A model generated the notes under the pieces. The model was given only the letters and a program-made list of their open reading frames with translations. It did not search any database and was not told the origin of the DNA. Shown here in pieces: positions 1 through 64,000 of a stretch of DNA of 64,000 bases. The stretch is from Fimbriimonas ginsengisoli Gsoil 348. Its GTDB lineage: Bacteria > Armatimonadota > Fimbriimonadia > Fimbriimonadales > Fimbriimonadaceae. The stretch is taken from contig NZ_CP007139.1 in assembly GCF_000724625.1 (NCBI RefSeq), positions 372,001 through 436,000 on the forward strand. Direction: 5' to 3'. Position numbers and translations under genes: made by a program. Numbering within the stretch: position 1 is the stretch's first letter; every line of letters begins with the position of its first letter.

Positions 1-2482
1 AGCCAAGTCGTTTGGCAATATCGCGGGCCAACGTGTAGTGCTCACGGGCATTCTTAAAGTCGCTAAGATCCAAATAGACTTGCCCAAGGTTGAAGTGGAT
101 TAACGCAGCCGATTCACTGTTCTCCTCCACTGCGGCTAGAGCTTCGAGGTGACATTGGATGGCTTTTTCGTCGGATTCTCTCTGGTGAGCGGTATTTTCA
201 CCGCTCCAAAACCAGATAAAGCCCTCCATAGATTTGGCCGCGACCCAGTTTCGCGGGTGGGACTCCCTCGTGTAGTAGGACAGCGCCTTGAGACAATCTT
301 GGCGGGCCGCTTCGTACCCCTCGGGGTAGGACGCTTGGATGCTCGCAAGGAGAAGGGACGCATAAGCGATCACGTCTTTGTTGCCAAGCCGATTGGCTAC
401 ACTCTGGGCCGCTCTCATCGCGATGACCGCAGGGGCCATGGTCTGTTGGGACCTCGGCGAAGCGGATTTGGCCAGTACTTCGCCCAGCTGAAGTTGCGTC
501 ATCATCCATGGAATCGGGTTCTTTTCCTCCGATAGTGCGGCAAGTGCCTGCTGAGCGGCGGCGACGGCCTCCACCTTTTTTCCCTGAAGCATGAGCAGAC
601 GGCTCGTCACGACGTGAGCGTGCGCCCAGGGTTCTGGTTCGCGATCTTTGTCCATACCGCTTTCCACTTCACTAAGCAGATGATCGGCTTCGGTCATGCT
701 TTCGTTTGCCGCTTTCAAGTCAAACATCGGGCGCCGTATCAAACAGTCAGCCAACAACACGCGACAAGAAGTCCATGTTATTTGATCCGTTTCCCTATGA
801 ATATGGGGAAGTGCCTTTCGAAGTCCACGTATGGCCTCCTCCGAATTGGATTCGGAATCCCCGGTTGGACTATCGAATAATGCTTCAGCGAGGAAAAACT
901 GAGTGTAGGCCCAAGCTTCAGGAAAGGAGTCTTCGGTAAAAACGGTGAGCGCGGCCCGGTGGTGCGGAAGGGCTTTGATACCTTTTAGTGCTCGGCCAAG
1001 GCTGTTTTGAAGCTTTGCCCAAAACTCGGCGTCATTCCGTTCTGAGACAATCGCCAGAGCAGATTCAAAGCAACTCGCGGCTTGCGTGTCGTCGACGTTA
1101 ACCAGCAAGATTCCCAACTCGTTGAGCATGATTGCCAACTCGTTCGAAGAAACCTTGTTCCGAGCCAACTCGATCGCCTGGGTTAGCATAGGGGCAGCTA
1201 TTCGCGCTGCTTCGGACGAAGAACTTTGGCTTTGAGCGACGGCTTTAGCGAATGTGGCTTGGGTACGAGCCCACTCGAGAGGGTGACTTTCCCTCGTGTA
1301 GTATCTTTGGGCTTCCTTCATGCAGTCGATCGCCCGAGCCGGGTCGCCCGGGCCGCCCAACATGGAATACATCGAACCGAGATTGGCAAGGGCTCTTGCC
1401 GCTAGCTCTGCTTGCCCATGTGAACGCATGAATGGAATGACCGACCGATATATGCCGATCGCAAGCGCGGCATTGGCGTCCGACCCTTTGGCCGTATCGA
1501 AATAGGCAGAGCCAAGCTCTCCAAGAATTCGAGCATGGTCGAGTGGGGCTTTCTTCTCATCTACGAGCGCTAACAAGACCTGAAGCGCCTTAATCCGGAG
1601 AAGCTTTTCGTTGCAGATTTCAAGGCTGCTCTGGAGGCGAGCGTCGTTGACGGTATCTGCCAGCGTCTCCTGCTCGTCATAAAGTGCACTCTTGGGTACG
1701 GCGAAGAGAAAAGATCCCCGGGCTACGGGTGTCCAGGGGAGGGCAATCTCCGAGCGGGCTCGTCCGAATAAGTCCTTGGCCGTTACCCAGCCTTGTTTGT
1801 ACTTGGTGAGAAATTCGAGCTCAGAAGAGAGACGACCGAGAAACCTAGTCGACTTAAGACTATCGTTAGTGATCGCAGCAGATACTGCGTCAGTCCCCGC
1901 CCAGATGGCCCGGAAGGGTAGTTGGGCCTGGTCTTTTACAGAAGCGTTCGGAGAGGGGACACCAACTCCTTCGTCGACGATCGAACCGGCGTAGCAAGCA
2001 TCTGAAACAAGCATCACGTGCTTCGCCGGAATTCCCTTAAGCACGATATCTCGAACTGCTGCCATGGGTACGTAGTCGTCCGGGTTGGTCCGATGCGTGG
2101 CATTCTTGGTGGGAGTGGCACCTAAGAAGAATCCGGATCCGGAGTCAACCTCGCCATGGAGCGCGAGGGCAATGAAGACTCGGTCGTTCGCCTGGACTCG
2201 TCGGGGATCTTCAAGCCTCTCGAGTTCCTGTCGGATTCGCGTAGCGGTGGCTTGCCCGCGGTCTAAGACGACGACGTTTTCGCGGGGAAACCCGCATCGG
2301 TCGATGAGGTCAGCGGCCAAGGTTCGGACAGAATTGCCGAAAGCACTTTCGCCGTTGGGTCCGACGTCGTCGGCGATGCAGAGGGCATGGGACGTGCGGT
2401 AAAAATGCGTCCCGCCGTAGTCAATCGGCTTGATGGCAACGTCGGACAGGGCCAGCGTAGCGAGTGCAAGAGTGACAGTCAT
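1..2482 (-). CDS. Caspase-like peptidase (C14 family) with TPR-rich C-terminus, 3' end outside window
   Basis: The reading frame starts at an ATG at 2482 and stays open to the window edge (about 827 codons). Residues 1-230 look like a caspase/metacaspase-fold protease. The catalytic His is in ALALHGEVDSG (His109) and the Cys in LVSDACYAGS (Cys163), so the dyad is intact. The rest is helical with repeated A/L/Y patterns (for example YTRESHP twice), typical of tetratricopeptide repeats. The N-terminus is mildly hydrophobic, but a signal peptide is not certain. The start overlaps the stop of the upstream FecR-like gene as ATGA, so the two are probably translationally coupled. By family knowledge, caspase-TPR proteins act as regulated proteases in signalling or cell death. 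The substrate is unknown. Confidence 0.85.
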   Translation of the reverse strand, partial: MTVTLALATLALSDVAIKPIDYGGTHFYRTSHALCIADDVGPNGESAFGNSVRTLAADLIDRCGFPRENVVVLDRGQATATRIRQELERLEDPRRVQANDRVFIALALHGEVDSGSGFFLGATPTKNATHRTNPDDYVPMAAVRDIVLKGIPAKHVMLVSDACYAGSIVDEGVGVPSPNASVKDQAQLPFRAIWAGTDAVSAAITNDSLKSTRFLGRLSSELEFLTKYKQGWVTAKDLFGRARSEIALPWTPVARGSFLFAVPKSALYDEQETLADTVNDARLQSSLEICNEKLLRIKALQVLLALVDEKKAPLDHARILGELGSAYFDTAKGSDANAALAIGIYRSVIPFMRSHGQAELAARALANLGSMYSMLGGPGDPARAIDCMKEAQRYYTRESHPLEWARTQATFAKAVAQSQSSSSEAARIAAPMLTQAIELARNKVSSNELAIMLNELGILLVNVDDTQAASCFESALAIVSERNDAEFWAKLQNSLGRALKGIKALPHHRAALTVFTEDSFPEAWAYTQFFLAEALFDSPTGDSESNSEEAIRGLRKALPHIHRETDQITWTSCRVLLADCLIRRPMFDLKAANESMTEADHLLSEVESGMDKDREPEPWAHAHVVTSRLLMLQGKKVEAVAAAQQALAALSEEKNPIPWMMTQLQLGEVLAKSASPRSQQTMAPAVIAMRAAQSVANRLGNKDVIAYASLLLASIQASYPEGYEAARQDCLKALSYYTRESHPRNWVAAKSMEGFIWFWSGENTAHQRESDEKAIQCHLEALAAVEENSESAALIHFNLGQVYLDLSDFKNAREHYTLARDIAKRLG

Positions 2483-3489
2483 TGGGAGCCTCCTTCTTCA
2501 GGTACTTCGCGAGACTTCAAGACTTGAAGCAAATCGTATTGAAGTCGGTCGAACCGAAAGTCGACCGCCAGGTAATGCAGCATGCCCAAGCTGACAAATC
2601 GGTCGGAGTGCTCGCGCCAATAGCGATAAACCAGCCACGCCCGCATACCCGGAAGATCGACAGGCGACTCGGTCCGGCTAACGGCTTCGTCGAAGACATC
2701 GAAACTGGTCGTTTTGGCGGGTGCTTGGGACCGCTTCATTTGTTCGCGGAGTTGGGAGTTCCGGGGAAGAACCCACGTCGTTACGTTCGGTGGAAGATTG
2801 CCGGATCGGTCCGATAACGTAACGGTTACGGGCAATTCTTCATTCGTCGAGGCTTCTATTAGCGCGCGTCCGAGCTCAGGGCTCAAGCCGGCTCCGAATG
2901 GAAGATCGGGCAAGCTGTTCAATCGCGACTCGAAGACTGTGGATTCAACTTTCGTCGAACTTCCGATAGTAAGAGCAAACCGCACTTCGCGGACCTTCGA
3001 ATCGGCAACCCACACTAGCGGCAACTCGCCGTTCGACGTCAGCGCGATAGTCGGGACGGGAACCTTCGCATTCGTCGGGCGAGCTCCTTGATACGTAAAG
3101 AGCGCAAGCGACTCGTAAGGCAACTTCGTCGCGGGGCCTTGTTTTCGGCCAAAGGAGGCGGGGCCCGATATGGGCTTTCCGACGCGCGGATCTTCAGGTG
3201 GTACGCGGTAGGTGCCGCCGGGCTTCACATATTGCCGACGCCCGTAGACGACGAGAAAAGCCTCCGACTCGTCCCCGGATTTAACCACGTCATCCGGATG
3301 AAGCCTTAAGGCGTGCGCCTTATCCGACTCCTGCAACACTTTTTTGGCGCCGAGCATCGGAACGAGCGCCACGTTTCCGGAAAAGTCGGCGACATATCCG
3401 ACGGTTTGTGGAGTCGATTGCTTGGGAACGGCTAATTGCACCGCAACGGCAAGGGCGATCAATGACATGAACAACTTATGGTACGTCAC
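2479..3489 (-). CDS. Exported FecR-like domain protein
   Basis: This 336-residue protein begins with a hydrophobic signal-like stretch (about residues 6-22). A FecR-like segment follows (about 30-95): glycine-rich turns, a DDVVKSGDESEAFLVVYG core and a VKPGGTYRVP tail, which fit the small beta-helical FecR fold. The remainder looks beta-rich and I do not recognise it. It overlaps the CHASE2 gene upstream and the caspase-like gene downstream by 4 bp each, so the three are very probably one operon. I infer an extracytoplasmic sensing or structural role beside the CHASE2 sensor. It is not the sigma-factor regulator FecR itself, because no sigma-factor gene is nearby. Confidence 0.7.
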   Translation of the reverse strand: MTYHKLFMSLIALAVAVQLAVPKQSTPQTVGYVADFSGNVALVPMLGAKKVLQESDKAHALRLHPDDVVKSGDESEAFLVVYGRRQYVKPGGTYRVPPEDPRVGKPISGPASFGRKQGPATKLPYESLALFTYQGARPTNAKVPVPTIALTSNGELPLVWVADSKVREVRFALTIGSSTKVESTVFESRLNSLPDLPFGAGLSPELGRALIEASTNEELPVTVTLSDRSGNLPPNVTTWVLPRNSQLREQMKRSQAPAKTTSFDVFDEAVSRTESPVDLPGMRAWLVYRYWREHSDRFVSLGMLHYLAVDFRFDRLQYDLLQVLKSREVPEEGGSQ

Positions 3490-5015
3490 GCTGGCTTGAG
3501 AGGCTTCGCTCCTGGTGGGTCATCGGATAACGAATTGTGATATCGACGGTGCTCCGCGACCTCCCTTACCGAAGCAAAGGCATTGATAACGGCTTCGACG
3601 ATGTTTGCAATGACAAGGGCCGGCACCACAGGGATGAGGATCCCGTGTAAATCCGCCCGACCAGCGAGGGCAAGAAGGGCGAGGCTTCCAAAAAGGGTCA
3701 CTACCGTAAGTTCAAGGGTAAGACGCTGAAGCTCGGTCTCGGCGTCCTCCTTGCCCAATCTCATGCAGAAAGCGGCCAAGCGACATATCGCAGCCCACAT
3801 AAGCGACCAGATGAGGACGAACGATAATTCGGGTATCCAACCGGAAAAGCTGCGAAGGCGATGGCCAAGCAGCGTATGGATCGCGCAGGCGTGGTGGAGA
3901 ACGCCAGCGTGCGCGGCCTCGTTCCAATCGGCCGTGGCCAGACCAGCGCCGGGGGCTAGGTTACTTGCGACGGGAATAATCGCCCGATCGGAAGCGGTAG
4001 GCCTGACAAGGTCCCCAATAAGCACAACCTTGCCGGAAAGCATCTTGCCGGCACGCATCTGATCCGAGAATTCGGGACCAGCGGTACCCGGCGGCTCGAA
4101 ATAAGGGGTTTCACCCTGCAATCGGGAAAGTTCAAGGCTCTCTACCAGAATTACAGGAAGAGCCTCGAAGTTAATCCAATAAGACTTCTCGTCTTCAATT
4201 TCCGTGGAAAGGCCCCAGCCGGCAGATTTCCAGATGGCCTCCGGCTGGGAGTCTCGATTCAGGAATTGCACAAGCGCGACGGCAAGAGGGGGCAGTTCTC
4301 GGTACGGCTCTGCCTGGCCACCTGAGTGATACGGCCCGATCAGCGGAGACGGCACTGCCATCGTGACAGCTCGACTTCGAAGGCTGGTAGCGGGAAACCT
4401 TCGGGCGACGTCGGCGAGCGTCTGCGAGTAGTTATCGACAAAAAATACCGGCGTTCCGGCATCGTTAAGCCTTTGAATCGTCGAATAGAGTTCGGTTCGT
4501 TGACGAGAAGGAGTATTGATCTCTGGGTCACGGGGAGCGAGATTCCAATCTACGACGATCGCTCGAGGATGCCACGCGCTCATCGAGGCGAGCAGGCGCG
4601 AAAGACCAACTTGACTGAGTTTGACGTCACGGTCGACATTCTCGACCGACCCGGTGTCGCTGAATTCGGTTTCTGAACTAGGGAAAACGTTTGTGACATC
4701 GAAGACGATGACCCCCGGTTTTTCTCCACTGGCCACGTATCGTTCCTGAAGCTGTTTTTGCTCGTACGCATACCCGCTCATGGGCAAATCGTCGTGCCAA
4801 GGCTGTTTGGCCAACCAAAGTTGGTCGATGCCGAATGCCAGAGTGGCGATCACGAGGGCTTTCCGAAGCCATCTTGGAACCTTCTCCTTCTTTTTCGGCG
4901 GCGAACTCTTAAACGGGATCTTTTGAACAGGTTGGACAATCGCCGCCTCCGGCTTCTTTGGAGGAGGGGACTTTCGAGCCGGCGTCCGTTTCTTTTTTCC
5001 TTTGGGCGCGCTCAC
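3486..5015 (-). CDS. CHASE2-domain membrane sensor protein
   Basis: The 509-residue product has a basic, proline-rich cytoplasmic head (1-45), one membrane segment (about 48-66), a large presumed extracytoplasmic domain (about 70-385), then further hydrophobic segments (about 395-480) and a short tail. The middle domain carries CHASE2 hallmarks: an IVVDWNL-type strand after a helix listing what must be done, VVLIGDLV near its end, and HACAIHTLL just before the membrane segments. CHASE2 domains usually feed a kinase or cyclase on the same chain. Here none is attached, so the output is presumably one of the two overlapping downstream proteins. It is the first gene of a three-gene operon. The ligand cannot be read from sequence. 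Confidence 0.75.
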   Translation of the reverse strand: MSAPKGKKKRTPARKSPPPKKPEAAIVQPVQKIPFKSSPPKKKEKVPRWLRKALVIATLAFGIDQLWLAKQPWHDDLPMSGYAYEQKQLQERYVASGEKPGVIVFDVTNVFPSSETEFSDTGSVENVDRDVKLSQVGLSRLLASMSAWHPRAIVVDWNLAPRDPEINTPSRQRTELYSTIQRLNDAGTPVFFVDNYSQTLADVARRFPATSLRSRAVTMAVPSPLIGPYHSGGQAEPYRELPPLAVALVQFLNRDSQPEAIWKSAGWGLSTEIEDEKSYWINFEALPVILVESLELSRLQGETPYFEPPGTAGPEFSDQMRAGKMLSGKVVLIGDLVRPTASDRAIIPVASNLAPGAGLATADWNEAAHAGVLHHACAIHTLLGHRLRSFSGWIPELSFVLIWSLMWAAICRLAAFCMRLGKEDAETELQRLTLELTVVTLFGSLALLALAGRADLHGILIPVVPALVIANIVEAVINAFASVREVAEHRRYHNSLSDDPPGAKPLKPA

Positions 5016-5102
5016 ATGAGAATGTTACATGAGCCGGCGTCATACCCTTTCAAACGCAGCATCACGGACCCGGCTGGAAGCCGGGGGGACACTGGAGAAG
5101 AT

Positions 5103-5120
5103 GCCGCCTTGGAAGGCGGC
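5103..5120. terminator. GC-rich hairpin downstream of the GH172 gene
   Basis: GCCGCC-TTGGAA-GGCGGC forms a perfect 6-bp stem directly after the stop codon of the GH172 gene, in the 106-bp gap before the CHASE2 gene. No T-run follows, so it may be a repeat unit or an imperfect terminator rather than a classical intrinsic terminator. A second short stem (GGCTGGAAGCC) lies just upstream at about 5069-5079. Confidence 0.45.
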
Positions 5121-5121
5121 A

Positions 5122-6222
5122 CTACACGATCTCTAGGCTATCCCGATCCGGAAGGGGTGGGAAGGGGGCGTGGGGTTCGGCTTGGTACCAGAAGGCGACG
5201 GAGGCGATGTCGTCTTGCAGGGGCAGGTAACGACCGCCGGAGCGCCAGCCGAGGGCTTGGATGGTGACGCGCAGGTCCTCCTCGAACCGAACCGGGTCCA
5301 TGATGTGCCACCGGTACATTCCGAAGCGCTGCTGCACCTGGTAGTGGCCGTCTCCCCGGATCACCTGAGGCAGGCCCGCGTACGGCGTGGTGAATTCCCG
5401 GTATTCGATCGATTCGACCCCGGCCTCGTTCTTCACCTTCACATCGAAGTCGTACGAACCACAGAAGTAGTCCTCGGTGCCGGTGCCGCAGATGGTCGGA
5501 AACTCGCCGTCTCCGTCCATGAAGAACTTGATCTCACCCTCGCCCCACCAGCCGTTATTGTTCACTCCCCAGGCCATGTAGGTGCCGACGAACTGACCTT
5601 GGCCGCGTACTCCGTCTAAGATTGTGTAGTCGTCCTTGTACGGAAGCGGGTTCGTTCGGCGGAACTGCGCGTGGAAATAGGCGGCATCCTCCGGCACTTC
5701 GGTAAGGGTGTAATTGACCTGGTAGTACAGCACCATGTCCTCGCCCCGGTTCTCCATCGTGATCCGGCATCGCTTCCGGAACGGCATTTCCCAATAGCAG
5801 TTGAACGCGCTTCCGGGATTGACGCAAATCGCGAGCGACGTCACCTGCGCGTACTTGCCCCATCCGCACGCGAAGAAATCGCCGACCGGGCACTCGACCG
5901 ACGGCGTTTCCTCGTCGTCCCAATAGAACCGGATGATCGAGTCGCGCCAGACGCCGGTCGGCGTCATCCAAATCTGCTGGATCGCCCCCGGACCCTCGAT
6001 GTCGGCAATCTCGAACGTCGTGCCGGCCGCGATCCGAACGCTTGGAGAGATCTTCCATCCTCGCCCGAGGTCCCGCGCGCAACGCTCTCCCGTCCCCTCC
6101 GTCGCCATCCCGCCCTTCCCTTTCTCGCCTTTGAAATTCTCGGGCGAAATGGAGCGGGTTTTTGCCTTAGAGAGCCGAGACAGGTTGCCGAGATGGAGAC
6201 CCAAACCGTCGAATTGCGACAT
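5122..6222 (-). CDS. Glycoside hydrolase family 172 (DUF2961) protein
   Basis: This 366-residue protein matches the DUF2961/GH172 family. Hallmarks are IEGPGAIQQIWMTPTG near the start, FYWDDEETPSVECPVGDFF, and the GTGTEDYFCGSYDF motif at about residue 250. GH172 enzymes characterised so far act on arabinofuranosides or fructofuranosides. The exact substrate here is unknown. There is no evident signal peptide, so a cytoplasmic location is likely unless the start is wrong. It is last in the GntR > prepilin > small membrane protein > beta-helix protein > GH172 run, with 76 bp to the gene before it. A strong hairpin follows its stop. Confidence 0.85.
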   Translation of the reverse strand: MSQFDGLGLHLGNLSRLSKAKTRSISPENFKGEKGKGGMATEGTGERCARDLGRGWKISPSVRIAAGTTFEIADIEGPGAIQQIWMTPTGVWRDSIIRFYWDDEETPSVECPVGDFFACGWGKYAQVTSLAICVNPGSAFNCYWEMPFRKRCRITMENRGEDMVLYYQVNYTLTEVPEDAAYFHAQFRRTNPLPYKDDYTILDGVRGQGQFVGTYMAWGVNNNGWWGEGEIKFFMDGDGEFPTICGTGTEDYFCGSYDFDVKVKNEAGVESIEYREFTTPYAGLPQVIRGDGHYQVQQRFGMYRWHIMDPVRFEEDLRVTIQALGWRSGGRYLPLQDDIASVAFWYQAEPHAPFPPLPDRDSLEIV

Positions 6223-6298
6223 AGAGCGACTATATCTCTCAAGCGCGATCTATAACAATCAAACGCGAAATAATCCGGAGAATAGCCCGGTCGACTGG

Positions 6299-7525
6299 TC
6301 AAGGCGCGTCGGTCTTGACCACCGACGGATCGGCGATCTTCATGCGAAGCTTCTTCGGCGAAAGGTTGTCGGTGAGGATCGCCCGTTTGACTCCGGCCTC
6401 GATCGCCACGTGCTCCTTATCCTCCCGGAACTCGCATCCCCGCACGAGGATGGAGCCACCGGTGGCCCGGATGGCGGCTAAACCCTTGTTGCGGCCGTCC
6501 CACTGAACAAAGGTGCAGTCTCCGAAGCCGACCGTTCCGGTACCGGCGATGTCGGCGATTCGATCGCACGGGCCCCAGAAGGCGCAGTTGGAGAAGCGGA
6601 CGACGCCGGTGTTCGCCGGCGAGACGACGACTTGCGTCGGACTGGCGCCATGGAACGAGGTGAATTCCCCGTTGGTGATCAGCAGACCAAACGGGGCAGC
6701 TTGCTCGACTTTCACCGCCACGTTGCAGTCGTCCGCGCCGATTCCCAGGAAGTTGCCGTTGCATGCGCCATCTTTCGATTCCATGAACCGATAACCGACT
6801 CCGTAGCCGAAGGCGAACGTGTTAAGGACGTACTGCCAGTCGGTCCGGCTGAAGATGAAAGCCTCGCCGTACGTGCGTTGCCAGTCGAGCAGCTTGTCGG
6901 AGACGCTCCACCACGGATTGAAATGGACGTTCTCGATCCGCCCGATATCATAGATGGCGTCGACGAAGATTCCGCGACGAAGCGGTTGGCCGCTGACGTT
7001 GCGGATCAGGTGCCGCTCATTGGCACTCGCGTCGATGCCGTTGTAAGGGTTGAGGAGTTCGACGTCGAGGACGGCCGGGTTCTTGCCCCGCATCGCGATC
7101 GCCCAAGGGTACGGCTTGGGAATCGCCTTGGGATCCTGCTTCGGATAGTAGAAGACCACTCCCTTCACCGTCGAGTTGGTGTTCAGAGTGAGAAACGCGC
7201 CCGCCTCCGTTCCCTCGCCCCCTTCGATCAAAAAAGTCGTGCCGCCGTCGGTCGGCTTGGGAAGATCCGGGTTCCGGATGCCGTTGTGGCTCGGCACCGA
7301 CTCCCACGACCCCTTCAAGGTCACCCCCTTCGGAACGTTGAGCGTCCCCGCGAACCGATAGTTTCCGGAGCCCGCGAACACGGCGACGTTTTGCTTGGCC
7401 GCGGCATCCAGGGCGGCCTGGAACGCCTTGGTGTTATCCGTTCGTCCATCCCCCTTGGCCCCGAACGAGGCGACGTCGAGTGTGGCGGGGCCGAGGACCG
7501 TCAAAAGTGAGAGGGCGTAAAACAT
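6299..7525 (-). CDS. Secreted right-handed beta-helix protein (pectate-lyase-3 superfamily)
   Basis: The 408-residue product begins with a signal peptide (MFYALSLLTVLGPAT) and then DVASFGAKGDGRTDNTKAF, the classic opening of Pectate_lyase_3 / GH28-like beta-helix proteins. The rest has the short repeating beta-strand pattern of a parallel beta-helix, with phrases such as NPYNGIDASANERHLIRNVS and RATGGSILVRGCEF. An upstream in-frame start would overlap the small membrane-protein gene and lacks a signal peptide, so ATG 7525 is preferred. I infer a polysaccharide lyase or hydrolase acting outside the cell. Catalytic residues cannot be assigned. It sits between a prepilin module and a GH172 gene. 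Confidence 0.75.
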   Translation of the reverse strand: MFYALSLLTVLGPATLDVASFGAKGDGRTDNTKAFQAALDAAAKQNVAVFAGSGNYRFAGTLNVPKGVTLKGSWESVPSHNGIRNPDLPKPTDGGTTFLIEGGEGTEAGAFLTLNTNSTVKGVVFYYPKQDPKAIPKPYPWAIAMRGKNPAVLDVELLNPYNGIDASANERHLIRNVSGQPLRRGIFVDAIYDIGRIENVHFNPWWSVSDKLLDWQRTYGEAFIFSRTDWQYVLNTFAFGYGVGYRFMESKDGACNGNFLGIGADDCNVAVKVEQAAPFGLLITNGEFTSFHGASPTQVVVSPANTGVVRFSNCAFWGPCDRIADIAGTGTVGFGDCTFVQWDGRNKGLAAIRATGGSILVRGCEFREDKEHVAIEAGVKRAILTDNLSPKKLRMKIADPSVVKTDAP

Positions 7526-7577
7526 GATGAGATCGATTAGGCTGGGGGGCTGGGCATGTCCAGCCCCGGTTCTTAGA

Positions 7578-7847
7578 CTATCTTCCGTCCGAAGCGGCGG
7601 ACGCGTCGACGCCTCCCGGCGGCGCCCCAGGACCGGCGAGCGGCGGCATCTCACCCCGTGAGGCCGTCGCCGGAGCCGGACCCGGTTGTCCGCCGGAGGC
7701 GAACTTGCGTTGATTGCTCCTAAGCAGGGTCAACTCGTCCTTACTGGCATCGCCCGCGCTCCCCGCTTTCGCGAAGAGCGCGGCCACGAATCCGACCGCC
7801 ACGAGAACGGATGCGACCAGAGCCCAGGTGGGAATCGGCTTTTTCAT
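7578..7847 (-). CDS. Small single-pass membrane protein after prepilin gene
   Basis: This 89-residue protein has one N-terminal hydrophobic helix (about 8-26, ALVASVLVAVGFVAALFA) followed by a proline/glycine-rich low-complexity tail. No family was recognised. It begins 4 bp after the stop of the prepilin gene, and a similar small membrane protein follows the prepilin gene at 40461. This recurring order suggests a functional partnership, perhaps as a membrane anchor or assembly factor for the pseudopilin, but that is inference. Confidence 0.7.
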   Translation of the reverse strand: MKKPIPTWALVASVLVAVGFVAALFAKAGSAGDASKDELTLLRSNQRKFASGGQPGPAPATASRGEMPPLAGPGAPPGGVDASAASDGR

Positions 7848-7850
7848 GGT

Positions 7851-8615
7851 TTAGTCCGTATCCTCAATCGGCCAGCCGCCATCCCATCCTTTCCGCGGCC
7901 AGTTCTTATCGTAAGAAATGAACGGCGGGTAGGGCCAGAAGCCGTGGCCGATCGCCTGGTCGATGGCGTGCGACTTGGCGTGACCATCCATGAAGATGAA
8001 GTTCATCTTTACATTGGGCTGCCAGCAGCACCCGGCGTATCCGGCCGGGATATTGGGCTGGGATCGAAGGTCGTGGTAGGGGACCGCCTCGTTGAATATC
8101 CACGTGTTCGCCGGCTTTTGGAAACTCGAGAGGTTGTAGGTCCGGTTCTTCTGGTCGCCGCTCGCCGCTCCGCTCCACGTGTAGAACATGTAAAAGCGGT
8201 ACGGGTAGCTCGTAAACCAAGAGCTTTGCTTGTACGTCAGGTCCGTGCTGCTGTCGCTGGGGCACTTCCACACTCCGTCGTTCTTCACGTACGGATTGAA
8301 CAGGGCTCGAATCGAGTGGGTCTTGGCGTAGGCGATCTGAGTGGGTCCGTTAGGCGCCCAGAATCCGCTGGCGAGCTCGCCGGTCCAGTCCTGTGCGTCT
8401 TGGGAGTCCTGGTAGTAGACGACGGGCAACGAGTCGTCGTTGTCGCCGAGGTACATCTGGAACGACAGCCCGATCTGCTTCTCGTTCGAGATGCAGGTGA
8501 TCGACTTGGCGGCCTGTTTGGCCTGGGCGAAAACCGGGAAAAGGATGGCGGCGAGGATCGCGATGATGGCGATCACGACTAAGAGTTCGATAAGGGTAAA
8601 TGCTTTACGTTGCAT
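7851..8615 (-). CDS. Prepilin-type DUF1559 protein
   Basis: A 254-residue type IV prepilin-like protein. [18 protein letters not shown] gives the positively charged leader, the processing site before FTLIE, the conserved Glu5 and the hydrophobic stem. [12 protein letters not shown] and SNEKQIGL follow, then a C-terminal DUF1559 domain with the [11 protein letters not shown] (H-X9-DG type) motif. I chose ATG 8615 over an in-frame GTG at 8627 because GGAG lies about 6 nt upstream and it gives a normal leader. It follows the GntR gene by 37 bp. The family is thought to form surface pseudopilins; a glycan-capture role here is inferred from context. Confidence 0.9.
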
Positions 8616-8652
8616 GAATTTCTCCACAGCGAGAAAATAGGCGGGCCGTGAC

Positions 8653-9783
8653 TTACGAGCCGATGAGGGCTTGAGTCCAGGCCCCTGTGACGAGGATCTC
8701 CGGAGGCAGGAGGAGTCGGGCGGGAGCGTCGGACCTCCCTTCGATTCGTCCCAAGGTCAAATCGACGGCATTGCGGCCGATCTCGCGGAGTGGCTGGAGA
8801 ACCTTCACCAACATGAGGTCCTCGGGAGGGTTGAGGTACGGCTCGTCGAAGCAGCCGAGCGCGTAGTCGCTTCTGGGAACCCCCATCTCCTCGACGATCT
8901 GCGAGATCACCGCGAGGCGAGTGGCGTCGGCCGAGAAGATGGCGGTGGGAAAACGGAGTTGCCTTACGAGGTCGTAGGTTCGGTCATAGTTCGACCGATC
9001 GACCCCCTCGCCCAGGTCCTGGCGAAGTTCCAGGACGCTTGCGGCGATCCCTCGCTCGGCCATCGCGTCGAGATATCCCTGTCGGCGATCGCGCAGGACG
9101 GTGCTGTCGATAGGGCCGGTAATGTAGGCGACCGAGGACACCCCCTCGTCCAGTAGCCGCATCGTCGCCCGGTAGGCGCCGAGTTGGTTGTCGCTGGCCA
9201 CCGCGTCGATGGGAAGCTCTTCGATGTACCGGTCGAACAGGACGAGCGGAATATTTGCCGCGCGGATCTTCTCCAGACAGTCCAAGTTGGCGGGGCCGCC
9301 GATGTAGATCATGAGGACGGCGTCGACCCCTCGCTCGACCACGTTTAGCAGGTTCTCCCGCTCGGTCTCGACTTCGAGGTTGTCGAGATAGAGCGAAATG
9401 CTGACCCCTTTCTTTCGAGCGTGATGCTCGATCGACTGCATGAGGAGCGGAATCACGTCGGTTCCGGCTCGGAAGTCGGGAGAGTCGTTGGCGTACAGAT
9501 AAGGCGCGATCACCGCGACCGTTCGGTGCACTTTAGGTCGCTCGCTGACGAACGTTCCCTTCCCTTGCAGCCGCCGCAGCCATCCTTCTTGCTCGAGAGA
9601 GATGATCGCCTCTCGAACCGTCGCCCGGCTCACCCCGTAACGGGTGATCAGCTCCGGCTCCGACGGGAAACGATCTCCCACCTTGAAGCTGCCATCTTTC
9701 AGGGAGTCCAGTAGGGCGCTTCTCAAAAGCTGGGGCTTGCTTAACGATCCAATTCGGTCAACTGACACAACGACACTATACAT
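8653..9783 (-). CDS. GntR-type regulator with LacI-like ligand-binding domain
   Basis: In this 376-residue protein, residues about 15-82 form a GntR winged helix ([27 protein letters not shown], then [14 protein letters not shown]; shown in parts). Residues about 105-370 resemble the periplasmic-binding-protein fold of LacI/AraR proteins, with DGVLMIY-like, PLVLFDRYI and [13 protein letters not shown] segments. It presumably binds a sugar and controls the downstream carbohydrate genes. A 14-bp direct repeat lies just upstream of its start and is a plausible autoregulatory site. It heads the first utilisation module. Confidence 0.88.
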
Positions 9784-9791
9784 CAGTCGTC

Positions 9792-9863
9792 AGACATCAG
9801 ACAACTTAATTTCGGGATAATCTTAGGCCACGCACTTTGTGTCTGAATTAGACATCAGACAAC
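9792..9863 (-). promoter_or_regulatory. Candidate operator region of the GntR-type regulator
   Basis: AGACATCAGACAAC occurs twice in the same orientation, at 9792-9805 and 9850-9863, within the 88-bp gap between the GntR-type gene and the upstream hydrolase gene. The second copy belongs to an inverted repeat, TGTCTGA (9840-9846) and TCAGACA (9855-9861). The first copy lies 9 bp from the start codon. Position and symmetry fit an autoregulatory GntR operator, but no binding data exist. Confidence 0.5.
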
Positions 9864-9871
9864 CAATCGGG

Positions 9872-11884
9872 TTACTTGGCCGCCGATAGGTAGACCAAGG
9901 CGCTATCCATCGGCGCCAGTTGAAGCACCGGATCTCCGTCGATCATGCGATCGGATCCCGTCCACAGATCGTGCACCTTCCACCGAGCTCCGCGGAGGCC
10001 GAGGCGGGCGAGCGGAATCGTTCGCCGCTTCGGGTGAATTGGGTCGAAATTGAAGACGGCGAGATACAAGCCCGCCCCATGAGACCAGACGAACGCGTCG
10101 CCCGCGTTTGAGCCCGTGTCGCCGTCGACGGGGCGGAAGCCCGGTGTTCGGCGGGCGAGATCCAGGATCTCACGATTCGAGAAGATCCGCTTGACTCGGT
10201 CCCGAGCGCGGGGATTGGTTAGATTGTCGCCCTCCATCATCAAACCGCCCGAGATGACAGAGGCGGTGAAGCGGGTCCTCGCTTCGGCCTCGGTGACTGG
10301 CGACTCGTCGAGCGTCTGATAGACGCAAGCGCTGTCCGGGTCGTTGAATCTATAGAGCCGGCCACCCGGCCACCAGCCGTAGCTGGTGGAGTTCAAAAGA
10401 TATTCGCTCGCCCCGATATTAGCGAAAGCATCGCAAGAGATTCGGCGGCTGTGGCCGTATCCGTGCGGGAACATCGGCGCGATGCTGAGGCTGATAAAGA
10501 ACGGGCGTCCGATCCGCTTGGGGGAAAGATCGTCGACGATCCGCTGCATCCCCACCGCATAAGCCTGGGTTCCGGTCTCGATTTTCGGATCGAAGTGCCG
10601 CCCCTCCAAGGCGCCATGGCTCAGGAAATCGAGCTTGACGTAGTCGAATCCCTGGTCGACGAAATCCTTGAGCTCGCGGTCGATTCGGGCCAGGGTCGCC
10701 GGGTGCGTCGGATCGAGCGGCCAGCCGCCGTCGAGCATCGGCAGCGGCTCGCCCTTCGCGTCCTTGATCGTCATGTCGCGGAAGGTGTACTTCCCCTCCG
10801 TTCGCTCGAGCCCTCCCCAGCCCGTGAAGGGGGTCCAATAGATGCCCGCCTTCAAACCGGCCGCGTGCGCTTTGCGAACGAAGGCGACACGCTGGTCGCG
10901 GGTGAGGTTGTCCCAGTACGAATCGAAATTGATGTACGCGATGCCCCCGCTTCGGAATCCGGGCAGCTCCTTCTGGAGGAACTCGGTCGCCGCGTCGGCG
11001 TCTTTCGCCGTCACTTTGTTCTTGTGTCCGGACCAAGAGTTCCAGCCGAACGGGACGCTTCCCTTCCACCCGAGCGCAGGTTTGACGAGGGCATTGAGCT
11101 CGCCGAACCGCTCCAGTCCGGCTCGCCACTCGTCGTAGAAGCCGACGACCATTCGGGGCGAGCTTACGACCTTGCCGGTCACCGTGCCGTGCGGCTGACT
11201 GTCATGGGTGTATTTGCTAGCCACGCCGGCGAAAGCGCGAAGCCCGCCGTCTCTCTTGAACCTAACCGCCGACTTCCAGGTGTCGTGTTCGACGGAACCG
11301 ACCACCAAACCGTGTCGCGACGCGTCGTCGTACAGCGCCCCGACTTCGTAGCTCCCGTCTTTCTCACCCCAGCCGTCCGAGCGATAGCGGAAGTACATGT
11401 CGTTGTCGTAAGGGACGAACAACGAATTCAAGGGCGCTCGATGCTCGAGATGGACCGGCGTCTCGGTGACCAGCGGGGCCAGGTAATTCGAGCCTGCTGG
11501 CTCGCCGTCGACCAGCTGAATTTGTACAAACGCTTCCGGCCGAGATTCATAAACCCAAAAGATCTGCCTCAGCTCCGAGGCGCCCAGCCCTCGATGGTGC
11601 ACCGTGACCCGCAGCCCCCGCCCGAAAGCGTCGCGGATCCGCTCTACGTCGCCGCCCGCGATCTCGTGTCGGGGATAATCGGTAGTCGACCGAACCGGCC
11701 CGGCCCCGAGGCGGGCCTCACCGGCCGCTGCCTCAATAGCAGCGGATTTGCCGAATCGCAGCGAGTACCGGCCGCTTACCTGGTCGATCGAGAGCGTAAC
11801 CCTGCCGTTGCCAACCACCGTTTGCTCTCCCTTCAACGACACGAAAGGGAATCCGGCGACGAGCAAGGCGAGAGACAAATACAT
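9872..11884 (-). CDS. Secreted alpha-galactosidase-like glycoside hydrolase (clan GH-D)
   Basis: The 670-residue product has a short signal peptide (MYLSLALLVAGFPFVSLKG), an N-terminal beta-sandwich (to about 270) and a TIM barrel. SVPFGWNSWSG opens the barrel, IAYINFDSYW and HAAGLKAGIYWTPF follow, and YVKLDFLSHGALEG (about residue 416) holds the KxD motif whose Asp is the nucleophile in clan GH-D (GH27/36/31-like) enzymes. A C-terminal beta domain ends the chain. It is downstream of LacI and prepilin genes in the same direction, so alpha-linked sugar release at the cell surface is likely. The exact family number is not certain. Confidence 0.8.
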   Translation of the reverse strand: MYLSLALLVAGFPFVSLKGEQTVVGNGRVTLSIDQVSGRYSLRFGKSAAIEAAAGEARLGAGPVRSTTDYPRHEIAGGDVERIRDAFGRGLRVTVHHRGLGASELRQIFWVYESRPEAFVQIQLVDGEPAGSNYLAPLVTETPVHLEHRAPLNSLFVPYDNDMYFRYRSDGWGEKDGSYEVGALYDDASRHGLVVGSVEHDTWKSAVRFKRDGGLRAFAGVASKYTHDSQPHGTVTGKVVSSPRMVVGFYDEWRAGLERFGELNALVKPALGWKGSVPFGWNSWSGHKNKVTAKDADAATEFLQKELPGFRSGGIAYINFDSYWDNLTRDQRVAFVRKAHAAGLKAGIYWTPFTGWGGLERTEGKYTFRDMTIKDAKGEPLPMLDGGWPLDPTHPATLARIDRELKDFVDQGFDYVKLDFLSHGALEGRHFDPKIETGTQAYAVGMQRIVDDLSPKRIGRPFFISLSIAPMFPHGYGHSRRISCDAFANIGASEYLLNSTSYGWWPGGRLYRFNDPDSACVYQTLDESPVTEAEARTRFTASVISGGLMMEGDNLTNPRARDRVKRIFSNREILDLARRTPGFRPVDGDTGSNAGDAFVWSHGAGLYLAVFNFDPIHPKRRTIPLARLGLRGARWKVHDLWTGSDRMIDGDPVLQLAPMDSALVYLSAAK

Positions 11885-11943
11885 GAGTAAGAAGCGGGGC
11901 TGCCTGGGAAAATGGCATCCCCGCTTTGTTTCAACCGATCAGA

Positions 11944-12810
11944 CTACTGCCACTCTTTGTAGCCGCGCATGTACGCCTTGATCTGCTCTTTGCCTGGCCA
12001 GCCGCTGACGTCGTAGTCCGGGTTCTTGAACACGTCCCAAACGTCGTCGTCCAGCGACTTATAAGCATTGATCGCCTTCGCGTGGCCGTCGAAGAATCCG
12101 ACGTTCAGGAGCTTGTTCCCAACGCTTCGCACCACCGTTACGCCCGGATCTCTCGTGTCGCAGTCGTTTCCGCCGCCGCAGCCGTAGCAGAGCTGATGAG
12201 CGTAAAGGTTCGGGTAAGGGTCGCGAGTGGGGCCGATCATCATGGTTCCCGCCGGACTATCCAACGTCGTCATGGAGCCGCTGCCACCCACGTTATGGGG
12301 AGTCTCCCACGGCCACCAGGCAGCCCACGGCCACATTCCGGAGGTCCCTTTTCCGCCTTCGTTGTATCCCGCGTACATATTCACGGAGTAGGAGCGGGGG
12401 AACCGGGTGGTGGTGTCCCCGTGCAGGTTCGGATCCTCGGGAATCGAAGCCCACGCACCCGCGTAGCCGGGCGACTGGAAGATCCCGCCCTCTCCGGCGG
12501 CGGTGTACGCCGAGTTGTCGGCCTTGACCGCGCGTCCTCCGTTCTTGATGTACGGCAGAACCGCGTCTTTCCAAAGGATATATTGGTGGCGGGGCCAGGT
12601 CCAGTCGCCCTGCATGATCGGAGCAACGCAGTCGTCGGAGTCGCCCGCGTAGAGCGTCATTCCGAGGGTGAGGTTCTTCACGTTGCTAAGGTCGGCGGTC
12701 CGCTTCGCCGCGGCCTTCGCCTGGGCAAAAACAGGGAACAGGATTGCCGCCAGGATCGCGATGATGGCGATGACCACGAGCAGCTCGATGAGCGTAAATG
12801 CTTTTTTCAT
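11944..12810 (-). CDS. Prepilin-type DUF1559 protein
   Basis: A 288-residue protein with leader [31 protein letters not shown], and a C-terminal DUF1559 domain ending with VGFFDGHAKAINAYKSL. A CYGCGGGNDCDT cysteine cluster at about residues 215-226 could form disulfides outside the cell. It lies between the LacI gene (68 bp upstream) and the clan GH-D hydrolase (59 bp downstream) and is probably cotranscribed with both. It is the second of five such proteins in the window. Confidence 0.9.
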   Translation of the reverse strand: MKKAFTLIELLVVIAIIAILAAILFPVFAQAKAAAKRTADLSNVKNLTLGMTLYAGDSDDCVAPIMQGDWTWPRHQYILWKDAVLPYIKNGGRAVKADNSAYTAAGEGGIFQSPGYAGAWASIPEDPNLHGDTTTRFPRSYSVNMYAGYNEGGKGTSGMWPWAAWWPWETPHNVGGSGSMTTLDSPAGTMMIGPTRDPYPNLYAHQLCYGCGGGNDCDTRDPGVTVVRSVGNKLLNVGFFDGHAKAINAYKSLDDDVWDVFKNPDYDVSGWPGKEQIKAYMRGYKEWQ

Positions 12811-12878
12811 GGATTCTCTTCTTTGAGGTCGGGCCGCCTAGCGCAGGCGGAAATGATGTATGAGTGCGTCTATCGGAG

Positions 12879-13916
12879 CTAGCCCCGGGTTGATTCGCGA
12901 ATGACGAGTTCAGGCTTCAAAATGCGCTGGCGCGGCGGCGCCGTCGAGTCGTTCATCTGGGATTGGAGGAACTGATAGGTGAGCGAACACATCTCCTCCA
13001 CCGGTTGCCGAACCGTGGTAATCGGGCACGGGCAATGTTCGGTCTCCTCGATCCCGTCGAACCCGACGAGCGCCACGTCTTGCCCGGTTTTCACCCCAAG
13101 CCCCTCGAGGACGTAGGACGCTGCGATCGCGACGTCGTCGTTCATGCAGAGGATCGCTTCCGGCAACGTGCCGGCGTCGTGGCGCTGAACCAGCGCCTCT
13201 TTGATGAGGGCGTACGAAACCCGCTCGAAGGCGATGGTCGACGTCGGTAATCCGGCGGCTCCCATCTTGCCGATGTACGCCTCGTAACGGGGGCCGCTGT
13301 CGATCAGGTCGGAGGTCCAGGGCGCCATGTAGGAGATTCGCCGGCGGCCGGTGGACAGGAGATGCTCCATCGCCTCGTCCGCGCCGGCTCGAAGGTCGAC
13401 GCCGACGAAGCTCTGGGCTTCGGACCAATAGGCGCCCATGCTCACGAACGGGATGTTCGGCGCCAACCGGTCGTGCTCCCGGGCGAAAGCCTCAATCGAG
13501 GCGGAATTATCGAAAGCGATGATCCCGTCGACCGGGACGCGAAGTGGTCGATCGAACGAGTGCACGGTCGTGTATTCCTTATCGACGTCCGTAACCGCAA
13601 GCGCAAGCTCAGTCTGCGAGAGGACGGTTCGAAGATGGTCCACAACCTGGCCGCGATAGCGAGAGTAGTCGAAGCTCATCCACAAACCGACGAGCCCAGT
13701 GCGACCGCTTGTGAGCGCCCGCGCGGCAGGATTGGGGCGGTATCCAAGCTTTTCGGCCGCCTCGAGAACGCGGGCGCGGGTCTCGGGCGAGATCGAAAGA
13801 TCGGTGCGTCCGCTCAGTACGCGAGAAACCGTCGCGCCCGAGATATTCGCATGCTTCGCGACATCGTCCCTCGTCGGCCTTCCTGCGCTTCGTGATTGTA
13901 CGCGCGTTCTGTACAC
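12879..13916 (-). CDS. LacI-family transcriptional regulator
   Basis: A 345-residue LacI/GalR protein. The HTH is GRPTRDDVAKHANISGATVSRVL, continuing to YRPNPAARALTSGRT at the hinge helix (sequence given in parts). A periplasmic-binding-like effector domain follows (about 70-335), with DGIIAFDNSA and DVALVGFDGIE motifs. The start is GTG 13916; an in-frame TGA lies just upstream and no ATG is available. It heads the LacI > prepilin > clan GH-D hydrolase module. A near-palindrome with a central CG overlaps its start codon. Confidence 0.9.
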   Translation of the reverse strand: MYRTRVQSRSAGRPTRDDVAKHANISGATVSRVLSGRTDLSISPETRARVLEAAEKLGYRPNPAARALTSGRTGLVGLWMSFDYSRYRGQVVDHLRTVLSQTELALAVTDVDKEYTTVHSFDRPLRVPVDGIIAFDNSASIEAFAREHDRLAPNIPFVSMGAYWSEAQSFVGVDLRAGADEAMEHLLSTGRRRISYMAPWTSDLIDSGPRYEAYIGKMGAAGLPTSTIAFERVSYALIKEALVQRHDAGTLPEAILCMNDDVAIAASYVLEGLGVKTGQDVALVGFDGIEETEHCPCPITTVRQPVEEMCSLTYQFLQSQMNDSTAPPRQRILKPELVIRESTRG

Positions 13917-13923
13917 GTGTTCA
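13897..13923. promoter_or_regulatory. Candidate LacI-type operator over the regulator start
   Basis: TGTACACGTGTTCA at 13910-13923 is a 14-bp palindrome with central CG and one mismatch, the usual form of LacI-family operators. An extra TGTAC half-site lies at 13897-13901, mirrored by GTACA at 13911-13915. The site covers the GTG start, which would suit autorepression. The TGTAC half-sites recur upstream of the GH36 gene. Confidence 0.4.
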
Positions 13924-14031
13924 TTGTATCATGAGAACAAGAGATTTCGGCATGAAGCTTGCTCCAGAAGAAATATCGGATTCGTCGCCCCGGATCGGCG
14001 GGCACGGCGCCGGCCACGATAGAAGGAAAAA

Positions 14032-14274
14032 ATGACTGCAAAACTTTTCTTGAAGACACTCGCACTGGGATGCGCGGCCACCCTGGTCATCGCCGGTTGC
14101 GGCGACTCCGAGCCCAAGCCCCCCGTCGGAGCCGTCCGCCCCCCCGACCCTCCCCCCGCTACGGAAAAGAAGACGACCTGGTCCAAACAAGACAAGATCG
14201 ACGCCATCCAAAAATCCGGCATGTCGCCCGACCAAAAAAAGCAAGCCATCGCCGGCATCAACGCCGGCGGCTAA
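14032..14274 (+). CDS. Small putative lipoprotein
   Basis: An 80-residue protein with a charged N-terminus, a hydrophobic segment and a lipobox, LVIAGC, with the lipidated Cys at residue 23. A proline-rich linker (PKPPVGAVRPPDPPPAT) and a short helical tail (QDKIDAIQKSGMSPDQKKQA) follow. AAGGAAAAA precedes the ATG. No family was recognised. It is the only plus-strand gene in this part of the window and is divergent from the LacI gene. Confidence 0.7.
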   Translation: MTAKLFLKTLALGCAATLVIAGCGDSEPKPPVGAVRPPDPPPATEKKTTWSKQDKIDAIQKSGMSPDQKKQAIAGINAGG

Positions 14275-14649
14275 CGACTCGGGAGAGTGATGTTTGATAT
14301 TTGATTTGTGATTTGTGAGGTTGATTTCGGGCGACCGCCGCTGCGGCGTAGCGGCGGGTTCCCCGCCCAATGCCAACCAATTTTGCAACTCACCCTTTGC
14401 GCCCTTTGCGGTTCAACTCTCTTCGACCGACACTCCCCAATCTTTGCGTTCTTTGCGAGAAATCCCTTTCTGCAGTTTCTCGCAAAGGGCGCAAAGGGGA
14501 TCATAAAGTAGACCCAGCCGAGAGAAACTGCCTAGCATTAGGTTGTGTCTCAGTGTCCTGACCTTTACGGCGAAGCCGTGTAGCCGGCACCTACGTGTGC
14601 CGCCCGGTGTACCGAAGGTACACGGGAATCATCGGCGAGGGCGCCGACG
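14275..14649. repeat. Intergenic hairpin-repeat block
   Basis: This 375-bp gap holds no convincing gene. It contains a long inverted pair built on CTTTGCG words: left arm about 14435-14462, right arm about 14476-14499. Three consecutive stem-loops then follow: ACGGC-GAA-GCCGT at 14567-14579, CGGCAC-CTACGT-GTGCCG at 14585-14602, and CCCGTGTACC-type arms at 14603-14626. Similar units occur at 42486-42607. They may act as bidirectional terminators between the convergent lipoprotein and GH36 genes. Confidence 0.6.
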
Positions 14650-16719
14650 CTACGGGGCGAGTTCCTCGGCTCGTAGCTCGAATACCAAGCTACCGAATTG
14701 CGATAATGCCATCACCCCAAGCCCCTCTCCCATCAACGTCGACCCATCGACAGTCGTCGTTAACCCGGTCGCACCCTTGGGGGGATTAATTTCTTGGACA
14801 CGGTATCGGTGAGAAGGATCGAGTCCTTTGAGACGTAAGGGTGCGGCGGCCGATTCGCCCAGGGAATACACGAAGAGCACCGCGCGGTCCCTCAGCACGT
14901 ACATGAGCGACGAACGCGGGCCAGCGTACGGGGACTCCAGACGATACTGGTCGCCCAGTTGCACCACGTCCCGAACCTCTTTGTACGTGGCGATCGCCTG
15001 GGTAGCGAATTCACGATCCTCGGCCGACAGATTATCGACGTCCACGTCCATGCCGAGCCGCCCACTCATCGCGACGTCGAACGCGAACTTCATGCCGTGG
15101 CCGCCGGCAAGCGTCACGTGGTTGGAAGTGGCGATCGCGGGAAAGAAGAAGGAGTAGCCCCACTGGATAAAGATCCGGCGGGCAGGATCCGTCATGTCGC
15201 TCGGCCAATACTCCTGCGCGTACCGGAGCGAGGCGTAGTCGACCCGGGCGCCGCCGCCCGAGCACATCATCACTTCGACATCCGGATGGCTCTTCGCCAG
15301 CCGGTCCATGACCCGGTACAGCGCCCACACGTACTCGATCTGCAGGTGCGTCTGCCGCTCTTTGCCCAGGTAAGGCGAGCCGGGCTGGGTGAGATACCGA
15401 TTGCAATCCCACTTCACGTAGGAGATTCCCGGGTTCTCGCTAAGCGTTCGATCGACCAACGAGCACACATACTCTTCGACCTCCGGATTGGCGAGGTCGA
15501 GCACGAGCTGGTTCCGCTGTAATTCGGGCGGACGCTTCGGTTGCCGGACGACCCAGTCGGGATGGTTTTCGTATAACTCGGAGCGCGGGTTCACCATCTC
15601 CGGCTCCAGCCAAATGCCGAAACGGATCCCTTTTTCCTGGGCCTTCTGCGTCAGCTCCCCGATCCCGTCGGGCAGCTTTTTGGGGTCGGGCGTCCAGTCG
15701 CCCAGTCCCTGCGAGTCGTCGTCCCGGGGATACTTGCGGCCGAACCAGCCGTCGTCGAGCAGGAAAAGCTCCATCCCGAGCGCCACGGCTCCGTCGAAAA
15801 GCGAGACAATCTTTTCGGAGTCGAAGCTAAAGTAGGTCGCTTCCCAGTTGTTTAGCAAGATCGCCCGCGAACGATCGCCGTCCCGCAGCGCGTTCTTGCG
15901 GGTCCACCGGTGCAGATTCCGGCTCAGCGCGCCAGTTCCACTCGCGCTCCATCCCCACACCATCCGCGGGGTGACGAACTTCTCCCCTGGTTCAAGGTGG
16001 TATTCGGAGGCGTACGGGTTCATCCCGCAAAGCCCTCGCAAGCGCCCGTCCGGTAACCGCTCGAACGCGAATTGGAAGCTGCCCGACCACGCCAGCGATC
16101 CTCCGAACACTTCCCCGCTATCCTCCATCGCGGGGCCTCCCTTCGAAAGCAGGAAGGATGGATTGCGAAACTGGTGGGCCCGCACCCCGAGCTTCGAGTC
16201 GAGGATCTTGATCCCAAACCCTAGCGGCTCTTCCTGGATGTTCATCTCGTCGGCCCAGTCGCCGTGGAATTGGGTCAGGTAAAAATCGCCGCCGCCGAAG
16301 TCGGGCGACGACGACGCGAACCGGTCCAGGCGCACCTCACCGCTTTCGGAATGCCGAACTTCCGTCCAAGCCTCGAAAACGTCCTCGTCCGGCGAGGTTC
16401 GGAAGAGCAGGTCGACGAAAAGCGGGTATTCCGGGTCCTTGAGGGATATCCGGGTGACCGGTCCTTCCGTCTCGCTGGCGATCACTCGAAGATCGGTGGA
16501 GGTGTTGCCATCCGCGTGGGTTACCCGCAGGGCCGGTTCAAAGATCCAGCCATCCCCGGCGACCGGAAACGCGAGCTGACCCTGGACGAGGTCGGCGCCC
16601 TTTGCGCCGAAGGCGCCTTGGAACAGCCGCCCCTCGCCGTCTACATAAAATACAAGCGCGGCATTGGCGGTTTCGACGCAGATCGGCTGCGGATCGCCGG
16701 TTATCCCAGACGTGGTCAC
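14650..16719 (-). CDS. Alpha-galactosidase, glycoside hydrolase family 36
   Basis: This 689-residue protein has the full GH36 layout: N-terminal beta-supersandwich (1-310), TIM barrel and C-terminal beta domain. Active-site motifs are VKWDCNRYL (nucleophile Asp, about residue 438) and EYWPSDMTDP (acid/base Asp, about residue 506). Also present are LLNNWEATYFSF, ELFLLDDGWFG and MMCSGGGARVDY. There is no signal peptide, so it is probably cytoplasmic and cleaves alpha-1,6-galactosides imported as oligosaccharides. A palindrome at 16832-16847 lies upstream. The length is normal for GH36. Confidence 0.93.
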   Translation of the reverse strand: MTTSGITGDPQPICVETANAALVFYVDGEGRLFQGAFGAKGADLVQGQLAFPVAGDGWIFEPALRVTHADGNTSTDLRVIASETEGPVTRISLKDPEYPLFVDLLFRTSPDEDVFEAWTEVRHSESGEVRLDRFASSSPDFGGGDFYLTQFHGDWADEMNIQEEPLGFGIKILDSKLGVRAHQFRNPSFLLSKGGPAMEDSGEVFGGSLAWSGSFQFAFERLPDGRLRGLCGMNPYASEYHLEPGEKFVTPRMVWGWSASGTGALSRNLHRWTRKNALRDGDRSRAILLNNWEATYFSFDSEKIVSLFDGAVALGMELFLLDDGWFGRKYPRDDDSQGLGDWTPDPKKLPDGIGELTQKAQEKGIRFGIWLEPEMVNPRSELYENHPDWVVRQPKRPPELQRNQLVLDLANPEVEEYVCSLVDRTLSENPGISYVKWDCNRYLTQPGSPYLGKERQTHLQIEYVWALYRVMDRLAKSHPDVEVMMCSGGGARVDYASLRYAQEYWPSDMTDPARRIFIQWGYSFFFPAIATSNHVTLAGGHGMKFAFDVAMSGRLGMDVDVDNLSAEDREFATQAIATYKEVRDVVQLGDQYRLESPYAGPRSSLMYVLRDRAVLFVYSLGESAAAPLRLKGLDPSHRYRVQEINPPKGATGLTTTVDGSTLMGEGLGVMALSQFGSLVFELRAEELAP

Positions 16720-16831
16720 CCGAGCACCTTCCGTATCGGCTCAGGTCCACCGTCCCGCAACGGGGGCTCGGCCGTGCGGATTTGCAACAGGAACATCCCA
16801 AGCCGACGCGTCATGGCTCGGGATTCTACCG

Positions 16832-16847
16832 ATGTACGGCTGTACAT
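16832..16847. promoter_or_regulatory. Candidate operator upstream of the GH36 gene
   Basis: ATGTAC-GGCT-GTACAT is a perfect 6-bp inverted repeat about 113 bp upstream of the GH36 start, within the 188-bp gap to the thioredoxin-like gene. Its arms match the TGTAC half-sites near the LacI start at 13897-13915, so the same regulator could bind both. No further gene is seen in this gap. Confidence 0.35.
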
Positions 16848-16907
16848 TCACGCTCGACGGTATACCGCTTTACGTATGCGGACAAACGATAAATCCGAGG
16901 CCGCCTG

Positions 16908-18161
16908 TCACTTGCCGGTAAGATCTTCCAGAAGGCGGACCGTCTTCGCGAATTCCGTGGGTTCGTAACCCACTTCTATTTTTCGAACGATCCCGTTTCG
17001 GTCGATGACGACGAGCTGAGGGATCGCGGAGACCGCATAGTTCGAGTTATTCTTGGCGGTGGCGTCGAATAAGACCGGCCAAGCCATCCCGAAATCTTTA
17101 ACGAAGCGCCCCATCTCGGCGAACTCGGCGTCCGGTTTGAGACCCGTGCGCGCTCCGAAGTAGCCGTAATAGCCGGTGAGGCTCACGATCTGCAGCCCCT
17201 TTGGGCCGAGCCTATCTTGCAGTTTTGCGAGTTCCGGGAGGGCACGTTTGCATGGCCCACACCAGTGGGCCATGAAGTCGAGCACCACGACTTTTCCTTT
17301 TAGCGAGCCAAGGGAGGCCGGCCCGCCCAGCGATCGGTCGCTTACGAGCGCCGGAGCGGGGCGGCCGAGCAAGGAGCTTTGGCCGTCCGGCGAGGTGAGC
17401 CGGGCGATCGTTTTGGCCACGTAAGAAGCGGCCGATTGCGAGTAGGCGTCTTTGCTCTCCGGATGCTTCGCCATCTCTTTGGCTAAAAGGTTCAGGGCTT
17501 TCAGCGCCTGCTCCTTCTTGCCCGAGTCGTAGAGGAGGGCATACTTCTCGCTGGAGATCGCCGCGTAGGCGACGGCGCCCCAGGAATGGTCCGCATCGGA
17601 AAGCGGAGCGCCAAAGTGGATCCGATCGATCAGGGCATCGTAGATCGCCAGAACTTCGTTGAGATGCTTTGGAGCCTGAGCGGCAAGCGACCTTGCGATG
17701 CCCAATTGGAATTGCCCCACCATTGCCGGCCCGGCGCTGAAACCGGTATTTCGAACCCGCCCCAAAGCTTCGGTGAGTTTCCCCTCGTCGATCATCCGGC
17801 GCACGATGTACGAATCCATCTCCATGAGGTCGAAGGCGCGTTGCGCGTACCCCCGCTCCGCTACCGTCGCGACATCGGCGTCGCGCTTGGCATATTGGTA
17901 GAGGGTCATCCAGTCTCGGCATTCCTCCACCGGCACCTTTTTAGGGTCCACGCCAGAGATCGCATCGGCTACGACCTTATCGATCTGAGCCTGCGTCTTC
18001 GGCTCGCTCACCGCCTCGCCTCGCTTCTGCTTTTCCTGAGCCTCCTGCTGGATAGCCCGGATATGCGATAGCACCACCTTAGGATCGACGCGCGCCGTTT
18101 GCGTGAGCGCAAAACTCGAAAGGGCAAGCGAAGCGAGGAGGAGGCTGTGGATTCTATTCAT
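16908..18161 (-). CDS. Exported TlpA-like thioredoxin-fold protein
   Basis: The product is about 417 residues from ATG 18161: a signal peptide (SLLLASLALSSFALTQTA), a helical repeat-like middle (about 20-265), and a C-terminal TlpA/AhpC-type thioredoxin domain (about 275-415). The redox motif is FMAHWCGPCKRALPEL. IPQLVVIDRNGIVRKIEVG contains the cis-proline region. An in-frame GTG 24 bp upstream is possible but gives a poorer signal peptide. It probably acts in extracytoplasmic thiol chemistry. It lies 36 bp after a prepilin gene, so cotranscription is likely. Confidence 0.82.
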   Translation of the reverse strand: MNRIHSLLLASLALSSFALTQTARVDPKVVLSHIRAIQQEAQEKQKRGEAVSEPKTQAQIDKVVADAISGVDPKKVPVEECRDWMTLYQYAKRDADVATVAERGYAQRAFDLMEMDSYIVRRMIDEGKLTEALGRVRNTGFSAGPAMVGQFQLGIARSLAAQAPKHLNEVLAIYDALIDRIHFGAPLSDADHSWGAVAYAAISSEKYALLYDSGKKEQALKALNLLAKEMAKHPESKDAYSQSAASYVAKTIARLTSPDGQSSLLGRPAPALVSDRSLGGPASLGSLKGKVVVLDFMAHWCGPCKRALPELAKLQDRLGPKGLQIVSLTGYYGYFGARTGLKPDAEFAEMGRFVKDFGMAWPVLFDATAKNNSNYAVSAIPQLVVIDRNGIVRKIEVGYEPTEFAKTVRLLEDLTGK

Positions 18162-18197
18162 GTTCTGGAGATCGTGGATCGACACTCGGAGAGTGGG

Positions 18198-19073
18198 CTA
18201 GTTGTAAGGATTGCTTGCCGTCTTGTCAGGCACGTAATAGAAGTTCGTTCCCGAGGGAGCCGGGGAACCGGGAGTAATCGAGGTTCCGGGTCCGATTAGG
18301 TAGCCGGTGCTCGCGTGGCTGCAGAACGTTGTCGTGGTGTTCGGCGGAACGAACGGCTTGAATCCCTTGGCGTGGGTGTCCTGCATCGCGATATTGGCGA
18401 TCGTCGAGTGACGGCCTTGGATATTCGCGCTCCCGCAGTTGCGGGCGTTCCCGGAGAACGTGCTCTTCGGAAGGTTGAGTCCATTGAAGCTCGATCCGGC
18501 CGGGTAGGCGGTGCCGCTGTAGTTGGAGTCGGCGAACCCGGAGTCGGCAAGAAGGATCGAGTTCGAGACGTCGTCCCACTGGGTGGCGCCGGGGAACGGG
18601 CCGTAAGCCGCGCCCGACGTCGACTGACCATAGACGATCAGGATGTTCTTGTCGTATCCAAGCGGGGCGTTCGACGCGTCGATGGTGAACGGCGCGCCGC
18701 CCGAGCTCGGCTTGAGGTTTGTTCCGTCGGGGCAATTGACGATGGCCCCGTTCTTTTGGTAGGGGTAGAGCGTGCCCGCGGAAGGATCGAGGACGGCGGC
18801 CGAGCCGCTCTTGAGCACGAGCCCGAAATACCAGTAGTGGGTGTTGGAGAAGGTGAAGCCGGAAGGCTCGGACCACGAGTTCACCGGATAGGTGTCGTCG
18901 TTATCTCCAAGGTAAAGCTGGGCCGCGGTGCCCATCTGTTTGATGTTGCTGAGGCACGAGGTCTTCTTGGCCGCGGCTTTGGCCTGGGCGAAGACGGGAA
19001 AGAGGATTGCTGCAAGGATCGCGATAATGGCGATCACGACAAGAAGTTCAATGAGAGTGAAGGCCTTTTTCAT
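18198..19073 (-). CDS. Prepilin-type DUF1559 protein
   Basis: A 291-residue protein with leader [31 protein letters not shown], and [18 protein letters not shown]. In place of the usual DG motif it has [14 protein letters not shown], so the C-terminal signature is degenerate. The start at ATG 19073 gives a normal leader; an upstream extension would not. Unlike three other copies, no LacI/GntR gene precedes it; the nearest regulator is the divergent XRE-cupin gene 111 bp away. Confidence 0.88.
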
Positions 19074-19183
19074 GGCAGTGCCTGGATCGTAATGGCGAAT
19101 GTAGCCGCCACCAAGAGCCCGGCATTGCAAAAGCGGCCCCTTATAAGACTATTTGGCCTTAAAACGTCTCAATTCGAACCACA

Positions 19184-19927
19184 ATGTCCCCTATGGCCTC
19201 ATCGCGTGCCGACCGCCAGCCGGAGATCCCTCCCGACTACGACTATGACCTGTTGGCCAAGCGGTTTGGCATACGAAGACGCTCGTTTGGCTGGAGCATC
19301 GACGAATTAGCGAAACGTTCCGGCATCTCCCGCCATACGATCATGCGGCTGGAGAAAGGCTTACCGGCTCGGTACAGCTCTATTCGACGCGTCCGGGCGA
19401 AGCTCCAGTTCTTCTCGGAACAGCTCACCAAAAACTTCCAGGCGAGCCAACACTTTGCCGTCCATCGGGCGGAGAAAAACCGCTGGCTGGTGGGCCGAAG
19501 CCGCGACCGCCGTGGGCGGGACATTACGCACACCGACTTCCTGTACGTGGACGACCTCGCCGAGCGGGCGCGGCAAGCGGAGCTTGGCTTCCAGCCCTTC
19601 TTCACCTGCATGCTCCGAAGCGAGCTGCCGGACGGGGTGCTGGGACAAGCGATCATGGAACTGTACGCGCCGACCCCGTTCGACCGCCACTTCGGCGAGG
19701 AGTTCGTCTACTGCCTCGAGGGGACGTTGGAAATGACGGTCGAGGACGAAACCTGCACCCTCGTCGCTGGCGACTCGATGGTCTTCGACGCCACATCCGC
19801 CCACCGTTACGCGCCGGTTGCGGGCACCGTAACCCCCGCCCGCATCCTCGTCGTCGTCGGCATGCGCCCAAATGAAGCGGAGAAGGTCAAACGCCTGGAC
19901 AACCCGCCGAGAAACTGGGGTGTGTAG
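19184..19927 (+). CDS. XRE-family regulator with C-terminal cupin domain
   Basis: A 247-residue protein. Residues about 25-70 form an HTH (SIDELAKRSGISRHTIMRLEKG), and about 165-235 a cupin_2 barrel (EEFVYCLEGTLEMTV, then LVAGDSMVFDATSAHRYAP). By analogy with XRE-cupin regulators, the cupin should bind a small ligand that controls DNA binding. The HTH is followed by an atypical middle segment (about 85-160). It is divergent from the prepilin gene at 18198, so the 110-bp gap could hold a shared control region. A second ATG nine bases downstream is an alternative start. Confidence 0.85.
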   Translation: MSPMASSRADRQPEIPPDYDYDLLAKRFGIRRRSFGWSIDELAKRSGISRHTIMRLEKGLPARYSSIRRVRAKLQFFSEQLTKNFQASQHFAVHRAEKNRWLVGRSRDRRGRDITHTDFLYVDDLAERARQAELGFQPFFTCMLRSELPDGVLGQAIMELYAPTPFDRHFGEEFVYCLEGTLEMTVEDETCTLVAGDSMVFDATSAHRYAPVAGTVTPARILVVVGMRPNEAEKVKRLDNPPRNWGV

Positions 19928-19993
19928 AGCGGCGGACGCTTGCGTTTCGCGTTAACTAAGTTTATGATGCATGCCTCGCTTCGGTAACAAACT

Positions 19994-21706
19994 ATGACTT
20001 CTTACCTTGTCGTACTATCCGCATCCGGTAAGCCGCGAGAGGCGCTTCGGTTGGCGCGGCGGCTACAAGCACTCGGTCTTCCCGTCTGGGTGAGATCGAG
20101 CGAGACGGGCGTGAATACCTCGACCGAGAGAGAGTTGGCTCAAGCGATGGAGGCCAGCAGCGGCGTGGTCATCCTCGTAGACTCCGACCAGATCTCCTTC
20201 GCCGCGCTTCAAGATCTTAAGTGCGCATCCAGGTTCGACCTCCCGATGATCGCAATCCGCGATCAAGGAAACGCCCAGGTTCCCCAGGCCGCGGCTACCT
20301 TCGAGTTGAGCGAATTGACCTCGGCCGACCTCCTCGATGTTATTCGGCCCGAAGCCGAAGAGAAAATGGCGGCGCTCGACGGTCCTCCGCCCGTTCACTT
20401 CTTGCCAAACCCGGAGAGTGCACGGGCGGCGGCCGCCAACCATATCGGCGGATACAGAAATCCCGATCCGGGCTCGCGGTGGGCGATCGTCCTTCTGGCC
20501 TTTGCCTTGGCCGTCTCATTAATGGAGACGTGGCACTCCATTGCCACCTTCTTCTTGTTGGATAAGGATTCTCCAGAACGACTCTTCTATCACGCAAGTG
20601 AAATCGATTTCTGGAGCATCGTCTTCCTCGCCTCGACGGTTATCGCAGGGATTCCGTACTTGATATGGTTCAATCGGTCCTATAAGAATCTAATCACGTT
20701 AGGCAATAGCGACCTACAATATACTCCCGCGATGGCGACGGGCGGCTATTTCATTCCGTTGGCCAACCTGTACATTCCGGCGGCCACTATGCAAACCCTG
20801 TGGAAGGGAACGGATACGAGCGGTTCCCTGAGCGACCTCTACGCATGGAAGAAGAGCGACGGATCCGTCCTAGTCGGATTCTGGTGGGCTTGGTGGCTAG
20901 CCGCGATGATCGTTCCCCGGCTCGCCCGACAAGAAGTACAAAGACTGAGCCATGTCACCGACGAAAAACTAAAAGCGGATGGATTCAGGTCCGCGCTTTC
21001 TTTCTACATCTTCGCTGATTTAGCCCAAATCCTTGCCGCAATTTGCATCATCGCCATCGTCGTAACGATCGGTAACCGGATGTGGGATCGGTATCGCCGA
21101 TACTCAACCGAGATTGCCGGAGTTACCCCGGAACCAAGGCCCAAATCAAATTGGGCCGGCCAAATCGTCGTCGGAGCGATTCTTTTGACGGGTCTCATCT
21201 TCGTCGGCGTTACTCACCAGTCGACCAACCAACTTCCACCAACGGAATGGCACTCGATTGAGCAGCGTGAGAACGGCTTTTCAGTCGAAATGCCGGGACA
21301 GATGGTCCCTCAAGGGTCGCTACCGGAACCAGGGCGTCATCAACTCCTATCAAGCACCCCTTATGGCGGCTTCATGGTGGTTGAGGAAAGCTCTGACGAG
21401 GCGTTCCCTTCCGACTTGACATTCGAACAACTGAAGTCAGTCGCCAACCTGGCCCTCAAGCCGCTGGTCGAGGCCGTTGGAAAAATCCAAGGCGAGCCTT
21501 CTCGAGCCATGGTTAACGGCAAGCTGGGAGTCCAGATGGACTTTACGCCGATAGATTCAGGCTCAGGCAAAAAGTGGACGTTCGGTCAGGCGATCTTCCT
21601 GTTAAAGGGCAAACACTTTTTCTGCCTACTTGCCTTTGGCGCCCCCGATAAACATGTAACTGACGACGCCGCTCGGTTCATATCGTCCTTCCGCGCAGTA
21701 GATTAG
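19994..21706 (+). CDS. TIR-like domain fused to a DUF4328 membrane domain
   Basis: In this 570-residue protein, residues 1-105 look like a TIR-type flavodoxin fold (YLVVLSASGKPREALRLA at the start; SSGVVILVDSDQISFAAL). The usual catalytic Glu after the conserved Trp/Cys is not evident, so NADase activity is doubtful. A spacer leads to four or so membrane segments (about 155-375). The core YLIWFNRSYKNL, LGNSDLQYTPAMATGGYFIPLANLYIP and TLWKG (given in parts) is typical of DUF4328. A soluble C-terminal domain (about 410-570) resembles small beta-rich exported domains. The gene below is probably in the same operon. Confidence 0.7.
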   Translation: MTSYLVVLSASGKPREALRLARRLQALGLPVWVRSSETGVNTSTERELAQAMEASSGVVILVDSDQISFAALQDLKCASRFDLPMIAIRDQGNAQVPQAAATFELSELTSADLLDVIRPEAEEKMAALDGPPPVHFLPNPESARAAAANHIGGYRNPDPGSRWAIVLLAFALAVSLMETWHSIATFFLLDKDSPERLFYHASEIDFWSIVFLASTVIAGIPYLIWFNRSYKNLITLGNSDLQYTPAMATGGYFIPLANLYIPAATMQTLWKGTDTSGSLSDLYAWKKSDGSVLVGFWWAWWLAAMIVPRLARQEVQRLSHVTDEKLKADGFRSALSFYIFADLAQILAAICIIAIVVTIGNRMWDRYRRYSTEIAGVTPEPRPKSNWAGQIVVGAILLTGLIFVGVTHQSTNQLPPTEWHSIEQRENGFSVEMPGQMVPQGSLPEPGRHQLLSSTPYGGFMVVEESSDEAFPSDLTFEQLKSVANLALKPLVEAVGKIQGEPSRAMVNGKLGVQMDFTPIDSGSGKKWTFGQAIFLLKGKHFFCLLAFGAPDKHVTDDAARFISSFRAVD

Positions 21707-21715
21707 AAGAAGGCT

Positions 21716-21964
21716 ATGTCGACTGACCTAAGCGCCCTTCATCGACGGTCGAGTCATCATCGGTACGAGGTTGAGAAGAGCGTCGAGTGCGGCTGTTTTC
21801 ATTGCCTTGCAATATATCCGCCCGAGGAAATCGTCGAGTGGATCGACCAAGACCAAACCGCCCTTTGCCCAAGATGCAAAATCGATTCCGTAATCGGTTT
21901 CGACTCGCCGGTATCCGTCGACCTATTGGGACAAATGCGCGACTACTGGTTCAGCACGCAATGA
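21716..21964 (+). CDS. Small zinc-ribbon-like protein
   Basis: An 82-residue cytoplasmic protein with two Cys pairs, VECGCFHC and ALCPRCKID, spaced as in a zinc ribbon. The C-terminus (DLLGQMRDYWF) is helical. Similar short proteins are known in many bacteria without a defined function. It starts 9 bp after the TIR-like/DUF4328 gene and so is probably cotranscribed. Confidence 0.75.
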   Translation: MSTDLSALHRRSSHHRYEVEKSVECGCFHCLAIYPPEEIVEWIDQDQTALCPRCKIDSVIGFDSPVSVDLLGQMRDYWFSTQ

Positions 21965-21969
21965 CCTTC

Positions 21970-22035
21970 CCCTTTGCGTCTTAGCGCCTTTGCGTGACCA
22001 ATTTGACTCACACAAAGGCGTTAAGACGCAAAGGG
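21970..22035. terminator. Long inverted repeat between convergent genes
   Basis: The left arm (21970-21997, CCCTTTGCGTCTTAGCGCCT and on) and right arm (22008-22035) are inverted copies with only a few mismatches, around a 10-nt loop. This probably acts as a bidirectional terminator. The right arm contains the stop codon of the GH116 gene. CTTTGCG words also occur in the 14435-14499 repeat. Confidence 0.65.
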
Positions 22036-24402
22036 AGAGGGGAGATGCCCTTCGATGACTCTAACGTCGAGCCGGCCGTCGGGATGGCGTTCGGCGACTC
22101 CCCAAGCTCCCGGTACGCTCCAAAACGAGCGGAACGGCTCTTGGCGGAACGCCAGGACGCCATCCACCGCATCGTAACGCATTCCCGTGAGCGCCAAGAT
22201 CATTCCGTACGAGGCGAGCGCGCGGGCGTAGTGGGAGCCGCATTCGAACTCGTTCCAGGGATTCCTCCGGACGCCATCGTACCGTTGGCGGATCCCCTTC
22301 AGAATCGCCCGCGCCTCGTCTTCCATCCCCTCCAGAGCGAGGTGGGTGGCGACCTGGTACTCGATGCCGGTCCAGACCTCGTCCGAATAGACGAACGGAT
22401 AGAACGGCATGCCGCCCTCCGGCCAGGTGCAGAGCAGCAATCCGGCCTCATCTCCAAACGCGTAGATCCGCTGCAGGTTCTCGTGCTCGCCGAGCGGCGC
22501 GCGGAAGTTGAGGCGGTACATGCTCGCCAGCGCCGCTCGCACCATCTGGCTATCTACAAGGTGACCTAGCCCGGCGATGCCGGCGCTAAGCTGGCCGAAG
22601 AGCTGATCGCTCAAGCAGCCCGGCCCGTGTTGATACCGGGGCGATTCCGGCGCCGTGAAGTCGCCGAGTTGGATGAAGAACTCGCCGTTCCAAAGCCGCT
22701 CCATCGTAAGCTTGGCCCCGGCTTTTTCTAGTTCGGAGTACCGCGCGGCCACCGGATCCGCAAGGTGGTCGGCCATTACCGCCATCGCCCTAAGGGCGGC
22801 GAGATAGAAGAATTGGGTGAGCGGGTTCGGCCCCTCGAAGTTGATGTCGTACGTGTTGTGCATGTCGCCGTCGACCAAGCCGTCTTGGTCGCGGTCCCAC
22901 TGCACCCATGCAAACGCCATCGCCTGCTTCAACGCGGGCCAGGTTCGGCGGAGCCACTCTTCGTCGCCGGTCAACCGCCATTCGCGGTAGGCCTGCACGA
23001 TTTGACCCAACTGCCCGTCGCTGGCCGCGTGCCACAACGGAGTCTCTTGCGCCATGGGTAGCGGAATGCGAAAGCGCATCGCCCCCTCTTTACCGAGCGG
23101 GCCGCAGTTGAACCCATTGGCGAACGCGCTGTCGAGGAAGCTGCGTTGAATCTCGGGGAATAAGTACACGTGCGCCAGGGCATAGTTCCACACATGCGAG
23201 CAGGTCCCGTCGCAACACCCTTCCTGCGGCGAGCACCCTTCCCACGCCCAAAACGAGCCGTCTTCGATGCGGATCAGGGTGGGAGAATGGAGCGTCGAGA
23301 GCGTCGCTCCGACCGACTCCAGCACCTCTGCCCCCAAGCTTCCGCCGTACAACGCCTCTTCAAAGGCGAGCGTCCGGTCGGTCAGCTCTTGCCGCCGGGA
23401 GAGTAGCTCGGCCGCGGCCGCCGTGGCACTTGGCCATTCGGTTGCGTAGTGAGCCGTCCAGGTGGGGCCTTCGTCGGCCAGAGTCTTCTTGGCGGTCGGA
23501 AAGCGCCACGAGATCACGAACGGGATCTCTGCGCTTTCGCCCGGCGCAAGGCGCACCCGGCACGCCACCGTGCCCGGCATCCGGGCGCCGGACGGCTTCC
23601 CGTCGTGTTGGGCGAGGCCGCCGTCTTGCCGGAACCGGTTCCAGAACGCGCGGACCGAATCCCACCACCCTTCTTCGGACCACCGATCGAGCGTTTCGAC
23701 ATCCGACCAGTCGGTGGCCAGCACCACCTCTCCGCCGCGCACATCCCCCTCTTCGTACCGTGCATTCGTGAAGCGGATTCCGGTCAGACCGTTCTCGCCG
23801 AACGCTTCGTTAACCGCCTGATCCTTCTTCGCATCCGCCTCCCCGTAGCCGACGGGGTTCTCAATCGACCAAGCGAGACACGCCTCGACCGTCTTGTCGC
23901 CGCGGTTCGTAAGCTTATAGGTAAGAGATGCGGCGGGAAAAGAGGAAGACCGGACGTCCTGCGGGATGAAAGGATTGAGCGCCGAGAGCTCCACTTGAAG
24001 AGGAAAACCCGCCTTCTCGAACTCGAGCCTTGCGACCGGGAAGGTGCCGGTGAACCTCACCGCTTCGAACCCCGGCAGCCCGTCCATTTGACGGAAGAAC
24101 CGGCCATGGCCGTACGACCAGAAGTCGGTTACCTCTCCCGCCCAGTCGCGTAGCCGTGGCCCCTGCACGGTGACCGCCTTCGGCTCGCCCCCGTCCTCCA
24201 AAACCCACAGGGCCGGAAAGGTGTAGTTCAGCCAACTACCCTTGTTCGGCCGGCCAAAGATCTCCCAATCCTTCAGACCTCCCCGCCCATCGAGGCTGAC
24301 GCACCCCGTTCCGATGCCGCCGAGCGGGAACGCCAGCTCCGTCAGGTGCGATCCGGTCCGCGTATACGGCGACGCGTCGAAGGAAGGTCGAAAGAGGCCC
24401 AT
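22021..24402 (-). CDS. Glycoside hydrolase family 116 protein (beta-glucosidase / glucosylceramidase-like)
   Basis: This 793-residue protein follows the GH116 layout: N-terminal beta domain (FPLGGIGTGCVSLDGRGGLKDWEI, in parts) and C-terminal (alpha/alpha)6 barrel. FWAWEGCSPQEGCCDGTCSH and WNYALAHVYLFPEI, then HNTYDINFEGPNPLTQFFYL, fall in the barrel (given in parts). It has no signal peptide. GH116 enzymes act on beta-glucosides, beta-xylosides, N-acetylglucosaminides or glucosylceramide; the substrate is not assignable here. Its last three codons and stop are made by the inverted repeat at 21970-22035. It is 51 bp downstream of fkp on the same strand. Confidence 0.9.
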   Translation of the reverse strand: MGLFRPSFDASPYTRTGSHLTELAFPLGGIGTGCVSLDGRGGLKDWEIFGRPNKGSWLNYTFPALWVLEDGGEPKAVTVQGPRLRDWAGEVTDFWSYGHGRFFRQMDGLPGFEAVRFTGTFPVARLEFEKAGFPLQVELSALNPFIPQDVRSSSFPAASLTYKLTNRGDKTVEACLAWSIENPVGYGEADAKKDQAVNEAFGENGLTGIRFTNARYEEGDVRGGEVVLATDWSDVETLDRWSEEGWWDSVRAFWNRFRQDGGLAQHDGKPSGARMPGTVACRVRLAPGESAEIPFVISWRFPTAKKTLADEGPTWTAHYATEWPSATAAAAELLSRRQELTDRTLAFEEALYGGSLGAEVLESVGATLSTLHSPTLIRIEDGSFWAWEGCSPQEGCCDGTCSHVWNYALAHVYLFPEIQRSFLDSAFANGFNCGPLGKEGAMRFRIPLPMAQETPLWHAASDGQLGQIVQAYREWRLTGDEEWLRRTWPALKQAMAFAWVQWDRDQDGLVDGDMHNTYDINFEGPNPLTQFFYLAALRAMAVMADHLADPVAARYSELEKAGAKLTMERLWNGEFFIQLGDFTAPESPRYQHGPGCLSDQLFGQLSAGIAGLGHLVDSQMVRAALASMYRLNFRAPLGEHENLQRIYAFGDEAGLLLCTWPEGGMPFYPFVYSDEVWTGIEYQVATHLALEGMEDEARAILKGIRQRYDGVRRNPWNEFECGSHYARALASYGMILALTGMRYDAVDGVLAFRQEPFRSFWSVPGAWGVAERHPDGRLDVRVIEGHLPSPFAS

Positions 24403-24452
24403 CGCGGCAGTATAGCGCGGGCCTGGCGAACGGTTTAGCCCCTCACAGGCGA

Positions 24453-27302
24453 TTAGCTCTTCGTAACCTCGAGCCCGGTTTGCGAGACTTTAAAATCGAA
24501 GAATCGAGCCCGGTCGGAGGGTGGGGCGGTTTCTAGAATCGATCGAACTCTCAGGGCGGCGTCTTGGTCCTTCGCGATCATAAAGAGGAAGCCGCCGCCC
24601 CCCGCGCCCAAAAGCTTGGCGCCGAGGAGATAGTCCTCCACCTTCGCCAGAATCGCCTGGACCGGAGGCGGGTTGGTACCGGAATCGAGCTCCTGGTTGA
24701 GCTGCCAGCTCCGACGCACCGCCGCCCCCAGCGCATCCATGTGGTTTCTTTGGATAGCGTCGGCGGTCGGCTGAACGTTCTCGCGGATCTTTCGGAGAGT
24801 ATCGAGGCGTGGGCCGGAGTTGAGGAACATTCCGCGCACGATTTCCCGGAGCACGCTCTTGGCGACTCGGGTGATACCCGTGTAATAAAGGAGGGCGACG
24901 TGGTTCGCGTTTTCCGGCCCAAGAAGCCGGTCGGGAAGCCAACGGCAGGTGGGATTCTGGACCAGTCCCGGGCCGGTTTCCAAGTCTTTGATACCCGGCA
25001 AGCAGCCACCCACCTGGTCTTGCCAACCACCTCCCGTGCTGAGAATCTGCTCCAGGGCGAGGGTTCTGGCCATGACATCGCTTTGAGACCAACCAAGGTT
25101 GCAGAATTCGCTAAGCGAGGCAAGGATGGTCGAAGCAAGGATACTGCTCGTGCCAAGCCCGGAACCCTTGGGGACCGCCGCCAAAAGCGACATCTCGATT
25201 CCTCCCCCAAACCGTTCGAGAGCCCGCTCGAGGGTTCCGCCTTCGGGCTCCGGCGAGAAACCGGCGAGCGAGAGAGCGGCTTGCGCCAACGAGAATTCCG
25301 ATCGCTCGGTGAGGTCCCCCGCGAGCTCCTCGAACGAAGAGAAGCGGCGCTCGGTCCCCAGGTCGATCGATCGTAGGAGGACGTCCTTTCGCTCCGAACG
25401 CCGGACGAACACCTGCACCGGCGGCTGACCATTCAACTCCACCGCCACGTTGAGAACGCGGCCGCCGTTCAGCAGGCAGTAAGGGGGGGTGTCGGTCCAT
25501 CCGCCGGCGAGATCGAACCGAAGCGGCGACCTTCCCCATACGATCTGATCCGACGCCACGCCGCAGGTCGGCGAACTCATCGCAGGGACGTTGTCGAGGA
25601 CGGCTCGGCGAAGGGTGCCAAAGGCCTCCCCTTCCGCCTGCTCCCACTCGGCCGCTCCGCGTAGTCGCAGCAGGGCGGAGCGGAACATGCCGTCGTGCAT
25701 CTGCTTGACAAGGGATGCGTCCTCGCCAAGCGGCAACGGCTCGAAGTCGGGCTGATCCCGGTGAAGTATCTCTGCGGATCGTTCGAGGTCGAGGGAGTAG
25801 AAGATGCTCGTCGCATGGTTGCGCTGCATCGCCTTCAACGAGCGCGAGGCAAACTCGGCCCGCTGCGAATAAATCCGGTCGACGTTCGCCGCCGAGAGGA
25901 GATCGCTCGCTGAAAGCCTTCTCGCCTCGATCCAACGCTCCCGCATTTCCGGATGCGCATTCGCATCGATCATCCAAGCCACTAAAGATTCGTCGGAATC
26001 GCTCCCCTCTAAAACCGGGAAGAGAAGCGTCGCCTGAATATCGGTCCCGGGAGACTGGTCGAGGGTGAGGTTTCGCTCGCGGAGCCACTGGGATAGCGGT
26101 CTGCCCAAGAACCTGGTCGAATCGTCTTCGATCGGTCCCTTGAACGGGTCGTCGAAACCGTAGATCCTGGCGCAAATGCCCTTCTCCGAAACCGGAACCA
26201 TGTCGAGACAGACCCCACGCGGCAAAGTCAAACCCCAGCGGTTCCGGGGAATGCCGGTAACGACGTTCTCACCTTCCAGAGTCCAGGTTGGCGGAACGTG
26301 CGAGTTCTCCACCCAGTACGCATGGCCGGCCTGAAAAGGTGGGGGACCATCGAATTCCGCATTCTGTACATGCTGGTTCGGGTGCCGGCGAGAGGCGCTG
26401 AGGAAGCCGAGAGGGGAGGCGTGATGGGCTTGGTCGTGCAGCTCGGTTACCGATTCGATAAGCTGCCGCGACGTTCCGAAGTGAAGGAACTCCCCTTGGA
26501 TCGGCACGACCGCGGAGGTCAATGCATTCACCAGCGGATCGTCGGCAACCGGATGGCGGCCGAGAGCCGGTCCGAAGTCGGAATACAGCTCATATTCTTT
26601 CAGCGTCCCGCCCTGGTCCGGATTTTCGAGTCCGCTCCGTTCCAGCAAGGCACGGACGGCGTCCTCGGACAAGAGCCAGATACCGGTATCGAGAAAGCAG
26701 TCGTGAGTGACCGCGAGCGCTCGTGTGCGATCGGGGGCCGGTTTCTGTAGAAACATCGCGAGCGAATCGGGCTGATCGTGGCTTATGAAGAAGGCGCCGA
26801 AGCTTTGCGCCGTCTCCGCGTCCGTTCGCATCCCGAGGCAGACGACGTCCGCGTCCGGAATGTCGGCGGGCAGTGTCGTCGGTCGAAGCAGGGCGTCCCC
26901 GCTCACGACCATCACTCTTAAACAATCGGGACTCCGCTCGAAAAGCTGGTCGCAAAGTCCAACCTGCAAGTCGATCAACGCTTGATCCGGTTTCTGGCCG
27001 ATGGAACCACGGAGGGCGGGGATCGGCATCAATGCTTTTCCGACCACGGCGTAAGCCGGAAGCCGCCGGCTCTGGCCCCCGGCATGGATAACGATTCGGC
27101 GCTCGGCGCGCAACCAATCGTAAAAACGCTGGTTACCGCTTGCACGCCAAGCGGCCAGAAGCGCATTGGCGGTACCTCCGCCGGAGCCTAACGGGTATGG
27201 GTCATGGGCCGCAAACCAATCCGGTTCCGCGCGGGACTCCAGACGGTTGAAAACGGGGGCCATCGTGGACGGCAACGTGACCAGCCTCTGTGGTGAAGGC
27301 AT
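24453..27302 (-). CDS. fkp: Bifunctional L-fucokinase / GDP-fucose pyrophosphorylase
   Basis: The 949-residue length and order match Bacteroides-type Fkp. The N-terminal half is a nucleotidyltransferase (IHAGGQSRRLPAYAVVGKAL at about residue 73). The C-terminal half is a GHMP kinase, with AVPKGSGLGTSSILASTI (about residue 711) binding ATP and LGAGGGGFLFMIA (about residue 895) as the third GHMP motif. It would convert L-fucose to fucose-1-phosphate and then GDP-fucose for glycan fucosylation. It is upstream of GH116 and preceded by a strong hairpin. The start is ATG 27302. Confidence 0.9.
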   Translation of the reverse strand: MPSPQRLVTLPSTMAPVFNRLESRAEPDWFAAHDPYPLGSGGGTANALLAAWRASGNQRFYDWLRAERRIVIHAGGQSRRLPAYAVVGKALMPIPALRGSIGQKPDQALIDLQVGLCDQLFERSPDCLRVMVVSGDALLRPTTLPADIPDADVVCLGMRTDAETAQSFGAFFISHDQPDSLAMFLQKPAPDRTRALAVTHDCFLDTGIWLLSEDAVRALLERSGLENPDQGGTLKEYELYSDFGPALGRHPVADDPLVNALTSAVVPIQGEFLHFGTSRQLIESVTELHDQAHHASPLGFLSASRRHPNQHVQNAEFDGPPPFQAGHAYWVENSHVPPTWTLEGENVVTGIPRNRWGLTLPRGVCLDMVPVSEKGICARIYGFDDPFKGPIEDDSTRFLGRPLSQWLRERNLTLDQSPGTDIQATLLFPVLEGSDSDESLVAWMIDANAHPEMRERWIEARRLSASDLLSAANVDRIYSQRAEFASRSLKAMQRNHATSIFYSLDLERSAEILHRDQPDFEPLPLGEDASLVKQMHDGMFRSALLRLRGAAEWEQAEGEAFGTLRRAVLDNVPAMSSPTCGVASDQIVWGRSPLRFDLAGGWTDTPPYCLLNGGRVLNVAVELNGQPPVQVFVRRSERKDVLLRSIDLGTERRFSSFEELAGDLTERSEFSLAQAALSLAGFSPEPEGGTLERALERFGGGIEMSLLAAVPKGSGLGTSSILASTILASLSEFCNLGWSQSDVMARTLALEQILSTGGGWQDQVGGCLPGIKDLETGPGLVQNPTCRWLPDRLLGPENANHVALLYYTGITRVAKSVLREIVRGMFLNSGPRLDTLRKIRENVQPTADAIQRNHMDALGAAVRRSWQLNQELDSGTNPPPVQAILAKVEDYLLGAKLLGAGGGGFLFMIAKDQDAALRVRSILETAPPSDRARFFDFKVSQTGLEVTKS

Positions 27303-27390
27303 ATGCCCCCAGCTTACGCCGTAGGCGGTTGATCAGGCTTGGGGGATCGCTGGTCTCCAGACCGGCACTTCCGGACTCCCTCACCCCCAA

Positions 27391-27437
27391 CCCCCTCTCC
27401 CTCCTCGGGCACGAGCATCCCGAGGAGGGAGAGGGGG
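27391..27437. terminator. Perfect 19-bp stem-loop after the citrate lyase operon
   Basis: The left arm (27391-27409) and right arm (27419-27437) are exact reverse complements (CCCCCTCTCCCTCCTCGGG), separated by a 9-nt loop. It lies 17 bp after the serine-hydrolase stop and 89 bp before the fkp start, so it probably ends the long upstream operon. No T-run is seen, so it may be a repeat used as a terminator. Confidence 0.65.
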
Positions 27438-27453
27438 CTCCGGGATTCGGAGG

Positions 27454-28614
27454 TTATGGGCCGGTGAAGGCGGCGTTTAGCATGGTGTTGAACGTCTTGC
27501 GGACGGGGGAGACGTTGTCGAGGCCTTGGGCCATGAAGACGGCGACGATGCCGCGCTTCCGATCGGTCCAGAATTCCGTGCCGAAGGCGCCGGTGTGGCC
27601 AAACGAGCCGACCGGCTTGAGCGACACTTGGCCAGCGGGGCTTTTTACCACGGCGAAGCCGAGGCCGAAGCCTTGGGCGTCGCTGCCGTCCATCTGGAGC
27701 GAGCCGGTTTGCACGGCGGTCATCGCGTCTACCGCGGCGGGCGAAAGGAGGCGGTAACCGTGGAGAAATCCTCCCTCGGAGACGCACTGGAGGAGGGTTG
27801 CCATGTCGTCGGCCGTCGAGTACAGTCCACCCGCCGGGTTGGCGAAACGGGCTCCCTCCCGAAACGGATTCGCATCGAGTGGAACGAGCTTTCCGCGCTC
27901 CCGGACGTAGGTGTACGCCAATCGCGCATACCGGTTCTTGGGAGCGAAGAAGAACGTATCCTTCATCCCCAGCGGCCGGAAGATGCGCTCGCTCTCGAAC
28001 CGTTCCAGCGGCATGCCGGAGGCGATCTCGACGATCCGACCAAGCAACGAGAAGCCCGGCCCGCTATACCGGATTCGCTCTCCGGGCGACCCGACGAGCG
28101 GCTCCTTGGCGAGGAGGCCGGCATACTCGGCCAGGGTGAGCTTTCGCTTGCCGTCGTCGTCCATCCCCGCTGGATCGTTCGACCCGAAGCCGGCGGTGTG
28201 GGTCAAGAGCTGCCGAATCGTGGGCACCGACTCCGCGGCAGATAGGGTTCCGTCTTCCTGCCTAACTTTCGCCCGGTGAAGCAGGGGGAAATACTTGTCA
28301 ACCGGGTCGTCCAGATTCAGCAGACCGGCTTCGGCGCACATCACGACCGCGATCGCGGTAACCGGCTTCGTCATCGACATGATCTGAAAAATCGTGTCCC
28401 GCCTCATCAGATGCTTCGTTTCCAGATTGGCCCACCCCCGCGCGTCGAAGAAAGCGGTCCGGCCATGCCGGCGAACCAGCAGGACGGTGCCGGCCACCGC
28501 CCCCTCATCGACGTACTTCTGCATCCGAGGAGGAATCAACGCCAGTCGGGCGCTATCGAATCCGGCGGCATCGGGAGACATGGCGATCAATGGAAGTAGG
28601 AGAAAGGGGCTCAT
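27454..28614 (-). CDS. Serine hydrolase of the beta-lactamase / class C family
   Basis: About 386 residues from ATG 28614. The serine motif SxxK is SMTKPVTAIAV, with RYSGPGFSLLG in the position of the YxN region and SFGHTGAFGTEFW near the C-terminus, where HTG replaces KTG. These fit the esterase / D-aminopeptidase / AmpC-like family (Beta-lactamase Pfam domain). The N-terminus has a short hydrophobic stretch (PFLLLPLIAMS) consistent with export. The start overlaps the citF stop as ATGA; the longer in-frame N-terminus is out-competed by this coupled start. A true antibiotic beta-lactamase is unlikely. Confidence 0.85.
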   Translation of the reverse strand: MSPFLLLPLIAMSPDAAGFDSARLALIPPRMQKYVDEGAVAGTVLLVRRHGRTAFFDARGWANLETKHLMRRDTIFQIMSMTKPVTAIAVVMCAEAGLLNLDDPVDKYFPLLHRAKVRQEDGTLSAAESVPTIRQLLTHTAGFGSNDPAGMDDDGKRKLTLAEYAGLLAKEPLVGSPGERIRYSGPGFSLLGRIVEIASGMPLERFESERIFRPLGMKDTFFFAPKNRYARLAYTYVRERGKLVPLDANPFREGARFANPAGGLYSTADDMATLLQCVSEGGFLHGYRLLSPAAVDAMTAVQTGSLQMDGSDAQGFGLGFAVVKSPAGQVSLKPVGSFGHTGAFGTEFWTDRKRGIVAVFMAQGLDNVSPVRKTFNTMLNAAFTGP

Positions 28615-30155
28615 GGTACGCGTCGGAGAGTGTCGAGAATCGTGCCGTCGACCCAGGTGACGAGCCCCACGACTGGGCCGTCCAAGGCCAGCGGCTCGGG
28701 CGGCCCGCCGCAAAGCGCCTCCGCTTCATCCTTTAGTTCGGAGAGCGGACGGATCGGGAGCCCCTTGCCCGCGACGGCGGCAAGCAGGTCTTCGCGGCGC
28801 GGGTTGACGGCAATCCCGCGCTCGGTGACGATCACATCGATCAGTTCTCCCGGCCCGCAGAAGGTGGTAAGCCGGTCCCGGACGATCGGTACGCGGTTGC
28901 GGAAGGTCGGGACCGCCAAGATCGTGCATCCGGCAAAAAGCGCGTCTTGCCAGCCGCCGATGCCGTGCAGCATCCGCCCGTCGGAGTGGCTGACGACGTT
29001 CGCATTGAAGTCGAGGTCCACTTCTGTCGCGCCGAGGACGGCGCAGCCGAGCATGGAGGCGACGTTCCCCTTTCCGTGATAGTTGTAGCTGTTGAACGGA
29101 CTCGTCATAAGATGGCGCGGATTCTCCCGCATCGAGCGAACCCCCTCCAGATCGAAGGTCTGGCCGTCGAGGATGTAACCGGTCAGCCCGGTTTCGAGCA
29201 TCTCCACGAGGTACCGCGTGCTTCCGCCGCGGACAAAGCGGGCCTGCACGCCGCTTTCTCGCATGAGATCCCTGACGAATAGAGTGAACGCAAGCGAAAT
29301 CCCTCCCGCGCCGGCCTGGAACGACCAGCCGTCGCGCAGCAACCCGGCCGCCAGGGTGAACCGGGCGGCATATTCCGCGATGAGGAGGCGCTCTGGCGAA
29401 CGGGTGAGCTCGGTCGTACCGGAGACGATCCGGGAAGAATCTCCGATCCGGTCGACGACTACAACTTGGTCGACATGATTTCCCTGAATCTGCCAGGGGG
29501 CGCACGGAAATGGCACGAGGTTGTCGGTCACCGCGATCACGTGGTCGGCGTACTGAGCGTCGGCAAGGGCAAAGCCGAGGCCGCCGCAGGCGGAGGGACC
29601 TTCGGTCCCTTTCAGGTTGCCAAACGGGTCGGCCGATGGCGCCGCGATGACCGCGATATCGACGCGCACCTCACCCTCCTGGATCGCCCGATATCGGGAT
29701 CCGTGAGAGCGAAGCACCGCCCACCCCGGCATTTTTCCGCTCGAGGCATAGCTTCCGACCGGACCGTTGAGGCTCCCCTCGATGTGGTGAATCGTTCCGT
29801 TCTCAAGATACGGGAGAAGCTCGGCGTGGCTGGGGAAGACGGCGGATGGGAACCAGACGAGGTCCCGAACGCCGAGCAACTCGGCGGCTGCGAAAAGCTG
29901 TCGCGCCACGTAGTCGCCGTCGCGAAGATGGTGATGCGTTGAGACGACCATGCCGTCGCGCAACCCGGCATTCTTCAACGCCGTCGGCAGGTCTTGGGCC
30001 AGCTTGTTTCCATCCGCCGGGTAATCCCGGCACGAGCGAACGGGCGGGCCGACCACCCTTCCGGAAGGCTCGATGGCGCCAACTCCCCGGTAAGGAATGA
30101 GCGGCCGGCCCGCGTTCTCGGCCGGAATTTCGCGGCCGATAAGGTTGACGGTCAA
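28611..30155 (-). CDS. citF: Citrate lyase alpha subunit (citrate CoA-transferase)
   Basis: A 514-residue protein recognisable as CitF. Seen are ARPLIPYRG-like N-terminal text (AGRPLIPYRGVGAI), VSTHHHLRDGDYV, AAPSADPFGNLKGTEGPSAC, FVRGGSTRYLVEML and MTSPFNSYNYHGKGNV. It swaps the acetyl group on the acyl carrier for citrate so that the lyase step can occur. The start is TTG 30155, overlapping the stop of the CitD-CitE gene by 4 bp (TTGA). Genes for the ligase and prosthetic-group transferases (citC, citX, citG) are not in the window and would be needed elsewhere. Confidence 0.9.
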   Translation of the reverse strand: MTVNLIGREIPAENAGRPLIPYRGVGAIEPSGRVVGPPVRSCRDYPADGNKLAQDLPTALKNAGLRDGMVVSTHHHLRDGDYVARQLFAAAELLGVRDLVWFPSAVFPSHAELLPYLENGTIHHIEGSLNGPVGSYASSGKMPGWAVLRSHGSRYRAIQEGEVRVDIAVIAAPSADPFGNLKGTEGPSACGGLGFALADAQYADHVIAVTDNLVPFPCAPWQIQGNHVDQVVVVDRIGDSSRIVSGTTELTRSPERLLIAEYAARFTLAAGLLRDGWSFQAGAGGISLAFTLFVRDLMRESGVQARFVRGGSTRYLVEMLETGLTGYILDGQTFDLEGVRSMRENPRHLMTSPFNSYNYHGKGNVASMLGCAVLGATEVDLDFNANVVSHSDGRMLHGIGGWQDALFAGCTILAVPTFRNRVPIVRDRLTTFCGPGELIDVIVTERGIAVNPRREDLLAAVAGKGLPIRPLSELKDEAEALCGGPPEPLALDGPVVGLVTWVDGTILDTLRRVP

Positions 30156-31285
30156 CTTCCGGCTCCTCCGCGAGCAAGAACCTCTCGGGCCCTTTCGTAC
30201 ACCGGCGCATCCACCATTCGCCCCCGCACCGAAACGGCGCCTCGCCCTTCGGCGAGCGCGGCTTCGAACCCCGCCACGATCGCGGCGGCGTCCCCCAATT
30301 CTTCGGCGGACGGGGCGAATGCCCGGTGGGCGGCGCGGATCTGCCGCGGGTGGATGCAGCCAACTCCGTCAAACCCAAGCCCGCGCGCATTGCGGGCGTA
30401 CTCGAACATCGCATCCGGATCGTCGACCTGAGGAAAGACCGAAGCAAGCGGCGAGACTCCCGCCGCCCGGGCCGCGTTGACGATTCGTGCTTGAGCGTAA
30501 GCGCTCTCTCTCCCTTCACTCGTCCTTTCCGCGTGGAGATCGGTCACGTAATCCTCGAGTCCCACCGTGATTGCCGCCACCCTCGGAGAAGAGGAAGCTA
30601 TCTCGAAGGCGCGTTCGATCCCAGCCGCGCTCTCGATCAGCGGTAGGAGTACCGCTTCCGAGCCCAGCTCATCGAGCCGGGAAGCCGCTTCCCGAACCTG
30701 TTCAGGCTCCTCGATCTTTGGGAGAAGAAACGCCTCCACCCCTTGCGAGGCGACCACCATCAGGTCGCGCATTCCTTGCTCCCCTTGGTTCACCCGCACC
30801 ATACGTTCGCTGCCGTCCCAATCGAGTGCGGTGAGCGCCCGGCGAACCATGGCAAGCGCGGCGAACTTTGCATCCGGGGCGACCGAGTCTTCCAGATCCA
30901 AGATCAATCCATCCGGCCGGTACAGCCCTGCGTTGGGAAACAGCTTGGGACCGTTACCCGGAACGTAGAGCCGCGTTCGGCGGAGATGCGTACGCTTGGG
31001 CACCGTCCTAGCCGGAAGCGCGGGCAGCGGCAGGCCGAGGTGAGAACACAGCGCGGCCTCCAGCCGGGCCTCCAAGGCAAACGGGAGCGCCCCCGAATCC
31101 CGGATTTCGAGGTGAACGTTCGGGTTCCCGAACCGTCCGAGCGCCGCCTCGACCTGCCGGCGAATCGACTGGCCGTAGATCGCCTCGACGGAAGTGGTCA
31201 GGTCGTAGCCCGCCTTCGAAGCGTCCATCACCGCAATCCAAACGTCGGAACGGATGGCGGGGCCGTGTTCTCCAACCTGGGTCAT
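30152..31285 (-). CDS. citDE: Fused citrate lyase acyl carrier (CitD) and beta subunit (CitE)
   Basis: This 377-residue protein joins two citrate lyase parts. Residues about 1-85 match CitD: SDVWIAVMDASKAGYDLTTS, VEAIYGQSIRRQVEAAL and SGALPFALEARLEAAL. Ser13 corresponds in place to the prosthetic-group serine. Residues about 100-377 match CitE, with TRLYVPGNGPKLF, GLILDLEDSVAPDAK, LIESAAGIERAFEIA and GFDGVGCIHPRQI. In most organisms these are separate chains. ATG 31285 overlaps the GH127 stop (ATGA). Much longer in-frame extensions upstream are antisense-like and rejected. Confidence 0.85.
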   Translation of the reverse strand: MTQVGEHGPAIRSDVWIAVMDASKAGYDLTTSVEAIYGQSIRRQVEAALGRFGNPNVHLEIRDSGALPFALEARLEAALCSHLGLPLPALPARTVPKRTHLRRTRLYVPGNGPKLFPNAGLYRPDGLILDLEDSVAPDAKFAALAMVRRALTALDWDGSERMVRVNQGEQGMRDLMVVASQGVEAFLLPKIEEPEQVREAASRLDELGSEAVLLPLIESAAGIERAFEIASSSPRVAAITVGLEDYVTDLHAERTSEGRESAYAQARIVNAARAAGVSPLASVFPQVDDPDAMFEYARNARGLGFDGVGCIHPRQIRAAHRAFAPSAEELGDAAAIVAGFEAALAEGRGAVSVRGRMVDAPVYERAREVLARGGAGS

Positions 31286-33129
31286 TGCCACGCCACCTGA
31301 AGCCAGGTCGTGCGCCAAGCGCCCTCGTGCCGTCCGCCAGCTTCGTAGTACGGAAGGAAACGGAGCGGGTCGCGGCCCGGAAGATGGAGGTCGATCGCTT
31401 CCCCTTCCGCCGACCGGAACGAGGCGGCCGGATTGAGCCTGGCTAAGCGCAGTGTCTCTTCCTTCCGAAATCCGTCGATTGCACCGGTGGCGTAAACGTA
31501 AGGGCCGCGGGAGAGGTAGGCGTAGTCCATTCGAACGATCTCCTGGCCGTGATGGTCGACGGTGTAAGTCTTGGGATGCACCTCGATCGGGCAATCGAGC
31601 TCGAGTTCGATTCGGTCGCCGGCGGTCCAGGTCCGAGTCCATGTGAGATAGCCGTCAGTCGGCTCGACGTCGACCGTCTCTCCGTTCAAGAGGCAAGATT
31701 TCAGGCGAGCCCCATTTGGAAGCCGTAGCGCGAGGGTCGCTTCTCCTTCTGGAGCATTCTCGATCCCGATCGACTGAGGGTTCTGCGACCCGCTACGAGG
31801 TCGGTTCGGACCGGCTTCTGATCCCCGGGTAGGAAACCCGGGGCTAATTTCTGACACCCCTTCGGGGTGGATGCCCGGAAGAGAGAATCCGGAGGAGCCG
31901 TGTCGGTCTACCACGCGAATGGTCCAGGGACCGAGTTCGATACGGGAGGGGAGCAGGAGGTTGACCGAAATCCCGTTATCGGTTAAGGTAGCGACCATGG
32001 AGGCGGCCTCTTCCAGTGCCATCGCGCCGCTCGATTTACAGCAGGCCCAGTGGTAAGTGTTGTTTCGCCGTCCGTTCGGGAAGGTGAAGTAGCACCAATC
32101 CTCGCCGTTGGCATCGAGTGCGCCCAAAACCGTATTCAGCAGAGTTCGCTCATACGCGTCCACATATCGAGCCTTTCCAGTGGCCCCAAAGAGAGCCTTG
32201 GAGAGGCTCATCCAACTCGCCGCCGAACATGTCTCGACCATTCCATACGGGCTGAAGAAGCCTCGGACGTTGAAGACTTCCTTGTGGGTCGCGGTCCCGC
32301 CCCAGGGTCCGCCCATCGGCGTCAGGTGCTCGCCCTCGATGTTCTCCCAGAGCGCCTCCGCCGACCGCAAGAGGCGTGGGTCGGCCGTCGCTCGATACAG
32401 CGCGACCATGCCCGTAATCGTCCAACAGATCTGGTACGCCTTTCCGGTCCCAATGTCAGAGACGTCGAGATTGCGCTCCGGCGCCGAAAGGAAATGCAGT
32501 CCGCGCCTTTCCATCTCCTCCAACGTCGCCATCGCCAGATCGGCGTACCGGCCGTCCCCGGTCTCCCGAGTTAGCTCCGCCAGCGGCTCCAAAATAACGC
32601 TGCTGCTAAGGCCGGCGTGGTTGCCGAGCGCCACCACCGTGGGGTGGACCTGAGGAAAGGTCTCCAGGATCAACTCGCCGGCCGCAACCGCCAAGACCAA
32701 ACCTTCCTCCGCCCCGGGCACCGCCGCCGCCTTGAGCAGTCCCAGGATCATCCACGCATGAACCCAGATGTCCCAGGTCCGAACCTTGGCGGCGTCGGCG
32801 TGCGTGAACCGGCAGGGCGCTCCCGCGCCGTACGTGCCGAGATAGCCGTTCGCTTCCTGACAGTCGACCATGTGGCCGACGATTCGCGAGATCGTCCTCG
32901 CAAGCTCCGGATCCTCGGTTCGGTGCCAGGCCGCGGAGGCGGCCACCAGCCACTTGCCGAGGTGCTCGCCGTACCAGTCGCCCGAATCGGACACCTCCCG
33001 AGCCTTAGCGGAGAAGAGCGCGACCGGCTCGCTCTCCTCGTCGCGCACGAACCGGCGAAGCCGGCCCCCTTCACTGGCACGGACGGCGTCGCCGACCGGT
33101 CCCTCGCCCCACTGCACCCTGGCGTTCAA
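31282..33129 (-). CDS. Glycoside hydrolase family 127 (DUF1680), beta-L-arabinofuranosidase-like
   Basis: The 615-residue product is an (alpha/alpha)6-barrel GH127 protein. The ETCSAASW motif (about residue 297) and HWACCKSSGAMAL (about residue 361) give Glu and three Cys matching the zinc site and catalytic Cys of HypBA1, so the active site seems intact. It starts with TTG 33129, overlapping the upstream stop (TTGA). An unusual segment of about 30 residues (about 418-448) is encoded by hairpin-forming DNA like the intergenic repeats and looks like an in-frame insertion. It has no signal peptide. Confidence 0.88.
   Translation of the reverse strand: MNARVQWGEGPVGDAVRASEGGRLRRFVRDEESEPVALFSAKAREVSDSGDWYGEHLGKWLVAASAAWHRTEDPELARTISRIVGHMVDCQEANGYLGTYGAGAPCRFTHADAAKVRTWDIWVHAWMILGLLKAAAVPGAEEGLVLAVAAGELILETFPQVHPTVVALGNHAGLSSSVILEPLAELTRETGDGRYADLAMATLEEMERRGLHFLSAPERNLDVSDIGTGKAYQICWTITGMVALYRATADPRLLRSAEALWENIEGEHLTPMGGPWGGTATHKEVFNVRGFFSPYGMVETCSAASWMSLSKALFGATGKARYVDAYERTLLNTVLGALDANGEDWCYFTFPNGRRNNTYHWACCKSSGAMALEEAASMVATLTDNGISVNLLLPSRIELGPWTIRVVDRHGSSGFSLPGIHPEGVSEISPGFPTRGSEAGPNRPRSGSQNPQSIGIENAPEGEATLALRLPNGARLKSCLLNGETVDVEPTDGYLTWTRTWTAGDRIELELDCPIEVHPKTYTVDHHGQEIVRMDYAYLSRGPYVYATGAIDGFRKEETLRLARLNPAASFRSAEGEAIDLHLPGRDPLRFLPYYEAGGRHEGAWRTTWLQVAWQ
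31823..31869. repeat. Hairpin repeat inserted in frame within the GH127 gene
   Basis: CCCCGGGT-AGGAA-ACCCGGGG (31823-31843) and CACCCC-TTC-GGGGTG (31855-31869) are two adjacent stem-loops inside the coding region. They encode a Gly/Pro/Ser-rich stretch in the C-terminal beta region of the GH127 protein. Frame is kept. The structure resembles the modular hairpins in intergenic gaps of this window. Confidence 0.6.
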
Positions 33130-35240
33130 AGAGGCGACACCCCCGGAGTTCCCGCTCCCAGGCAGCCGGCTTCGACCACGAAGCCACCGGCCCCCTCGGT
33201 AAGCGGTCGGTCACGATCGGTCACCGAGAGGATCCATTGGCCGTCGATCGACGCTCGGATGGTGTCTCCCTCCGCCTCGATAACCACCTGGTAATCCCGA
33301 AAGGGCTCCCAGTCGAACTTGCCCGAGACCAGCGTTCTTCGTCCGTCGAGTGCCTTGTCGATGCGAACTTCGCCCCGGTCCCCGAAGACGAAAGCGTAGT
33401 AGCGACGCAGCCCCTGGACCCGAATCGCAACTCCCCCCGAGACCGCCATCCGGGGGGTGAGGCGAACCGAGAGCCGGTAATCCCGCCACTCCCGCGCCCC
33501 TTGCGTAAGCAGGCCGATACCCTCGCTGTGGGTCAGGAATTCGTACGCGTCTCGTTTGTATTCCCAGCGGTCGAGCGACTTCGCCCACGCCCGTGCCCAC
33601 ATCGTCCCTTCGACCGGGGGCCACGAGGTGCGGGGAACGCCGTTCCAATCGACCCAATCGACGTAGATCTCCCCTCGATCTAGTTCGAGGCCCACCTCGT
33701 GGATCGGGTAACCGCCGGTATCGGGAATACGCCAATCGAGCTCGCGAACGTCCCCCGGCCGCAGGTGGAACTCGGGGCCGGCGACCGAGATCGATTCGTC
33801 CTCCCGGTCGTAGTGCGAGAGGACGAGACGCCCGCTGGCAGGCTCGCCGTTCGCTTGGATCCGAATCTTCAAAAGATGGCCCGAGTACAGAGTTGGATTC
33901 GCAACCAGCACATATCCAGTGACCATATCCTTCGTATCGGGCGGAATGAAGGTCGGTGTAGTCGCTCGGATCGGGCGAGCGCCGGGAAGGGAGCGCACTA
34001 GCAAGGCTCCCGGCATCTCCGAGGCTTGTTGAACGGCATTTCGCACGTAACCGCGCTCCGCGTCGGGTCCCCTTCGCCACCCCTGCACGCTGCCGGGCAG
34101 GGCGAAATGGAATCGCCGCCCCGCTTTCGGCGCAATCGGATCGAGGCCGATCAAGGCGCGACCGGCATTGGCGACCCGTATCGCCTCGGTAGCGGCGTCC
34201 GTAATCGCCCTTCCACCGTCGGCGGAGGGGAGATAGAGCCGGTCGGCGACCGGGCCGCGCCAGTCCCGTCCGCTCAATCCGCTCAACCCGTTCCGCACCC
34301 CCAGAATCGCCCCAAGGTTGCCCGAGTTGCAATCGGTGTCCCAGCCGCAGGTGTTGACGATCGCCATGGATCGATCGAAGTCGCCGGCGCCATGAAGCAG
34401 GGAAAGGATGATCAGCCCGTGGTTGGGCACGATGTGGCAGTTGCCGACGAAACGGTCGTAGCCGTACTCGGCGGCCAAGCGCATCCGATTCTCCCGCCAA
34501 TCCGGCTCGGCGGCATGCCACTCGCGCAGGTCGTCGATAAGTTTCCGGATCGTGCAGTCGGCGGGAATGTGCCGAAGCGCCTCGTCCAAAAGACGGTCGA
34601 TATTCGTCTCGACGAAGGCGTGGGCGACCAGGACGGCGATGACCTGGGCTCCGTAGATCGCCTCCCCGTCGTGACTCACGCTCGCGGCTCGCCGCGCCAA
34701 GCTCGCGGCCTGAGCGGCGTTGCCGGGGGAAACCAGCCCCCAACCGTCGATAAAGATCTGCCCGCCGATCTGCTCGGCGACGATTTGAGAATTCAGCTCG
34801 CAAGAGCCGCTCGCGGGAGCCGCCACCCCTTGCTTCAACCGAAGGTAAGCGGTGTGCTCCGTCGAATTCCCCATGCCGCCCCACCAAAGGATAGTGGTGC
34901 GCTCGATGAGATAGTTGAGCCAGGTCTGCCCGATCTGGGCCGCCGTGAGTTCCGGATCGAATCCGTAATCCTCCAGCGCTCGGAGAAACGTGAACGTGCC
35001 GGAGATATCATCGTCGGTGACGATGAGGCGGCGGCCGCGCTCCTCGTGGATGTAGTACTCGACCTGCCCGAACTCCTCGCGAATCCGCTCGTAGCTCCAA
35101 TTCTCGACCGGACGGCCCAGGTAGACGCCGATCAGTTTCCCGAGAACTCCCGCATAGACCCGCTCCAGATACAGAGCGTGCCCGGCGTCCGGAACCGGAG
35201 CAACCAGGGATGGAAGGGCGGAAGAGAGGTCGTTGAGCAT
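33126..35240 (-). CDS. ADP-ribosylglycohydrolase-family protein with C-terminal beta-sandwich domain
   Basis: In this 704-residue protein, residues about 25-345 resemble the all-helical ADP-ribosylglycohydrolase (DraG-like) fold. VYAGVLGKLIGVYLGRPVE opens it, TDDDISGTFTFLRALE carries metal-binding acidic residues, and WDTDCNSGNLGAILG is the third metal motif. Residues about 540-700 look like a concanavalin/LamG-type domain (GVAIRVQG, YYAFVFGDRGEVRI, IRASIDGQWIL). In bacteria this superfamily also occurs in sugar-utilisation operons, so ADP-ribose need not be the substrate. ATG 35240 overlaps the HlyD-like stop by one base (TAATG). Confidence 0.85.
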   Translation of the reverse strand: MLNDLSSALPSLVAPVPDAGHALYLERVYAGVLGKLIGVYLGRPVENWSYERIREEFGQVEYYIHEERGRRLIVTDDDISGTFTFLRALEDYGFDPELTAAQIGQTWLNYLIERTTILWWGGMGNSTEHTAYLRLKQGVAAPASGSCELNSQIVAEQIGGQIFIDGWGLVSPGNAAQAASLARRAASVSHDGEAIYGAQVIAVLVAHAFVETNIDRLLDEALRHIPADCTIRKLIDDLREWHAAEPDWRENRMRLAAEYGYDRFVGNCHIVPNHGLIILSLLHGAGDFDRSMAIVNTCGWDTDCNSGNLGAILGVRNGLSGLSGRDWRGPVADRLYLPSADGGRAITDAATEAIRVANAGRALIGLDPIAPKAGRRFHFALPGSVQGWRRGPDAERGYVRNAVQQASEMPGALLVRSLPGARPIRATTPTFIPPDTKDMVTGYVLVANPTLYSGHLLKIRIQANGEPASGRLVLSHYDREDESISVAGPEFHLRPGDVRELDWRIPDTGGYPIHEVGLELDRGEIYVDWVDWNGVPRTSWPPVEGTMWARAWAKSLDRWEYKRDAYEFLTHSEGIGLLTQGAREWRDYRLSVRLTPRMAVSGGVAIRVQGLRRYYAFVFGDRGEVRIDKALDGRRTLVSGKFDWEPFRDYQVVIEAEGDTIRASIDGQWILSVTDRDRPLTEGAGGFVVEAGCLGAGTPGVSPL

Positions 35241-36478
35241 TACGATTTACGGAGAAGGAGGAGGGCGATGGCTCGGCGGCCGGTGCGCAGCTCGACGTGC
35301 GCGGTAACCGGCTTCCCGGCCCGGTCCGCCTCGCGTACGGCGTCGATGAGGAAGCTCGGGGGCGAGAGAACTTTCAGTTGAGCCTCGAAGGTGCGAGTAA
35401 GCGAGGCCCCGTTTAGGACCGTCGAGTTGGCCCCGTCGGCTTGGGTGGCCTTCAGCTTGACGACCATGTGCACGTCGCCCGGCGTCCCAAATTGAGCGAC
35501 CGATCCGTCCAAACGGCGGACCGATTTCCCGCCGACTGCGGACGTCACCGCCGCACGGGCTTGCTCCGCGACATCCGCCGGGAGGTCGGCCACTTGGACG
35601 GTCGCGGACGGGGAACCTTCCACGACCTGCGCCTCGACCGCGTAGCCGCTGGGCGGATCGAGAGGAACCGCGTGATTGGCGTCCCCTCCCGGCCGCGGAT
35701 GAACGGAAGCGTCCACCTGAACCTCGGAGACGTCGCTCACCTTGAGCGGGATGTCGTCGCGCAGGCGGACCTCGGCCCCGGCTAGGCGTTTGGCCAATAG
35801 CTTCTTCAGGCCGTCGCCGAGAAGCTTCCCGCTAATCGAGTCGGTACCTCGAAAAAGCGTTCCGCCATCCGGCTCAATGACGATGGAGCTAACCCGGGCC
35901 ATCTGTCCGACTTTGGCTTGCGGAATGGTCTGCCCGCTTAGGCTTGCCGTGAGCCGAAGATCGCGATAGTCGACGACCCTGGCGATCTCAGCCTTCGGAT
36001 CTAGGGTCTTCGTTAAGTTCGCCGCGTCGATACGCACCGTGCCGGCGGCAATCGCGGAAAGAGTTTGGACCGGTGGGCGAGGATAAAGAGACGACAGGCG
36101 CTTCACCTCATCCGTTTGCCCCACCTTGGCGGCGAGATCCTGGACCGCTTGCCACGCCTCGTACTGCTGAATGGCGGCCGGGCCTACGACAACCTCCACG
36201 AGCGGCTGCCCCTTTTTCACCTCGTCAAAGTCCTCGACGAGGGCGCGAACGATCCTCGACGAATCGGAGACCGAGAGCGGTTGCGCGAACGGCTGGATCG
36301 CCACCTTATCGGCCGTCACGAGGTCGTCTACCTGATAGTTAAAAGCGTAGATAAAGGCAGCGAAGACGCCGAAGACCAGCAAATAACCGGCAAGCTCCAA
36401 CCCGCGCATGTACTTTGCGTAGAAGCGGCGCTTGAGGCGGTTTTGAGTCCGCCAATCCGGCGGGAAGACCTGTTTCAC
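35240..36478 (-). CDS. HlyD-family membrane fusion (adaptor) protein
   Basis: A 412-residue protein with one N-terminal membrane helix (about 27-47, ELAGYLLVFGVFAAFIYAF), then a split barrel-sandwich domain (VRALVEDFDEVKKGQPLVEV) and beta-barrel regions, the layout of HlyD-type adaptors. The coiled-coil hairpin is short (about 110-135). Start GTG 36478 overlaps the ABC gene stop (GTGA). The order ABC, ABC, adaptor implies export of a peptide or lipid-like substrate, possibly linked to the prepilin or small membrane protein encoded at the head of the operon. Confidence 0.75.
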   Translation of the reverse strand: MKQVFPPDWRTQNRLKRRFYAKYMRGLELAGYLLVFGVFAAFIYAFNYQVDDLVTADKVAIQPFAQPLSVSDSSRIVRALVEDFDEVKKGQPLVEVVVGPAAIQQYEAWQAVQDLAAKVGQTDEVKRLSSLYPRPPVQTLSAIAAGTVRIDAANLTKTLDPKAEIARVVDYRDLRLTASLSGQTIPQAKVGQMARVSSIVIEPDGGTLFRGTDSISGKLLGDGLKKLLAKRLAGAEVRLRDDIPLKVSDVSEVQVDASVHPRPGGDANHAVPLDPPSGYAVEAQVVEGSPSATVQVADLPADVAEQARAAVTSAVGGKSVRRLDGSVAQFGTPGDVHMVVKLKATQADGANSTVLNGASLTRTFEAQLKVLSPPSFLIDAVREADRAGKPVTAHVELRTGRRAIALLLLRKS

Positions 36479-38277
36479 GAATGGGCTCCTTGTAGCGAAG
36501 GTTCGGAAGGCATGGCACGGTAGAGGCGCTGCATCTCCTGATACAGCCCGCCGCGAACGATGAGCTCGGCGTGGGTTCCCCGCTCGACGACCCTGCCCGC
36601 GTCGAGGACGATGATCTCGTCGGCGTCCGTTACCGTGCCGAGTCGGTGGGTGACCATCAGAGTCCCCCGGTTGGCGGAAACGCGGCGGAGCGTCTCCATA
36701 ATCTGTCGTTCCGTTTCCGCGTCCAGGGCCGCCGTCGGTTCATCCAGCAAGAGCAAGGGCGCGTCCACGAGCAGCGCCCGGGCGATGCCGATCCGTTGAC
36801 GCTGGCCAACCGATAGAGCCTGGCCGCTGTCGAGATCTTGCTCGAGCCGGTCGGGCAGCGTTTCGAGCCAAGGACCCAGCTCAACCGACTCCAAGACGGT
36901 CTGCATCTCCTCCTCGGTAGCCGTCGGTTTCACCACCCGGAGGTTGTCCGCAAGAGAACCGCCAAAGATGAAAGTCTCCTGCATGACGGTGGCGCATCGG
37001 TGGAGATAGGTCGTCCGGTCCACGTCCCGCAGGTCTTGGCCATCCACGAGCACCCGCCCTTCCGATGGGTCGTGGTATCGAAGCGCTAGGCCGAGAAGCG
37101 TGCTCTTCCCCGCTCCACTGGGACCCACCACCGCAACCCGCCGGCCCGGTTCGACGGTAATCGAAACGCCACTGAGAACCGCTCCCAGCCCTTCTCTCTC
37201 GAAGCCGACCGAGTCGAACACGATCCGGCCGGAGAAGCCGTCCATCTTGGTGGCGCCCGGCTTGTCTTGAACCGCGGGCTCGGCTTGCAGAATTTGCATC
37301 ATCCGCTCGGCGGAGACCATCGTCTGCCAAATCCAGCAGGCGAAGTTGACGATCCGTTCCAGCGGGTAGGAAAGGCGGCCCAGATAGGCGATCATCGGCA
37401 CCGTCATTCCCAGCGTCATCTGCCCGAGGATCACTTTGCGGGCGAGGTACAGGTAGATCGTCGTGGTCTTGACGTACGGCAAGAGCTTCTGCGTCACGAA
37501 CTCGAACCCGACGAGAATCAAGTACCCCTGGGCCGAGATCCGCTGGAGGGCGACGCTGGTCTTTCCATTGCGGCGAATCTCGCGCCGAACCCGCCCCAAA
37601 CTCTTGATCACGCTAAAAGAAGAAGCCGCCTGCAAAATCCCCGCGTCGCGAAGCTCGCAGAAACGCAAACGCTTGCGGTCCAAAACCCGCCCATAGTGGG
37701 TGACCCAAACGAACAATATCGTCCAGGGAATTAGGAACGCCAACACGAGCGCGGTAAGGAACGGGTCGACATAGATCGCGGCGGTAAGGATCAGCGCGAA
37801 CTCGACCAGCATCGTCAGGGTCGGCAGAATCCTGACCAGCATGTGGGCCACCCGATCGGCGTCCGTGGTGACGCGGAACTGTTGCTGCCCGACCGGAATC
37901 GACTCGACGGTGTCGAGCGAAAGGCGCTGCAAATGCCCGTACATCCGGCGACGGAGGTCGAGTCCCAACCTGAGCTCGGTCACGTTGTAGAGGAAGTTCC
38001 GGAGCCCGACGAGCAGGTAGGCGAGCAACGCTAGCCCGGCAACGCTAGCCGCGATCGTCGCCACCTGGCCCCAGTTCCGTTGCGGAAACGCCTGATCGAT
38101 AACGGTTTTGCCGAACCACGGGGTCGCGAGGTTGATCAGCACGACCGAGATGTCGATCAGACACACGAGGAGCATCCGCCGCAGGTGCGGCCTCAGGAAC
38201 GGAAGCACGAACAAGAACGCCTTCCAAGCGTTCTTCCGGTACCCGAACCCCTGGTTCAGCGCTTCTCTTTCGGTCAA
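36475..38277 (-). CDS. ABC exporter half-transporter (membrane domain plus ATPase)
   Basis: About 600 residues from TTG 38277, whose TTGA overlap with the upstream ABC gene decides the start over a longer in-frame version. Six membrane helices lie at about 20-300. The ATPase domain has Walker A GPSGAGKST, signature LSVGQRQRI, Walker B LLLLDEPTAALD and a switch His in MVTHRLG. The Q-loop is VMQETFIFGG. It probably forms a heterodimer with the preceding ABC protein. Substrate unknown. Confidence 0.93.
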   Translation of the reverse strand: MTEREALNQGFGYRKNAWKAFLFVLPFLRPHLRRMLLVCLIDISVVLINLATPWFGKTVIDQAFPQRNWGQVATIAASVAGLALLAYLLVGLRNFLYNVTELRLGLDLRRRMYGHLQRLSLDTVESIPVGQQQFRVTTDADRVAHMLVRILPTLTMLVEFALILTAAIYVDPFLTALVLAFLIPWTILFVWVTHYGRVLDRKRLRFCELRDAGILQAASSFSVIKSLGRVRREIRRNGKTSVALQRISAQGYLILVGFEFVTQKLLPYVKTTTIYLYLARKVILGQMTLGMTVPMIAYLGRLSYPLERIVNFACWIWQTMVSAERMMQILQAEPAVQDKPGATKMDGFSGRIVFDSVGFEREGLGAVLSGVSITVEPGRRVAVVGPSGAGKSTLLGLALRYHDPSEGRVLVDGQDLRDVDRTTYLHRCATVMQETFIFGGSLADNLRVVKPTATEEEMQTVLESVELGPWLETLPDRLEQDLDSGQALSVGQRQRIGIARALLVDAPLLLLDEPTAALDAETERQIMETLRRVSANRGTLMVTHRLGTVTDADEIIVLDAGRVVERGTHAELIVRGGLYQEMQRLYRAMPSEPSLQGAHS

Positions 38278-40232
38278 GCCCTTCCTCCGACCGCGGCCTC
38301 GCGCGACTGCTCGATCCAGAGATTCCGATAAAGTCCGTCCGCTTCGACCAGCTCTCGATGGGTTCCCACTTGTACGATCCGGCCCTCGTGCATCACCACG
38401 ATCCGGTCGCAACCGACCACCGCCTTTAGCCGATGGGCGATCGAGAGAATCGTCATCTTCTCCCGAAGGCCGTCGATCGAGCGCAGGACCGCATCTTCGG
38501 TGCGCGGGTCGAGGCTGGCGGTGGCCTCGTCCAAGATCAAGATCTTGGGGCGGCGCACGAGCGCCCTGGCGATGCCGATCCGTTGGCGCTCGCCCCCGGA
38601 AAGCGAGCCCCCTTCTCCAATTTCGGTATCCACGCTGTCCGGGAACTTCGCCGCGAATTCCATCACGCCGGAGAGCTCCAACGCCAGGGCCACATCATCG
38701 TCCGTCGCCCACGGATTACCAAAGAGGACGTTGTCGGCGATCGTGCCTGAATAGAGGTAGGTGAGTTGCGGAACCGTTCCCACCTGATCGAGCAACCCTT
38801 GGAGCTGGACCTCCCGAACGTCGTGCCCGTCCACCCGGACGTACCCGGAGTCGGCGGCATGAAGGCGGAGCAAGAGCGAGACGAGCGAGCTCTTCCCCGC
38901 TCCGCTTGGACCTACGATGCCGACGAACTCGCCGGGATGGACGACGAGATCGACGCCACGCAGAGCCGGTCTTCCCTCTTCATAGGAGAAATGAACGTTC
39001 TGGAAGCGGATCTCTCCCCGCATCACGCCCATCTTCGGCGCGCCTGGGCGGTCTTCGAGGGTCGCCTTTTCGTCCAGCGTTTCTAGAATGCGCTTGCCCG
39101 GTACGAGCTGCATCTTTACGAGTTGGAGGAGCTGGACCAGGTTTTCGAGCGGCGCCTGCGCCGACTCCACCAGAAGGAAGGTGGCCACCCAGTCCCCGAT
39201 CGTGGCCCGTCCGGTCATCACCCGCCACGCTAGATATGTATAGATTAAGGCCGAGAAGGCCCACTTCATCCCCATCTGCAGTACGTTCTGGGCGAAGACC
39301 ATCTGGAACGCCTGCTGGATTCCCCGGCGGCGGGTGGCGGTGGCGGCGCTCTGGTATTTCGAGCGTTGGTAGCCGAGCCGCCCAAACGCTTTCAGAGTCC
39401 GAAGGCCGGCGATGCTGTCTCGGAGGACGCCGCTCTCATACTCCGTTCGCGCCTTCACCGAGAAGGCGGTCAGGCGGATCCGGTCGAAAGCCCGGCGCGA
39501 AAATAGGGTGAACGGAACGATGTAGGCGACCAGCAGCGCGCTGAGGACCGGGTCGATCAGGAACAGCAACGCGACGCCCCACGCCAATGCGTAGATCGTC
39601 TCTACGATCATCGGCGTCGTGCGGGTGATGAGCCCCATCATCCCCGGGTCGTACGGATCGACGTCGTTGGAGTAGGTAGCGATCGCCACCTCTTTGCTGT
39701 CCTGAGGCGCTTGGCCCGAAGCCGTCGGCACCGGGGCCCGCCCAGCGACCCGGAACATCGAAACCATGTCGCCAGTCGCCCGAAAAAGGTGTTCGCCGGG
39801 AGATCGGCGGCTCAAAAAGCTGAGCGGCAACCGGTGGAGATGGCGATAAAACGCGAGCCGGAGATCGAAAGTAGACCGCATAGAGCAGTACCACTCGAGC
39901 ACCTCCCGCCAGGTCGAGAGGATGGCGCTCGCGAGCCAAAACGCGGTCTGAAGCGCGACGATGCGGAGCACCGTTCCCCAACGCTCGTCGGCGGTCAGGT
40001 TGGTGGCGAGCAAAGCCCGGTTCGTAACGTCGCGAGTTAGGAAGAGCGCGAACTGTCCCAGCGGCACCGCGAAAAGCAGCAGCGCGATCCCCAGGATGAA
40101 CTTGCTGCGGTAGGGCCGAACGAATCTCCAGAACCGCCCAATGAGTTCCCACGTCTCGCGAAGAGAAAACGACGGCTCGGATGCGGCGTCGCTCGTTAGC
40201 TCTCTCGGGTCGGCAGCTTGGCGGGAACTCAT
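38274..40232 (-). CDS. ABC exporter half-transporter (membrane domain plus ATPase)
   Basis: A 652-residue type IV ABC exporter subunit. Membrane helices span about 35-340. The ATPase has Walker A GPSGAGKSS, signature LSGGERQRI, Walker B ILILDEATASLD and switch His in SIAHRL. The signature is canonical here but altered (LSVGQ) in its partner, as in asymmetric heterodimeric exporters. ATG 40232 is 55 bp after the small membrane-protein gene. The downstream partner overlaps by 4 bp. Confidence 0.93.
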   Translation of the reverse strand: MSSRQAADPRELTSDAASEPSFSLRETWELIGRFWRFVRPYRSKFILGIALLLFAVPLGQFALFLTRDVTNRALLATNLTADERWGTVLRIVALQTAFWLASAILSTWREVLEWYCSMRSTFDLRLAFYRHLHRLPLSFLSRRSPGEHLFRATGDMVSMFRVAGRAPVPTASGQAPQDSKEVAIATYSNDVDPYDPGMMGLITRTTPMIVETIYALAWGVALLFLIDPVLSALLVAYIVPFTLFSRRAFDRIRLTAFSVKARTEYESGVLRDSIAGLRTLKAFGRLGYQRSKYQSAATATRRRGIQQAFQMVFAQNVLQMGMKWAFSALIYTYLAWRVMTGRATIGDWVATFLLVESAQAPLENLVQLLQLVKMQLVPGKRILETLDEKATLEDRPGAPKMGVMRGEIRFQNVHFSYEEGRPALRGVDLVVHPGEFVGIVGPSGAGKSSLVSLLLRLHAADSGYVRVDGHDVREVQLQGLLDQVGTVPQLTYLYSGTIADNVLFGNPWATDDDVALALELSGVMEFAAKFPDSVDTEIGEGGSLSGGERQRIGIARALVRRPKILILDEATASLDPRTEDAVLRSIDGLREKMTILSIAHRLKAVVGCDRIVVMHEGRIVQVGTHRELVEADGLYRNLWIEQSREAAVGGRA

Positions 40233-40287
40233 TGCGGCGGAAACGGACTCCGCCCGAAGGAACTCGGGCGGAGAGGCGATGGGCCGG

Positions 40288-40464
40288 TCAAGGCTGATGC
40301 GGCGCGCGATGGTCCGGGTCTAGCAGCCGCTCGGCCGAGACCTTAGCCGGATCCACCTGAGGCGGAGCCTTCGCGAACGTAGCAAAAGCAAAGTATCCAA
40401 TGACCAAGGCGAGGGCGACGGCGATGCCTACGATGGCTCCCTTCGGTACCTCGGCGTTCTTCAT
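40288..40464 (-). CDS. Small single-pass membrane protein after prepilin gene
   Basis: A 58-residue protein starting at ATG 40464, overlapping the prepilin stop as ATGA, with its stop at 40288. It has a single membrane helix (about 9-29, [20 protein letters not shown]) and a polar proline-containing tail. It parallels the 89-residue protein at 7578-7847 in size, topology and position. I do not recognise a family. It could assist the pseudopilin or be a cargo of the adjacent exporter; both are inference. Confidence 0.65.
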
Positions 40465-41285
40465 TGAGAAGCCTTACACCAAGTTCCCCAGAACGTCGTA
40501 TCGAACGGCATGTTCCCGACCTCGGTTCCCGGACCGTAGGCGCAGGTGTTCGCCGCTCCGGCAGTCGCGTTGAGGATCATGACCTTCTTCATCGGGACCT
40601 TTCCGGCATGGCCGTCGCCGTAGGAGACGACGATCTGCTCCCGGTGAAACCCCTTGGCGGCGGCATATACGCGGTTGAACCGGTTCCGATTCGGGTCGGT
40701 CTGGGTGGACGTGATCGGGCACGCCGCCTCGTCGGTATTGAACCGCCAGCCGAGCGACGGGTTCGTTTCATCCGCGGTGATCGCATAGGCCTGTCGCTTG
40801 GCGATATCCTCCTGAGCCGACATAACGCGATAGGTGCGGTTAAACGTGATCGGGTCCTCGAAGCTCGACCAGCCGTTCCGATTGAGGGTGAGGGTTACGA
40901 GAGACTGCCAGGAGACGTCGGTGCCGGTGTCCGTCTTGACCGTAGTCCCGCGGGCGGCGTCGAAAACGAGCGCGTTGCTCTTGATGTAAGGCTTCACGAT
41001 CTCGTACCAACCCGCTTTGCCGCTCGGGCTCCAGATGCCGCCCGCGCCCGGATCGGTCTTCGGCACATTGAACTCATGCGGGTGCACGACGTCGTCGTAA
41101 TCTCCCGAATAGATCATTGCCGCGGTTCCGATCTGCTTGAGATTGGACAGGGTCGCGGTGGTCTTGGCGGCTGCCTTGGCTTGGGCGAAAACCGGGAAGA
41201 GGATGGCGGCGAGGATCGCGATGATCGCGATGACGACGAGGAGCTCTATGAGCGTAAAGGCTGAATTGCGAGAGGAGTGCTTCAT
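40461..41285 (-). CDS. Prepilin-type DUF1559 protein
   Basis: A 274-residue protein from ATG 41285. [18 protein letters not shown] has a slightly longer leader than its paralogs, followed by [14 protein letters not shown] and [19 protein letters not shown]. The C-terminal motif is [14 protein letters not shown]. An 84-residue upstream in-frame extension would run into the LacI gene and destroy the leader, so it is rejected. It is 22 bp downstream of LacI and overlaps the small membrane-protein gene. Confidence 0.9.
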
Positions 41286-41307
41286 GGCGCTTCGTTGCGA
41301 ATAAGAA

Positions 41308-42327
41308 TTAGGAGGTCTCGCCGAGCGAAAACTCCACGGGGAGAACGGTAAGACTCGGGACCTCTCGGCCTTCGAGACGATTGACGAGGAGATGAACCGC
41401 GCCCTGGGCAACGTTCGACCAGTAGGCGCGGACGGTAGTAAGAACTTTTGCCGGCTCGACCGGCGACTCGATGCCGTTGAACCCGACGATGGCGAGCTCA
41501 TCCGGAACGGCGATGCGATTCCCCTTGCAGTAGGCAAGGAGGGCGTGGGCGCTCGGATCGCCCCAGCAGACGGCGGCCGTAATGCCGAGCTCCCGCCGCC
41601 GGGCGATGAGGTCCGCTTCCGCTTCCTCCACCCGGCCGCGCCAATCCGAAGTTCGGCCCACGAACGTGGTCATGCCGAGTTCGGAGGCACGAGCTTCGAA
41701 CGCCCGCTGGCGACGTGAGGCGGAGTCCGATTCCCCCGGACACGCCCGGTAAAGCACCGTGCGATGCCCTTTCTCGTGAAGATGATTGGCGATCGCCGTC
41801 GAACCCGCCGCGTCGTCGGCGACGATCGAGGGAATCCCTTGGATCGCGTCGGTCATCGCGATCACCGGGAGATTGGACCCCCTGACCCGCGAGACCAACG
41901 GATCGCCCGGAGCCGCGATCAGGACGACCCCGTCGATCTTGCCGCCCGTAAGCTCACCGAACACCTCGTCCACGCTGTACCGATGGAAGGAGTAGTGGAT
42001 CATCAGATCCTTGTTGCAAGCTTCGCATCCCCGCTGGAGTCCGGTAAGCACCTCGGCGTGGAACGGATCGTGCGGCTCGAGGTGTCCGTAGCCGAAGTAA
42101 AGCCCGAGGATATTCGTCGAGCTCTTTCTCAAAGCTCTGGCCAGAACATTGGGCGTATAGCCCATCTCTCGGGCGGCTTCCAAGATCCTCTCTCGGGTCG
42201 CCGGCGAGACGCGGGTGTTGGATTTCGAGCCGTTCAGAACGACGGACACGGTGAACGGACTGACGTTCACCCTCTCCGCCACGTCCTTCAGCGTGACGCT
42301 CTTTGTTGTCCCATTCCTCGCGATCAT
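41308..42327 (-). CDS. LacI-family transcriptional regulator
   Basis: A 339-residue LacI protein with [23 protein letters not shown], hinge [14 protein letters not shown], and an effector domain (about 65-335) with [12 protein letters not shown] and [11 protein letters not shown]. It is first in the long exporter/GH127/citrate-lyase operon and likely controls it. A LacI-type palindrome is centred about 47 bp upstream of its start. Confidence 0.9.
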
Positions 42328-42365
42328 CGAATTCCCAGCGCTTTGACCAAACCTTTAGTGAGGCT

Positions 42366-42383
42366 AGACCAAGCGATTGGTCT
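42366..42383. promoter_or_regulatory. Candidate LacI operator of the exporter/citrate-lyase operon
   Basis: AGACCAAGCGATTGGTCT is an 18-bp palindrome with central CG and one mismatched pair, matching the usual LacI-family operator form. It lies 39 bp upstream of the LacI start. A related word, CTTTGACCAAAC, is at 42341-42352, and its inverse GTTTGGTCAAAG at 42553-42564. Confidence 0.5.
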
Positions 42384-42876
42384 CATCATAACACAGGGCA
42401 TTTCGATTGTCGAAAAAACTTCCGAATGACTGGTGATAATGCGGAGTTCTCCGCCACCCCGGGCAGCTGCTCTCCAGTGCGCCCCCTACGTCCGAAGGAC
42501 GTGTAGCCGCAGGTTGGCTCGTACCTGCGTTGAGCCCCCCAACGATCCACAAGTTTGGTCAAAGGGCGAAACGCTCCCGCGCAGGTACGAACCAACCTGC
42601 GGCTACAACGCTTCGCGCTATCTATTCCCCTATCCCGGCGTTGCCAAAACCGTATTAGTAGACAATAATCTACTAACATCGACTACAATAGAAACGACGC
42701 ACCCAACTCCAAGCGCGTCAAAGGCAAAAAAAGAAAAACCACGGAACGAACCCAGATTTGAACCTGGCAGCAACCAAAACGAACCCAGGGAGCGGGTTTC
42801 AGGGCCGAAGACCCTGCTCAAGACCAACCCCAAGACTTTCCAATATTAAAGTCCCACAAAACAACCAATTACGCTC

Positions 42877-42882
42877 TATACT
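42877..42882 (+). promoter_or_regulatory. Possible -10 element of the patatin gene
   Basis: TATACT ends 9 bp before the GTG start of the patatin gene. No good -35 box or ribosome-binding site is seen, so if it is used the transcript would be leaderless or nearly so. Confidence 0.3.
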
Positions 42883-42891
42883 CGTTGTATC

Positions 42892-44409
42892 GTGTCTGAA
42901 ACAAAATGGTTAGCGGTGTCTTCAAACGGAGCGGTGGCGCTGGGGTCTTACGAGGCCGGGGTACTTGCTCAAATCTATGCGGATGTCGCCGCCCTAAATC
43001 AGCACTCGGGTGAGCAAGTCGTCGGCATCGACGCGATCGCGGGTGCGTCGGCGGGAGCCGTCACCGGAGCCCTCCTGGCCCAGGCCATCGCCACCTCCGC
43101 CAGTTCAGACTGGCTGACCGGCCGACTCCTTAAGGCCTGGGTCGAAGACCTCAACGCGGATACGCTGCTCGGAAAAACCGACAACGCCTCCCACTCCCTT
43201 TTCGATCCAACCGCGTTCGACGTCATCGCACCCGAGGTGCTCATGTCGGACGACGAGGTCCGGAGCGCCTGCGCGGGACGCGAGGTCCCGACGGTCGCCC
43301 TTTGGATCGCATTGACCAACGTCGGCGGCATCCCCTACACGATCCCGGTCTCCAACGGCGAGGTCATCGCCAGCCTTTACGCCGACTACGAGCCGTTCCT
43401 CATCGAGAAAGGGATTCCTCATCGGGCTCCGCCCATCGAGTCGCTGAAGTCGGATGCCCCGGACACCGGCATGCCGCTAAGTTGGAAAGAAGTGGAACTG
43501 GCCGTCATCACTTCCGGCGCGTTCCCGTTCGCTTTCAAGAACCGCATCTTAGAGAGGGACCTCGACAACTACCCGGATGCCGTACGTCCGGCCGACGGCT
43601 CGGCGAAGGTCAAATTCAACTACACCGACGGAGGCGTAATGAATAACAACCCTCTCGGCAGGGCGATCGACGCCGCTTCGTTCCAGGAGAAGTTGAGCGG
43701 CCATCGAGGTCCGCGAACGTTCCTCATCATCGAGCCGGACCCTTCCACCGCCCAGCAGGCACAGGCCAACCTGGCCAAGGTGAAAAACACGCTCGATCCG
43801 AATGGAATGCCGCCGCTACAACTTGGCGCCTCCCTAATCAACGCTTATTTCAATGAGGCGATGTACCGGGACCTCGCCACGGCGACAAAGACGAACCAGC
43901 GCCTCCAAGCCCTCAACGACACTCTTCAGGCGCTCGCCCTGCCCGACGAAGAAGCAGATGCGATTCGTAAGGCGGTCGGCATGGACTACAAGAAGGTGAT
44001 CGAGATCGACCGGATTCCCGGCGTCGCCCGGCTCCACCCGCTGGCTGGATCGTTTGCGGGCCACTTTGGCGGTTTCTTCGATCGGCGGTACCGCGTCCAC
44101 GACTTCGCCGTCGGCTGCTTGGAAGCCAGAAACTGGTTCAAGCGCTGGTACCCCGGCGCGGACGGGCTCAAGCCGGTGCTGGAGAGCAAGCTGGCCGAAG
44201 GGGTTTCGCCGGCCACCGTCGATCCGGGCGGCTTCGGCGGCATCGATGACAAGGCGCTCGGGCATACGAAGGACAAGGTGGCCGACCGGGTGGAGTCGCT
44301 GGTAGAGCACGCGCTCAAAGCCGGTGGCCTGCTCGGCCTTTTGGAACGGCCTCTCCTCGCTCTGGGCCGTCACGTGGTTCGCGAAGAGTTGAACCGAGTA
44401 ATGAAATAA
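42892..44409 (+). CDS. Patatin-like phospholipase
   Basis: In this 505-residue protein, SSNGAVALGSYEAGVL is the oxyanion-hole region, GASAGA (about residue 53) the GxSxG nucleophile motif, and YTDGGVMNNNPLG (about residue 245) the Asp of the Ser-Asp dyad. The family hydrolyses acyl chains from membrane lipids and serves as an effector in several bacterial immune systems. The start is GTG 42892. It lies upstream of a small gene with a good ribosome-binding site, and both converge on the MoxR-vWA operon. A cell-killing effector role is inferred from this context only. Confidence 0.85.
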   Translation: MSETKWLAVSSNGAVALGSYEAGVLAQIYADVAALNQHSGEQVVGIDAIAGASAGAVTGALLAQAIATSASSDWLTGRLLKAWVEDLNADTLLGKTDNASHSLFDPTAFDVIAPEVLMSDDEVRSACAGREVPTVALWIALTNVGGIPYTIPVSNGEVIASLYADYEPFLIEKGIPHRAPPIESLKSDAPDTGMPLSWKEVELAVITSGAFPFAFKNRILERDLDNYPDAVRPADGSAKVKFNYTDGGVMNNNPLGRAIDAASFQEKLSGHRGPRTFLIIEPDPSTAQQAQANLAKVKNTLDPNGMPPLQLGASLINAYFNEAMYRDLATATKTNQRLQALNDTLQALALPDEEADAIRKAVGMDYKKVIEIDRIPGVARLHPLAGSFAGHFGGFFDRRYRVHDFAVGCLEARNWFKRWYPGADGLKPVLESKLAEGVSPATVDPGGFGGIDDKALGHTKDKVADRVESLVEHALKAGGLLGLLERPLLALGRHVVREELNRVMK

Positions 44410-44431
44410 CCCTCACCTGTAAGGAGATTCC

Positions 44432-44854
44432 ATGGATATCGAAGCAATCGTCGCCTTAATTTCGAGCCTTCACGGCCACAGCTTTTACGACCTCATCAAA
44501 GCGCTGCACGACCATGCCTTCCACGCGCTGCCCCCCGGGCGCTGGACCGTACAGGTCGACGCCGACAAACTCGGCCACGTGGTCACCGCCCACTCCCTGG
44601 GACTGGACGCCCAAGAGGGGGGCTGGGTGCAATGGACCTGGACCCAAGCCGCCGCTCCTCGCACCTTACGCGCCTCCGGCGCGAATCCGCACGCGCTGAC
44701 CGTGACCGTCGACGGTAACGACAAAGACAACCCCCGAGTGGCCGCCACCACCGGCAGCGAAGGGCATTTCCCTCAGACCTTCTTGATCGTCCACGTAAAA
44801 TTCGACGATGCCGAAGGCGCTCACGATTACCGTTTTGCGGGGAGGCTCGGCTAG
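44432..44854 (+). CDS. Hypothetical protein paired with patatin
   Basis: A 140-residue protein with a strong AAGGAG site 5 bp before its ATG. The N-terminal third is helical (DIEAIVALISSLHGHSFYDL) with several His residues. The rest is beta-rich (WVQWTWTQAA, TVTVDGNDKDN, QTFLIVHVKFDD), suggesting a small beta-sandwich. No family was recognised. It starts 22 bp after the patatin gene. Its TAG stop shares the tetranucleotide CTAG with the stop of the convergent gene. It may regulate the phospholipase. Confidence 0.65.
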   Translation: MDIEAIVALISSLHGHSFYDLIKALHDHAFHALPPGRWTVQVDADKLGHVVTAHSLGLDAQEGGWVQWTWTQAAAPRTLRASGANPHALTVTVDGNDKDNPRVAATTGSEGHFPQTFLIVHVKFDDAEGAHDYRFAGRLG

Positions 44855-45414
44855 CTCCTTTTGGCGAGGATAGCCAAGTTGTCGGCGGTCAGCCTAAGGT
44901 CGCGCTGGAGCGCGGCCAACTCGGTGCGGAACACCTCGTGTTGCGCACTGGGCAGCTGATCGCCTTCGAGCTGGATATGCCACTTGGCAAGAAATGCTCG
45001 CAGGCTTCCGTTTAGCATTTTGATGGCTACCTCGCCGAACGAGAGGTTTTCTCCCTGGGTGGCCGGCGGAGCCGACTTCAGCAGTTCTCGCGATGTTCCG
45101 TACAGCGCGTAGAGGGAATTGAGGGCGACCTTGTCGCTTCCCGAGCCGGGTTCCAGTGGCTGGGTCGAAATGCGGGTCATCAACTCGATATAGAGGCTCC
45201 AAGCCGCTTGACGCTCCCGCTCGTCGACCTCCAACTCGACCTCCCCGATATCGAACGGGAACTTCACCTTGACCTTCGACACCCGCATCCGGCTGCTCGC
45301 CTGATGGAATCGCAAGGCCATTACGACGATCCAGGCGAAGATGAGAATCCAAAGAAGCGGCCCCGCTTCGACCTTCATCTCCTTTCCTTCGTTGACCAGC
45401 GTGAACAGATTCAA
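44851..45414 (-). CDS. Membrane-anchored hypothetical protein of the conflict operon
   Basis: A 187-residue protein with one membrane helix (about 19-36, PLLWILIFAWIVVMAL), then a basic turn and a mostly helical domain (about 60-187) with a short beta patch (KVKFPFDIGEVELEVDE). It lies 17 bp after the giant scaffold gene and is probably the last gene of that operon. It could tether the complex to the membrane. I do not recognise the family. Confidence 0.65.
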   Translation of the reverse strand: MNLFTLVNEGKEMKVEAGPLLWILIFAWIVVMALRFHQASSRMRVSKVKVKFPFDIGEVELEVDERERQAAWSLYIELMTRISTQPLEPGSGSDKVALNSLYALYGTSRELLKSAPPATQGENLSFGEVAIKMLNGSLRAFLAKWHIQLEGDQLPSAQHEVFRTELAALQRDLRLTADNLAILAKRS

Positions 45415-45431
45415 ATTACGATCTCCTTAGC

Positions 45432-48400
45432 CTAAACCTCGTGCCGCCCCGCCTTGCTCGGGGCGTCGAAGCTGAGATGATGAGACGCGGCCACTTGGGT
45501 TCCATCGCGGAACGTGATAATCATCCTGACCTCGAACGTTCCCCAACCTTCGGATCGCAAAGAAAAATCCGTTGAGGCATCCGTAGTCATCCTTACCGAC
45601 AGCGCAAACGAATCGTGGAGGATGTAGCGCACGGACCGAACGCTTTGCACGAACTCAGGCGACTCATCTAGAAAGAGACGCCAGCGAAAACGGCCTCGAG
45701 GATCGTCAGACTTGACTTGGCGAGCCAAGTTGCCCACCTTAATGTTGCGCGTGGGAAGCTTCTTCCAGATGGCCATGGCCGCCAAAAGCATTTCGGCCGG
45801 TGTCTCGTCTTGCAGCCAAGTCAGCAGATTTCTTGAATAAGTGGCGTCCTTTTCCTTACCTTGCCAAACCAGGAGCAGTTCAGTAGTGTTTTTCGTGGTC
45901 CGGTATCGGTGAAACCAAGCTTCGCAATAAGACTGAACGTCTGAACTATCCGGGCTCACGGTAAGCCAGGCGATCAAAACACTCTCAGCTTCGCGATGCC
46001 TTGAAAACTGCTCCAACCAACTGAGAACATGGGACCGAACGGGTTCCCTTATGTACGTAGCAAGCAGCCACGCCGCAAGGACCTTGCCCGCCTCTAAATA
46101 CGCGCCGTACTGGTCCAGCCAGGCCAGGAATGAGGCGAGCCGTTCCTCGCTGAGGCCGGTGCGTCCTTCTCGCATGCCCCGTTCGAGAAACTCGGTCCAA
46201 GCCTGTGCTTGTTCTTTTGCGATCTCGTCTCGGCGCTTTTCGCCTTCGAAAGCTCGTTCCAACCAACGCAACACCTGGGCGCCGTCATCGGTGGAACCGA
46301 CCGCTCCGTGGACTACCGCCATGTTGTGATGTTCGCGACGGCTCGAGCCGGCGAAAATGATGCACGGCGGTATTGGACGGCTACGTTCGGAAAGCCCCGC
46401 CAGCAGTTTGTAGCCGGCAAGCCGGTCGGGGGGGCGTGACATGTCCGTAACGATCGCGTCGAACGAGTAGCTGTCGTACAGCCGCAAGGCCTGGTCGGTA
46501 TCTAACGCTAGAGTCGTTATTGCCCCACTGTCAGTGCATCGATCCACTAGGTAGCGGTTGTTCCCTGGACGGTCGTCGACCCAGAGAATTCGCTTGCCCA
46601 GCCACGGCCGTCTTTCAGTAGGCGGCGCTTCCGCAAGTTGAAGCGCTTCTAATAAGGCCGATTTCCAAACCAATTGAGGCCGCTTCGGGGGCGCGTACTC
46701 GTCGAGGATCGATCGGACCGTTTGAACCACTCCCTCCACCGTCGGGATCGTTCCGCCTCGCGTAGACGAGAGGGCTTGTGCGAAGGCGTATGAGAGGTAG
46801 CCGTATCCAAGGACATGGCTTTCCTCGAGGTCTATCCCCAGCACGGCGCAACGCGTCAGTTTCTCCGCCACCGCCTCGATAAAGGGGGTCCTCCCCGCGT
46901 CCAGAACCACCAGCGCCCGTAACGACGGAAGGCGTTCCAACGCATCGTTTAGCTTGCGAAGGTCATATTTGTCTCGGTTGACGTCGATCCAAATCTGGTC
47001 GCCGTCTTCCTTGCCGAAGCCGTTGACGTGAACCAAAAAGAAGTCGTCCGGGCCACATTGGGAAAGAATTGAGTCGATCTCCGAAACCAGGACGTTTTCG
47101 GAGGGATCGTCCAAAGTGCTGACGGTAAATCCACGAGATCGAAGCGCCGCCGCCACGATTTCGTTATCGCGTCGCTGGTACTGGTAGCCAATGTCCCCGC
47201 TCACTACCAAGGCCCGCCATTGCTTCACCGGGCGGTCGATGATAGGCGCCGGAGGCGGAACATCCGTTTCGATCCGGCGGAAGTCCACCCGCGAACTACT
47301 TTCCGCATATGTCGCGAGGATCGGCAGGTTTGGGTGGAAAAGAACGCCGCCGTATAAGCCGGCGGTGCCGATTTGGAAGGAGGCGATCTCCTGCCACGAC
47401 TCGCAATTCCAAATGCGAACGGTGCCGCTCAATTCTAGACTCGCCAGCCGCCGGTCGTCAGAGCTGAAGGTGACGCCGACGACGACATCTGTGTGGTCTA
47501 GGGTGGTGTTCGACTGCCGATCGATGTTCAGGATATTGACCGAATGGTCCGAACTGGCCGAGGCAAAGATCGATCCAGACCGGTTCCATGTAATGGCATT
47601 GACGGCCCCACGATGGACGACGGAAGGGGCCATCTGGTGAGAAAATCGTATGGCGCCGTTCTCATAGCCTACGGCACACCGGGCAAGCTTGGGATGCGCG
47701 GCTACGCAGATAGCTCCGCTATTGGGAGCCGTGTACATGACCTTGTATTCGGTCCCTTCGCGGTGATAGGCAACGGCTCCGTCCTTTCGACTGCACGCTA
47801 CCGTGAGGTTGTCGGCGATGCCGATATCCTCGATTGGCCCGATAAGCGACCTCTCGTGAATGGTCCACTTGCCGGATTCCGGCTCGAAGAAAACCGGCCC
47901 TTCGGTCTCCAAACCGACCACCAGTCGGCGCATTCCTCTCCCTATGGCGACCGCTCGTGATCCCGGCGGCACGTGGAACCGGATCTCGCCGCTCGCCATA
48001 ATTTGAGCAATTCGTTCGCCTCCGGCGACGACAAAATCGGAGCCATCTGGCGCCCACGCTCCGCCGGAGATTTGACAACCTTCCAGCGTGGCGGCGTTGG
48101 CAAACGGAGTTCGCAGGTCGCGGGCGAGCGCGCGAACCAGGGCAGTCGGCTCGTTGACCCGGGCGTCCCAGGGGTACGAGGAGGTCGTTGTGCCGAACGG
48201 ACCCTCGTAGAGGATCGCCGGATGTTGGGGAAACTTGGCAACCAGGTCCTCGTAGCCGCGCTCCACGTCGTGATTCTTGTCCAAGTCAACGATGAGAACC
48301 GGTCGAAGCTCAGAGGCGGCTTCGACTTGAGCCTCAAAATCGAGGACGTCCGGCAACCGAAGGTCAACCCCGCAGTACCGCAAAAACTCCCATAGCCCGT

Positions 48401-51400
48401 GATCCGTCGCCAACTCTTCCCCGAGGCCAATCACGACTAAGCCCGACAAAGCCGCCGCCTCGGCGGGAGGATTCCACCGAACGAGATCGGCGTTTCTTCC
48501 CGGTTCGTGATGAATCAGTCCCGTGCCACCGGAGCGAAGCCACATGCCGACGTTATTCAGCAGCCCGAAAATGGTCAACGTGTCGAGCGGCCAGGTGTAA
48601 GCCTCCCCGGCGAAGGCTCGCCTTAGCCACTCAGTTAGGGAGGGAGCGCCGTCAACCGGAGGACCCATAAAGACGGTCGAGGCTCTTGGCAGAGATTTGG
48701 GCTGCATCGCAACCGGCTCGGTCGAATCGACGGTTACTAACAGCGAGTGAGAGACATCAAGTCCCATGCCGCGGATGAAATCCTCTAGCCGCGACCAAAC
48801 TTTTCCGTCCGAAAAGCCAAGTCCACCCGCGGTGTCGAGTCGCACTGGGCCTCGAAGATGGACTAGCACCGGACCATTCGCTAATGCTTCCGCAGCACCG
48901 GAGAACAGTTGACGCATGGCCCCGGGCGAATAGCCCTCGCCGCCGAACCGCTGGACCACCAACCCCGTGGCTCGAAGCTGTCCCTCCAGGGTCTCGATCT
49001 CCGCGTCGTCCCGCTCCGCCGACCAGAGTAGCGCCGTGGTAGCGATCCCTTCGATGACAGGCGATCCTCTCCAGTCGTCTCCTTTGAGGGGAGAGTGGTC
49101 GCCGTAGGCTCTTGGGAGCGGGAAGAGCTTCGGCTCCGGGTTGCCGGCAACGGCGACCGCGACGATCGGCTCTTTCGGGTGAAAGGCAAGAATTCGATCG
49201 GTTTTCGGATCGAACCCTTCCGGTTCGAACGGGACTCGGTTTCCGGTGGCGATGTCGATCAGGCGGGAGCGGTCGTCGTCTTCTAGGAGCAGCGTCGCCC
49301 GATCGGGCGCAATCGTAGCACGGCGGACAAACTTCGGGCGAGTTTCTTCAAACGCTTCGGCAACCGATCCGTTCAAGTCAAAGGCCACAACCCGGCCGAT
49401 TTCAGTTACAGCGAGGAACCACGACTGATTACGGGTCGGCAAGATCGCGACGACAGGGCCGCCGAGGTCGGAAAGAATTTGGTCGCCGCGCTGATCCTTT
49501 AATCGGATTGGTCGAACCGGACGGAGCAAGGCGTCCAGTGTTTGCTCGCCCAAATGATGGTAGGCACGGACCTCACCCAACATTGTCCCAATGACGGTGA
49601 ACTGAGCCCTAATCAGGGTGGAGGAGGGTCGATCTCCAAAGACCGCAAATTCTGGACCACTAAGTCTCGGATCACCCATCGGCTCGGGCCCTTCGATGGA
49701 TTTCAAAGTTGCGAACAAAGCAGACCGTCTTGTCTCACTGTTCCCGATGTTTTCCATGAGGTCGCCCGAAATCCAGAACATTGGGGCGTTCGGGGGCCAG
49801 CTAAGCGCGTGTACCAGGTGCTCTGCCCTTCGCGTGAGTTCTGGGTGAAGGATTCCGTCGTGAAACCGCAGAATACGCACCTCTCTTCCGGCGGCAACCG
49901 CAAGTTGAGTTCCATCCCGCGACCAAGCTGCTAAGGCCATCGGAACCTGACTTGCAGCCCCGACGGCCAAGGCAAGTAAGCTAGGGACGAGCGTGAGGTC
50001 GTTGGTAACATGCTCGTGCCCAGTGGCTCGCAGTTGCACCAGATCTTCGGCGTCTAGGAAAGGGTCAAATAGAACCGTTCGCTCTCCGAGAGGAGCAGGA
50101 AGACTGAGTGGTTTAGATCGCAACCCGATCCGATCGACACGAAGGGTCGCCACGGAGTCAGCCCCCTCGGTGCCTACCACTTCAATGCCTGCGCCGCCGA
50201 GCAAAATTCGGATCGAGTCGTCGTTTACCGCTTCTAGTCGAACTCGCGCACCGACCAGGGCCGGTTCGGCTCTGAAGGGAATCGCAAAGTCAAAATGGAT
50301 AACGCCATCCCCTACTAGATTGATTCTTCCCTCCTGGTGCTCGACCCAATCGATCCACGTATTAAGAGATTGCCGCAGCGCAGTTCGGCCCGCCGGAAGA
50401 TCCTGTCCTCGTAAACGGCGGACGAAAGCGGCTAAACCGAGATCGCTGACGTCGTCTCGCGATATTAAGCTTTGCGCTGGCTCTATGAGAACGAGTAGGG
50501 ATCCTGCGTCCGGCGCGCCTCTGCGCAGCTCATCCAAACTAAAGCTCGCCTCGTGTACTGCTTGAGCGAAGTAGATACTCGCGCCCCGTCGAGTTGCATC
50601 TTGCGCCCGGATCGCGAGGGCCTTAGCCCTTTCCTCGGAGTCAATCGTTACCCTCCATCCGAGTCGTCGCAAAATGGGCGCGATCTCTTCGACGAGGGAG
50701 CCACCTGCCGAGGAAAGGAATGCCGCCCCCTCAAAGGAAGGACATAGGCGATCGACGTCGATGTCGTAGTAGCGAACCGTATCACCGCCACCCGTCCAAG
50801 CGGCAAGCCGAGACTCGGTGGGATGGAAACGGACACCACCGGTTTCATCGCCGGCTTCGATCGTCCATCGCCCGACTTCTTCCCACAGGTCGGTCCGCCA
50901 AAGGCACACGACTCCGGCTTGGTCCAGCGAGGCGAGGATTCGGTTATCGGGGCTGAAGGAGACGCTTACGACCGGGTTGAGGGGAGTTGCTGTGGAGCCC
51001 CAGAATCGGAAATCGTCGAGAGGCATGCTTCCCGTCGATTGTTCGTTCGGGCGCAGGTTTATTACGTTCGTGGAGTCGCGGGCGTAGATGCGAATCTCGC
51101 CGCTGGCGGAAGCCGCGGCCAAGCGGGTCCCGTCCGGATTCCACGCGAGATCGGTGATCGAATTGGAAGTAGAACCAACAGAGCGTCCGCTGACCCAACT
51201 GCCTCCGTGGCTCCCCGAGGGCAGATCCACGATTGCGTGCACGTTGCCACTGACATTTCCGAATGCGAGAGTGTTGCCGCGTGAAGCAAAACAGGTGACT
51301 CCCAATCTTGCGCCCGGCTCACCGAACCGGGTGCCTCTTTCGGCTAGGTATTCAACGATCGAATCACCGAAAATAATCTCCCCTCGATGCAGGACCATGG

Positions 51401-52295
51401 CGGTCGACTCGGAAACCGTCCGCACCGAGTCCGGACGTCTAAATCCAGACAAGTAGCGGGAGACCTGACCCGCCGGAGAGGTCCAGCATAACCGTTGTTC
51501 GCCGTCGAAGATCATTGACGCTACGGACGGCTCACCTTCGGCTCGCTGGGGAGAGCGGCCGGCTTCGTCGATTCTGAAGATCCCCCCCTCTCCTCCGGCC
51601 ACGAAACTGGTGCCGTCCGGCGACCAGAGGCCGCACCTAATGGCTAGGCCAGGCATCGTTACCTCGACCGGGACCTCGCTCGGCTGAATCTCCTCCCGAT
51701 CGTCCACCACTCTTGCCAAGGCGTCCATCTGCGGAACCGTTCCCGAGAGATGACGGGCCGCTTGAACGTAGTAGGCGCCGGAGGCGACGCCCGTTCCTTC
51801 CGGCAAGCGGGATAGGAGCTCGCTGATTTCCTTCGTCGCTTGGACTCGCCCGTTTGGCGTCACCGTGAGTGCGAACCAGCGCTGAAGCTCTTCTTCCTCT
51901 GGGGAAAAATAGAGGTGGCGGCGGGTGTAGTCGGCCACGTAGTCGAGGAGAAAATTCTGGAGTCGCTGGCCTTGCTCTTTGATGAGCGTTTCGGCTTCTT
52001 GGCGCAGGAGCCGTTGCACCGATTCGTGCATCGCGTACTGCTCGCGACCGGTCGGACGGCAGATGGACGGATCGAGGAGCAGATCGACGCCGATCTCCCA
52101 GGCCAGGGCACGGGTCATGAACCGTTCGCGCAGAAAGTGAACCAGCTCCGGGGTTAACAGAAAGGGAAAGGAGCAAAGCTGAGCCAACTCTCTCGCTGCG
52201 AGTTCCACGTCGGGCGCCGGGCTTCGCCGGGCGACCCGCTCTTGAAACGATTCGACCGCGGCAAGCGCCTCGTCCTTGTCTGCCAACGTTCTCAA
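45432..52295 (-). CDS. Giant multidomain scaffold of a MoxR-vWA conflict system (propellers, pseudocaspase-like modules, receiver, pYEATS-like)
   Basis: A 2287-residue protein. Residues 1-200: helical domain, likely the MoxR/vWA-partner region. 205-515, 790-1080 and 1405-1680: WD40-like beta-propellers (for example WSPDGTSFVAGG, WSRDGTQLAVAA, WAPDGSDFVVAG). After each comes a Rossmann-like module: about 520-660, 1085-1245 (plus 1285-1370) and 1690-1850. The last two resemble caspase folds, with LVHVNGFG and LVVLDAGRTP where active enzymes have HG and DxC, so they should be inactive. 1900-2018: receiver domain (WVDDRPGNN; candidate phospho-Asp1951 in VTDMS). 2030-2160: Trp-rich helical repeats. 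2195-2275: pYEATS-like domain (VRYILHDSF, GWGTFEV). TTG start, overlapping vwa (TTGA). Confidence 0.8.
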   Translation of the reverse strand: MRTLADKDEALAAVESFQERVARRSPAPDVELAARELAQLCSFPFLLTPELVHFLRERFMTRALAWEIGVDLLLDPSICRPTGREQYAMHESVQRLLRQEAETLIKEQGQRLQNFLLDYVADYTRRHLYFSPEEEELQRWFALTVTPNGRVQATKEISELLSRLPEGTGVASGAYYVQAARHLSGTVPQMDALARVVDDREEIQPSEVPVEVTMPGLAIRCGLWSPDGTSFVAGGEGGIFRIDEAGRSPQRAEGEPSVASMIFDGEQRLCWTSPAGQVSRYLSGFRRPDSVRTVSESTAMVLHRGEIIFGDSIVEYLAERGTRFGEPGARLGVTCFASRGNTLAFGNVSGNVHAIVDLPSGSHGGSWVSGRSVGSTSNSITDLAWNPDGTRLAAASASGEIRIYARDSTNVINLRPNEQSTGSMPLDDFRFWGSTATPLNPVVSVSFSPDNRILASLDQAGVVCLWRTDLWEEVGRWTIEAGDETGGVRFHPTESRLAAWTGGGDTVRYYDIDVDRLCPSFEGAAFLSSAGGSLVEEIAPILRRLGWRVTIDSEERAKALAIRAQDATRRGASIYFAQAVHEASFSLDELRRGAPDAGSLLVLIEPAQSLISRDDVSDLGLAAFVRRLRGQDLPAGRTALRQSLNTWIDWVEHQEGRINLVGDGVIHFDFAIPFRAEPALVGARVRLEAVNDDSIRILLGGAGIEVVGTEGADSVATLRVDRIGLRSKPLSLPAPLGERTVLFDPFLDAEDLVQLRATGHEHVTNDLTLVPSLLALAVGAASQVPMALAAWSRDGTQLAVAAGREVRILRFHDGILHPELTRRAEHLVHALSWPPNAPMFWISGDLMENIGNSETRRSALFATLKSIEGPEPMGDPRLSGPEFAVFGDRPSSTLIRAQFTVIGTMLGEVRAYHHLGEQTLDALLRPVRPIRLKDQRGDQILSDLGGPVVAILPTRNQSWFLAVTEIGRVVAFDLNGSVAEAFEETRPKFVRRATIAPDRATLLLEDDDRSRLIDIATGNRVPFEPEGFDPKTDRILAFHPKEPIVAVAVAGNPEPKLFPLPRAYGDHSPLKGDDWRGSPVIEGIATTALLWSAERDDAEIETLEGQLRATGLVVQRFGGEGYSPGAMRQLFSGAAEALANGPVLVHLRGPVRLDTAGGLGFSDGKVWSRLEDFIRGMGLDVSHSLLVTVDSTEPVAMQPKSLPRASTVFMGPPVDGAPSLTEWLRRAFAGEAYTWPLDTLTIFGLLNNVGMWLRSGGTGLIHHEPGRNADLVRWNPPAEAAALSGLVVIGLGEELATDHGLWEFLRYCGVDLRLPDVLDFEAQVEAASELRPVLIVDLDKNHDVERGYEDLVAKFPQHPAILYEGPFGTTTSSYPWDARVNEPTALVRALARDLRTPFANAATLEGCQISGGAWAPDGSDFVVAGGERIAQIMASGEIRFHVPPGSRAVAIGRGMRRLVVGLETEGPVFFEPESGKWTIHERSLIGPIEDIGIADNLTVACSRKDGAVAYHREGTEYKVMYTAPNSGAICVAAHPKLARCAVGYENGAIRFSHQMAPSVVHRGAVNAITWNRSGSIFASASSDHSVNILNIDRQSNTTLDHTDVVVGVTFSSDDRRLASLELSGTVRIWNCESWQEIASFQIGTAGLYGGVLFHPNLPILATYAESSSRVDFRRIETDVPPPAPIIDRPVKQWRALVVSGDIGYQYQRRDNEIVAAALRSRGFTVSTLDDPSENVLVSEIDSILSQCGPDDFFLVHVNGFGKEDGDQIWIDVNRDKYDLRKLNDALERLPSLRALVVLDAGRTPFIEAVAEKLTRCAVLGIDLEESHVLGYGYLSYAFAQALSSTRGGTIPTVEGVVQTVRSILDEYAPPKRPQLVWKSALLEALQLAEAPPTERRPWLGKRILWVDDRPGNNRYLVDRCTDSGAITTLALDTDQALRLYDSYSFDAIVTDMSRPPDRLAGYKLLAGLSERSRPIPPCIIFAGSSRREHHNMAVVHGAVGSTDDGAQVLRWLERAFEGEKRRDEIAKEQAQAWTEFLERGMREGRTGLSEERLASFLAWLDQYGAYLEAGKVLAAWLLATYIREPVRSHVLSWLEQFSRHREAESVLIAWLTVSPDSSDVQSYCEAWFHRYRTTKNTTELLLVWQGKEKDATYSRNLLTWLQDETPAEMLLAAMAIWKKLPTRNIKVGNLARQVKSDDPRGRFRWRLFLDESPEFVQSVRSVRYILHDSFALSVRMTTDASTDFSLRSEGWGTFEVRMIITFRDGTQVAASHHLSFDAPSKAGRHEV

Positions 52296-53464
52296 CCGCC
52301 CCTACCCCCTTTGGCGACCGAGCCGCGCAGGTACGCGATCGCCTGATTCAAGCCGTCCTTCGTCATAGGGAGCATCGGCACCCCGACCGCCACATAGCGG
52401 GCCGACGAGCCTTCCCACCGGTGGGCGGGCATCGGATTCAGCCACGCCACGTATCGAGTCTTCCGGCGGACCCGCGCGAGGAGCCGCAAGGTTGGCACGA
52501 TCCGGCCATCGGTATCCAAACTCCCACGCGCCGCTCCCGCGTCGCTGACGATCAACACACCGCAATTCGGCCGACAACTGGCGAGAACCCGGTCGAACGA
52601 CACCGGCTCGCGCAAGGTCGCCTGCTGGAAGACCTGATCCTGAAAAACATCGTGGAAGTAGAAGACCCGAACGTTGGCGATTCCGCTCTCCTCAACCGCC
52701 GCCGCGACGAGGTCTCTCGTCAGCCAGTGGAACGGGGCCATCGACCCTTCTTGATCCACCAGCATCAAGAGCTCGGCATCGTTTCTCTCCCGCCGCCGAA
52801 GGACCGGCTCGAGGAAGAAGCCCCGGTCGGCGGTGCGCCGGACGGTTTCGGGAATGTCGATGACGGAAGGGGCCCCGTAGTGACCGGGGCGACGAAACCG
52901 ACGCCATGCGTGGATCATGCCGGCGCGGGGGACCGGACCCGCGGATGCCGCCTCCATCGCCCGGTCCCGGTGGTCGGGCACGGCGGCGGTTACCGGGTCG
53001 ACCCGCGATTCGCCCCCTTGGCTCTCCTTCTTGGGTTCGGAACGCGCCTCGCGGCTCTCTTCCTCTTGAGGCTTTTGGGGTTCGTCGAGGGATTTATTCG
53101 TTTCCTCGCTAGTCGGCGTTTGCGCCAGTGGCGAATCCGCGGTTGTCGTGGGGCTGGAGGGATCCGCCTCCTTGCCTCGCGAGGAATCGGCGTTTGTTTG
53201 CGCCTCGACCCGGGGCCGGATTTCGACCCAGGTCTGCTGTAACTCTTCGACGTCGTCCGTCGACTTGCACCAGAGCTGTTCGGTCAGCCAGGCGAGCTCG
53301 AACCTCTCGCCGGTGGCTGGGTCACCTTGGGCAGCGGCGATCGCGTCGAGCAGATCCCGGGTCCCCAGCGAGCGATTGACCCGGCTGCGGAACGAGTTAA
53401 AGGCCAGCGTTAGGGCCTCTAAGTCGGAGATCGTGCTCGTATCCGCGGGCCGGGGGGTGCTCAT
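52292..53464 (-). CDS. vWA-domain protein, partner of MoxR ATPase
   Basis: In this 390-residue protein, the N-terminal 95 residues are helical, about 96-160 is an acidic, Ser/Thr/Glu-rich linker, and about 232-385 is a von Willebrand A domain. The metal site LVDQEGSMAPFH begins at Asp237 (DxxGS instead of DxSxS) and SDAGAARGSLD follows. The preceding RRRERNDAELLML segment is typical of vWA proteins of MoxR systems. Overlaps of 4 bp on both sides (moxR upstream, scaffold downstream) show tight coupling. By family knowledge it bridges the ATPase and the effector component. Confidence 0.88.
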   Translation of the reverse strand: MSTPRPADTSTISDLEALTLAFNSFRSRVNRSLGTRDLLDAIAAAQGDPATGERFELAWLTEQLWCKSTDDVEELQQTWVEIRPRVEAQTNADSSRGKEADPSSPTTTADSPLAQTPTSEETNKSLDEPQKPQEEESREARSEPKKESQGGESRVDPVTAAVPDHRDRAMEAASAGPVPRAGMIHAWRRFRRPGHYGAPSVIDIPETVRRTADRGFFLEPVLRRRERNDAELLMLVDQEGSMAPFHWLTRDLVAAAVEESGIANVRVFYFHDVFQDQVFQQATLREPVSFDRVLASCRPNCGVLIVSDAGAARGSLDTDGRIVPTLRLLARVRRKTRYVAWLNPMPAHRWEGSSARYVAVGVPMLPMTKDGLNQAIAYLRGSVAKGGRGG

Positions 53465-54399
53465 GGCGTTGGCGGAGCAAGGGCGGGCCGAAGGTCGGAT
53501 GCTACTTTGATCAGCACTTCCGGATAGGGAAGCTCACCTTCGCGAAGCTGGGCTTCCCATTTGACCAAACCGTCGTCGAACCCGTCGATGGCGTGTAGCC
53601 AATCGAGAAACTCGCTGGTACCGGGCTTCTTTTGGAGGTTCGGCAATCCACGAACCTTATCAAAACGCGTTGCCGCCTCCTCGGCCGCCGCCGGCGCGTC
53701 CTTATCGAATTTATTCTTCCAATGAATCTTTACGATCTGGCTAAGCTGCTCCTTCTCCGGAAAGCTTACGAATCGGTACAGACACCGGCGCAAGAAAGGG
53801 TCCGGTAGGTTTCCCTTTTCGCGGTTGCTGGTGATGATGTAGATCGGCTCGCATCCCTCGGCCGGTCCCAAATGCTCGCCAAGCTCAGGAATCGGGATCG
53901 CGCTTTCGCGGTCGATTACGTTCAGCAGGTCGTTGGCAAAATCGACGTCGGCTTTGTCGATCTCGTCGATGAGCACAACCGTCCGGGTATCGGTACGGCG
54001 GAACGCCTTTCCGATGGCGCCGTAACGAACGTAGTCGCTCGATCGGGCGGGGTCTCGGTCATTCGCCAACCCCTTCTTCTCCAACTGGACGTCGTGCAGC
54101 CGAAGAACGGCGTCGTACTCGTATAGCCCATCCTTCGCCCGGCTGCCCGAGGTGATGTTCCACCGCTCGATCGGAATCCCCAGTTCGTACGCTACCGCGT
54201 ACGCCAGGCGAGTCTTGCCACAACCCGGCTCCCCTTCCAATAGAAGGGGCCGCTTGAGGAACATCGCCAGCCGAACCGCGCGGACGAGCTCCGCATCCGG
54301 AACATACGGCTCCGGCTTGCCGGCCGGGGGAGCCTCGGCATGCGCATCCGGCCGTTGTTTACCGACACCGGTGTAGGGAGGAAGTTTGGAAGTACTCAT
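53461..54399 (-). CDS. MoxR-family AAA+ ATPase
   Basis: A 312-residue AAA+ protein. Walker A is GEPGCGKT (residues 56-63), Walker B VVLIDEID (141-148), sensor 1 IITSN, and the arginine region DPFLRRCLYRFVSFP. The lid domain ends the chain. Proteins of this type use ATP to remodel partner proteins with vWA domains; here the vWA gene follows immediately with a 4-bp overlap. ATG 54399 overlaps the TIR gene stop. The N-terminal 35 residues are a short low-complexity extension. Confidence 0.93.
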   Translation of the reverse strand: MSTSKLPPYTGVGKQRPDAHAEAPPAGKPEPYVPDAELVRAVRLAMFLKRPLLLEGEPGCGKTRLAYAVAYELGIPIERWNITSGSRAKDGLYEYDAVLRLHDVQLEKKGLANDRDPARSSDYVRYGAIGKAFRRTDTRTVVLIDEIDKADVDFANDLLNVIDRESAIPIPELGEHLGPAEGCEPIYIITSNREKGNLPDPFLRRCLYRFVSFPEKEQLSQIVKIHWKNKFDKDAPAAAEEAATRFDKVRGLPNLQKKPGTSEFLDWLHAIDGFDDGLVKWEAQLREGELPYPEVLIKVASDLRPALAPPTP

Positions 54400-55892
54400 A
54401 CGGCAACCATTGGAGAAAAGTGTGCGCTAAAGACCACTCTGCAGGCTTCGGGAAGCGAGTCGAGACGCCCGTCATCGCTGGCTTCGTGCAGGCTCTTACC
54501 GAGCCGCTCCGCATCCCCACTGGGAAAGTTGCATGTCTCGGTTAGCCAATCAACGAGGTCCTTTTCCGAAAACGGTTTGATGGCGAAAGTCGCCACCCTG
54601 GAGCAGTTGGATTGTTCGATTGAACAAGTGAGAGATGTTCGGTGTGGCTCGGCAAACGAATCGACCGACGTCAGGAGAAACACCAATCTCATCGCACTCG
54701 ACGGCTGATTACCGAGAGACGTCAGAAGGTCCTTCCAGAACGTTTCGACAAACCAGTGAAGGACTTCGCCACTACTGGCGATCGTCCACCAACGAATATG
54801 GACCACGTGGAAAATTCCCTCGCCAACATCCGTAGCGATCGCCTTGATTACCTGCGATTGAAGAGCAGCGGCATCGTTTCCAGGATTCGGCACGTCGTAC
54901 CGTTCCGCGAGCTTTGTTAGGACGGTCATGCGACTAATCGGCGCACCGACCAAGCTTATTTGGGGTTCAGGTACTACGTCGGGCCGCTTAAAGACCCCCC
55001 GGGCCTCAACCTCAAGACGTTGAAAACAGATATCCGCTCGCCTGCCTACGCTCCTTTCGGCCATCAGCAGGGCGGCTCGAACTTTCCGCCCGGGTTCGCC
55101 GATGACTCGAACAACAACCTCATTCAGGTTCTGAAAGTCCGCAAGATGGAGGTCACGGACATATCGGTCAATCTTCTCGGCGATTGACCGCTCGCGGGAC
55201 TCTCGGTCGGCGATGCTGGAAGTCAGATCCCGGTCCACGACGGCTTCCGGATCACCATCTAGTTTCTCGGTGCAGGCAATCACGGCAGCGTCGGCCGGAT
55301 CGATGAAAGCGTCGTACCAATGAGATGCCGCCGGATGGGCCGGTAAGACCGGATTCGACTTCACCGCGCGGGTTACAGCACTCGCGATCGCAGTAGCGAC
55401 TCGCCGATAAGATGTCTTATCAGCCTCACCCTTAAGGAAGAGCAATCCGGACTTGGTGTACTGAGAATCGAAGCCGCCGTCCCAACCCCTAACCGATTCA
55501 AGCAGTCCGCCCGCACCTAGTTCCTCTCGATAGAACTCCGGATCCGCCCAGAGCACCGGGATGATCACTGGGGGCGATCCGTCCGCCCTCTTTGCGAATT
55601 CGAGGCGCGCTTTGAAGGTCAAGAACTCTTTTCGGCAATCCCGTTCATGAGCGAAGTAGGCCCCAGAAAGGACGCAGACGAAGCAGCGAGTCCGCTGCAA
55701 CGCAAGTCCAATCTCACGCTTCCAATTGTCGCTTCCCCGGTCTCGGTCGAAGTAGGCCAGCGAGTCGGCACTCGGAACTCGATCCATCGACAGGTTGCTA
55801 TAAACTTTTTTGCAAAGTTCGGACCGGAACTCCAAGAGATCCGCGTCGGCGTCGGCGCCGCTGTGGGAGAGGAAGAAGAGAGGTAGCTCCAT
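54396..55892 (-). CDS. TIR-domain protein with possible inactive-STAND C-terminal region
   Basis: In this 498-residue protein, residues 1-150 are a TIR domain: FFLSHSGADADADLL, LAYFDRDRGSDNWKREIG, and VCVLSGAYFAHERDCRKEF with the catalytic Glu at 89. TIR domains of this type can cleave NAD+. A helical middle follows. From about 320 the chain resembles a NTPase-like fold lacking Walker motifs (VHIRWWTIASSGEVLHWFVE, MRLVFLLTSVDSF, IKPFSEKDLVDWLTE), as in inactive STAND modules. It is immediately upstream of moxR (ATGA overlap). A possible promoter is at 55918-55945. Confidence 0.75.
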   Translation of the reverse strand: MELPLFFLSHSGADADADLLEFRSELCKKVYSNLSMDRVPSADSLAYFDRDRGSDNWKREIGLALQRTRCFVCVLSGAYFAHERDCRKEFLTFKARLEFAKRADGSPPVIIPVLWADPEFYREELGAGGLLESVRGWDGGFDSQYTKSGLLFLKGEADKTSYRRVATAIASAVTRAVKSNPVLPAHPAASHWYDAFIDPADAAVIACTEKLDGDPEAVVDRDLTSSIADRESRERSIAEKIDRYVRDLHLADFQNLNEVVVRVIGEPGRKVRAALLMAERSVGRRADICFQRLEVEARGVFKRPDVVPEPQISLVGAPISRMTVLTKLAERYDVPNPGNDAAALQSQVIKAIATDVGEGIFHVVHIRWWTIASSGEVLHWFVETFWKDLLTSLGNQPSSAMRLVFLLTSVDSFAEPHRTSLTCSIEQSNCSRVATFAIKPFSEKDLVDWLTETCNFPSGDAERLGKSLHEASDDGRLDSLPEACRVVFSAHFSPMVAV

Positions 55893-55917
55893 CGATCGGT
55901 CCGAGTTTGAGGTTGTT

Positions 55918-55945
55918 ATTCTACAGACCTTGGCGAACTTGTGAA
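55918..55945 (-). promoter_or_regulatory. Possible promoter of the TIR-MoxR-vWA operon
   Basis: Read on the minus strand, TTCACA (55945-55940) and TAGAAT (55923-55918) are separated by 16 bp, close to sigma-70 boxes. They end 25 bp before the TIR gene start, in the 106-bp gap after the TIR-SLOG gene. This would allow the core operon to be made independently of the TIR-SLOG gene. Confidence 0.4.
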
Positions 55946-55998
55946 CGGCAAACGTACCGGAATTGCGGGTTTGAGCACACCACGCTGTATCTAACGCA

Positions 55999-57999
55999 TC
56001 AAGACGGAAATCTCGTGGAAAGCCCCCGCAGGATCAAGTGATTGATCTCGTCGAGATCGCTCGACTCCATCAACCGCAAGTTTTCCGACTCGCTCAGCCC
56101 GTTGTTCAACCCTCCCGGGCCGGCGGTCTGAAGCCTCGTCGTAAATGCCGGGTAGTCGATAGGAGCATTCCCTTTCGATTCGTAGAAAGGCACGAAGGCT
56201 CGATAGCCGGGGTTATGTTCTAGCTGGTAATCCATCGTCAACTCCACGGGAGCCCTTCCCCTTACCCCGTCAGCGACCACCCCGGCGCAGCCGCCGAAAC
56301 CGCCCATGAGATACACGGGCGCGCCTCCTTCGATTGCGATGAGAATCTCCTCCAAGATCCCCGGCATCTTCCCCGTGTACTTGGTCGACGCGCCGGCAAG
56401 CACGACCCGGGCGTGAATTTCTCGGTGCATCCGCTGTCGCATCTCGGTAAAGCAGCGGGCGAGGACGTATCTCTCTTCCGGCTTTAGCGGATCCAACGGA
56501 GTCGCCGGCGATCCCTGAACGTCGTCCGGCAAGGGCAGCATCTCGACGGTAATCAAATTGGTCACTTCCGCCAGACGCTGCCGATTGCCGAACGTATGCA
56601 CCGGCCAAGCCTCGTAATTCGTTAACGACGACGGATCGACTTCGCCTTCGAAGGAGTAGACGAACTCGACCATCCGCTCCGTGAATCCGGCTTTGCGGAG
56701 GTCTCCTCCATAGCCTAGCTTCGCTCCAAAGGCAAGCAGATTCCTCGCAATTTCGTAGGTCGCATCGGTCAGGTGATTCGGGCTCAGCCCCCGCGCGGCC
56801 AAATCCGGAGAGTCCGAGATGGAGATTCCGACCCGCTTGCCCTCCAGCTTGGGCTCGGGCCAAGGCGCGGTCGCGGTGAGAAACTCCGCCGTCGGACAAA
56901 ACTCGCGGATGGCGTCGGTCTCCTCCACTCCCAGCGGGGGGTCCGGATAGACCACCGGCTTCTTGGCTCCCTTGGAGTTACCCGAGCCGAGACCCTTGAA
57001 ATCCAGCAGCTCAGGAGCTCGCAACAGTTGCCGGGCGTTCTTTGGAAAGCGGCCAATGCGGGTGAGCTCGCCTAACCGGCGAAGCTGATACTCAAATCGC
57101 AACGTCTCCGAGAGCGCGGCGAGGACGATGGAATAAGCGTCTTCGGTCCACCGCAGAACCCGGCAATTGCCTAGATACGGGAAGCTGCGGAGCTCCTCTT
57201 TTTCGAGTGCGTCGACGACAACGATAGGACGTCGATACGCCTTGGCAAGCAGTATCTCCTTGCGACACCAAGGTCGCGAGGAATAGCGGTCGGTGACGAG
57301 CGCAATCACGGTCGAACCGCGGATACCGTCCTCGATCTCTTTGGCAAACTCATAGCCGGGCGCTATGCTGACCGCGTCGAAAAACCGGTCCGCGTGGGTT
57401 TCTTCGATCCGCTCCTTAAGCAGTTTCGCTTCTTCGTTTCCATCCTTTTTAGCGTGGCTGATGAAGATACGGATCGCCGATCCCGGCTTGCCTGGTTCAC
57501 TGTTGGCATCGAGCATCCGGCAAAGCTCGTGGGTTACCGAGATCCTGAGGAAAGCCGACGCGTTCTCCTTCTGCAGATCGTATCGGACGCTATTCAGATT
57601 TTTTATCGGCAGGTAACCGATCGCCGAAGCGTCGAGAGCGACGGGCACGAACCCGTGACGCCCTCCCGAGGCAGCGATCCGGCGTTGGATCTCGGTGAGG
57701 TAGGCGGACCATTTTGAGTCGATCACCATTTCGGAGTCGATGAGGGCAATGACGCAAATCGATTCCGCCCCATCGAAATCGATGCCAAGGGGCATATCGA
57801 GCCCCGGGCCGGGCACGCTTCTGAAATAGGTAGGGATACCGATCCCTCGCGTCAGCGGCTCGTCGATGTCGCGACAGAGAAGGGCGTAAAGCTCGGTGGA
57901 AATTGCGGCTCCCTTTGCGACATCCAGCCCGTCGGCATTGAGCTTTGGGCACCAAAGCACGTACACCTGCAAAGGGATGCGGTAGCCATCTTTCGCCAT
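55999..57999 (-). CDS. TIR-like, TIR and SLOG multidomain protein
   Basis: In this 666-residue protein, residues about 8-165 form a divergent TIR-like domain (VYVLWCPK, ICVIALIDSEMVIDSKW). Residues about 174-300 form a canonical TIR domain: IRIFISHAKKDGNEE, STVIALVTDRYSSRPWCRKE with catalytic Glu248. After a linker, about 387-610 resembles a SLOG nucleotide-binding domain: VGISISDSPDL, LLAFGAKLGYGGDLR, then VVLAGASTKYTGKMPG and PVYLMGGFGG. In Thoeris immunity a TIR enzyme makes a cyclic ADP-ribose isomer that a SLOG protein senses; here both would be on one chain. It is the first gene of the conflict cluster. Confidence 0.75.
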   Translation of the reverse strand: MAKDGYRIPLQVYVLWCPKLNADGLDVAKGAAISTELYALLCRDIDEPLTRGIGIPTYFRSVPGPGLDMPLGIDFDGAESICVIALIDSEMVIDSKWSAYLTEIQRRIAASGGRHGFVPVALDASAIGYLPIKNLNSVRYDLQKENASAFLRISVTHELCRMLDANSEPGKPGSAIRIFISHAKKDGNEEAKLLKERIEETHADRFFDAVSIAPGYEFAKEIEDGIRGSTVIALVTDRYSSRPWCRKEILLAKAYRRPIVVVDALEKEELRSFPYLGNCRVLRWTEDAYSIVLAALSETLRFEYQLRRLGELTRIGRFPKNARQLLRAPELLDFKGLGSGNSKGAKKPVVYPDPPLGVEETDAIREFCPTAEFLTATAPWPEPKLEGKRVGISISDSPDLAARGLSPNHLTDATYEIARNLLAFGAKLGYGGDLRKAGFTERMVEFVYSFEGEVDPSSLTNYEAWPVHTFGNRQRLAEVTNLITVEMLPLPDDVQGSPATPLDPLKPEERYVLARCFTEMRQRMHREIHARVVLAGASTKYTGKMPGILEEILIAIEGGAPVYLMGGFGGCAGVVADGVRGRAPVELTMDYQLEHNPGYRAFVPFYESKGNAPIDYPAFTTRLQTAGPGGLNNGLSESENLRLMESSDLDEINHLILRGLSTRFPS

Positions 58000-58063
58000 T
58001 ATTTAACTTTACATCTTAGGGCGATATCCGCGGAAGCGGCCTCGAATGAGGATGGCGCTACCG

Positions 58064-58939
58064 CTAATAAGGGCACCGCTTGGCATGGACCACGGCTTCG
58101 TCCAGACCGCGAAGCTCCGCTAGGAAAGTGCCGAAATGGTGCTTCGGCTGGTACCCGGTTTCGGTCCAACCCAGGAAGGAGTTGAGAACGGATGGCTTGT
58201 GGCCGATGCGGATCTCGTACTGCCTGACAAGATCTGACGAACCAGGGAATATCCGTTCGCAGGCGCCGTACGGATCCGCCTCCCAGCCTTCCAGTTGCGT
58301 CTCATCGAAGGCGTTCGGCCGAACCGCGTCAAGAATGAGCCCTTCGGGCTCGCCCGCCAAATCACCGGCAAGAAAAGCGACCGACCGCTCGATCGCATGC
58401 AATACATCTTCTCGATCGACGCCGCCGTACAGCAGCCGGGCGCCGTACCGGTTCACCCAATTGTCTCCCCACGGGGTCAGGTCGGCGGGGCGAACGGCCA
58501 CGTAGCGGACTCCGTTCACACGCCGGTGGTATTCGCATAGCTCTTCTCCGATCCGTTTCGTGAATCCGTACTTATCGTAATGCCCGTGCCAAGCCTGAGA
58601 GCTCAAGAAGACGAAACGCGAGATCCCGGCGGAGCGGGCGGCCTGAAAGGCCCAAAATGTCCCGTCCACATTGAGCCGCCAGAAGTCGGCCTCCGTCTTT
58701 GCGCGCCAGTGGATTCCGTGCCAGGCCGGAGTGTGGACGATCGAGTCCGCGCCCTCCGCCGCCTTCTCCAGGCCGAAACCGTTTTGGATATCGAGTTGGT
58801 GAAAGGGCAAGCCAGCGAACGGCGGTTCGTCGGGGAGCGGATTTAGATCCGACAGCACCAAATCGTGGCCTTGCGCCGTAAGCAACGGCACAAGGCCCCG
58901 TCCGATATTTCCACCCGCACCCGTCAATAGGATTCGCAT
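58064..58939 (-). CDS. NAD(P)-dependent epimerase/dehydratase (extended SDR)
   Basis: About 291 residues from ATG 58939. The N-terminal nucleotide motif is LLTGAGGNIGRGL, the substrate-side Ser is in VFLSSQAWHG, and the YxxxK pair is in YGFTKRIGEE. RPADLTPWGDNWV follows. These mark the extended short-chain dehydrogenase family (NDP-sugar or sugar-acid enzymes). It begins 17 bp after a prepilin gene. The exact substrate is unknown. An in-frame upstream extension lacks support because it would overlap the prepilin gene. Confidence 0.88.
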   Translation of the reverse strand: MRILLTGAGGNIGRGLVPLLTAQGHDLVLSDLNPLPDEPPFAGLPFHQLDIQNGFGLEKAAEGADSIVHTPAWHGIHWRAKTEADFWRLNVDGTFWAFQAARSAGISRFVFLSSQAWHGHYDKYGFTKRIGEELCEYHRRVNGVRYVAVRPADLTPWGDNWVNRYGARLLYGGVDREDVLHAIERSVAFLAGDLAGEPEGLILDAVRPNAFDETQLEGWEADPYGACERIFPGSSDLVRQYEIRIGHKPSVLNSFLGWTETGYQPKHHFGTFLAELRGLDEAVVHAKRCPY

Positions 58940-58956
58940 TGAACGGGTGATACCCG

Positions 58957-59694
58957 TTACGGCTGCTTGGGACTGTGCAGATTGACCGTGGCCGAGTAGG
59001 TTTGGCTCCACGGAAGGCTCTTGACGTGCCCTTCGGCAAAGACGTAATTCGATTGGCCCAGGTGCCGGTGGGTGGCGATGGCGCCAGTGAACGGGTCCAT
59101 CTCGTTTTCGGGCGCTGCCGGGTTGCTCGGGTTAAACCAGGGATGGTAGATGTCGTCGCAGAACTGGTCGGCCCCATTTTCCGCTTCGCTGCGCCGCTCG
59201 GCAAAGTAGATGGATGATGCGGGCTTGTCGATCGACGACTCGTTAAGACCCCAAACGTAGTACCCGTTGATGAGGTAGCTGGCGAGGGGCGGGGCGGCGG
59301 GATTGATCACGTCGCAACCTTTCCCCCAGGGGTTCGAGTCGGCCGGGCAAGAGAAGATCTTCTGCTTGCTAACGTCTTCTCCGGTAATCGTTCCGCCACC
59401 CGTGTAGGGGTAGATGATCGCGAAGACGGAACCGTAATCCGGGTCTTCGATCGAACCGTCGGCATCGTCAACGTCCGGCTGGGCGTCGGTCTGCTTCACC
59501 TGCGGGTACATCCCGTCGTGATCGGTGACATACATGTAAGCGGCCAAACCGATCTGCTTGGTGTTGCTGAGGCAGGCAGTCTTCTTCGCCGCGGCTTTTG
59601 CCTGAGCGAACACCGGGAAAAGGATTGCCGCGAGGATCGCGATAATCGCGATCACAACGAGAAGTTCGATCAGCGTGAAGGCGCGTCGTGCCAT
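58957..59694 (-). CDS. Prepilin-type DUF1559 protein
   Basis: A 245-residue protein from ATG 59694: leader [51 protein letters not shown]. The C-terminal motif is [14 protein letters not shown], with Glu in place of the Asp of DG. It is the fifth paralog in the window and has no adjacent LacI/GntR gene; its downstream partner is the epimerase. No strong ribosome-binding site is seen. Confidence 0.88.
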
Positions 59695-59747
59695 TAACTT
59701 AGGATATGCCAACTTTGCAAATACGAGTAGTTAAAACTATCTTGGAC

Positions 59748-60080
59748 CTATTCGGGCAAGTTGGGCAGGACGCCCGCCCGGGCGCAGGCAGGTAAGCCCT
59801 TGCTATCTCGACCGCGTATCGCGACCTCATTGACGGCGGTCGTTGTATCCAGGGCCTGCACCTGGTCGAAAAACAGCTTGATCCGGCGGAACATCTGACG
59901 GTGGCCATCCTGAGTTCCCCACCACGCCAGGTGGATGAAACGGCGTCCGTCTCCCTCCCGCTTTACAGAATCGCCAACCGGCTGCAGCGTCCCCTGGGTG
60001 AAGGTTTTCGACTTCGCCGTCGACGACGCCCTGAAGATCGCCACTAAGGCTAAGGTCAAGCTGCCCGCCGGTCCCCTCAA
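59748..60080 (-). pseudogene. C-terminal half of a DUF5990-like protein
   Basis: The minus-strand frame ends with RRFIHLAWWGTQDGHRQMFR, RIKLFFDQV and RDSKGLPACAR, which resemble the second half of DUF5990-family proteins as I recall them. The N-terminal half of the family is missing; upstream the frame overlaps an opposite-strand frame. I therefore read it as a truncated remnant, though a short intact gene is possible. Confidence 0.45.
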
Positions 60081-60321
60081 GGGCGCGGCTCTAGGGGCCG
60101 CGCTGGTCGGCGCCGGACTGGATAAGGACGGTACGTTTTACACCGAGTTCATGCTCGATAAGGCGCTCAGCCACCAGATTCACATGCAGGTGATGGACGA
60201 CATTGACGCCAAGTTCAGCGAGCCGATCGACGCCGACTACCATCGCATCACCAACCAAGCCATGGTCGACCTCGCCCACGCCCTTGGCAAGAAAAACGTG
60301 AAGCTGGCCAAGTTCCACTAA
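59998..60321 (+). CDS. Hypothetical protein, possibly truncated at its N-terminus
   Basis: From a GTG at about 59998 the frame encodes some 107 residues (VFDFAVDDALKIATKAKVKL onward, ending KKNVKLAKFH). A central glycine/alanine stretch (PLKGAALGAALVGAGLDKDG) and a helical C-terminus are visible. A longer version from ATG 59935 adds 21 residues that look non-native. No family was recognised. It faces the DUF5990-like remnant and overlaps it by about 80 bp. Confidence 0.45.
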   Translation: MKVFDFAVDDALKIATKAKVKLPAGPLKGAALGAALVGAGLDKDGTFYTEFMLDKALSHQIHMQVMDDIDAKFSEPIDADYHRITNQAMVDLAHALGKKNVKLAKFH

Positions 60322-60348
60322 GGGAAGGAGTCGCAGCCCCGGCCTCGT

Positions 60349-60371
60349 TCAGGCAGGTGTATCTTGCCTGA
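60349..60371. promoter_or_regulatory. Palindrome before the DUF421-like gene
   Basis: TCAGGCA and TGCCTGA (60349-60355 and 60365-60371) form a perfect 7-bp inverted repeat that ends directly at the GTG start of the broken YetF-like gene. It could be an operator or a terminator of the gene before it. Confidence 0.35.
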
Positions 60372-60904
60372 GTGAAGTGGAATATCGATTGGCATACCGC
60401 CTTCGTCCCCAGCGTCTCGCCGCTTGAGATCATCTTGCGCGGAACGGTCATGTACCTTTCGCTCTTCGTGATCCTCCGCTTGATTCTCAAGCGGCAATCG
60501 GGCACGTTCGCCACCGCGGATCTCCTGCTCATCGTGCTGATCGCCGATGCGTCGCAAAACGGGTGTCGGCGGATTACCACTCGATCACCGATGGATTGCT
60601 GCTGGTCCTCACGCTTACGTTCTGGAACTACGCCATGGATTGGCTGGGATATCACTTCAAGGCGATCGACCGCCTGCTCGAGCCTCCGCCCCTCCTCCTC
60701 ATAAAGAATGGTCAGATGCTTCGGCGCAATATGCGACAGGAGCTGATTACCGTCGACGAGCTCATGGCTCATCTTCGTGAGGAGGGGGTAGACGATGTCA
60801 ACAGCGTCCGAGCCGCCTATATGGAAGGAGACGGGCAGATCAGCGTCCTCCGGAAAGAGTCAAACGGCGGAGAAAACGTCCGTCCGCGGAAGAAGCTTTC
60901 GTAA
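60372..60904 (+). pseudogene. Frameshifted DUF421 (YetF-like) membrane protein
   Basis: The first frame (from GTG 60372) encodes two membrane helices (IILRGTVMYLSLFVILRLIL, then ADLLLIVLIADASQNG). The family continues in a different frame from about 60563 (YHSITDGLLLVLTLTFWNYA, LLIKNGQMLRRNMRQELITV). The frame change fits loss of one base near 60563, in AACGGGTGTCGG, where an A after GGG would restore the frame. This is either a recent pseudogene or a sequencing error. The C-terminal domain is otherwise complete to a stop at 60904. Confidence 0.75.
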
Positions 60905-60950
60905 GGTCCGGGCGACGTCCCACCTGCTACAGTTCGATCTAGGTGTATTG

Positions 60951-61937
60951 ATGGACAAATATTCGATTAGCCGAAGACACTTAATCCGGGCCGGTACCGC
61001 GCTCGGAGCGGCCTCCGCCTTCGGGCTCGGGATAGCCGAAGCGAGGCTTCAAGAGCCCGTAAAGAAAGCGACCCCGCCGTTAACGGCAACGGAGATTGCC
61101 GCGATCGATGCCGCGCTCGGGAAAAAAGGGGCCTACAACGAAGCTCAGGCAACCCACGTGGTCGCTCTTCCTCGCAACGATCTCCAGGTGGTCGTTCGAG
61201 GTGAAGCCGTTCCGATTCCCCTCGGGTTCGGCGGTTGGGCCGCATTCAAGAACATGCAGGAAGGGGGAAAGGCCGTCTTTATGAGCGACAACGTGCTCAC
61301 GGAAGAGGAGATCAATCCCCTTATCGACTCCGTAGAGGCCAACGGGTTGGAGGTAGGAGCCATCCATAACCATTTCATCTACGAGCAGCCGAGAATTTTC
61401 TTCATGCACGTTCATGGGACCGGATCGCCCGAGGATCTCGCGCAACGATACGCAAAGGCGATCTCGACGACGAAAATTTCCCCCGCCAATCAGCCCAAAC
61501 CAAATCCACCGTCCAAGACGGCGAAAGAGATTTTCGATCTCCCGGGCCTCGACGCGATCGTCGGTAAAACCGGCGTCGTCAATGGCCCCGCATATAAGTA
61601 CACGGTTGGGCGCAGCGATCTCCATATCACGGAAATGGGGGCCGAAATGACTGCCGCAATCGGCTTGAACACTTGGGCCACCTTTGTTGGAACGCCCGAC
61701 AAGGCCATGGTCGCCGGCGACGTGGCGATGCTGGGACACGAGGTGAATCCGGTCATCCGCCACCTGCGATCTTCCGGGGTGGAAGTCTGCGCGGTGCACA
61801 GCCACATGCTCGCGGAGCAGCCCAGGATTTTGTTCCTTCACTATCTGGGCCGCGGTAAAGCCAAGGAACTCGCCGAAATATTCCGGGGCGTCCTCGATTT
61901 ACTTGGAAACGTTCCGCGATCGACGCACGGTTTTTGA
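60951..61937 (+). CDS. Tat-exported DUF1259 (LpqO-like) protein
   Basis: About 328 residues. MDKYSISRRHLIRAGTALGA has a twin-arginine motif (SRRHLIRA), so Tat export is likely. Two related halves carry AIHNHFIYEQPRIFFMHV and AVHSHMLAEQPRILFLHY (shown in parts), the DUF1259 signature of paired His-rich motifs, which suggests metal binding. Function is unknown. ATG 60951 is preferred over an upstream start because it gives the Tat leader. It overlaps or abuts the sialidase-like gene. Confidence 0.82.
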   Translation: MDKYSISRRHLIRAGTALGAASAFGLGIAEARLQEPVKKATPPLTATEIAAIDAALGKKGAYNEAQATHVVALPRNDLQVVVRGEAVPIPLGFGGWAAFKNMQEGGKAVFMSDNVLTEEEINPLIDSVEANGLEVGAIHNHFIYEQPRIFFMHVHGTGSPEDLAQRYAKAISTTKISPANQPKPNPPSKTAKEIFDLPGLDAIVGKTGVVNGPAYKYTVGRSDLHITEMGAEMTAAIGLNTWATFVGTPDKAMVAGDVAMLGHEVNPVIRHLRSSGVEVCAVHSHMLAEQPRILFLHYLGRGKAKELAEIFRGVLDLLGNVPRSTHGF

Positions 61938-61942
61938 CTTTC

Positions 61943-62992
61943 ATGCCTTCCCTGCTTCTCCTCTCCCTTTTCCTTTCCTCCCCGTCGGAGCCGGTGCTCG
62001 TGACTCCCGCCGGGTTTTTGGCGCGCGAGCCTCAGGTGGCGGTCTCCGGGCGTAAAGTCTTTGTCGCTTGCGGCAACAAAGACCGGCTGTTCGTCGTTGC
62101 CTCCGAGAACGGCGGGCAAAGTTACTCGCCACCCGTAGCCTTGAATACCCCTGGAAGTCTCTCGCTAGGAATGCGTCGGGGGCCTAGGATTGCAGTTGCG
62201 AATGGAGTGGTCGTCGTCTCGGCCGTTTATGGAAAGACTGGAGGCGGCCGCGACGGCGAGCTGCTTTCCTGGCGCTCTACCGACTCCGGCCGGACCTGGA
62301 GCGGGCCCGCACCGATTAGCGACGTCCCCGGCGCCGCTCGCGAGGGGCTGCATGCCATGGCGGCCTCCGGCGATGGCAAGCTGGCTGCCGCTTGGCTCGA
62401 TCTTCGAGAAGGGGGAACCCAGATTTGGGCTTCGACCTCGAACGATGCCGGAGCGACCTGGTCGAAAAACCTTCGGGTCTACCGGTCGCCTGACGGGCAT
62501 GTCTGCGAATGCTGCCATCCCTCGTTGGCGTTCGGTCCGAAGGGTGAGCTCTATGTAATGTTCCGCAACTGGCTCGGCGGTTCGCGCGATATGTACCTTT
62601 CCACCTCTGTCGACGGCGGGCGAACCTTCGACGCCGCTCAAAAGCTAGGGGCGGGTACATGGCCGCTGAACGCATGCCCGATGGACGGAGGCGCCCTTGC
62701 CGTGGAGGCCGACGGGCGCGTTACGACCGCTTGGCGGCGGGATGGCCATGTATTTACCTGTGTCCCCGGTCAGCCCGAAATCGACCTCGGGGAGGGCACT
62801 CAGCCGTGGGTCGCGACGACCAAGAGCGGAACCAGCGCCGTGTGGCTTCACCAAGGTGAAGTCCGAACGCTTCAGGGGAATTCCGTTACTTCGCTCGGAA
62901 GCGGAGGCGATCCGGTGATCGCCTCCTCGGAGGCGGGCAGCATTGCCGCCTGGGCGGACGAGAACGGGCGGATCTGGTCGCGGCGGCTTTAA
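61943..62992 (+). CDS. Secreted BNR/Asp-box sialidase-like protein
   Basis: About 349 residues with signal peptide MPSLLLLSLFLSS. Asp-box repeats are STDSGRTW, SNDAGATW and SVDGGRTF, giving a six-bladed propeller of the sialidase superfamily. A HVCECCHPS cysteine cluster (about residue 190) is unusual for sialidases and may bind metal or form disulfides. Sialidase catalytic residues (Arg triad) are not evident, so enzymatic activity is uncertain. A TTG at 61934 overlapping the upstream stop is an alternative start. Confidence 0.75.
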   Translation: MPSLLLLSLFLSSPSEPVLVTPAGFLAREPQVAVSGRKVFVACGNKDRLFVVASENGGQSYSPPVALNTPGSLSLGMRRGPRIAVANGVVVVSAVYGKTGGGRDGELLSWRSTDSGRTWSGPAPISDVPGAAREGLHAMAASGDGKLAAAWLDLREGGTQIWASTSNDAGATWSKNLRVYRSPDGHVCECCHPSLAFGPKGELYVMFRNWLGGSRDMYLSTSVDGGRTFDAAQKLGAGTWPLNACPMDGGALAVEADGRVTTAWRRDGHVFTCVPGQPEIDLGEGTQPWVATTKSGTSAVWLHQGEVRTLQGNSVTSLGSGGDPVIASSEAGSIAAWADENGRIWSRRL

Positions 62993-62995
62993 CAG

Positions 62996-64000
62996 CTACC
63001 CCTTTCCGTTCGCGAATCCGAATCCGAGGTGCCGCTCGCGCAAGTGCTCCTCCTCGTACCACTTCATCCGGGCACTCATGACGCTGGCCCGGTCGATGTA
63101 CCCGATCATTCGTTCGTGGTCGCTGGAGCTGACGACCGGGAGCTGGCCGACCCCTTTCCGGAGCATCTTAAACACAGCTTCCTGAAGAACGTCGTCTTCC
63201 GTCACCGCGACGAGGTCGGTCGATCCGGCCTCCAGCACGGTAACCGGTTCCTCCTGGGTCCCTTCCGTGGCGTTGAGCATGTCGCCTTGAGTGATGATCC
63301 CCACGAGGCGGTTCGAAGCGTCCACGATCGGCAATGCCCGTCGCTCGGCAAACCAAGCCGCATCGGCAAAGTCCGGTCGCCGCAAGTCCTTCAACAAAAC
63401 GTCGCAGTCGATGGTGGCGAACTCCCTGACCATGATCTCCCCAACCCGGTGGATCTCAAACGGGTCGACCACGTACTCGCGAGTGAGGTGGTGTCCCCGA
63501 CGCGCGACCTTCTCCGTAAGGATCGAGCGCTTCAGAAGGAGAACGGTCACCACTTCCGACGCAATCGTCGCGATGAGCAGAGCCGGCGTGATTCGGATGT
63601 CGTTCGTGAGCTCGAGCGTGAAGACTACCGCCGTAAACGGCGAGCGCATCGTTCCTCCCATCATCGCCGCCATTCCAACCGCAGCCCACAACCCGGGGGT
63701 ACCCACCGGGAGCCATTGCCCGACTAGGGCTCCCATCGTTCCACCCATCATAAGCAGTGGAGCCAAGACGCCGCCCGAGGTTCCGGATCCGAGCGACGCG
63801 CTCCACACGACGGCTTTGCCTACGAGAAGCGTTAGCGCCGCGACTCCGAGGATCTGACCGTTCAATAAGGCGTGGATGGTTCCGTACCCAACGCCGAGTA
63901 CACGCGGATCGATATAGCCGCCAAGGCCGACGAATAAGCCGCCGATCGTTGGCCACCACATCCAGTGGAGCTTGATCTTCGGGAAGAGATCTTCAAACCC
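62996..64000 (-). CDS. CLC-family chloride channel/transporter with CBS domains, 5' end outside window
   Basis: The 3' part (at least 334 residues) of a CLC protein. Conserved pieces are SLGSGTSGGVLAPLLMMGG, a GMAAMMGGTMRSPFTAVVF region and TLELTNDI. Two CBS domains follow (about the last 150 residues: RALPIVDASNRLVGIITQGD and QLPVVSSSDHERMIGYIDRA). CLC proteins move chloride, or fluoride, often in exchange for protons. The stop is at 62996, 3 bp from the convergent sialidase-like stop. The N-terminus lies beyond 64000. Confidence 0.9.
   Translation of the reverse strand, partial: GFEDLFPKIKLHWMWWPTIGGLFVGLGGYIDPRVLGVGYGTIHALLNGQILGVAALTLLVGKAVVWSASLGSGTSGGVLAPLLMMGGTMGALVGQWLPVGTPGLWAAVGMAAMMGGTMRSPFTAVVFTLELTNDIRITPALLIATIASEVVTVLLLKRSILTEKVARRGHHLTREYVVDPFEIHRVGEIMVREFATIDCDVLLKDLRRPDFADAAWFAERRALPIVDASNRLVGIITQGDMLNATEGTQEEPVTVLEAGSTDLVAVTEDDVLQEAVFKMLRKGVGQLPVVSSSDHERMIGYIDRASVMSARMKWYEEEHLRERHLGFGFANGKG

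Follow-up and report, generated by a model that had tools for sequence, protein, structure and literature searches.

The window analysed here, 64,000 nucleotides of the Fimbriimonas ginsengisoli Gsoil 348 genome, encodes on its minus strand a protein that joins two TIR domains to a SLOG domain. The features of this protein and of the genes downstream of it are as follows.

55999..57999, minus strand: TIR-TIR-SLOG protein, 666 aa (open reading frame call, Pfam, AlphaFold2 model)
57496..57999, minus strand: N-terminal degenerate TIR domain, residues 1-168, W97 conserved, no catalytic Glu (AlphaFold2, structural matches, hhalign, alignment columns)
57052..57486, minus strand: catalytic-type TIR domain, residues 172-316 (Pfam, structural match)
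57256..57258, minus strand: predicted catalytic Glu248 codon, in WCRKE (alignment columns, 73/73)
56008..56847, minus strand: SLOG domain, Pfam LD_cluster2, residues 385-664 (Pfam, fold match)
56437..56439, minus strand: Arg521 codon, paired with BcThsA R371 (hhalign; invariant in 73/73)
56347..56349, minus strand: Glu551 codon, paired with BcThsA E403 (hhalign; invariant in 73/73)
54396..55892, minus strand: TIR-iSTAND-like protein with an FxsC-type TIR (Glu kept, DCRKE) and a weak iSTAND, candidate signal source (profile matches)
53461..54399, minus strand: MoxR-type AAA ATPase, context (profile matches)
52292..53464, minus strand: vWA / SAV_2336-type protein, context (profile matches)
45432..52295, minus strand: 2287-aa WD40 / response-regulator receiver / pYEATS protein, downstream of vWA, context (Pfam)

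The domain assignments of the TIR-TIR-SLOG protein are not due to chance. The SLOG domain matches Pfam PF18163 (LD_cluster2) at residues 385-643 with 325.9 bits (E 2.8e-97; gathering cut-off 25.3 bits), spanning positions 2-264 of the 264-position profile. The second TIR domain matches PF13676 (TIR_2) at residues 178-266 with 58.4 bits. Residues 1-168 had no match in the Pfam search, which also returned no SIR2 or STALD match for the protein. Structure prediction, proposed as a check in an earlier note made from the sequence alone, yielded a full-length AlphaFold2 model (28 sequences; pLDDT 88.1, pTM 0.89) that upholds the three-domain description given there. After re-examination of the Foldseek matches, the best structural match of residues 175-296 is the TIR domain of SARM1 (9mw2_A, Z 16.5), a NAD-consuming TIR. 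The N-terminal domain, described previously as an extra, divergent TIR-like region, was also modelled separately with AlphaFold (pLDDT 89.0), and the 50 top-ranked structural matches to this model are, with few exceptions, TIR domains, the best being 4c6t_D (Z 12.1). Alignment of this domain with the protein's own second TIR by hhalign covers the whole domain and places W97 opposite W244; the position equivalent to Glu248 is occupied by L101, which is not acidic. Residues 384-665 bear out the SLOG-like C-terminus of the earlier note, resembling the BcThsA SLOG domain with 3'cADPR (7uxs_A; Z 15.4, rmsd 3.0, 182/196 aligned) and EcThsA (8wc0_A, Z 15.5). A search of the SLOG profile against PDB sequences gave only noise, so the link to ThsA rests on fold and on hhalign. 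As modelled, the SLOG domain has a SLOG/ThsA-like fold, and the second TIR has a TIR fold with a catalytic Glu.

Residue conservation was counted over 73 aligned proteins, consisting of the window protein and 72 relatives. The WCRKE motif, earlier read as an intact TIR active site, is present, and all 73 proteins share Glu248, Cys245 and His182 without exception. In BcThsA, R371, K388 and E403 coordinate 3'cADPR (PMC10022894). This numbering was verified in the chain sequence (Y370-R371, N387-K388 and E403), and when the SLOG domain was profile-aligned to four ThsA proteins, R521 fell opposite R371, and E551 opposite E403. R521 and E551 are each invariant (73/73), and the K388-equivalent column holds Lys or Arg in 54/73, with Ala537 in the window protein. 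Since two of the three ThsA ligand residues are retained, the SLOG pocket appears largely kept as judged from sequence; the ligand is not deducible from these residues. The earlier note had named a missing SLOG match or a SLOG domain lacking a pocket as outcomes that would count against it; instead, PF18163 matches and two of the three ligand residues are in place.

Relatives are patchily distributed. A single-sequence genome scan returned none, and a scan with a 6-sequence profile returned 136 loci. This figure, from a two-pattern scan of species-level genomes, is a minimum, and 80 of the loci were retained. These belong to Cyanobacteria, Bacillota, Bacteroidota, Planctomycetota, Chloroflexota, Pseudomonadota and one Lokiarchaeota genome. 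Within the phylum, the SLOG family was found in 5 of 291 genomes, and it is absent from all other members of the genus. No shared flank or conserved insertion site was seen in the genus, so the claim made here is limited to the absence of the gene from the rest of the genus. Plasmid records with relatives number 11, seven of them at a coverage of at least 80%. A patchy and plasmid-borne distribution fits a defence gene. On the Klebsiella pneumoniae plasmid pKpnB199 (L012, 7138-9976), which is conjugative, split TIR-TIR and SLOG genes with a divergent ThsB-like TIR gene lie among insertion sequences. On alphaproteobacterial plasmids (L015, L016 and L017), the TIR or TIR-SLOG genes repeatedly have a uracil-DNA glycosylase gene upstream, which in L016 adjoins a gene of the NTP pyrophosphohydrolase family.

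The three domains occur on one chain in 39 of 82 loci and as two genes, TIR-TIR and SLOG, in 34 of 82. In the 34 split loci the genes abut, with -16 to +10 nt between them. Well-supported branches of the tree require the arrangement to have switched between fused and split at least four times. Parts that are either fused or abutting, and that have switched at least four times, are probably one functional unit; TIR-TIR and SLOG thus probably work together whether fused or separate.

Separate TIR genes are frequent beside these relatives. A census of partners covered 58 loci with at least 2.5 kb of flank on either side, and 41 of these have a further TIR gene no more than 2.5 kb away; over all 82 loci, the count is 49. 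These counts refer to species, many of them related, and phylogenetic clustering means that they are not independent events. Other TIR genes occur at 0.46 per kb within the first kb; past 4 kb, they mostly drop to about 0.01 per kb and never exceed 0.07 per kb. The partners are mostly small, ThsB-like or related TIR proteins, with up to three consecutive genes in Flavobacteria, and 76 of 77 small partner TIRs retain the catalytic Glu. A ThsB-like TIR adjoins the family gene in each of the two fully readable relatives from the phylum (L006 and L007). In other partners the TIR is fused to a sensor-like module: TIR-nSTAND1 in L028 and L080, TIR-NACHT in L100, TIR-CHAT-TPR in L095 and Hsp70-TIR in L046. 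The Hsp70-TIR gene, from Capsulimonas (L046, 2768-4804; Hsp70 639 bits, TIR 81 bits), is separated by 44 bp from the TIR-TIR gene of the family. The frequency of partner TIR genes and the conservation of their Glu point to a division of labour, predicted from sequence, in which the partner TIR would be the producer of a signal and TIR-TIR-SLOG its effector.

In two further genomes from the phylum, a related SLOG domain shares its chain with a patatin-like stretch that comes after it (L008, 2-1036, and L009, 2-805, both on the minus strand; GGGIRG and GTSTG, seen by eye). The neighbour of the L008 gene, in divergent orientation, encodes a ThsB-like TIR (1491-2039, plus strand). This combination indicates that SLOG may gate a lipase also.

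At 17 of the 58 well-flanked loci, some of them fused, the 2.5 kb on either side contain no separate TIR gene, and some copies may therefore act alone. The earlier note had gone further in this direction, comparing the protein to a Thoeris system in a single chain and proposing that it both produces and senses a self-limited signal. Such a self-contained sensor-effector would be triggered at its TIR by phage or a metabolite and would bind its own product in its own SLOG domain, with positive or negative feedback. The placement of a TIR and a SLOG sensor on one chain, which this comparison assumed, stands on sequence, fold and pocket residues, and both sites on that chain are intact. Self-limited signalling, however, is disfavoured by the 34 loci in which the parts are two genes, by the additional TIR gene that neighbours the family gene at 41 of 58 loci, and by the Glu conserved in nearly every small partner; the closeness of the TIR fold to the NADase SARM1 also speaks against it. 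A self-contained protein is an unlikely explanation.

The division of labour resembles that of Thoeris type III, which is defined here by the NCBIfam models ThcA (NF058525, cut-off 110 bits) and ThcB4 (NF058526, cut-off 220 bits) and by the loci read. Six bona fide type III loci (L111 and L119-L123) encode a ThcB4 of about 390 aa with an N-terminal domain and a TIR; ThcB4 of L111 served as the positive control at 440 bits. The adjacent gene encodes ThcA, a protein of about 196 aa (245 bits) with a SLOG of cluster 3 (PF18180), and up to three small TIRs lie alongside. The SLOG clusters reportedly go back to Burroughs and colleagues in 2015. Like type III, the family couples a TIR protein to a SLOG protein and, in relatives, has one to three small TIR genes alongside. 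By hhalign, the N-terminal TIR and TIR part compares with ThcB4 at 96.6% (E 6e-10) and the SLOG domain with ThcA at 71% (E 3.6e-5). Unlike type III, the three domains are fused in the window, the SLOG belongs to cluster 2 (PF18163) instead of cluster 3, the ThcB4 C-terminal domain is lacking, and no ThsB gene adjoins. Against NCBIfam, the window protein scored 40.8 bits with ThcB4, below the cut-off of 220, and had no match to ThcA; its N-terminal domain has no clear sequence relationship to the ThcB4 N-terminus. Judged by its architecture, the protein is type-III-like and is not classed as a member of type III. The two kinds of system coexist in the genome of Flavobacterium soyae, which harbors a bona fide type III locus (L111, 7382-9796) as well as a split TIR-TIR/SLOG locus accompanied by three TIR genes (L061).

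Other known systems share some of these properties. As in Thoeris type I, which consists of a SIR2-SLOG ThsA and a TIR protein ThsB, the SLOG fold and two of three residues that coordinate 3'cADPR are present, SLOG is fused to an NADase-type domain, and the usual partner in relatives is ThsB-like. Unlike type I, a TIR replaces SIR2, the SLOG is not of the STALD family, and there is an additional inert TIR. By analogy with TIR-STING, TIR-SAVED and Cat1 (CARF-TIR), a nucleotide-sensing domain may gate a TIR NADase on one chain, although here the sensor is SLOG and the TIR is duplicated. The window showed neither a cyclic-nucleotide synthase nor a link to CRISPR.

The explanation we prefer, with a probability of roughly 0.6, is that TIR-TIR-SLOG is the effector arm of a multi-TIR abortive-infection system resembling Thoeris type III, in which it serves as a signal-gated TIR NADase. 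The domains, predicted folds, conserved residues, coupling of TIR-TIR to SLOG, and enrichment of partner TIR genes beside relatives are observed, and around them we infer signal, assembly, catalysis and anti-phage activity as follows. A different TIR protein would sense phage and make an ADP-ribose-type signal from NAD+. This signal would bind the SLOG pocket, at R521 and E551, and binding would cause the protein to self-assemble, its inert N-terminal TIR acting as scaffold. The second TIR would then hydrolyse NAD+ through Glu248, and the cell would be halted. The SARM1-like TIR fold, the ThsA SLOG fold and the invariant Glu248, R521 and E551 suggest this effector role, as does, by analogy, the similar layout of TIR, SLOG and small TIRs in the six type III loci. 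What counts against it is the lack of an adjacent small ThsB-like TIR in the window, the 17 of 58 loci with no other TIR gene within 2.5 kb, Ala537 and the missed type III cut-offs.

No small ThsB-like TIR gene adjoins the TIR-SLOG gene in the window. The gene lies instead 106 bp upstream of the TIR-iSTAND gene, on the same strand, and the TIR-iSTAND, MoxR, vWA and 2287-aa genes follow with successive 4-bp overlaps. The FxsC-type TIR of the TIR-iSTAND protein scored 66.8 bits and its iSTAND 20.4 bits, short of the 24-bit cut-off; the MoxR and vWA neighbours gave AAA and VWA_CoxE matches above cut-off. Two further genes in the window were noted. One (42892-44409, plus strand) encodes a patatin-like phospholipase near this conflict-type operon, and the other (19994-21706, plus strand) a 570-aa protein with DUF4328 and a weak N-terminal TIR_2 (21.6 bits, under the cut-off).

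TIR-iSTAND fusions and effector swapping have been described in ternary conflict systems of MoxR, vWA and iSTAND (Kaur et al. 2020, PMC7159879), and the operon downstream of the TIR-SLOG gene is like these in its MoxR, vWA and TIR-iSTAND-like genes. The TIR-SLOG protein could thus have joined such a system as an additional effector or a regulator, its SLOG gating or tuning the operon; the shared strand, the short gap and the overlapping genes favour this, and the earlier note had already raised a regulator of the MoxR-vWA operon. TIR-SLOG is, however, not a described core part of ternary systems, and the relatives lend the idea no support. Neither TIR-iSTAND nor vWA was found near any other relative, and the sole MoxR-like ATPase near one lies about 6 kb off, in L080; a conserved association with MoxR-vWA was rejected on these grounds. 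Searches found no TIR-iSTAND match elsewhere in the phylum sample and no vWA match elsewhere in the genus. As no clear counterpart of either was found in the other genomes searched, their pairing with TIR-SLOG is one instance. The 106-bp gap moreover contains a promoter-like match, although such matches are no commoner than chance. Recruitment to the operon is improbable.

The window copy could also be an orphan, that is, a horizontally acquired effector that has lost its ThsB partner and is idle or run by a TIR protein encoded elsewhere in the genome. It is the sole member in its genus, it lacks the ThsB-like neighbour present in L006 and L007, further TIR open reading frames are found elsewhere in the genome, and Ala stands at the position of K388. 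On the other hand, there is no sign of decay: the reading frame is unbroken, every catalytic residue is conserved and so are most residues of the pocket. It is very unlikely that the gene is a mere remnant of this kind.

If TIR-TIR-SLOG is the effector of a multi-TIR system, the window TIR-iSTAND, with its MoxR/vWA operon, is the likeliest candidate to replace the ThsB-like partner as signal producer. This proposal draws on one instance and on the analogous TIR-STAND neighbours elsewhere. It can be widened to the tentative and rather unlikely view that TIR-STAND sensors in general, including TIR-nSTAND1, TIR-NACHT and TIR-iSTAND with a MoxR-vWA chaperone pair, produce a diffusible signal, derived from NAD, to be read by a separate TIR-SLOG executioner, the window being an example in which TIR-iSTAND stands in for ThsB.

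Finally, the TIR-TIR-SLOG family is widespread, yet the NCBIfam and PADLOC models applied here do not pick it up. It offers a single-chain system for identifying a TIR-made signal and for studying how SLOG switches a TIR. The analysis suggests that bacterial TIR-STAND proteins are perhaps signal producers and not just depleters of NAD+. If the effector role set out above is true, TIR domains would stand at both ends of the pathway, one making the signal and the other, gated by SLOG, executing the response. On the wider view of TIR-STAND sensors, a bacterial sensor NLR would act through a TIR gated by a second messenger, which would parallel TIR-NLR signalling in plants.
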